Shown here in pieces: positions 1-25,618 of a DNA stretch of 25,618 nt. The stretch covers positions 1 through 25,618 of the IMG/VR virus record IMGVR_UViG_3300048924_000110; one strand, 5' to 3'. The stretch comes from a virus. The notes beneath the pieces were generated by a model. The model was not told where the DNA came from and made no database searches. It was given only the letters and a program-made list of their open reading frames with translations. How positions within the stretch are numbered: position 1 is the first letter of the stretch; each line of letters begins with the position of its first letter. The position numbers were made by a program, and so were the translations under genes.

Positions 1-9
1 GAATAGAAC

Positions 10-186
10 ATGAGCAATGAAATCAAATGTGCTTCCTGTCGTTACCTCTGGCGACTATTACCTGAACCAACTTCACCATATGGGGAATGCGCCTGTGTCG
101 TTAGGAAACAAGACTTGTATGGTGTCAAAGCAGAGGATGTTGAGGATTGCAAAGATTATAGCCCGGAAGGGCAAGGAGAGGAATAA
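10..186 (+). CDS. small cysteine-rich phage protein
   Basis: A 58-residue protein starting MSNEIKCASC. It has a CxxC pair at residues 7-10, a CxC pair at 27-29 and another Cys near 48, so it looks like a small zinc-binding or zinc-ribbon-like protein. The reading frame at position 17 overlaps it on the same strand but lacks the Cys spacing and any sensible start. The stop lies 5 bases before the next gene, whose ribosome binding site (AAGGAG, 174-179) lies inside this gene, so the two look co-transcribed. The function is not recognised. The Cys pattern is seen directly; metal binding is inferred. Confidence 0.5.
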   Translation: MSNEIKCASCRYLWRLLPEPTSPYGECACVVRKQDLYGVKAEDVEDCKDYSPEGQGEE

Positions 187-191
187 GGGAT

Positions 192-410
192 ATGGAATTA
201 AATCAAGAGTTACAAGAGAAAACCTTGGAATCATGTGCGGAATACTTTGAAGCTTATGCCAAAACGTATGGTAAAACCGGGTTTGTATATCTAAAAAACG
301 ATGAAACAGGACAATTAATGATTTACACTCGCGGAGAATACACAGACAAACTACTTGGTTTCCTTAGAACACTTGATCCAAACATGAAAGAAAGAAAAGT
401 GGAGGTCTAA
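192..410 (+). CDS. hypothetical phage protein, 72 aa
   Basis: A 72-residue acidic protein (MELNQELQEKTLES...) with no membrane segment. The N-terminal half looks helical. The second half, about residues 30-70, alternates charged and hydrophobic residues and could form a small alpha/beta fold. An AAGGAG-type ribosome binding site precedes the ATG. It lies between two other small genes in a compact run, with the next ATG 4 bases after its stop. No family is recognised; its place before a RusA resolvase fits a middle-gene accessory protein. Confidence 0.6.
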   Translation: MELNQELQEKTLESCAEYFEAYAKTYGKTGFVYLKNDETGQLMIYTRGEYTDKLLGFLRTLDPNMKERKVEV

Positions 411-413
411 ACC

Positions 414-701
414 ATGGATAAGAAGATACAAGAGATACGGGAAGATGTGCAGCAGGCTAAAAACGAAGCAAAGAAATATATTCAGTTTCCAGTTGCTGAG
501 GTATCCTACCTCCTACAACAGATAGAGATTAAGGATAAGGCACTGGAAAATGCGAGAGATGATGTTACTTATCTTGCGGGAGAGTATCCAACAGAAATGT
601 GGACAGAGAGTGAGATAGACAGATGGCGCGGGATTAGCGAGTCTGCAATAGATAATATAAATATGGCATTAGCAGCTTTGAAAGGAGAGGATACCCCATG
701 A
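414..701 (+). CDS. hypothetical helical phage protein, 95 aa
   Basis: A 95-residue, mostly helical, charged protein (MDKKIQEIREDVQQAKNEAK...). Residues 1-50 have a heptad-like pattern suggesting a short coiled coil. The start follows GGAGG at the end of the preceding gene, with 4 bases between the two genes. Its stop overlaps the next start (ATGA at 698-701), which is the usual sign of translational coupling. No family is recognised. Confidence 0.6.
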   Translation: MDKKIQEIREDVQQAKNEAKKYIQFPVAEVSYLLQQIEIKDKALENARDDVTYLAGEYPTEMWTESEIDRWRGISESAIDNINMALAALKGEDTP

Positions 702-808
702 ATCCAATAGACCCCTATGACCTAATGGACAAAGACTGGGACGAATTCATACGTAGAGGAATGGCAGAGTTAGAGTGGGAGAAAGCACAGGAGGATGAGG
801 CAGCATGA
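698..808 (+). CDS. very small acidic protein, 36 aa
   Basis: A 36-residue reading frame starting MNPIDPYDLMDKDWDEF and ending in a Glu/Ala-rich tail. Two features support it: ATGA overlaps with the genes on both sides (698-701 and 805-808), and AAAGGAGAGG at 681-690 as a ribosome binding site. It is strongly acidic and has no membrane segment. The function is unknown. Its size means automated callers would usually skip it. Confidence 0.5.
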   Translation: MNPIDPYDLMDKDWDEFIRRGMAELEWEKAQEDEAA

Positions 809-1068
809 TGAAAAAGCATTATCGCACAGGTGGATCTATACGGGAGCAGGCACAACCAGTTAAAAGCCAGAAGCTACCACAGACCGCAGATAAGCTCATA
901 GCAAGCCTGTATGAACCACTTGCACCTGAGATTAGCAAATATATTAGCCAGCAAGCAAAGGCAGGCGTACGGCGCTCAGAGATCGCTAAAAATGTCGGTA
1001 TATCAAAAGCGAGAGTGGCACATGAATTAGACAGGCTAAACAGAGAAAACAAGGGAGGAGTAGCATGA
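805..1068 (+). CDS. small helix-turn-helix protein
   Basis: An 87-residue basic protein. Residues about 52-82 (AGVRRSEIAKNVGISKARV and following) form a clear helix-turn-helix of the resolvase/sigma type, with a basic N-terminal tail of about 25 residues. It probably binds DNA as a small regulator. It overlaps its neighbours on both sides by 4 bases, so it belongs to the same coupled operon as the RusA resolvase gene. The HTH is seen by eye; the target is unknown. The first two codons are both ATG, so the start could be 805 or 808. Confidence 0.65.
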   Translation: MMKKHYRTGGSIREQAQPVKSQKLPQTADKLIASLYEPLAPEISKYISQQAKAGVRRSEIAKNVGISKARVAHELDRLNRENKGGVA

Positions 1069-1472
1069 TAACGTTTGAGGTAGATATTACGCCAATGGGT
1101 GCAGTTCGTATGACGCAACGGAGCAAGTGGAAAAACCCGTCAGCACAGAATTACCTCACCTACAAAACTAAGATTGGTTACTTGGCGAGAAAGAAGTTTG
1201 ATAACCCATTATCAGGACCTGTAGGAACAGAGATCGGATTCTATTATCCGGTACCACAAAGCTGGAGCAAGAAGAAAAGAGAGGAGGCACTGAAAGGAAA
1301 AATATTTCCTATAGTCAAGCCTGATATTGATAATTGCGTGAAGGGGATATTCGATGCTTTGAACAAAATAGCCTGGAAAGATGATAACCGAGTTGTTGCC
1401 CTTATCACACGTAAGTATTATTCCGAACGACCACGAATCGTTATCAAAGTATGGGAGGTAGAGGCAGCATGA
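1065..1472 (+). CDS. rusA: RusA-family Holliday junction resolvase
   Basis: A 135-residue protein of the usual RusA size. RusA enzymes are dimeric, Mg-dependent endonucleases that cut Holliday junctions; in phages they resolve recombination intermediates and branched DNA before packaging. The signature is visible: KPDIDN at residues 85-90, then VKGIFDALN at 92-100, then WKDDNRV at 104-110. The acidic residues D87, D89 and D106/D107 match in order and rough spacing the three catalytic Asp residues of E. coli RusA. The start is an ATG within an ATGA overlap with the HTH gene, after AGGGAGGAG. The family assignment is firm. Confidence 0.93.
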   Translation: MITFEVDITPMGAVRMTQRSKWKNPSAQNYLTYKTKIGYLARKKFDNPLSGPVGTEIGFYYPVPQSWSKKKREEALKGKIFPIVKPDIDNCVKGIFDALNKIAWKDDNRVVALITRKYYSERPRIVIKVWEVEAA

Positions 1473-1666
1473 TAGCATGTTGGATCAACCACAAAGACGG
1501 ATATACCCTTATGGACGATTCAGGGAGGCGTGTAGGCGTGATAAAGGTAATGGACAACCGAATACTAGGGCGAAAGTTAAAAGGTCTCTACGAGCCTGCT
1601 ACGTGGTTTAAAATGGATGGTCATAGATTCATAGGCAAACCACCGGACAAACAAATAGGAGCCTAA
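1469..1666 (+). CDS. hypothetical protein, 65 aa
   Basis: A 65-residue basic protein (MIACWINHKDGYTLMDDSGRR...). Its pattern of short strands and turns suggests a small beta-barrel fold. The start at 1469 overlaps the rusA stop as ATGA and is preceded by GGGAGG at 1454-1459; an in-frame ATG at 1451 lies inside rusA and is less likely. No family is recognised. It continues the coupled middle-gene operon. Confidence 0.6.
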   Translation: MIACWINHKDGYTLMDDSGRRVGVIKVMDNRILGRKLKGLYEPATWFKMDGHRFIGKPPDKQIGA

Positions 1667-1668
1667 CG

Positions 1669-1737
1669 ATGGATTTAATAGCAGCGTTATTGATATACGC
1701 AATTGTAATGGTTGCCATTCGCAAATATTTAAGATAG
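1669..1737 (+). CDS. putative single-pass membrane peptide, 22 aa
   Basis: A 22-residue reading frame whose first 17 residues (MDLIAALLIYAIVMVAI) are almost all hydrophobic, followed by a basic RKYLR tail. It looks like a single membrane helix with a positive cytoplasmic end. The ribosome binding site AGGAG (1657-1661) sits at good spacing, and the preceding stop is 2 bases upstream. The composition is seen directly; whether the peptide is made is inferred. It is the last gene before the promoter region at 1771-1813. Confidence 0.35.
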   Translation: MDLIAALLIYAIVMVAIRKYLR

Positions 1738-1770
1738 TCAAGTAGCAAACACATACGAAATGTTGTGCAA

Positions 1771-1800
1771 TAGTGCGAAAAATGTACTATTAAGGCACTA
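1771..1800. promoter_or_regulatory. inverted repeat, candidate operator
   Basis: TAGTGC at 1771-1776 and GCACTA at 1795-1800 are perfect reverse complements, 18 bases apart. The right arm ends 5 bases before the extended -10 element, so a protein bound here would cover the -35 region. No candidate binder is identified; the HTH protein at 805-1068 is one possibility. Confidence 0.4.
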
Positions 1801-1813
1801 CATATGGTATAAT
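1785..1813 (+). promoter_or_regulatory. extended -10 promoter
   Basis: TATAAT at 1808-1813 is preceded directly by TGG (1805-1807), a TGn extended -10 element. The best -35 at 17-bp spacing is weak (TACTAT, 1785-1790). This suggests an extended -10 promoter driving the coiled-coil gene at 1857 and the late regulator downstream. It sits in the only clear gap of this region (1738-1856). Confidence 0.65.
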
Positions 1814-1856
1814 CATAGTATAGAGATGAAAATAATCGGATACGAGGTGTGTACAA

Positions 1857-2813
1857 GTGGACAAACAACAACAGTTGGATAATTTGCAGTATGAATTACG
1901 GACGGAACAGCAAAAACTCGCAGCAGCAGACCAAAACAAGGTGGCAGTGCTTACTCAACAAATAGCGGATCTTGAACAGGAGATTGAGCAAGAGGCGCGA
2001 CTTGCTGAATATAGTCAGCGAGAGGAAGAAGCGCATGCTGAAATTGCTTATATACTGGACGGGCTTGAAGTAGACGGTATGAAAATGCGTCAGCTATGCA
2101 GTAACGAAGGAGCTTACCAGGTTCTAAGAATTGCAGTGCAAGAAATGATGTCTGATCGTGATAGAAAATATCTTGAGGAACTCAAACGCACACAAGAAGA
2201 AGCGGCAGCCGTTAAGAAAGAGCGCGATGACCTTCAAAAGCAATATGATGACCTTTATGAGCAAACAGACAGTCTTAAAAAGGATTTGCAAGCAGCTCAA
2301 GAGGAGATTACAGACCTTGGACAGAAACGCGATGCGGCTGCTCAAGAAATTACAAGACTTAACAGTCGCATTGACGACTTAAGAGCTGAGGCAGCTGTAG
2401 GTGCATCTGCTGCGATTAAGGTAATCAACAGTAATACATCTGGTGCACTCGCTGAAGCTGTTAAAGCTTATAAAGATGCCTTGCCAGCCATTTACGATGT
2501 GGAGCAAGTAGACAATAAGGGATCATTGTTTAAAGCTAAGTTGGCAGAAACGGAAGAAGAAATTACTTTTGGGTGGTTAGACAAAGGTCAGTACCGGGAG
2601 GTAACGGCCCAAGAGGCCGAGCAGTTTCGAAGAGCAGCCGAAGAACAAAAACGTGCTAATGAGAATCTGGCACAATCTGGCGGTGTGGAAAAGGCAGACG
2701 TCGTAGAACTGCCTACGCAGTTTCAAACGCAAGAGGATGCAGACGGACTGGCTCAAGGGGACGCTGGTGAGCAAGTGGCAGCAATGGTATTTGGTAAAGG
2801 AGAGGTGGCCTAA
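1857..2813 (+). CDS. coiled-coil phage protein, 318 aa
   Basis: A 318-residue protein with a GTG start after GAGGTG (1845-1850). Residues about 1-55 and 105-190 are long charged heptad stretches rich in Glu, Gln, Lys and Ala, so most of it is predicted coiled coil. A small globular part follows at about 190-245 (GALAEAVKAYKDALPAIYD...). The tail from about 265 is Gln/Glu/Gly-rich and looks disordered. No signal peptide or membrane helix is seen. It is the first gene after the promoter at 1785-1813, and its stop lies inside a terminator-like hairpin. The function is unknown; an oligomeric scaffold or accessory protein is possible. Coiled-coil proteins are easily mis-assigned by similarity. Confidence 0.7.
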   Translation: MDKQQQLDNLQYELRTEQQKLAAADQNKVAVLTQQIADLEQEIEQEARLAEYSQREEEAHAEIAYILDGLEVDGMKMRQLCSNEGAYQVLRIAVQEMMSDRDRKYLEELKRTQEEAAAVKKERDDLQKQYDDLYEQTDSLKKDLQAAQEEITDLGQKRDAAAQEITRLNSRIDDLRAEAAVGASAAIKVINSNTSGALAEAVKAYKDALPAIYDVEQVDNKGSLFKAKLAETEEEITFGWLDKGQYREVTAQEAEQFRRAAEEQKRANENLAQSGGVEKADVVELPTQFQTQEDADGLAQGDAGEQVAAMVFGKGEVA

Positions 2814-2826
2814 CGGCTGCCTTTTC
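2803..2826 (+). terminator. terminator-like hairpin over a stop codon
   Basis: An 8-bp stem with two G-T pairs (AGGTGGCC 2803-2810, GGCTGCCT 2815-2822) and the loop TAAC, followed by TTTCT. The loop carries the stop codon of the 318-aa gene. It resembles a moderate intrinsic terminator and also covers the ribosome-binding region for the next frame. Confidence 0.5.
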
Positions 2827-2831
2827 TCTCA

Positions 2832-3089
2832 ATGCAACGTGATAAAAGCGTGATGCAGCATTATCGGCTTAATCATCCGGGTATAGAGCATCCATATGCG
2901 ATAATGATTGACTTAAAGGACGAAGAAGCTACAGGTTCATTGCTGGTCTACTTCGACTTCGATAGACAAGGTTGGAGTATTGGACGTTGGACAAAGCCAT
3001 CATTCCACTTATACGAGGAATACAAATTACATGAAGGGTACAGGGAAGTTGCTTTTGTGCCATTAGTAGAGTTGAAGGAGGGAAAGTGA
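2832..3089 (+). CDS. hypothetical protein, 85 aa
   Basis: An 85-residue protein with a beta-rich look (HPYAIMIDLKDEEATG..., then LLVYFDFDRQGWSIGRW). It is in the same frame as the 318-aa gene upstream, separated by the TAA and six sense codons. The ATG at 2832 has no nearby ribosome binding site; the strong AAAGGAGAGGTGG at 2796-2808 is about 23 bases away but only 8 bases from a CTG at 2817. The start is therefore uncertain (2817, 2832 or the ATG at 2853). The stop overlaps the next gene's start by one base. No family is recognised. Confidence 0.5.
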   Translation: MQRDKSVMQHYRLNHPGIEHPYAIMIDLKDEEATGSLLVYFDFDRQGWSIGRWTKPSFHLYEEYKLHEGYREVAFVPLVELKEGK

Positions 3090-3529
3090 TGGACAAGGAT
3101 AGAGTAACTGAGTTGTTGAAAGACTTTAGATCATATGAATATGCAGAGAGAATGTGTGGACTATCTTCTAGCCATGGTGAGTTGGTACCAAACACAGTCA
3201 ATTTATCGACTAATCGCTTGATTAGGCATAGTTCATTGGATGGGCTGAGGTATGCACGTATTGTAAGCATGGTTAAAGGAGCAGTCAGCGAAGTTCTGAG
3301 TGACGATCAGCAAATGGTCATTAGGAAAAAGTATTTGGACAGAAACACATTAACATTGCACGAGATAGCGACAAAGATGCATAAAGACCCCAGTACTATT
3401 TCACGCCTGCATACCGAATCTATACGTAAATTATCTATTGCACTTGAACCGTTGAGTGAGGATGAAATGGAGATTACGAACTTTGATCATATGTTTGATC
3501 CAACGTGGATATTCAGGGAGCCTGCATGA
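3089..3529 (+). CDS. ArpU/sigma-region-4-like late transcription regulator
   Basis: A 146-residue protein. Residues about 70-118 (LSDDQQMVIRKKYLD, then LTLHEIATKMHKDPSTISRLH) form a sigma-70 region-4-like helix-turn-helix. This is the layout of the ArpU family of phage late regulators (packaging/lysis), in which a variable N-terminal half precedes a C-terminal HTH. Such genes sit just before terS, as here. The ATG at 3089 is chosen over the GTG at 3086 because AAGGAGGG (3075-3082) is 6 bases from it. It probably switches on the packaging, structural and lysis genes that follow. The HTH is seen; the ArpU label comes from fold, size and position. Confidence 0.75.
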   Translation: MDKDRVTELLKDFRSYEYAERMCGLSSSHGELVPNTVNLSTNRLIRHSSLDGLRYARIVSMVKGAVSEVLSDDQQMVIRKKYLDRNTLTLHEIATKMHKDPSTISRLHTESIRKLSIALEPLSEDEMEITNFDHMFDPTWIFREPA

Positions 3530-3532
3530 TTT

Positions 3533-3587
3533 ACGCATTTTTTTGCACGCAAAACCATGTGAGAACCTGCTAAGATAGTAGTATAGG
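3533..3587 (+). promoter_or_regulatory. candidate activator-dependent late promoter
   Basis: A perfect palindrome, TTTTGC-AC-GCAAAA (3541-3554), lies 11 bases after the late regulator stop, with ACGCA repeated at 3533-3537 and 3547-3551. A weak -10-like TATAGG lies at 3582-3587, and there is no good -35 at 17-bp spacing. The palindrome centre would be about 46 bases before a start near 3594, a typical activator position. The palindrome is seen; its use by the adjacent regulator is inferred. Confidence 0.4.
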
Positions 3588-3600
3588 AAATATGCGATGG

Positions 3601-3684
3601 GCAACGGTAGCTAAATGCGCAGTCGCTGTCCACGCTGTTTCTTCAAATGATATCTGTACAGAGAGGGTAACGGATAACCGTTGC
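3601..3684 (+). promoter_or_regulatory. leader with alternative pairings (attenuator candidate)
   Basis: GCAACGGT at 3601-3608 is complementary to ACCGTTGC at 3677-3684. The latter is also the 3' arm of the terminator stem at 3662-3689. The two pairings exclude each other, as in an antiterminator/terminator switch before the 118-aa gene at 3718. The pairings are read by eye and no energy has been computed. Confidence 0.35.
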
Positions 3685-3692
3685 TCTTTTTG
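3662..3692 (+). terminator. intrinsic terminator in the leader
   Basis: The core stem AACGG-ATAA-CCGTT is extended by seven further pairs, three of them with G-T (arms 3662-3673 and 3678-3689), and ends in a T run (3687-3691). It lies 26 bases before the ATG of the Acb2/Tad1-like gene. Confidence 0.65.
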
Positions 3693-3717
3693 TTTTATAA
3701 CAATGAGGAGGATGAAA

Positions 3718-4074
3718 ATGGAACTAGTAAAACTAACAAGTGGATTGCTTACTGAAAAATATACTACTGTGCATCATGAAAAGGATTATAAATTCAATGC
3801 ACCGCACTATTTTGAGGTTCATGACCACGACAGTAATGTTCTGGGGATTGTTCACTTCCAAGAAGGGCCGATCAAAGAAGCTGGAGTAAATGGAGTAAAC
3901 AACGAAGATTTAATTGCTATGGTCATTGCTCGTCTGGAAAGATTCCAAATCAGTGAGTTCAGTAGCCGGGATAATGCAGTTGCAATCACAAAGCTGGAAG
4001 AAGCACTTCTCTGGCTTCGGAAACGGACTATGGACCGTGAAGCTCGTGGGGTAGAAGGGACACATACAGTATAG
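3718..4074 (+). CDS. probable Acb2/Tad1-family anti-defence protein
   Basis: A 118-residue protein. The N-terminal part, about 25-55, is a small beta domain (YFEVHDHDSNVLGIVHFQEG). Residues 62-106 form a helical hairpin (NEDLIAMVIARLERFQ, then NAVAITKLEEALLWLRKRT), followed by the terminal motif REARGVEGTH (108-116). I recognise this as the common phage family annotated as Acb2/Tad1 domain proteins. The characterised members are oligomeric sponges that bind cyclic nucleotide or gcADPR signals and so block CBASS and Thoeris. The hairpin and motif are seen; sponge activity of this longer version is inferred. The start at 3718 follows AGGAGG (3706-3711); the frame extends upstream to 3592, but that part covers the terminator and is unlikely coding. 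Confidence 0.7.
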   Translation: MELVKLTSGLLTEKYTTVHHEKDYKFNAPHYFEVHDHDSNVLGIVHFQEGPIKEAGVNGVNNEDLIAMVIARLERFQISEFSSRDNAVAITKLEEALLWLRKRTMDREARGVEGTHTV

Positions 4075-4100
4075 AGCGCCTACGGGCGCTTTTGTTTTTT
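4075..4100 (+). terminator. intrinsic terminator
   Basis: AGCGCC-TACG-GGCGCT (4075-4090) followed by TTTGTTTTTT. A strong, compact hairpin directly after the Acb2/Tad1-like stop. It isolates that gene from the packaging genes unless antitermination or another promoter operates. Confidence 0.85.
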
Positions 4101-4179
4101 GCCGCAGGCCATCGAGACGACCGAAATACTTAGCGAAGCGGAGGCCGTATAGAGGGTTTTCCTATAAGGAGGGATACAG

Positions 4180-4365
4180 TTGGCATACAGCGGAGAAGAA
4201 CTTGTTATGAAGGAAATGGATGATAAAACATGGTTAAATACTGTAGCAGATGAACTGGATAGAACCACTAGAAATTTTACAGCTGGCTTAAACGTTATAA
4301 AAGTGAAAGACGAGGTAGCTGTATCCATTGCGAACAGGTTGAGAGAAATTGCAGCCAAACTATAA
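4180..4365 (+). CDS. hypothetical protein, 61 aa, TTG start
   Basis: A 61-residue protein with a TTG start exactly 6 bases after AAGGAGGG (4166-4173), which makes the unusual start convincing; the next in-frame ATG (4207) has no such site. It is helical and charged (MAYSGEELVMKEMDDKTW...), with no membrane helix. It sits alone between the terminator at 4075-4100 and terS. No family is recognised. Confidence 0.6.
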   Translation: MAYSGEELVMKEMDDKTWLNTVADELDRTTRNFTAGLNVIKVKDEVAVSIANRLREIAAKL

Positions 4366-4438
4366 GCAACCCGTAATCTAAACCCGAAACACCGAGGGGT
4401 GACGGTAAAGTAAGGTACACGGGAGAGAGGAGGTACAC

Positions 4439-4882
4439 ATGGCAGGACGTCCGAGTAAATACGAATCACATGTACAACCTAAACTGCTATTGATTGAAGC
4501 ATGGTCAAGAGATGGGCTGACACATGAACAGATAGCTAACAACTTGGATGTTGGTGTATCGACATTTTCGGAATACAAGAATCTATATCCAGAATTAACG
4601 GAGGCCCTAAAAAACGGGCGAGAGGTTATCGACGTCATGGTCGAGAATGCATTACTCAAGGCTGCTCTTGGATATGAATACAGGGACGAGGAACTAAATA
4701 AGGCCACGGGAGAACCGATTGAGATCAGGAAAACTGCTCATCCAAATACAACAGCGTTAATATTCTGGTTGAAAAACCGTAAGCCGAAGGAATGGAGAGA
4801 TAAACAAGAAATAGGTTTGGAAGGAGAGCTGAACATAAAAGTATCACTGCCGAAGGGACTTGGTTCCGATGCCGACGATTAA
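4439..4882 (+). CDS. terS: terminase small subunit
   Basis: A 147-residue protein of typical TerS size. Residues 1-60 (AGRPSKYE..., then DGLTHEQIANNLDVGVSTFSEYK) are an AT-hook-like start plus a helix-turn-helix of the kind that binds the packaging site. The middle, about 68-85, is helical, as in the TerS oligomerisation region, and the C-terminal part would contact TerL. The ATG follows GAGGAGG at good spacing. It overlaps terL by 14 bases, the usual arrangement. The role is to recognise concatemeric DNA and regulate the TerL motor. Confidence 0.88.
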   Translation: MAGRPSKYESHVQPKLLLIEAWSRDGLTHEQIANNLDVGVSTFSEYKNLYPELTEALKNGREVIDVMVENALLKAALGYEYRDEELNKATGEPIEIRKTAHPNTTALIFWLKNRKPKEWRDKQEIGLEGELNIKVSLPKGLGSDADD

Positions 4883-6350
4883 CATCGATTTAACCGAGTT
4901 GCCGAACCTGACGAACGACACGTTCTATCCGCTCTACGGCAACAAGGATAGATACTTGGTATTGATGGGCGGCGGCGGTTCGGGTAAGTCGGTGTTTACG
5001 GCTCAGAAAATCATCCTGCGGCTGCTGACTGAACAAAAGCATCGTATCCTTGTATTGCGTAAGGTAGCGAAGACGTTGCGTGAATCGGTGTTCATGGAGC
5101 TTAAGAACGCTATATACCGATGGGGAATGGAAAAGCTGTTTAAGATCCCTAAGGGAACCAGCTCAGAACTTCATATCAGTTGCATCAACGGCAATGAAAT
5201 ATTGTTTGCTGGTCTGGATGACGTTGAGAAGCTTAAGTCTATTTCAGGCGTAACTAGCGTTTGGATGGAAGAAGCAAGCGAATGCACACCTGAGGACTTT
5301 AGGCAGCTTGATATACGGCTACGCGGACGTACAGTTAACTACAAGCAAATGATGATTACGTTTAACCCGATTGATATCAACCACTGGCTTAAGAGGGAAT
5401 TCTTCGATAACCCTAAGCCGAACGCTACAACCATACACAGCACATACAAGAACAATAAGTTCCTGGATGATGATGCTATTAGGGTATTGGAGGCGTTCAA
5501 AGAGACTGACCCCTATTTCTATCAGGTGTATGCACTTGGTGAATGGGGAGTGCTTGGTAAAACCATATTCAACGCTCAGAAAGTCAGCGAGCGTATATCA
5601 TACCTTCGTGTCCATGATCCCGTGGTACAACGAGGGTATTTTGTTTACCAGAAGGATATAGCGGATAAGATCATTGACGACACAATTAAGTGGATTAATG
5701 ATGACAGCGGGTATATCAAGGTGTTTGAACAACCACAGTCGTATACACCTTATGTTCTTGGTGGTGACACGGCTGGTGATGGATCAGACAACTTTATAGG
5801 ACAGGTGATTAACAATATCACAGGTAATCAGGCCGCTGTATACAAGAATCAATTTGACGAGGACTTATACGCTGAACAGATGTATTGCCTTGGTCGTCGC
5901 TATAATGACGCGCTGATTAGCATAGAAACTAATTTCAGCAGTCATCCAGGTAAGGTACTTACACGGTTAGGATATCGTAATCAGTACATTAGAGAGCGTG
6001 AGGATACGTTTACTGGGTCCATAACGAAGGCATACGGCTTTAAGACGGATAGGTTAACTCGTCCCTCTGCTATTGCTGATCTGGTTAAGATTGTGCGTGA
6101 AGAAGTACATCTGATAAACGATATTGACACTTTAAACGAAATGCTGACGTTTGTACGTAACGAGAAGGGCAAGCCAGTGGCGCAGGAAGGCGCACACGAT
6201 GACTTGGTTATGGCGCTGGCTATTGCTTACTACAGCCGTGGGCAACAGGACGATAAAGCGTTTGAAAGAATGGTAGAGGAAAAACCAACGCCATTCCCGT
6301 TCCGATCAGACGATGAAATGAATACATCCGATAGTTACTTAGCATGGTAG
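4869..6350 (+). CDS. terL: terminase large subunit
   Basis: About 493 residues. TerL is the ATP-driven packaging motor plus the nuclease that cuts concatemers at the portal. Walker A is GGGGSGKS at residues 34-41. Walker B with the catalytic acid is SVWMEEASE at about 130-138, and the motif III-like MITFNP follows. The C-terminal RNase H-like nuclease shows GGDTAGDGSDN with D300, SIETNFSSH further on, and HDDLVMALA with D444/D445. The frame also allows a TTG start at 4860, but the ATG at 4869 is at more usual spacing from AAGGGA. The order terS-terL-portal is standard. The gene is intact. Confidence 0.96.
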   Translation: MPTINIDLTELPNLTNDTFYPLYGNKDRYLVLMGGGGSGKSVFTAQKIILRLLTEQKHRILVLRKVAKTLRESVFMELKNAIYRWGMEKLFKIPKGTSSELHISCINGNEILFAGLDDVEKLKSISGVTSVWMEEASECTPEDFRQLDIRLRGRTVNYKQMMITFNPIDINHWLKREFFDNPKPNATTIHSTYKNNKFLDDDAIRVLEAFKETDPYFYQVYALGEWGVLGKTIFNAQKVSERISYLRVHDPVVQRGYFVYQKDIADKIIDDTIKWINDDSGYIKVFEQPQSYTPYVLGGDTAGDGSDNFIGQVINNITGNQAAVYKNQFDEDLYAEQMYCLGRRYNDALISIETNFSSHPGKVLTRLGYRNQYIREREDTFTGSITKAYGFKTDRLTRPSAIADLVKIVREEVHLINDIDTLNEMLTFVRNEKGKPVAQEGAHDDLVMALAIAYYSRGQQDDKAFERMVEEKPTPFPFRSDDEMNTSDSYLAW

Positions 6351-6385
6351 ACAATGTTAATATAAGGAAAAGGAGTGGTGAGTAA

Positions 6386-6655
6386 ATGTTGAAAACTTAC
6401 GGTAATTACGTTGTAGTGGATGGCGAATTGGGTATTGTTGATGAAAAGGTCATTGAAGAAGCGAAAGAGTTACTTTTGGAACACGCTGAAGAATCCATGC
6501 TAGAAACAGGTGTTGAAATAGACAAAGATCGTGTGGAATGGGTGATTAGGCAAGCTTATAAAAGCTCTTTCGGACCAGTGCCTGAGAAACTGACAGAAGA
6601 TTCTGAACCGGTTATAACTATAGGTTGGAAATATATTGTGAACGAAACCGAGTAA
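6386..6655 (+). CDS. hypothetical acidic protein, 89 aa
   Basis: An 89-residue protein, strongly acidic (MLKTYGNYVVVDGELGIVDE..., then EEAKELLLEHAEESM). A short beta start is followed by a helical middle and a beta-like end. The ATG follows AAAAGGAGTGG. It lies between terL and a terminator, a place where phages often carry small accessory genes. No family is recognised. Confidence 0.6.
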   Translation: MLKTYGNYVVVDGELGIVDEKVIEEAKELLLEHAEESMLETGVEIDKDRVEWVIRQAYKSSFGPVPEKLTEDSEPVITIGWKYIVNETE

Positions 6656-6685
6656 ATCTCAAACAACCACACATATTGAATTTAG

Positions 6686-6717
6686 AGCCTGTCCTGCGAG
6701 CGTAGGATGGGCTTTTT
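6686..6717 (+). terminator. intrinsic terminator before the portal module
   Basis: Nested stem AGCC...GGCT and TCCT...AGGA followed by TTTTT. The hairpin DNA is nearly repeated at 7010-7038 inside the portal gene (see findings). Confidence 0.75.
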
Positions 6718-6751
6718 GATACTAAAATGCCTAAGCAGGAGGTGCCATCAA

Positions 6752-6952
6752 ATGGATGAAGCTATCAAACTGGGCGACCTACTCAAGCTACCTGACCTGG
6801 AGGAAGAAACAAAGCAACTCATTAACGCCAAACTACGTGAGTTGATAGGTGAGGTAAAGCCGCCTGTACCACTCACAGAAGCGCAGCAACAGGGCATGAT
6901 TAGCCTGATGCAAGAGTATCTACATGGCCCTGCGAAGAAAGAAGGTGAATAA
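6752..6952 (+). CDS. hypothetical protein upstream of the portal, 66 aa
   Basis: A 66-residue helical protein (MDEAIKLGDLLKLPDLEEE..., then PPVPLTEAQQQGMISLMQEYL). The start at 6752 is set by GGAGGTG at 6738-6744; the frame extends upstream to 6707 but that part covers the terminator. The stop is 2 bases before the portal ATG, so the two are coupled. No family is recognised. Confidence 0.6.
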   Translation: MDEAIKLGDLLKLPDLEEETKQLINAKLRELIGEVKPPVPLTEAQQQGMISLMQEYLHGPAKKEGE

Positions 6953-6954
6953 GC

Positions 6955-8709
6955 ATGCAGCAGACAGTTGATAAGCTGGCTGGAGAACTGGAGAAGCAAT
7001 ATAAAGATGGCCTGTCCTATTTCCGTAGGATGGGCTTTCTTGATAAATGGCCTGAGTATGAGCGGTTCAAAGCCTCTGACCAGTGGCCTGCTGCTACACA
7101 GCGTACTAAACACTTGCCGCGTCCAGTATTCAACGTCATTAAGATGATTGAGACACACAAGGTAGCGAACGTCATGAGTGAGCAGATTAAGATGATATTC
7201 AGCCTTGAAGAGGTTGACGATCAGCAGCCAGAACAAGAAGACGACCCAGGCGAACTGTTCAGCCGTAATAGTGAGGCAACATGGGAGCGTATCAAACAGG
7301 ATGAGCTCAACGAGGAGGCTTTGGACACAGCAGCCAACACAGGCACGGCTATATGGCATTACTACTGGGACAATGGCATTAAAGGCGGCAACAAGTACCC
7401 ATACATTGGAGAGATGGAGGGTGAAACTCTTGATCCGATTAATGTTTTCTTTGGTAACGAGCAACAAAGAAATGTCCAGAAGCAGCCTTTCATTATTATT
7501 TCCAGTCGCGAACCAGTCGAAAGTGTACGGGATTACGCAAGAGCCAACGGAATATCGACAGCCATGGCAAAGCAGATCAAACCGGACAAGGAAACTCAGG
7601 ATCAAGGGTATGACATGGCGAAGGTGGAGCTTAATGATAGTAACAAGGTAACGGTGCTTACGAGGTATTGGAAAGGAAATGGAAAGGTAATGTTTTGTAA
7701 GGTTGCCGCTGGTATTACCATCAAGAAACCAACATCGACCGGGTTATCCCTTTACCCCATCGCTGTCATGCAGTGGGATAGACGCAAGAAGTCCATACGC
7801 GGCATAGGAGACACGGAGGGGCTTATCCCTAACCAGAAGGCTATCAACACATTAGTAGCCATGCAGATCCTATCTGTGCAGCTTACAGGCTGGCCTAAGC
7901 TGGTGTACAAGTCTGGAGCTATCAACCCGAGCAAAGTAACCAATGCACCGGGTGAGATGATAGAGGACAATTCACCTCCTGGCAATGGTGGAGTGAGTTA
8001 CCTTAATCCGGGGCCAATAAGCGCTAATGCTGCCAACTTGGTCGAATCTATCATGGCCTTTACACGACAAATGACCGGAGCAGACGAGGCAGCGACTGGA
8101 TCAGCACCCAGCGCAGACCTTAACGCTACGGCTATTATGCTGCTACAAAAGGCGGCCGCTATCCCCATCGAGTCTATCAAGCGCCGTTTCTACCGGGCTA
8201 TAGAGGACATCGGGCGCATCTGGGAAGATTTCTTTAAGGTGAAGTACAACCTACCGCGTCAGGTTCTTCTGAAAGACGATGAAGGCGATGATTACGCCAC
8301 TATGTTTAATGGATCTCAGTATCAGAACGTAGGATTTACGCTTAAGATCGACGTCGGTCCATCATCCACATACAGTGAGTCATTAGTAGTTTCTGGACTT
8401 GAGAACGCGCTGGGTGCTGGTCACATCACGTATGAACAATACCTCAAGTATATGCCTAAGAACACAGTACCTTACCGGGACCGTCTCATGAAGGAAATGG
8501 ACGAGAAGAAAGGTATCATCGGCATGATGGAGCAGATCGTCGAACAAATGTCACCAGAGGAACGAGCCCAGTTCGACACGCTTACACCAGAACAACAGGT
8601 CATGACGCTACTTAATGTGGTTGCTCCACAACAGCCAGCACCAGAACAAATGATAGGACAAGCGCCACAGGCCGCACCAATGCAACAACCAATGCCAATA
8701 GGCATGTAA
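6955..8709 (+). CDS. portal protein (podovirus type)
   Basis: A 584-residue protein right after the packaging genes. It has the P22-like/podoviral portal layout: an N-terminal clip/wing region (RPVFNVIKMIETHKVANVMSEQ at about 57-78), a middle with TAIWHYYWDN and DPINVFFGN, a crown-type helix with NQKAINTLVAMQILSVQ, and a Gln/Pro/Met-rich disordered C-terminus. Portals are dodecameric rings through which DNA enters and leaves. The identity rests on order, length and these portal-like segments, not on a catalytic motif. Its early coding sequence contains a copy of the upstream terminator stem. Confidence 0.85.
   Translation: MQQTVDKLAGELEKQYKDGLSYFRRMGFLDKWPEYERFKASDQWPAATQRTKHLPRPVFNVIKMIETHKVANVMSEQIKMIFSLEEVDDQQPEQEDDPGELFSRNSEATWERIKQDELNEEALDTAANTGTAIWHYYWDNGIKGGNKYPYIGEMEGETLDPINVFFGNEQQRNVQKQPFIIISSREPVESVRDYARANGISTAMAKQIKPDKETQDQGYDMAKVELNDSNKVTVLTRYWKGNGKVMFCKVAAGITIKKPTSTGLSLYPIAVMQWDRRKKSIRGIGDTEGLIPNQKAINTLVAMQILSVQLTGWPKLVYKSGAINPSKVTNAPGEMIEDNSPPGNGGVSYLNPGPISANAANLVESIMAFTRQMTGADEAATGSAPSADLNATAIMLLQKAAAIPIESIKRRFYRAIEDIGRIWEDFFKVKYNLPRQVLLKDDEGDDYATMFNGSQYQNVGFTLKIDVGPSSTYSESLVVSGLENALGAGHITYEQYLKYMPKNTVPYRDRLMKEMDEKKGIIGMMEQIVEQMSPEERAQFDTLTPEQQVMTLLNVVAPQQPAPEQMIGQAPQAAPMQQPMPIGM
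7010..7046 (+). repeat. copy of the upstream terminator stem inside the portal gene
   Basis: Positions 7010-7038 match 6687-6715 at 24 of 29 bases. The first 9 and last 15 bases are identical; the only differences are 5 consecutive loop bases (ATTTC here, GCGAG there). Both are followed by a TTGATA-like stretch. The hairpin would also form here, with a weaker tail (TTTCTT). Confidence 0.75.
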
Positions 8710-8712
8710 GAC

Positions 8713-8744
8713 GGGCTTCTGCTGAGACTGCGGAGGCCCTTTCT
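8713..8744 (+). terminator. hairpin between portal and scaffold
   Basis: A ten-pair stem with two G-T pairs (GGGCTTCTGC 8713-8722, GCGGAGGCCC 8730-8739), a 7-base loop and a short TTTCT tail. It is probably a partial terminator or attenuator. Confidence 0.55.
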
Positions 8745-8787
8745 ATATACAATTTTGCTCCTACCATAGAGCAAGGAGGATTCAACT

Positions 8788-9585
8788 ATGTACGAAGAAC
8801 CGAACGCCAACCATAGCGAAGAGGAAGTAATTGAAACTGCTGCCGATCAGGTAGTAGAAGAGCAAGTTGACACACAAACAGAAGGGCAAGATTCCCCACC
8901 ACAGGAAGAGCCCAAAGGAATAAAGGTCAAGTACAACAAGGAAGAACGCTTTGTGCCAGAGGATGAGGTGCCGAATTGGGTCCAAAAGGGACTGAATTAC
9001 GATAAGGTGTCCGAAAAAGCCCAGCAAGCCGAGCGTTATCAGGAAATGCTTGACCGCACAGCGAGATACTACGGTTTCGATAACCACGACGATTATATGA
9101 TTGCGCTGGAACAGGCTGAAATGGACAAACGCATCCAGCAAGAGGCTGAAAAACTGAACGTTGATGAATCCGTCATTCGTGAGCATCTTCAACCGCTTAA
9201 CCAGAAGGTCAGCGAGTACGAAAAGCAACTCAATGAGCTTCGGGAAGCTGATGCATTGCGTCAAGTGGAAGCTCAGATTTCCGCTATGGAAAAGGACGAG
9301 ACACAATATCCTGACTTTGGCAAGTACAAAAACGATGTTATTAACCTTGCTGCCACTAATGGGTATCCGCTGGATGTTGCTTACAAGCTCTTTACATATG
9401 ACGAGCGAGTGAACACAGCGCGTACCCAAGCAGAACAAGAGGCAATACGAAAACTACAACAAAACGCGGACAGCTCCACAGGCTCTCTCGGTGCAGATGC
9501 GCCAGATCAAAAGGGTGGATACCTCAGTATGAGCCCTGCTGAGCGTAAAGCATTCAGAGATAGCAGGCGTGGACGCGTAATCTAA
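8788..9585 (+). CDS. capsid scaffolding protein
   Basis: A 265-residue acidic, helical protein directly before the major capsid gene, the usual place and size for a scaffold. Residues 1-50 are Glu/Gln-rich and disordered. Residues about 70-180 are coiled-coil-like (KVSEYEKQLNELREADALRQ). The C-terminal 30 residues (LSMSPAERKAFRDSRRGRVI) are basic and helical, as in scaffold tails that bind the capsid protein. The ATG follows AAGGAGGA. It would guide procapsid assembly and leave on maturation. The assignment is by position and composition. Confidence 0.8.
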   Translation: MYEEPNANHSEEEVIETAADQVVEEQVDTQTEGQDSPPQEEPKGIKVKYNKEERFVPEDEVPNWVQKGLNYDKVSEKAQQAERYQEMLDRTARYYGFDNHDDYMIALEQAEMDKRIQQEAEKLNVDESVIREHLQPLNQKVSEYEKQLNELREADALRQVEAQISAMEKDETQYPDFGKYKNDVINLAATNGYPLDVAYKLFTYDERVNTARTQAEQEAIRKLQQNADSSTGSLGADAPDQKGGYLSMSPAERKAFRDSRRGRVI

Positions 9586-9599
9586 GGAGATGACCAAAC

Positions 9600-10574
9600 A
9601 TGGCAACACAAGTACAAGGGTATAACGCAACAACTGGAGTTAACGCACTGACAGCAGAACAAGCAGAGTTTTACCAAGACGAAATGCTAGAAAGACTTAT
9701 TCCAGAACTCCAATGGACTAAATTTGCTGAGAAAAATAAGAACATTCCTAAACGTAAGGGTGCGACAACAAGCTTCCGCCGCCTCAACTCGCTGGCTGTT
9801 AATACAACAGCTCTGACCGAGGGCGTTACACCAGATGGCGTAAACTTGGATATCGTAAAGCTCACAGCTACAGTTCAAGAGTATGGAGCATGGGCGAAAA
9901 TTTCTGAGTTTATTGACTTGACAGGCCTTGATCCTTTGCTGCAAGAAACATCCGGCCTGATGGGGGAGAATGCTGGAGAGTCAATTGATGTTATTTCTCG
10001 TGATGTTGTTGCAGCTGGTACGAACGTATTCTATGCAAACGGAAAGGCATCCCGTAGTACATTGCTGCCGGCAGATAAGATCACAGCGCTGGATATCCTG
10101 AAGGTACGCCGGACAATGAAACGTAACAAGGTTAAACCCATCCGTTTGCCTAATGGCGGTACTGGTTATGTGGCGCTGGTTCACCCGGACGTAGCACTCG
10201 ACATCATGCAGTTGCAAGAGTGGAAGGATCAAAACACTTATGTAGATACCAAGAACCGTGAGGAAGGTATGCTGGGCAAAATGTACGGCATCTACTTCAT
10301 GGAAGTGGACAACGGCGTTAAATATGCTTCTGGTTCTGCTGGTGCTCCTGCTGCCAATGACGCATACGCTACTATCTTCCTTGGTCGCGGTGCTTATGGC
10401 CTGCCGGATATTGAGGGCAGCATGAAGCCTGAAATTATCGTTCACCCAGCTGGTAGCGGTGGTGTAGCCGACCCATTGAACCAGTTCAATACTGTAGCTT
10501 GGAAATGTGCATTCGCGGCTTTACGTTTGCAAGAGCTTGCTATTGTACGGTACGAATCTGGCGCAACAGTTTAA
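9600..10574 (+). CDS. N4-gp56-family major capsid protein
   Basis: A 324-residue HK97-fold capsid protein of the N4-gp56 family. The family hallmarks are seen: NALTAEQAEFYQDEMLERL near the start, then KGATTSFRRLNSL, TALTEGVTPDG, then GYVALVHPDVALDIM and MYGIYFMEVDNG in the middle, and GGVADPLNQFNTVAWKCAFA near the C-terminus. It builds the icosahedral shell. The ATG follows TAAGGAG. It is flanked downstream by a strong TTCG-loop terminator, which fits high expression of this gene. The family is typical of short-tailed phages. Confidence 0.95.
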   Translation: MATQVQGYNATTGVNALTAEQAEFYQDEMLERLIPELQWTKFAEKNKNIPKRKGATTSFRRLNSLAVNTTALTEGVTPDGVNLDIVKLTATVQEYGAWAKISEFIDLTGLDPLLQETSGLMGENAGESIDVISRDVVAAGTNVFYANGKASRSTLLPADKITALDILKVRRTMKRNKVKPIRLPNGGTGYVALVHPDVALDIMQLQEWKDQNTYVDTKNREEGMLGKMYGIYFMEVDNGVKYASGSAGAPAANDAYATIFLGRGAYGLPDIEGSMKPEIIVHPAGSGGVADPLNQFNTVAWKCAFAALRLQELAIVRYESGATV

Positions 10575-10579
10575 TATAC

Positions 10580-10600
10580 GGAGCCTTCGGGCTCCTTTTA
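10580..10600 (+). terminator. intrinsic terminator after the capsid gene
   Basis: GGAGCC-TTCG-GGCTCC (10580-10595) followed by TTTTA. A stable tetraloop hairpin 5 bases after the capsid stop and 18 bases before the next ribosome binding region. Confidence 0.85.
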
Positions 10601-10618
10601 ATTTGAGGAGGAAACAAC

Positions 10619-10948
10619 ATGGCAACGAAAGATACTGAGAAAACACCGGAACAGATTCAGTTGGAAGAGAAGGATATGGAACGACAAGCAGCGGCGGCCG
10701 AAAAAAGTGTATTGGAACAGCTCAAGGCAATGCCAAAAGTGAAAATTATGATTCCTGATGATCCAGCTAACCCCAATGATAAGGTGGTACCCATCGGATT
10801 TAATGGCGTAGTGTACACGGTGCCACGTGGAAAATCTGTAGATGTGCCACAAGCAATCGCAGAAATTTACATGTACAGCTATGAAAAGACTCGTGAGGTC
10901 AATCAACGCATTGAGAACAGCACCAAAACAGAAATAAAAGGAATGTAA
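10619..10948 (+). CDS. conserved capsid-adjacent protein, 109 aa
   Basis: A 109-residue protein with a charged helical start (residues 1-40), then a small beta domain (PKVKIMIPDDPANPND, then VVPIGFNGVVYTVPRGKSVDV) and a helical end. Proteins with this pattern (KIxIP...VxNGxxYxVxRGxxVxVP) often follow the major capsid gene in many tailed phages; the role is not established. The ATG follows GAGGAGG. Terminators lie on both sides, so it is effectively a single-gene unit. Confidence 0.65.
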   Translation: MATKDTEKTPEQIQLEEKDMERQAAAAEKSVLEQLKAMPKVKIMIPDDPANPNDKVVPIGFNGVVYTVPRGKSVDVPQAIAEIYMYSYEKTREVNQRIENSTKTEIKGM

Positions 10949-10950
10949 TA

Positions 10951-10974
10951 AGGCCCCGTTTGGGGCTCTTTTGT
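10951..10974 (+). terminator. intrinsic terminator
   Basis: GGCCCC-GTTT-GGGGCT stem followed by CTTTTG, directly after the stop of the 109-aa gene. Confidence 0.8.
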
Positions 10975-10994
10975 CTATTGAGGGGTGATACAGC

Positions 10995-11579
10995 GTGACA
11001 TTACAAGAAATGCTGGACGAAATTGCGGAGAAATACCCGCATGGCCTGTCCAATGACAGCGTAATCCGTAAGATAAACGTGATACAAAACGAACTGTTTC
11101 GTACAACATTTCGCATAAATACGATGTGGCAAATGGACATATTGAAGGATGTATTTTCCTATCCTTTGCCCTGTGCTAGAACTAATGTTATTGATGTGCT
11201 AGTTAATGATATGGAATACATGTATCAGGATGTCAAAAAAGGCGCTAATACACCATTCTATTACTTCACTGATGGTGGAGAGTTAGGCATATATCCTACA
11301 CCTATTGAGGATGTAGATGGTGGTCTGACTATATTTTATAACCGGGAACCACAACAATTAACATCAGGTAACACATCCGTAGAACCTGAGTTGGATAGGG
11401 ACTTCCATATGCTTCTTGTATATGGAGCGCTGGTGCAAATTGCCGAGAATTTCAATGATGTGGCGATGGTTAATAACTATACTGCCAAGTACAACGGCTT
11501 GATTACAGAGTTCCAAAAGGCCGATGATGAAACCCCGGATTACCCTGTTATTGAAGATGTCATGGGGGTGTGGTCATGA
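10995..11579 (+). CDS. putative head-tail adaptor protein
   Basis: A 194-residue protein with a GTG start after GAGGGGTGA. The N-terminal helices (MTLQEMLDEIAEKYPHG, then DSVIRKINVIQNELFR), a beta middle (GELGIYPTPIEDVDGG) and C-terminal helices (LLVYGALVQIAENFNDV) match the layout of adaptor proteins that bind below the portal, such as the gp4-type or 'phage adaptor' proteins of short-tailed phages. Its position just after the capsid genes fits. The family is inferred from layout and context. Confidence 0.65.
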   Translation: MTLQEMLDEIAEKYPHGLSNDSVIRKINVIQNELFRTTFRINTMWQMDILKDVFSYPLPCARTNVIDVLVNDMEYMYQDVKKGANTPFYYFTDGGELGIYPTPIEDVDGGLTIFYNREPQQLTSGNTSVEPELDRDFHMLLVYGALVQIAENFNDVAMVNNYTAKYNGLITEFQKADDETPDYPVIEDVMGVWS

Positions 11580-13186
11580 GCCAAGCATCACAGTTAATTG
11601 CGAGCCAGTACCGAAATGCTGAGGTCAATAAGCGTATGTGGGGCGATGCGTTCTACTACGTAAAAGTATTTGGAGCAGTTGGTAACGGAACAACTGATGA
11701 TACAGCCGCGATTCAATTAGCTATAGACAGCGCTTCTTTACTGGGTGGAGGAAATGTTTACTTTACCCCAGGGGTCTACTTGTGTGGCCCATTAACATTA
11801 AGGGACAACGTTCGGCTCATGGGCAGCGGGAAGATAACAACCACTTTGAAATTTAAAGATGCCGGAAATGATCATATCCTATCTGGTACATCAATTCAAA
11901 ATGTAGGTATAACCGACCTGACCATTGAAGGTAATAAAAGCAAACAAACATTAGGCGATAACGGTATCATGCTACAAAGCGTTACGACCGCGTTAATCCA
12001 AGCAGTTACTATAAAAAATGTGATTGGTCATGCTGTTGCTGTTCAAGGTTCGACAAACATTGAGATTGATATGAATGAGTTTGCCAATAACAATGGTAAT
12101 GGCATCATGTTTTCTGATGCTAAAATGTTGGATATCACATCAAATACCATACACGGTAATAAGCAGCGTGGTATAAGCAGCTATGGGTCAGTACAAAACG
12201 GATCAGAATACATTACTATTTCCGAAAATGAAATTTACGAAAATACACTAGATGGTATTAGGTTGGAGTATGTTTCTCCTACAGTTAATGCCTGTCGTTA
12301 CGTTACTATTGACGGGAATATTGTACGGAATAATGTGTCACACGGCATTACAGTACGTGCAGAAAGTACCATGATCACTAATAATCAGGTCATAGAGAAT
12401 GGTACGACATCATCTGAACAGGGAATTGTTGTTCAAGCGCTCAATTCAGTAATTGACGGTAACATGGTTATTAGTAATTCTGGTGTTGGTATAGACATGG
12501 GCAACTGCGCGAGATGTGTAGTGACCGATAACCTGGTCACGTTCAGTGGGCTGCTAGGTATTGAAATAAATTCGACCGTGCACACAACGGTGGTCGGAAA
12601 CACGGTAATGTTGAACAACAAAACCAACTATGGAATGACCGTAACCGCTGGTATTATGGTCCATTTGGGAGATCCATTTGTCACAGCGGACGGATTCTCT
12701 GAGAATATAGTAATTGCAAATAACCGTATTGAGAATGGGAACAATCAAAAGTATGGAGTTTATGTATCTGCTGACAGCAAGTACGTAAAAATAACCGGCA
12801 ATGTATGTAAGGGTAGTGGCTCGGTAACAGATATCTATTGTCTATCTAACCTTATAAGTGTTGATGGTAATGTTACAGGGGCTTCGCCACCGGACGTTAT
12901 CTCGATATCATCTACTTATGATATGCAAATACCTGTTCACGTCGAAATATTTAAAATAACTGGTAACACAACAATGAATTCCCTTAAGTTGGATGGAAAT
13001 ATACTCCCATTTGGGAAGAGAATTACCATGTTATTCACAGGGGCAATGATCGTACAACATAAGAGTGTGGCAAATGGAAATATATCATTACAAGGCTCTG
13101 TAAATTTACAGTCTACAACAGACACAGTCCTCGAATTACTCTGCACCGGTACTGGATGGGTTGAAACATCCCGAAGCATCAAGTAA
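11576..13186 (+). CDS. beta-helix tailspike, pectate-lyase/GH28-like
   Basis: A 536-residue protein. Residues about 25-50 hold the typical opening of GH28/pectate-lyase-3-like tailspikes (VKVFGAVGNGTTDDTAAIQ). Then come many right-handed beta-helix rungs, visible as repeated NxI..N..GI patterns (for example ITISENEIYENTLDGIRLE, MITNNQVIENGTTSSEQGI). The last about 60 residues (ISLQGSVNLQSTTDTVLEL, ending WVETSRSIK) look like a trimerisation or carbohydrate-binding beta cap. It probably binds, and may cut, host surface polysaccharide; no catalytic residues could be assigned. The ATG at 11576 overlaps the adaptor stop and follows GGGGGTG. Confidence 0.85.
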   Translation: MSQASQLIASQYRNAEVNKRMWGDAFYYVKVFGAVGNGTTDDTAAIQLAIDSASLLGGGNVYFTPGVYLCGPLTLRDNVRLMGSGKITTTLKFKDAGNDHILSGTSIQNVGITDLTIEGNKSKQTLGDNGIMLQSVTTALIQAVTIKNVIGHAVAVQGSTNIEIDMNEFANNNGNGIMFSDAKMLDITSNTIHGNKQRGISSYGSVQNGSEYITISENEIYENTLDGIRLEYVSPTVNACRYVTIDGNIVRNNVSHGITVRAESTMITNNQVIENGTTSSEQGIVVQALNSVIDGNMVISNSGVGIDMGNCARCVVTDNLVTFSGLLGIEINSTVHTTVVGNTVMLNNKTNYGMTVTAGIMVHLGDPFVTADGFSENIVIANNRIENGNNQKYGVYVSADSKYVKITGNVCKGSGSVTDIYCLSNLISVDGNVTGASPPDVISISSTYDMQIPVHVEIFKITGNTTMNSLKLDGNILPFGKRITMLFTGAMIVQHKSVANGNISLQGSVNLQSTTDTVLELLCTGTGWVETSRSIK

Positions 13187-13197
13187 GGAGGTTGATT

Positions 13198-14592
13198 ATG
13201 CAAGCTTGGCCTAACGTACCTCAAAAGACAAAGCAGGCTGTGGTTAATCTAGCTGGTGGGGTAAACCAAGCCGTTGAGCCTATTGAAATCAATGACTCTC
13301 AATGTTTGTCTGTGGTAAATATGGATTCAGCGGTGTACCCCACTGTACAGGTTGTCGATGGGTACACCTCATACCTGCAGCATGAAGGATTAATAAATAA
13401 AATTTTCAGGTTTAAGGGAGAATGGTATAGCGGTAACTCGCGCGGGTTGTACAAGCTTTCCCCCTCCTTGGTGTGGACGCCGATCTATTCGTATTCCGAC
13501 TCTAACGATGACCGTCTATGGGATGTATCAATGTTTTTTGATGGAAGCAAGCTGTATTTTCTCGACGGGAGTCTCCAGCTTCAACAATATGATGGCACGA
13601 CATTGTCCCTAGTCACTGGCGCTCCGTCTGGAAGTGCATTCATGACCACTCACTCCAATCGGTTCTTTTTAGCTGGTAAAGGTGATAACCTGTTGTCCTT
13701 CTCAGGGCTGCGGGATGCCAACGATTGGAGCAGCACGGACAAGTATGTGGGTACAGGTAAGATCACCGTGGAAACGGCCGATGGAGAGAAGCCAAGTGGA
13801 TTGACCGCTTTTTCTAACCATGTCATACTGTTTAAAAAGAACACGATGCATAAGCTGTTTGGTGAGGATTCTACTAACTTCAACATGACGCAACCATACG
13901 GCGTAGGATGCGTTTCAGACCGTTCTATTGTGCCTACAAGGGATTCTCTTTACTGGCTTGGCCCTGACGGATTCTACGACTACATGGGAGGCGCTGCGCC
14001 TACGAAGATCAGTGACCCGATAAAAAATTACATTACCCAAATAAATACAACATACGCCCATCGCTGTGTGGCTGGCACAGATGGGCGTTTTGTTTATCTA
14101 TCACTGGTGACTGGCACGGCAACACAACCTAACGTCACATTGAAATACGACATACAGGGTGGTCGTTGGTGGCCTGTTAGCTTCGTGGCAACGTCTTATT
14201 TCCTTGACGGTCAAACGCTGTACTTCGGTACGGCAGACGGCAAGATCATGAAGGTGGGAGGCAATGACTTTGCGGGATCAGCAATCAGCTGGTCCATTGA
14301 AACCAAACCATTTTCAGAAGACGACGAAACAGTCAGAAAGACCATCAACCGTCTGTTTATCGTAGCTGACATAGAGCCTGGCTCTACTCTCAATGTTGCC
14401 TATACTGGCGGTACAGAAGGTGGTACGTGGAATCAGGTGTATACGACCAGCAATGGTACAGGTGCAATCCAAAGTATTCGTATCCCGGTTATTGTTCGTA
14501 CGCCTGAAACGTGGTACCGGCTTAAGCTGTCGGGCACAGGAAAAGCAAAGATACATCGTATTATAAGAGAGGTGAGCAAGCGCAATGGCTAA
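13198..14592 (+). CDS. beta-propeller tail hub/nozzle protein
   Basis: A 464-residue protein of repeated four-strand blades: LINKIFRFKGEWYSGNSRGLYKL, DGSKLYFLDGSLQLQQYDG, SNRFFLAGKGDNLLSFSG, DSLYWLGPDGFYDY, DGRFVYLSL and QTLYFGTADGKIMKVG are successive blade-like units. This resembles the propeller hubs of short tails (P22 gp10, T7 gp12-like nozzle), which close the portal channel and carry the spikes. The ATG at 13198 is 6 bases after AAGGAGG; a TTG at 13192 is too close to it. The C-terminal domain, from about 380, is beta-rich. The function comes from fold and position. Confidence 0.7.
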   Translation: MQAWPNVPQKTKQAVVNLAGGVNQAVEPIEINDSQCLSVVNMDSAVYPTVQVVDGYTSYLQHEGLINKIFRFKGEWYSGNSRGLYKLSPSLVWTPIYSYSDSNDDRLWDVSMFFDGSKLYFLDGSLQLQQYDGTTLSLVTGAPSGSAFMTTHSNRFFLAGKGDNLLSFSGLRDANDWSSTDKYVGTGKITVETADGEKPSGLTAFSNHVILFKKNTMHKLFGEDSTNFNMTQPYGVGCVSDRSIVPTRDSLYWLGPDGFYDYMGGAAPTKISDPIKNYITQINTTYAHRCVAGTDGRFVYLSLVTGTATQPNVTLKYDIQGGRWWPVSFVATSYFLDGQTLYFGTADGKIMKVGGNDFAGSAISWSIETKPFSEDDETVRKTINRLFIVADIEPGSTLNVAYTGGTEGGTWNQVYTTSNGTGAIQSIRIPVIVRTPETWYRLKLSGTGKAKIHRIIREVSKRNG

Positions 14593-15337
14593 TGTTATAT
14601 TACCTACGGTTAACCCAAGTTTAGGTGATATCAGCCAGTCCAATGTAGATCAATTACGTTCGCTGGTGAAGCAGCTTCATAATGCAGCAGTTCAGCAGAC
14701 AGAAGAATTGCTATATCTGCTCAATAACCTTGACACCAAGAATATCAATGAAATTGATGGTGATATCCTTGTTACTGGCACGATTACGGCAGCAAAAATG
14801 AACGTTCAAAAGTTATCTGCTATTGCCGCGGACCTCGGAACAATTACGGCCGGAGTGATCGATTCAGTTGAAATATATGGATCATATATCGCAACAAGCC
14901 GTGATGAGTTCCCTAAAGTAGAAATGTCACCAGAAGGATTTAAAGCGTATGGCCCACAAGGTGGAGAATCCATGTCACTTGGTCAAGCTGATGATGGTGG
15001 AGCATTGTTGTTTATGGATAACGGATCGCCGCGCGGCTCAATCTTTGGTGATGCGGAAGGATTCCATGTAGGTAATATGGCTAGTGTTCATATTAAATCT
15101 ACTGATGATAAGACTTATCTTGATGGTGCAGTCAGTTTTGAAAATGCAACGGAAGTAAGCGGGCTTAGGATATGGAATGTCCAAGATTTGCAACAGCAAC
15201 TTGCAGAAATTAATGGTGATATTCTTCAAAATATGATAATCAACGCCACCTTTGATAATAGTACGAGGAATTTAAAATTGTTCAGTAAAACGAGAACTGT
15301 TGCTACAGTATTCATTCCTGCAAGTGCACCTGAATAA
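14585..15337 (+). CDS. tail fibre / host-interaction protein
   Basis: A 250-residue protein. A helical start (residues 10-50) is followed by a fibre motif common in Gram-positive siphovirus tail proteins: GTITAAKMNVQKLSAIAADL then GTITAGVIDSVEIYGSYI (about 65-103). A beta-repeat part follows (GGESMSLGQADDGGALLFMD, GSPRGSIFGDAEGFHVGN), then a C-terminal helix and beta end. It probably forms a trimeric fibre or a part that joins to the spike. It overlaps the propeller gene by 8 bases. The fibre motif is seen; the binding target is unknown. Confidence 0.7.
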   Translation: MANVILPTVNPSLGDISQSNVDQLRSLVKQLHNAAVQQTEELLYLLNNLDTKNINEIDGDILVTGTITAAKMNVQKLSAIAADLGTITAGVIDSVEIYGSYIATSRDEFPKVEMSPEGFKAYGPQGGESMSLGQADDGGALLFMDNGSPRGSIFGDAEGFHVGNMASVHIKSTDDKTYLDGAVSFENATEVSGLRIWNVQDLQQQLAEINGDILQNMIINATFDNSTRNLKLFSKTRTVATVFIPASAPE

Positions 15338-15403
15338 TCTCGTTTACTCTCTCTTTGTCAAATGGTAGAATTAGGGCAAATCTACTATTCGGGGGAACCA
15401 AAC

Positions 15404-16003
15404 GTGAAAAAATGGTCTTATTTACTTAGCGGAATATTGATTGGTGCAGTTGTTGCTACAGCTGGAAATGCATTTGCGGATCAAGTGAAATCACTGATCG
15501 GGGAAAAGGTAGCAGGTGAATACACCGTTAAGGTAAATGGGAGCTCGTTAACAGAAAATGCAATTGTAGTTGACGGCAAAGCGCATGTTCCTTTGCGTGC
15601 TGTATCTGACTCTCTAGGAGCTGGTATAAAAGTGGATGGAAAGACAATTCAAATTGACACCCAATCCAAGACAGAATCTTCAGTGGAGGAAAAAAACAAT
15701 TCACTAGAAACGCCTAATGGAAATAATAATAATTCGCAGGAAATTATAGATTCTATAAAAAGCTATAGATCGTTTTGGGAAAGATCACTGGATGGTGCCG
15801 AGGAAAGCCAAGTAAAGTTTAACAAAAGAATAGAAGAATTAACGAATCTCCCAGTCAGCAATGATCCGATTACTCAGGAAAATAGAAAAAAATCGTTAGC
15901 TCATGCACGAGAAATGATAGAAGAAAATAACAAAAAAATTGCTGAATACAAAGCAAAGATTGCTGAGATAGACGCCCAGCTTGCAGCTAAATTAAATAAA
16001 TAA
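15404..16003 (+). CDS. secreted stalk-domain protein with coiled-coil tail
   Basis: A 199-residue protein with a GTG start after GGGGGA (15391-15396). Residues 1-25 are a signal peptide (KK start, hydrophobic core, AFA cleavage site). Residues about 38-86 (EYTVKVNGSSLTENAIVVDG, then HVPLRAVSDSLGAGIKVD) are a copper-amine-oxidase-like N-terminal 'stalk' domain, common in secreted Paenibacillus proteins. An Asn-rich linker follows, then a coiled coil from about 150 to the end. It may be an exported cell-wall protein made by the lysogen or a virion-associated cell-wall binder. It is followed by its own terminator. The endolysin carries a related domain. Confidence 0.7.
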   Translation: MKKWSYLLSGILIGAVVATAGNAFADQVKSLIGEKVAGEYTVKVNGSSLTENAIVVDGKAHVPLRAVSDSLGAGIKVDGKTIQIDTQSKTESSVEEKNNSLETPNGNNNNSQEIIDSIKSYRSFWERSLDGAEESQVKFNKRIEELTNLPVSNDPITQENRKKSLAHAREMIEENNKKIAEYKAKIAEIDAQLAAKLNK

Positions 16004-16008
16004 TCACT

Positions 16009-16034
16009 AAGGACTCTCATACGGGGGTCCTTTT
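16009..16034 (+). terminator. intrinsic terminator
   Basis: AAGGACTCTC-ATAC-GGGGGTCCTT, a ten-pair stem with two G-T pairs, followed by a short T run, 5 bases after the stop of the stalk-domain gene. Confidence 0.75.
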
Positions 16035-16057
16035 ATTATGCCCAAAGGGGTGAAACT

Positions 16058-17557
16058 ATGGCGGTCACAAAACAATTGAAGATCGGTAACGGTGGTGCCA
16101 ACTATAACACGGCAGAGGCCACGCTCAAGCGTCAAATTGCACAGAACCAATCCAACATAGCTAACAACTCCGCTTATAAGCAGAACGAGACACAGCGCGC
16201 CTTGCAGGTCATACAGCAACGGCAGGATGCTGGTTTTGATACATCGGCACAGCAGAAATACCTGACCACCAACTTGGGATATAAGGCACCTACTACTACG
16301 CAGGCACAGCCAACAGCAGCGCCATTCAAGCCAATTAACACGACCAGTGCCAACACGCAGCAAGGGTCTGAACTCATGGGCCTGATGAAGCAGATAGCTA
16401 CTAAACAGTCTACACCGTTCAGCTATGACGTTAACAGCGATCCAGAATATCAGGCAGCGCTTAAACGTGCTCAAGCGAATATTAAGACTGGTACCAATCA
16501 AAACATGGCGGAAATGAATCGTCGTGGCATCTTGAACAGTACCATTACCACAGACAGAGCGGACGAAATTGCAGCCGATCAAATGGGCCGAGTAGAAACG
16601 GAAGTTGTTCCAGCTTTGGTCAGCCAAGCCTACCAACGTTACCAGAACCAGCAAGCACAGGAACAACAGCAACTGGCTAACATGGGTACACTGGCGCAAA
16701 TGTACCAAAGTGAGGATCAGCGGGCCTTTGGTAATAAGGTCACGGAAGCTGGTGAAACAGGCAACTGGATGCCAGAGGGAGCCCAGGACATCGTTAATAA
16801 CATTCTGTCCCTCAAGCAGCAAGCAGAGGCTAAGGGAGTCACCGCGCAGCAACGGGCACAGTACAGCGCACAGGCTGACGGATTACGAGCGCAGCTCCTT
16901 TCAATGGGGGTTAATCCTAATGCATATGCAGCTAATGTAAACTCTACTACGGCACGTGCAGTCAATCCGGGTATCCGCACTCTGCAAGCTCAACAGCAGG
17001 ATCTAGCGGCACAGGGTCAAGCATTTACGCAGAACCTTCAAACAGCACAGTATAACCAAGGTGTTCGACAGTATGATCAAAACTTTGCTTATCAAGTGGC
17101 GCGGGATGCGATTACAGATAAGCAGTGGCAAGCCGCCTTTGACCGGGATGTTAGCCAGTTCGGTATGAATTATGCTCTACAGAGTTTGCAAGAGCGGAAT
17201 AATACAGCCTACCGTCAGGCTACACTTGCACTTAGCCAAGATGATAACGCAAGACAATGGGCAGATTTGGACTATCGACAGTCAAATCCAAGCGGCGCGT
17301 CTGGTGGTCTGACAGCTAACCAAGTTCTGCAAAGCATGCAAAGCTTATATTCGGTTCCTGTCTATGAAAAAAATGATGACGGGGATAGCGTCAAAGAAGG
17401 AACGAAGATAACCACGGATGCAAGCAAACGACAAGAGATGTTCCAGAATGTTGTTGATGCTGGCCTGAGCGATGCTGAGACACGTCAAATCCTTTCATCA
17501 CTCGGTATGAATAAGAAGGAAATTGATAAATTCAAGAAACTATACTCGGGAAACTGA
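16058..17557 (+). CDS. internal virion (ejection) protein, zero-frame product
   Basis: A 499-residue protein, very rich in Gln, Ala and Asn. Long helical stretches are broken by low-complexity linkers (TTTQAQPTAAPFKPINTTSA at about 78-97). The middle shows repeated helical units (ALKRAQANIKTGTNQNMAEM, AYQRYQNQQAQEQQQLANMG, QNLQTAQYNQGVRQYDQNFA). This is the composition of podoviral internal core proteins that leave with the DNA and line the channel. The ATG follows AAAGGGGTG. The last codons TCG GGA AAC TGA contain a slippery heptamer and a hairpin follows, so a fraction of ribosomes should shift to the -1 frame and add an SLT domain. The ejection role is inferred from composition and position. 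Confidence 0.75.
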   Translation: MAVTKQLKIGNGGANYNTAEATLKRQIAQNQSNIANNSAYKQNETQRALQVIQQRQDAGFDTSAQQKYLTTNLGYKAPTTTQAQPTAAPFKPINTTSANTQQGSELMGLMKQIATKQSTPFSYDVNSDPEYQAALKRAQANIKTGTNQNMAEMNRRGILNSTITTDRADEIAADQMGRVETEVVPALVSQAYQRYQNQQAQEQQQLANMGTLAQMYQSEDQRAFGNKVTEAGETGNWMPEGAQDIVNNILSLKQQAEAKGVTAQQRAQYSAQADGLRAQLLSMGVNPNAYAANVNSTTARAVNPGIRTLQAQQQDLAAQGQAFTQNLQTAQYNQGVRQYDQNFAYQVARDAITDKQWQAAFDRDVSQFGMNYALQSLQERNNTAYRQATLALSQDDNARQWADLDYRQSNPSGASGGLTANQVLQSMQSLYSVPVYEKNDDGDSVKEGTKITTDASKRQEMFQNVVDAGLSDAETRQILSSLGMNKKEIDKFKKLYSGN

Positions 17558-17579
17558 CTAGCCCCGGTGGCTCCGGGGC
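17548..17579 (+). other. programmed -1 ribosomal frameshift site
   Basis: The slippery heptamer G GGA AAC (17548-17554) is in the correct phase (TCG GGA AAC) and is followed at once by the TGA stop of the zero frame. A spacer of 6 bases leads to a 7-bp all-GC hairpin, GCCCCGG-TGGCT-CCGGGGC (17561-17579). Two further A-T pairs could form across one bulged C. Heptamer type, phase, spacer and hairpin all match known -1 frameshift signals. There is no T run, so this is not a terminator. Confidence 0.85.
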
Positions 17580-17937
17580 CTACAAAAACTATTACAAAGC
17601 TACTAAGGATGCTAAGGCTAACCCAAGGAATTATTCTGTTGCATCTAGTGCCATCTCTCAGGCGATTTCCGACGGTGGGTATCCAGCCAACTGGCAGCGA
17701 GCAGTAGAAGAATTAGTAGCGCGAGAGTCTAGTTTTAATTCGAATGCGAAAAATCCAAAGTCCACAGCTAAGGGGTTATTTCAGTTCTTAGACGGTACTC
17801 GTAAAGGGTACGGTCAAGGCATTACAAATTGGAATGATCCCTATCAACAATCAGTTGCAGGATTGAAATACATTAAAGCTAGATACGGAACACCTGAAAA
17901 GGCTCTCGCATTTTGGGATAAAAATAAATGGTATTGA
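17554..17937 (+). CDS. SLT lytic transglycosylase domain, -1 frame extension
   Basis: 127 codons open in the -1 frame from CTG at 17554 to TGA at 17935. The frame is closed upstream by TAA at 17527 and contains no ATG or GTG; the only TTG is near its end. A Pro-Gly-Ser-Gly linker leads to a transglycosylase SLT domain: ELVARESSFNSNAKNPKS with the catalytic Glu in RES, then TAKGLFQFLDGT, then a C-terminal part ending ALAFWDKNKWY. SLT enzymes cleave the MurNAc-GlcNAc bond and in virions open the cell wall during DNA entry. Fusion to the 499-residue protein gives about 626 residues. The domain is seen; expression by frameshift is strongly inferred from the site at 17548-17579. The next gene starts 10 bases after its stop. 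Confidence 0.88.
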   Translation: MTSPGGSGAYKNYYKATKDAKANPRNYSVASSAISQAISDGGYPANWQRAVEELVARESSFNSNAKNPKSTAKGLFQFLDGTRKGYGQGITNWNDPYQQSVAGLKYIKARYGTPEKALAFWDKNKWY

Positions 17938-17947
17938 GGTGGATTAG

Positions 17948-20900
17948 ATGGCAAGCGAATTTGACGCAGTGCGAAATCGAAAAAAACAAGGAGCAGATGC
18001 CAAAGCTAGGGTATTGGCTCGTGCCAGTAATCCCAATGTAGGTGGTGGTAATGCTGAAAGTGAATTCGCGGCTGTGCGAAATCGTACTGCTGATATTTCA
18101 CCTCCTACGTTATTAGACAATGTAAAGAGTGCTCTAACAAGTCCGGGTGTGAAGGACTTTGTTAACAAAGGATTGAACTACGCAGGTCAGGAGATGCAAC
18201 GACAGGCGGCCGAACGTGAGAAAAACCGCCTCAAGTTGCCACCTTCACTTATTATCGGGCCGGGCTTTATTGAGAATTCCACTTTTGCCCAAGCGACTCA
18301 AGGCAATCGGGATGCCATAGGTACGTATAGAGCGGCAACAGGGCAAACAATCAAGCCATTGAGCGCATATGAACAATGGATGGAAGGCATAGATAAAGAT
18401 GTAGAAAGGTTCCCTGCGATTGCACCAGTGAAACCACTAGCACAGGGTATTGCTGGTCTTGTCTTGGACAATAAGCCCGGACAATTTACTACACGTACGT
18501 TTGGACAAATAGGTAGTGCTGTAACAGGCGATAAACCTTACTACGATGTTACAACAGGTAATGCTACAGCGGATAAAGTAGCGGATATAACTGGGGGTAT
18601 TGGTGGTATCGCTGCTTTAGCCATTAACCCTGCTGCTCCTGGTATTCAAGGACAGAACTTAATAACTGGACCACTGGCTGCCGCAGAAGCCGGACTTGCT
18701 ACACGCGCCGGGAATGTACTTACAAATACCATTAGTAGACAAGCCGCTAGAATCCCGGGAGTAAGTGCCGGGACAGCGGAACGTTTTACACGTGGCGCTC
18801 TCAGTGGGGCCGCTGCTGGTGCAGTCGGAAACACAGCAATTGGTATTAACCAGGATCAAACGTCTGGACAGGAGATGCTACACAATGCAGGTTTAGGGGC
18901 AGCTTTTGGAGCAGGCGGCGACTTGCTTATAAGAGGTGTAGGAGCTGGTATTAGCAGAGGAAGAACCAGAGGTGCAACTTTACCAGAAGAGACACTAGCA
19001 TTGCCTCTTGGTCGCGGCGATCAACGCATGGCACAGGCCGGACAGCGTTCTAGCTTAGCGCGTGGAGACGATGCGATTGTAAACCCTACAGACTGGGCTC
19101 CTGAACCGTTAGGGCTTCCAGCTGGTCGTAATTCTACTTTTATTGGTGAGTCTCCATTGCCTGCACAACGTGTGGGCGCTCGTCCTGGTACAAGCCGAGA
19201 ACCTGTACAACGGGTGAGTGAGTCTTCTATTAACCGTCAACAAAACTTTAATATAAACGATCCTGCTGTACCAGAGTTCATGCGCGTAAGGCAAGCGCGT
19301 TTAGATGCTGCTAATGCCAAAGTAGCAAAGGTTGAACAACAACGAATTACACCGGAAGTAGAAGCAGAGGAAATCGTCAGGACCATCCAGCAACCGCGTG
19401 TCAGAGATCGGGTATACAATTACCTTGATGAAGCCGAAAAAGCCGCCAGAGAGCGAATACAGAAGCGTAAGAATAACCTGAACTCTAACCCTCTGCCAGA
19501 GTGGAAAGACTGGTCTATCATTGGTGCTGCTAAGATGGGTAAAGGTACAATAAAATTCGCTGACTGGACCGAAGAAATGGTTAAAGAGGTAGGCGAAAAC
19601 TTCCGTCCGCATGCCGAGAAAACTTATCGCGCAGCCAAAGAGGAACTACGGAAACAGGAACGCCTTGCTACAAAAGAAGGTGAAACTGCTGTAAAGTTCA
19701 ATTCTCAGGATATTGGTGATGCTGATACATTCGCTGCAAAAATTAGCAATAAGGCTTCTAAACGTAGAACAAACTTTTCACAAAAGATAGAGAAGATAAG
19801 ATCGCAATTCGAAGATGATGTTATATCATTAGCTGGTCTAGAAAAGCGCGTAACGGGTCGTGTAGCAAGTGCAGAAGACAGTCTATATAAGAAGGCGAGG
19901 TTGTATAAAGGAGCGCCGGAAAAGGCCCATCAGATCGTTAAACAGCGTCTTGGTCCTGTAATAACAGCGGCAGAAAAAGCAGGGTACACGTCAGATGACC
20001 TTGGCAGATATGCTCTTGCTGTACACGCTAAGGATGTTAATGCCGCCGGGTATAAATCAGGGTTTACAAATAAAGAGATTGAAGCAGTTATAAGTAAGTA
20101 CGAAGGATCTGAAGAAATGGAAACGGCGCGTAAAGCGCTGGTGCAGGTCGGCAAAGACATGATGAAGGAGCTTGTTGATAGTGGTGTAGTCAGTAAGGAA
20201 TTGGCCAGTGTGCTTGATAATCGTTGGGAAAACTATATTCCATTGTTCCGTGCGTTTGACGACACCCCAGAGGCGTTTGCGGGCGGACTGTCGAAGTCCC
20301 TTGCTAATGTCGCTAGTCCGGTCAAGGCATTGAAAGGTTCAAACAAAAAAGTTGTAGATCCGCTTGAAAATATGGTTCGTAACATTTTCCAAACTGTGAA
20401 TGCAGCTGAACGGAATAGGGTTGCTACAGAGATTTCAAAACTTGCTAAAAAAGATGTGGATGGAAACTTTATTCGAAAATTGAAAAAGAATGAACAGGTT
20501 GGACGTAAGAACGTGGTCAACGTCAAAGAGAATGGTGAGAGTGTAAAATATGAGGTGGAGCCAGAAGTATACCGGGCATTAATGAATTTGGACAAAGAAT
20601 CTTCCAGCATGCTTTTGAATGCATTGTCCAAGCCTGCATCACTATTACGGGCTGGCGCCACGCTCACGCCTGAATTTAGTTTGCGGAATCCAATGCGTGA
20701 TATCCTACAAGCTTATGTGGTGAGTAAAAGTGGATTCAATCCCATTACTGATTTTGGCGCAGGGTTGATTCAATCCATTTCAAAGGGGAAACTGTACCAA
20801 GAGTGGATTGAAAACCTTGGAGCGTACGGTAATGTACTGTCTATGGATAGAAACATCCACCGTAAAGCGCTGGAATCGGTACTCAAGGAAAAGCCGAGCA

Positions 20901-22129
20901 AAAAGTTTATCAATATCGTGACAGGCAAAGCATTTATCAATGCGCTTCGCACAATCACGGACATAACAGAATCAGCAACAAAAGTTGGCGAATACCGGGC
21001 AGCTTTACGAAAAGGGGCAACCCCTCAAGAAGCTGCATACCGCGCACGTGATCTTATGGACTTTGCCCGTGCTGGTTCGGGTATACGGCAGGCTAACCGA
21101 GTTGTCGCGTTCTTAAACGCAAATATTCAGGGTAAATCAAAATTGGTTCGGGCCATAAAGGAAAATCCTGTCGGGACTACAGCGAGAATGATAACCGGAG
21201 TAACGATTCCAACGGTCGGATTTTTTATTTCGAATCATTATCTTGCAAATGAAACGCAGCGCCAAACCATAGACGATGCGGCGGAGTGGATGAAAGATAC
21301 ATTTTGGTTATGGGCCGTTCCAGGGACGGATGTAGTCGCCCGAATTCCGAAGCCGTTTGATATTGCTCCTATATTTGCAAATCTACCTGAAAGAGCGTTG
21401 AAGTTTGCTTATGAAAATGATAGAGAAGCTTTTGACGGATTCGCGAAACGGGCATTAAAGGATGCTGCTGTTCCTGCTCAAATAACAGCGTTATGGCCTT
21501 TTATCGAGGGGATGGCGAACTACTCATTTTTCCGTGAAGGCCCAATTATTCCACAACGCGAACAAGGGTTGAAGTATAAAGATCAGTACGATCCAGTTCG
21601 CACAACTGAAACCGCTAAGTTTTTAGCAGGTATATCAAGTGCTGTTACTGGAGACGAGGGCCCGTTAAAAAATTTTTCCTCTCCACGCATAATGGATAAT
21701 ACAATACAAGGGCTTACGGCTGGATTGGGTAATTATGCTACTTCGGCTATAGATTCAATGCTTAAGGGAGTCGGCTTAGTTGATCGTCCTGAAGCACCAG
21801 AAAAACGATTAGAACAATTACCGTTTGCTAAGGCTTTTTTAGTCGACCCTTTGCAAAGCACAAAATCTTCAGAGAAGCTATATGACTTGAAAGATAAGTT
21901 ATCCAGCGATAAGGCTTCTGCCAAACTTAATAAAGAAGATTTTTCGCGTAAACGTGATCTAAAGACGTTGGAGAAAGCGGCGAAAAAACTCAGCGACATA
22001 AACGCTGATATTCGTGAAATCGAAAAAGATAAGACAATGAGCGCGCGTGAAAAGCGTATACGAATCGAACCGCTGTTAAGCGAAAGAAATCAGATTGCTA
22101 GAGATACAATGAAAGGATTTCCTAAATAA
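17948..22129 (+). CDS. large internal virion protein with LPD38-like domain
   Basis: A 1393-residue protein, ATG after GAGGTGG. The N-terminus has a repeated nonamer, SEFDAVRNR (3-11) and SEFAAVRNR (38-46). Residues about 200-330 are Gly/Ala-rich with weakly hydrophobic helices. The centre (about 440-700) is charged and helical. Residues about 900-1060 (SLRNPMRDILQAYVVSK, then FINALRTITDITESATKVGE, then DLMDFARAGSGIRQAN) match the large polyvalent-protein-associated LPD38-type region found in giant phage ejection proteins. A hydrophobic segment lies at about 1078-1095. The C-terminus is coiled coil. It follows the SLT-fusion gene and is likely co-ejected with it. It could be mislabelled a tape measure, but no tail tube genes are present. 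Confidence 0.75.
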   Translation: MASEFDAVRNRKKQGADAKARVLARASNPNVGGGNAESEFAAVRNRTADISPPTLLDNVKSALTSPGVKDFVNKGLNYAGQEMQRQAAEREKNRLKLPPSLIIGPGFIENSTFAQATQGNRDAIGTYRAATGQTIKPLSAYEQWMEGIDKDVERFPAIAPVKPLAQGIAGLVLDNKPGQFTTRTFGQIGSAVTGDKPYYDVTTGNATADKVADITGGIGGIAALAINPAAPGIQGQNLITGPLAAAEAGLATRAGNVLTNTISRQAARIPGVSAGTAERFTRGALSGAAAGAVGNTAIGINQDQTSGQEMLHNAGLGAAFGAGGDLLIRGVGAGISRGRTRGATLPEETLALPLGRGDQRMAQAGQRSSLARGDDAIVNPTDWAPEPLGLPAGRNSTFIGESPLPAQRVGARPGTSREPVQRVSESSINRQQNFNINDPAVPEFMRVRQARLDAANAKVAKVEQQRITPEVEAEEIVRTIQQPRVRDRVYNYLDEAEKAARERIQKRKNNLNSNPLPEWKDWSIIGAAKMGKGTIKFADWTEEMVKEVGENFRPHAEKTYRAAKEELRKQERLATKEGETAVKFNSQDIGDADTFAAKISNKASKRRTNFSQKIEKIRSQFEDDVISLAGLEKRVTGRVASAEDSLYKKARLYKGAPEKAHQIVKQRLGPVITAAEKAGYTSDDLGRYALAVHAKDVNAAGYKSGFTNKEIEAVISKYEGSEEMETARKALVQVGKDMMKELVDSGVVSKELASVLDNRWENYIPLFRAFDDTPEAFAGGLSKSLANVASPVKALKGSNKKVVDPLENMVRNIFQTVNAAERNRVATEISKLAKKDVDGNFIRKLKKNEQVGRKNVVNVKENGESVKYEVEPEVYRALMNLDKESSSMLLNALSKPASLLRAGATLTPEFSLRNPMRDILQAYVVSKSGFNPITDFGAGLIQSISKGKLYQEWIENLGAYGNVLSMDRNIHRKALESVLKEKPSKKFINIVTGKAFINALRTITDITESATKVGEYRAALRKGATPQEAAYRARDLMDFARAGSGIRQANRVVAFLNANIQGKSKLVRAIKENPVGTTARMITGVTIPTVGFFISNHYLANETQRQTIDDAAEWMKDTFWLWAVPGTDVVARIPKPFDIAPIFANLPERALKFAYENDREAFDGFAKRALKDAAVPAQITALWPFIEGMANYSFFREGPIIPQREQGLKYKDQYDPVRTTETAKFLAGISSAVTGDEGPLKNFSSPRIMDNTIQGLTAGLGNYATSAIDSMLKGVGLVDRPEAPEKRLEQLPFAKAFLVDPLQSTKSSEKLYDLKDKLSSDKASAKLNKEDFSRKRDLKTLEKAAKKLSDINADIREIEKDKTMSAREKRIRIEPLLSERNQIARDTMKGFPK

Positions 22130-22181
22130 CCGTTTCTATATTGGAAACGAGTGGTAATGATTACTAACTACACACCTTATT

Positions 22182-22210
22182 AAGGACCCCGATTATCGGT
22201 GGTCCTTTTC
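22182..22210 (+). terminator. intrinsic terminator
   Basis: Arms AAGGACC...GGTCCTT with an inner CCGA/TCGG stem, followed by TTTC. It lies between the large virion protein and the lysis genes. A second small hairpin without a T run (CGTTTC...GAAACG) lies upstream at about 22131-22151. Confidence 0.75.
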
Positions 22211-22227
22211 TTTATGGGGGAAGCGAC

Positions 22228-22569
22228 ATGGAATATATTGAACTGGATGATGATAGCCGTGAATGTGCGGTTTCTCAAGAGTTTTTGAACATGGTTTTAT
22301 GGTTACTAGGCCCGACAGCACGAGACAAGTTTTTATACCCGGCGGTGGACAGCAATGTACGACTTCATAATTTCAGCGGCAGAACAGATCATCAAGAATG
22401 GGCTTTCACTGTCGACGGCAGCCGGAATAATATTTTTGATCCTAAAGCAAAAGAAAGTGAAAAGACTGCTTCGGAAGTGGCTTCCTTGGCTGCTGACGGA
22501 GGAACAAGATATACGAATGATGCGGATGGAGTCCAAGATAGATTTAATCATGCAGGAGGCCGGGATTGA
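22228..22569 (+). CDS. hypothetical protein overlapping the holin-like gene
   Basis: A reading frame of 113 residues with a good start: GGGGGAAG then ATG. The first about 42 residues (MEYIELDDDSRECAVSQEFL, then MVLWLLGPTARDKF) lie before the next gene and look like real protein. The remainder overlaps the holin-like frame by 215 bases and has a composition typical of an out-of-frame shadow. Either the two genes overlap widely or a stop has been lost. No family is recognised; the position suggests a lysis-cassette accessory gene. Confidence 0.45.
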   Translation: MEYIELDDDSRECAVSQEFLNMVLWLLGPTARDKFLYPAVDSNVRLHNFSGRTDHQEWAFTVDGSRNNIFDPKAKESEKTASEVASLAADGGTRYTNDADGVQDRFNHAGGRD

Positions 22570-23587
22570 ATGGGATGCGAACACGCCAAACGAAGATTTG
22601 CCAAACTTTCTGAGGGGGCCAAGACGGCCCTTTTTATTATTCTGGGCGACGTCTACCTTTGCCCAAGATGCCGACAAATCCAACAACTGGAGGGACAACG
22701 AGATGGCGAAAAAGATAATCATAATTGATGCAGGCCATGGAGCTAAGGATCCGGGCGCACTCGGGCCAGCTGGCAAGAAGGAAAAAGATTTTAACCTGAC
22801 TATGGCTATTAAGGTGGAAACCTTTTTAAAGGACAATCCGGAACTAAAGGTGATTCTTACACGCCGTACAGACGTGTTTCTGGAACTTAAAGAGCGTGTA
22901 TCCATTGCCAATAAAGCTGGTGCAGATGCCTTTGTATCTATTCATGCGAATAGCAGCAGCAATCCAGATGCAACAGGCACAGAAACGTATTATATGCGTC
23001 CTACCAGCAAGAACCTTGCCAACACCATACACAAGCATATGGTAGCAGCTACAGGGCTTAGAGACCGCGGCGTGGCTTATGGTAACTTCCAAGTTATCCG
23101 CAGCACGACAATGGATGCAGTCTTGGTTGAAGTCGGATTTATCAGCAACGCGGTAGAAGAGGCTACGCTCTATGACAACGACTTTCAAAACAATGTTGCA
23201 CTGGCCATTGCTAAAGGCTTGTGTGCGCACGTAGGAGTGCCGTTTACGGGACCTGCTACAAAGCCTACACCAACGCCAGTTACACCTAAACCAGCCGATA
23301 AACCTACATCATACCCAGAAATAGAGGTGATTGTAGGCAAGCAAGATTTTGTTGGCTATAGCATTAACAATGTAACTTTTGTACCATCCCGGCCTATCGG
23401 TGAAATGTTTGGCGGTAAGATTGGATATACAGGCGGCAAGGTTACTATCAACGGTCAGGCGGTAGAAACGGTAAACATCAACGGCATTGGTCATGTACCA
23501 GCTCGTGCGTTAACCACAGCACTTGGAGCGCGTATCTTTTGGGACAAGAGTAATCCTAAACGGGTAGATATTTTCCCTAAACTATAA
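22355..23587 (+). CDS. holin-like segment fused in frame to endolysin
   Basis: A continuous 410-codon frame. Residues 1-31 contain a membrane segment (GLSLSTAAGIIFLIL at about 16-30). Next is a very basic stretch (KQKKVKRLLRKWLPWLL) and an amphipathic part to about 85; together these look like a small holin-like membrane protein. The frame then reads through a terminator hairpin (22613-22640), whose codons give RGPRRPFLLFW, and reaches the amidase at Met117. The internal ATG has its own ribosome binding site, so two products are possible: a membrane-tethered 410-residue form and a free 294-residue form. The fusion could also be a recent loss of the holin stop. The start at 22355 has a moderate GGCGGTGG site. 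Confidence 0.5.
   Translation: MYDFIISAAEQIIKNGLSLSTAAGIIFLILKQKKVKRLLRKWLPWLLTEEQDIRMMRMESKIDLIMQEAGIEWDANTPNEDLPNFLRGPRRPFLLFWATSTFAQDADKSNNWRDNEMAKKIIIIDAGHGAKDPGALGPAGKKEKDFNLTMAIKVETFLKDNPELKVILTRRTDVFLELKERVSIANKAGADAFVSIHANSSSNPDATGTETYYMRPTSKNLANTIHKHMVAATGLRDRGVAYGNFQVIRSTTMDAVLVEVGFISNAVEEATLYDNDFQNNVALAIAKGLCAHVGVPFTGPATKPTPTPVTPKPADKPTSYPEIEVIVGKQDFVGYSINNVTFVPSRPIGEMFGGKIGYTGGKVTINGQAVETVNINGIGHVPARALTTALGARIFWDKSNPKRVDIFPKL
22613..22640 (+). terminator. terminator hairpin within an open frame
   Basis: AGGGGGCC (22613-22620), loop AAGAC, GGCCCTTT (22626-22633), then T-rich sequence to 22640. It lies between the holin-like segment and the amidase ribosome binding site, inside the continuous frame. 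Confidence 0.75.
22703..23587 (+). CDS. endolysin, N-acetylmuramoyl-L-alanine amidase (Amidase_3)
   Basis: A 294-residue endolysin. It cuts the amide bond between MurNAc and L-Ala in peptidoglycan to release progeny. Amidase_3 motifs are in order: IIDAGHGAKDPGA with Zn ligand H12, KEKDFNL with E27, SIHANSSS with H81, and VEVGFISN with catalytic E143. A Pro/Thr/Lys-rich linker (about 178-205) leads to a C-terminal domain with HVPARALTTALGARIFWD, resembling a copper-amine-oxidase-like stalk domain and probably used for wall binding. The ATG follows GGAGGG (22690-22695) at 7-base spacing. The frame also continues upstream without a stop. Confidence 0.92.
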   Translation: MAKKIIIIDAGHGAKDPGALGPAGKKEKDFNLTMAIKVETFLKDNPELKVILTRRTDVFLELKERVSIANKAGADAFVSIHANSSSNPDATGTETYYMRPTSKNLANTIHKHMVAATGLRDRGVAYGNFQVIRSTTMDAVLVEVGFISNAVEEATLYDNDFQNNVALAIAKGLCAHVGVPFTGPATKPTPTPVTPKPADKPTSYPEIEVIVGKQDFVGYSINNVTFVPSRPIGEMFGGKIGYTGGKVTINGQAVETVNINGIGHVPARALTTALGARIFWDKSNPKRVDIFPKL

Positions 23588-23599
23588 GGAGTGAATATA

Positions 23600-23965
23600 A
23601 TGAAGGAACAATTAATAGAAGCGGCTCAACCCTACGTATTAACCATTGTAACTGCACTGATAGGCCTATTGGCTACGATTGCTACAAGCGCTCTTAAAAA
23701 GGCGCAGCAGAAGGCTACTGAATACTATGTATCGAATACGTCTGTTAAAGACCGGGAGTTCTTGCACAAGGTTGGCGTTGAGGCGGTTGCTTATGCGGAA
23801 TCCGTGTTTAAGGACTTCGAAGGAGATAAGAAACTACAGGAAGCTATTGACTATGTGATTGGTAGATTGCGTGTTATGGGCTTAAATGTGACAGAACAGG
23901 AGATACGGGCCGTAATCGAAAAGGCTGTGCAAGATTACAATGTAAATGCGAAAAAATCTGCTTGA
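23600..23965 (+). CDS. phage holin, LLH family
   Basis: A 121-residue protein. One N-terminal membrane helix (YVLTIVTALIGLLATIATSAL at about 12-32) is followed by a charged helical tail with VKDREFLHKVGVEAVAYAES and a C-terminal helix (EIRAVIEKAVQDYN). This is the layout of LLH-type holins (phage LL-H family), which open the membrane so the endolysin can reach the wall. The ATG at 23600 is 5-7 bases after AAGGAGTG, better than the GTG at 23591. It directly follows the endolysin gene and ends in a strong terminator. Confidence 0.85.
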   Translation: MKEQLIEAAQPYVLTIVTALIGLLATIATSALKKAQQKATEYYVSNTSVKDREFLHKVGVEAVAYAESVFKDFEGDKKLQEAIDYVIGRLRVMGLNVTEQEIRAVIEKAVQDYNVNAKKSA

Positions 23966-23985
23966 GCCCTTCGGGGCTCTTTTTT
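23964..23985 (+). terminator. intrinsic terminator after the holin gene
   Basis: GAGCCC-TTCG-GGGCTC followed by six T. The stem begins within the holin stop codon. Confidence 0.9.
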
Positions 23986-24011
23986 GTTATACTTAACGAG
24001 GAGGTGAGAGG

Positions 24012-24185
24012 ATGAATAGTGTTGTTGCTGAATATATGTATTTTGATGGGCCGCGTGAGAAAAGGAAATCTATCGGTTTCCAAACGGAACTGGATGATAA
24101 AGCTGAGATTGAAGAGCAAGCAAAAAAAGAAGCTGCCGCTATTGTAGGGCAACCCGTTAAGATTATAAGAATCAAAATTGTATAA
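24012..24185 (+). CDS. small hypothetical protein, 57 aa
   Basis: A 57-residue protein (MNSVVAEYMYFDGPREKRKS..., ending VGQPVKIIRIKIV) with a helical centre rich in Glu, Lys and Ala. The start follows GAGGAGGTGAGAGG. It is the last phage gene, between the holin terminator and the end-of-prophage terminator. No family is recognised; genes in this position are sometimes lysogenic-conversion genes, but nothing here shows that. Confidence 0.55.
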   Translation: MNSVVAEYMYFDGPREKRKSIGFQTELDDKAEIEEQAKKEAAAIVGQPVKIIRIKIV

Positions 24186-24199
24186 GAGGTACATACATG

Positions 24200-24227
24200 A
24201 CGCTTGGACAAATGTTCAGGCGTTTTT
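24200..24227 (+). terminator. strong terminator at the prophage end
   Basis: ACGCTTGGAC-AAAT-GTTCAGGCGT, ten pairs with two G-T, followed by TTTT. It lies between the last phage gene and the truncated cpaF, so it should insulate the host genes from phage late transcription. Confidence 0.8.
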
Positions 24228-24290
24228 AGTTTATCCACAGATAAATGAATACCATTTTGTATTAGATGGATCGCTGTCAACTGGCCACGC
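24228..24290. other. candidate attR region (prophage/host junction)
   Basis: Homology to CpaF/TadA begins abruptly at about 24265 with DGSLSTGHAN. Directly upstream is AT-rich sequence (24228-24264) with no CpaF-like coding. The crossover core should lie at or just before the DGSLSTGH codons. The exact core cannot be set without the left end of the prophage. Confidence 0.5.
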
Positions 24291-24639
24291 AAATAATATC
24301 CGCGATATGGTCAGCCGGCTGGAAACGATGGTGCTGGGAGGGGCAGAGCTTCCGCTTGGAGTAGTACGACAGCAGATCAGCTCGGCTATTGATATATTTG
24401 TTCATCTGTCACGGATGCGCGACAAATCCAGACGAGTGCTGGAAATTAGCGAAGTGATTGGTTTTGAAAAGGGTGAGGTGACGCTTAACCCCCTTTATCG
24501 GTTTCAGGAGCGAGGAGAAAGCAAGGGGCGAATCGTAGGAGGTCTGGAACGTTGTGGCGAGGGTCTGCAACATACTTTGAAGCTGCAAATGGCCGGGATC
24601 AATCCGGAAAACTGGCACAGGGGAGGCGTATCAGCGTGA
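24265..24639 (+). pseudogene. cpaF: 3' fragment of cpaF/tadA pilus ATPase gene
   Basis: 124 C-terminal codons of a CpaF/TadA-type secretion ATPase. DGSLSTGHAN is the conserved C-terminal motif that follows the Walker B region in this family. SRLETMVLGGAELPLGVVRQ, AIDIFVHLSRMRDKSRRVLE and the end LERCGEGLQHTLKLQMAG match the family's C-terminal layout. The whole N-terminal domain and Walker A/B are missing, replaced by phage sequence. The frame runs back to a TTG at 24178 only by chance. In the uninterrupted host this gene would power Tad (Flp) pilus assembly. It overlaps tadB by 4 bases as in an intact operon, so the fragment is an insertion product, not decay. Confidence 0.8.
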
Positions 24640-25427
24640 AGTCAGGAAAAACGGCGGCCAAGCAAGTATCACGTGAGGCCCCTTCTCTGCCAGATTATAC
24701 GGTGTATACATTATCGACAGTACAAAAAAGTCTGTGCATATTCTTTAGTGGCGTGTTGTTCGCGATGATCGGTTATCTATTTTATCACCAATGGATATTA
24801 TCGTTGCTGTGCGCTGCCGGGGCTGGGGTGATGCCTCGTTATTTTAGGCAATTTTTGCTGCAAAGACGCAGGTCTGCCCTAAGCATCCAATTCAAACAGG
24901 CTTTATATTCGCTCTCGTCTTCTCTTTCAGCGGGAAGGTCGGTGGAGAATGGTTTTCGTGAGGCTGTAGAGGATTTGAGATTGCTTAGTCCAGATGGAGA
25001 TCACGACCTGATTTTTGAATTTAACATTATTACCGCCTGTCTCGAAATCGGACAGCCTGTAGAAACCGCTTTGCAGGATTTGGCCCGTCGGGCGCAGATG
25101 GAAGATATTACGAATTTTGCGGACGTATTTGCGGCTTGCAAACGAACCGGAGGTGATCTGGTGGAAGTCGTAAGACGAGCTTCAAGTGTCATTGGTGAGA
25201 AGCTGGAAATTCAGCAGGAGATCGGTGTAATGATTGCGCAGAAACGTTTTGAATCGAGGGTTATGTTTGCGGCGCCTTTTTTGTTTGTATTGTTTATGAC
25301 CATGACAGCGGGTGATTACATGATGCCCTTATACAGCGGTACAGGTATGATTTTATCAACCTTTTGTTTATTGGTGCTTGGTGGGTGTCTCGTGTGGATC
25401 AACCACATTATGAAGATTGAAGTGTAA
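24636..25427 (+). CDS. tadB: TadB-like pilus assembly inner-membrane protein
   Basis: A 263-residue protein with a GTG start overlapping the cpaF stop (GTGA), after GGGGAGG. Two membrane helices lie near the N-terminus (about residues 28-65) and two at the C-terminus (about 213-262). Between them is a GspF/T2SSF domain: IQFKQALYSLSSSLSAGRSV, then FNIITACLEIGQPVETALQD, then FADVFAACKRTGGDLVEVVR. TadB pairs with TadC to form the platform on which the CpaF ATPase acts. With cpaF broken upstream, and a terminator before it, expression in the lysogen is doubtful. Confidence 0.85.
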   Translation: MKSGKTAAKQVSREAPSLPDYTVYTLSTVQKSLCIFFSGVLFAMIGYLFYHQWILSLLCAAGAGVMPRYFRQFLLQRRRSALSIQFKQALYSLSSSLSAGRSVENGFREAVEDLRLLSPDGDHDLIFEFNIITACLEIGQPVETALQDLARRAQMEDITNFADVFAACKRTGGDLVEVVRRASSVIGEKLEIQQEIGVMIAQKRFESRVMFAAPFLFVLFMTMTAGDYMMPLYSGTGMILSTFCLLVLGGCLVWINHIMKIEV

Positions 25428-25433
25428 GGAGAG

Positions 25434-25618
25434 ATGGGTGTGGTGATGTTGATTTGTCTGGTCATGCTGGTTCTGCAAGTGGGAGGTTGGGTGGTGCTGA
25501 ACCAGATGCACGGTGCTAAGTATGCGCATTTTCGCCATATGAAGTTGGAGGGACTGCGGCTGCAAAGACTTTCAGTCCCATTTGTACACATGATTCATGC
25601 TTCACGTGCTACTCATAG
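25434..25618 (+). CDS. TadC-like pilus assembly protein, 5' part
   Basis: An open frame running off the window end (61 codons visible). A hydrophobic N-terminal segment (MLICLVMLVLQVGGWVVL) is followed by a basic region (MHGAKYAHFRHMKLEGLRLQ). The position directly after tadB and the membrane start suggest TadC or a similar T2SSF protein. The start is uncertain: ATG 25434 is only 2 bases after AAGGAG, GTG 25440 has better spacing, and ATG 25446 is also possible. The end is cut off. Confidence 0.55.
   Translation, partial: MGVVMLICLVMLVLQVGGWVVLNQMHGAKYAHFRHMKLEGLRLQRLSVPFVHMIHASRATH

Follow-up and report, generated by a model that had tools for sequence, protein, structure and literature searches.

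A single message in a short-tailed phage, which we attribute to Paenibacillus, very probably gives rise to two virion proteins through a -1 ribosomal frameshift that appends a peptidoglycan hydrolase to the product of a structural gene. The evidence comes purely from sequence comparison, without expression data. The anatomy of the junction, the conserved signal and its covariation, the missing start codons, the selection acting on the -1 open reading frame (ORF) and the swapping of the downstream module are demonstrated; the shift itself, its rate, the packaging of the products in the virion and their role in DNA ejection are inferred.

Genomic setting and anatomy of the junction

The stretch of DNA analysed here (the window) is a 25.6-kb virus record whose profile matches indicate gene content of the podovirus prophage type, including a portal (phrog_156), a major head protein (phrog_1357) and a pectate-lyase-like tailspike. 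The 0-frame gene of interest (16058..17557, + strand) encodes a 499-aa protein predicted to be mostly helical, and lies directly before a giant gene of 1393 aa bearing an LPD38 domain (17948..22129, + strand), a candidate large ejection protein that is gp16-like by position only. Downstream is an amidase gene (22355-23587) carrying PF07833, and the same prophage encodes a 213-aa protein (15362-16003) that resembles, by eye, a stalk protein of the copper-amine-oxidase N-terminal type. Genes at 24178-25427 resemble, again by eye, those of TadB-type secretion proteins and suggest host chromosome, with the right prophage boundary near 24.2 kb. An Rfam scan of the window matched no family.

The 499-aa product is likely an ejection or internal virion protein, an assignment that rests on gene position and helical prediction in the absence of virion data. 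The pairing of a long helical protein with one of more than 1000 aa in a podovirus structural operon fits the T7 gp15/gp16 type and is suggestive only. Profile searches of the PDB returned no match for the 499-aa protein and no meaningful match for its 1393-aa neighbour, and AlphaFold modelled the 0-frame protein too poorly (pLDDT 61.7, pTM 0.23) for a fold search. The claim of the original prediction that this gene encodes an ejection protein thus remains only an inference, as homology to solved ejection proteins was not found.

The 0-frame gene ends with the slippery heptamer GGGAAAC (17548..17554, + strand), read in phase as TCG GGA AAC and placed directly before the TGA stop (17555..17557), which itself forms the first half of a 6-nt spacer (17555-17560). 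Beyond the spacer, 6 nt past the heptamer, is the proposed shift stimulator, a stem-loop of sequence GCCCCGG-TGGCT-CCGGGGC (17561..17579, + strand), in which arms at 17561-17567 and 17573-17579 form 7 bp around a loop of 5 nt with an MFE of -15.9 kcal/mol. Taken alone, this stem is only mildly unusual relative to shuffled sequences (z = -1.4). The -1 frame, closed upstream by a TAA at 17527, extends over 17554..17937 on the + strand (127 codons plus TGA) and contains neither an ATG nor a GTG start; its sole TTG, at 17863, falls past the catalytic motif. A chance origin of this arrangement is excluded by comparison with relatives and not from the window alone.

The extension contains an SLT lytic transglycosylase domain (17689..17898, + strand) that matches PF01464 with E = 2e-9 and 37.5 bits, against a curated cutoff of 21.3. 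The catalytic Glu of its RES motif (codon 17725..17727, + strand) is invariant in the module family, unchanged in 19 relatives. Both score and catalytic residue place the -1 product in the PF01464 SLT family, from which enzyme activity is inferred. Readthrough of the stop codon was considered and rejected, as the 0 frame past the TGA does not encode SLT. All that had been stated at the outset about the sequence itself, namely the heptamer, spacer, stem, open -1 frame, SLT domain and lack of a start, was found to hold.

Conservation and selection among relatives

Relatives were gathered from IMG/VR scans, from sets of one genome per species and from profile searches of whole genomes, giving 116 non-redundant 0-frame homologues from prophages and phages of Paenibacillaceae and Bacillus. 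A homologue is present in 55 of 400 genomes drawn from the Paenibacillaceae, the family of P. macerans, and the named hosts of loci with an SLT module are Paenibacillus, Cohnella, Gorillibacterium, Bacillus, Lederbergia and Peribacillus. The 0-frame proteins as a whole were too diverse in alignment for back-translated scanning, which was replaced by an alignment of SLT domains and the whole-genome profile searches.

A -1 module is found at 89 loci; in 79 of these, a slip site abuts the stop or lies one codon further upstream. Directly before the stop are GGGAAAC (39 loci), GGGAAAG (16), GGGGGAG (9), AAAAAAC (3), CCCAAAC (3) and GGGAAAA (2), with the site one codon upstream in the remaining 7; GGGGGGG and GGTTTTT, the latter in L032 and L133, also occur within this set. 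The X_XXY_YYZ pattern is perfect at 66 of the 79 and near-perfect at 13, and these imperfect sites, GGGGGAG at 10 loci and G(G)TTTTT at 3, count against the frameshift reading. The other 10 loci are of a looser Bacillus type, 7 of them with GGGTTTT or AAATTTT located two to three codons upstream of the stop; the site is less clear in the other three (L156, L225 and L053). At the junction of L053 (6971-7000), a run of 12 G accompanies the heptamer GGGTTTT, and this run could reflect transcriptional slippage, phase variation or a sequencing error.

The stem is conserved as pairing. When a 7-nt arm beginning exactly 6 nt after the slip site was compared with its own downstream partner at a threshold of at least 6.5 of 7 pairs, 76% of the 79 loci passed, as against 1.1% with arms swapped between loci and 0-8% with the arm slid by 3-9 nt. 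The stems comprise 19 distinct sequences, in which most of the seven pairs vary on both arms, and the mean folding z across all 89 loci is -2.6. Of the 7 loci whose slip site is displaced upstream by one codon, 6 show the stem displaced by the same amount toward the stop, and the position of the stem is therefore tied to the slip site. It counts against the reading that the stem at the tested place is weak or missing in 14 of the 79 loci. No slip site was found near the stop in 16 Paenibacillus-type homologues without a module. Three module-less loci (L277, L293 and L305) have a following large gene whose reading frame, the -1 frame, stays open through the stop codon, which may point to another type of overlap or fusion.

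The -1 ORF is genuinely protein-coding and under purifying selection: dN/dS is 0.02-0.15 in six pairs (a seventh being saturated), and differences between these ORFs are concentrated at third positions of the -1 frame. Most lack a usable start, and such starts as occur are not conserved, although in L260 and L300 the stop is overlapped by an ATG. An in-phase heptamer, a covarying structure at short spacing and a selected, startless -1 ORF together meet the criteria for bacterial -1 programmed ribosomal frameshifting, with the shift itself still inferred. Conservation among homologues had been proposed as a check of the idea that frameshifting expresses the -1 ORF; nearly all module-bearing relatives retain the slip site, spacer and covarying stem, and this comparison strongly supports the idea.

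Exchange of the attached enzyme and variant junctions

The enzyme downstream of the joint is not fixed. Among 87 -1 ORFs, Pfam identifies SLT in 55, glucosaminidase (PF01832) in 25 and a VgrG3-like C-terminal domain (PF21277) in 8, along with the rarer NlpC/P60 (4), M23 (2) and M15 (1), these counts overlapping where a protein matches more than one family. At least six kinds of module are distinguished (SLT, glucosaminidase, VgrG3-type muramidase, M15, NlpC/P60+SLT and M23+SLT), all of which, judged by the members already known, we take to be families of peptidoglycan hydrolases. In a quickly built tree of 96 0-frame proteins, weak at many deep branches, the module type changes at least 34 times, and close 0-frame proteins bear different enzymes in L016/L290, L002/L003, L007/L012 and L022/L212. 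The 0-frame proteins of L016 and L290 are nearly identical, the former joined to SLT and the latter to the VgrG3-type domain, and the stem differs along with the enzyme, which we read as placing the exchange point at about the heptamer. Swapping of the module is thus demonstrated, and the slip site, if it acts in frameshifting as inferred, is a stable joint at which phages exchange the downstream enzyme cassette while keeping the signal. The VgrG3-like C-terminal domain, that of a type VI spike muramidase, occurs as such a module in L255, L259, L264, L290, L296 and L252.

Eight loci encode the 0-frame homologue and a hydrolase in one ORF (L141, L143, L035, L054, L287, L248, L303 and L247). Frames joined by a simple indel without a heptamer had been named as an outcome that would refute the frameshift; such in-frame fusions do occur, yet six of the eight (L141, L143, L035, L054, L287 and L247) keep an in-phase GGGAAAC, GGGTTTT or AAATTTT at the junction, where a -1 slip would meet a stop 0-2 codons later. 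No junction heptamer was found in L248 or L303. The stem is also retained in L141 and L143 with a spacer of 7 nt instead of 6, a trace of the 1-nt difference. As caveats, L035, L054 and L287 are related to each other, and the stop following the heptamer in L141 and L143 could be a leftover of the TAG conserved in the +1 frame. Two isoforms may be maintained even with the frames reversed, in the manner of dnaX, a suggestion inferred from sequence alone.

In three further loci (L224, L226 and L232), the 0-frame gene ends in CCC TAA or CCC TAG and the hydrolase lies in the +1 frame. These may represent +1 programmed frameshifting at the same junction; since the +1 frame of L226 and L232 contains upstream ATG codons, the class is retained merely as a candidate. 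A bolder reading, toward which we lean without great confidence, is that selection maintains the output of two isoforms, with and without a wall hydrolase, and not a particular enzyme or direction of recoding. This reading would cover at once the -1 extension through many heptamers, the probable +1 shift at CCC-stop junctions in a few phages, the fusions with a truncating slip, and the exchange of cassettes.

Proposed mechanism and comparison with known systems

In the mechanism proposed, most ribosomes would terminate at the TGA and release the plain 499-aa protein, while a smaller share, made to pause by the stem lying 6 nt ahead with GGA in the P site and AAC in the A site, would slip back one base and re-pair on GGG and AAA. 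The shifted ribosomes would continue for 127 codons to give a protein of about 626 aa with a C-terminal lytic transglycosylase. Both forms would enter the virion, and the mixed complexes would bear a limited number of wall-cutting domains that may locally open the thick Gram-positive wall during ejection of the DNA. That hydrolase-bearing copies are a minority in virions, as first suggested, remains an inference.

Several other explanations of the junction were weighed. The hydrolase could be made as a separate protein if translation restarted on or close to the stop, using a rare start codon (CTG at 17554, ATT or ATA), and indeed CTG is the first -1 codon in the window, as in GGGAAAC-TGA loci generally, and restart is possible at the stop-overlapping ATG of L260 and L300. 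This is nonetheless very unlikely, for the first -1 codon is GTA, CTA or another non-start in GGGAAAG-TAG, GGGGGAG-TAA and GGGAAAC-TAA loci, restart gives no reason for a kept heptamer, +6 spacing and stem, and the in-frame fusions show that both parts belong in one chain. Those same fusions (L141, L143, L035, L054, L287, L247 and L248) are what might favour a pseudogene or sequencing error derived from an ancestral in-frame fusion, an explanation practically ruled out by the recurrence of the same break and signal in dozens of genomes and metagenome contigs sequenced independently and by purifying selection on the -1 ORF; all loci would need to be errors.

Slippage of RNA polymerase instead of the ribosome finds some support in the homopolymer runs of L203 (G7), L053 (G12) and L029 (T6), but the runs within GGGAAAC and CCCAAAC are too short and a covarying stem at +6 nt suits a ribosomal mechanism, making this alternative improbable in the extreme. 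A GC-rich hairpin following a stop codon could also be a transcription terminator or attenuator, with the -1 ORF expressed by other means. This can be set aside with near certainty, as the window hairpin lacks a T tail and was not called by terminator prediction, the hairpin lies within conserved -1 coding sequence, and its position tracks the slip site and not the stop.

Should programmed frameshifting be confirmed, the dosage of wall-cutting enzymes in the virion, with some but not all copies carrying the hydrolase, would become a testable design rule, and the recoding signal would act as a stable joint for enzyme cassette exchange. The loci also offer an extensive natural collection of covarying slip sites and stems from Gram-positive bacteria, and would expose a hidden protein that annotation has split or truncated in cultured phages.

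The nearest cultured phages are those of Pagevirus, phages of Bacillus megaterium that include Page, Pony, Palmer and Pascal, with a major head protein 72.5% identical to that of the window. Searches of cultured phages with the 499-aa gene (tblastn/blastn) gave no matches, and the link to Pagevirus was made with the head protein and the gene that follows the 499-aa one. Its gp18-gp19 gene order is that of the window. In Page, Palmer and Pascal, gp18 ends TCG GGT TTT CTG GGG TAG, with the heptamer GGGTTTT, and the -1 frame beyond is open for about 302-315 codons encoding NlpC/P60 + SLT. Pagevirus differs in that the two parts are deposited as two genes and that a strong stem at +6 nt is absent. 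For this region (18857-19777 in NC_022764, our L217; likewise L218 and L219), the records list a separate "lytic tail fiber protein" whose starts are inconsistent, falling inside or after the NlpC/P60 domain; the start deposited for Page, TTG at 19040, lies past the catalytic Cys of that domain. This protein is likely the -1 extension of gp18, and re-annotation appears warranted. Frameshifting is not mentioned in the announcements of these phages (PMC3990757, PMC4424291, PMC4319499), for which the Page text was read and the word searched for in those of Palmer and Pascal.

Other known systems share parts of this design. The tail assembly chaperones gpG/gpGT of lambda also arise by a -1 shift that gives a fixed ratio of short to long product, at a related heptamer; the lambda slip heptamer is GGGAAAG. 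The lambda case concerns another gene at another position, the podovirus type seen here is without a tape measure, and mature lambda virions contain neither product (PMC5009743). Identification of the 0-frame gene itself as a tail assembly chaperone was rejected, since its next gene encodes the LPD38 giant protein and not a tape measure and the portal and head genes are podovirus-like. With dnaX tau/gamma, the in-frame relatives described here share a full-length product by default and a slip that leads to a stop within 0-2 codons; dnaX is another gene, and only sequence stands behind the two-isoform output proposed here. T7 gp16 is an ejection protein with a lytic transglycosylase (PMC8954989) and offers the likeness of such an enzyme on an ejection protein, with a large protein encoded next door, but its domain is N-terminal and present in every copy, whereas the SLT domain here would be added by frameshifting to the product of the gene before. 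No homology to T7 gp16 was detected at the sequence level.

The closest parallels are the frameshifted minor capsid and tail proteins with C-terminal extensions of T7/T3 gene 10, Lactobacillus A2 and Listeria PSA/A118/A500 (PMC5009743), in which, as proposed here, a -1 or +1 shift adds a C-terminal domain to a minor fraction of the copies of a structural protein. The extension domains of those phages move between phages and are sometimes fused in frame, with mixed use of -1, +1 and in-frame arrangements (PMC5009743); the GGTTTTT sites described here resemble the G_GU site of T7 gene 10, and the CCC-stop loci the CCC_UGA site of Listeria phages such as PSA (PMC5009743). The earlier remark that no such case was known for ejection-protein transglycosylases has stood, in that no previous report of peptidoglycan hydrolases attached by frameshift to an internal virion protein was found in the open-licence literature searched. 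C-terminal extensions that phage structural proteins acquire by frameshifting, movable Ig-like domains among them, are already known, where a non-enzymatic and often Ig-like domain is placed on a capsid or tail-tube protein; what sets the present case apart is an exchangeable peptidoglycan hydrolase on a putative internal virion protein.
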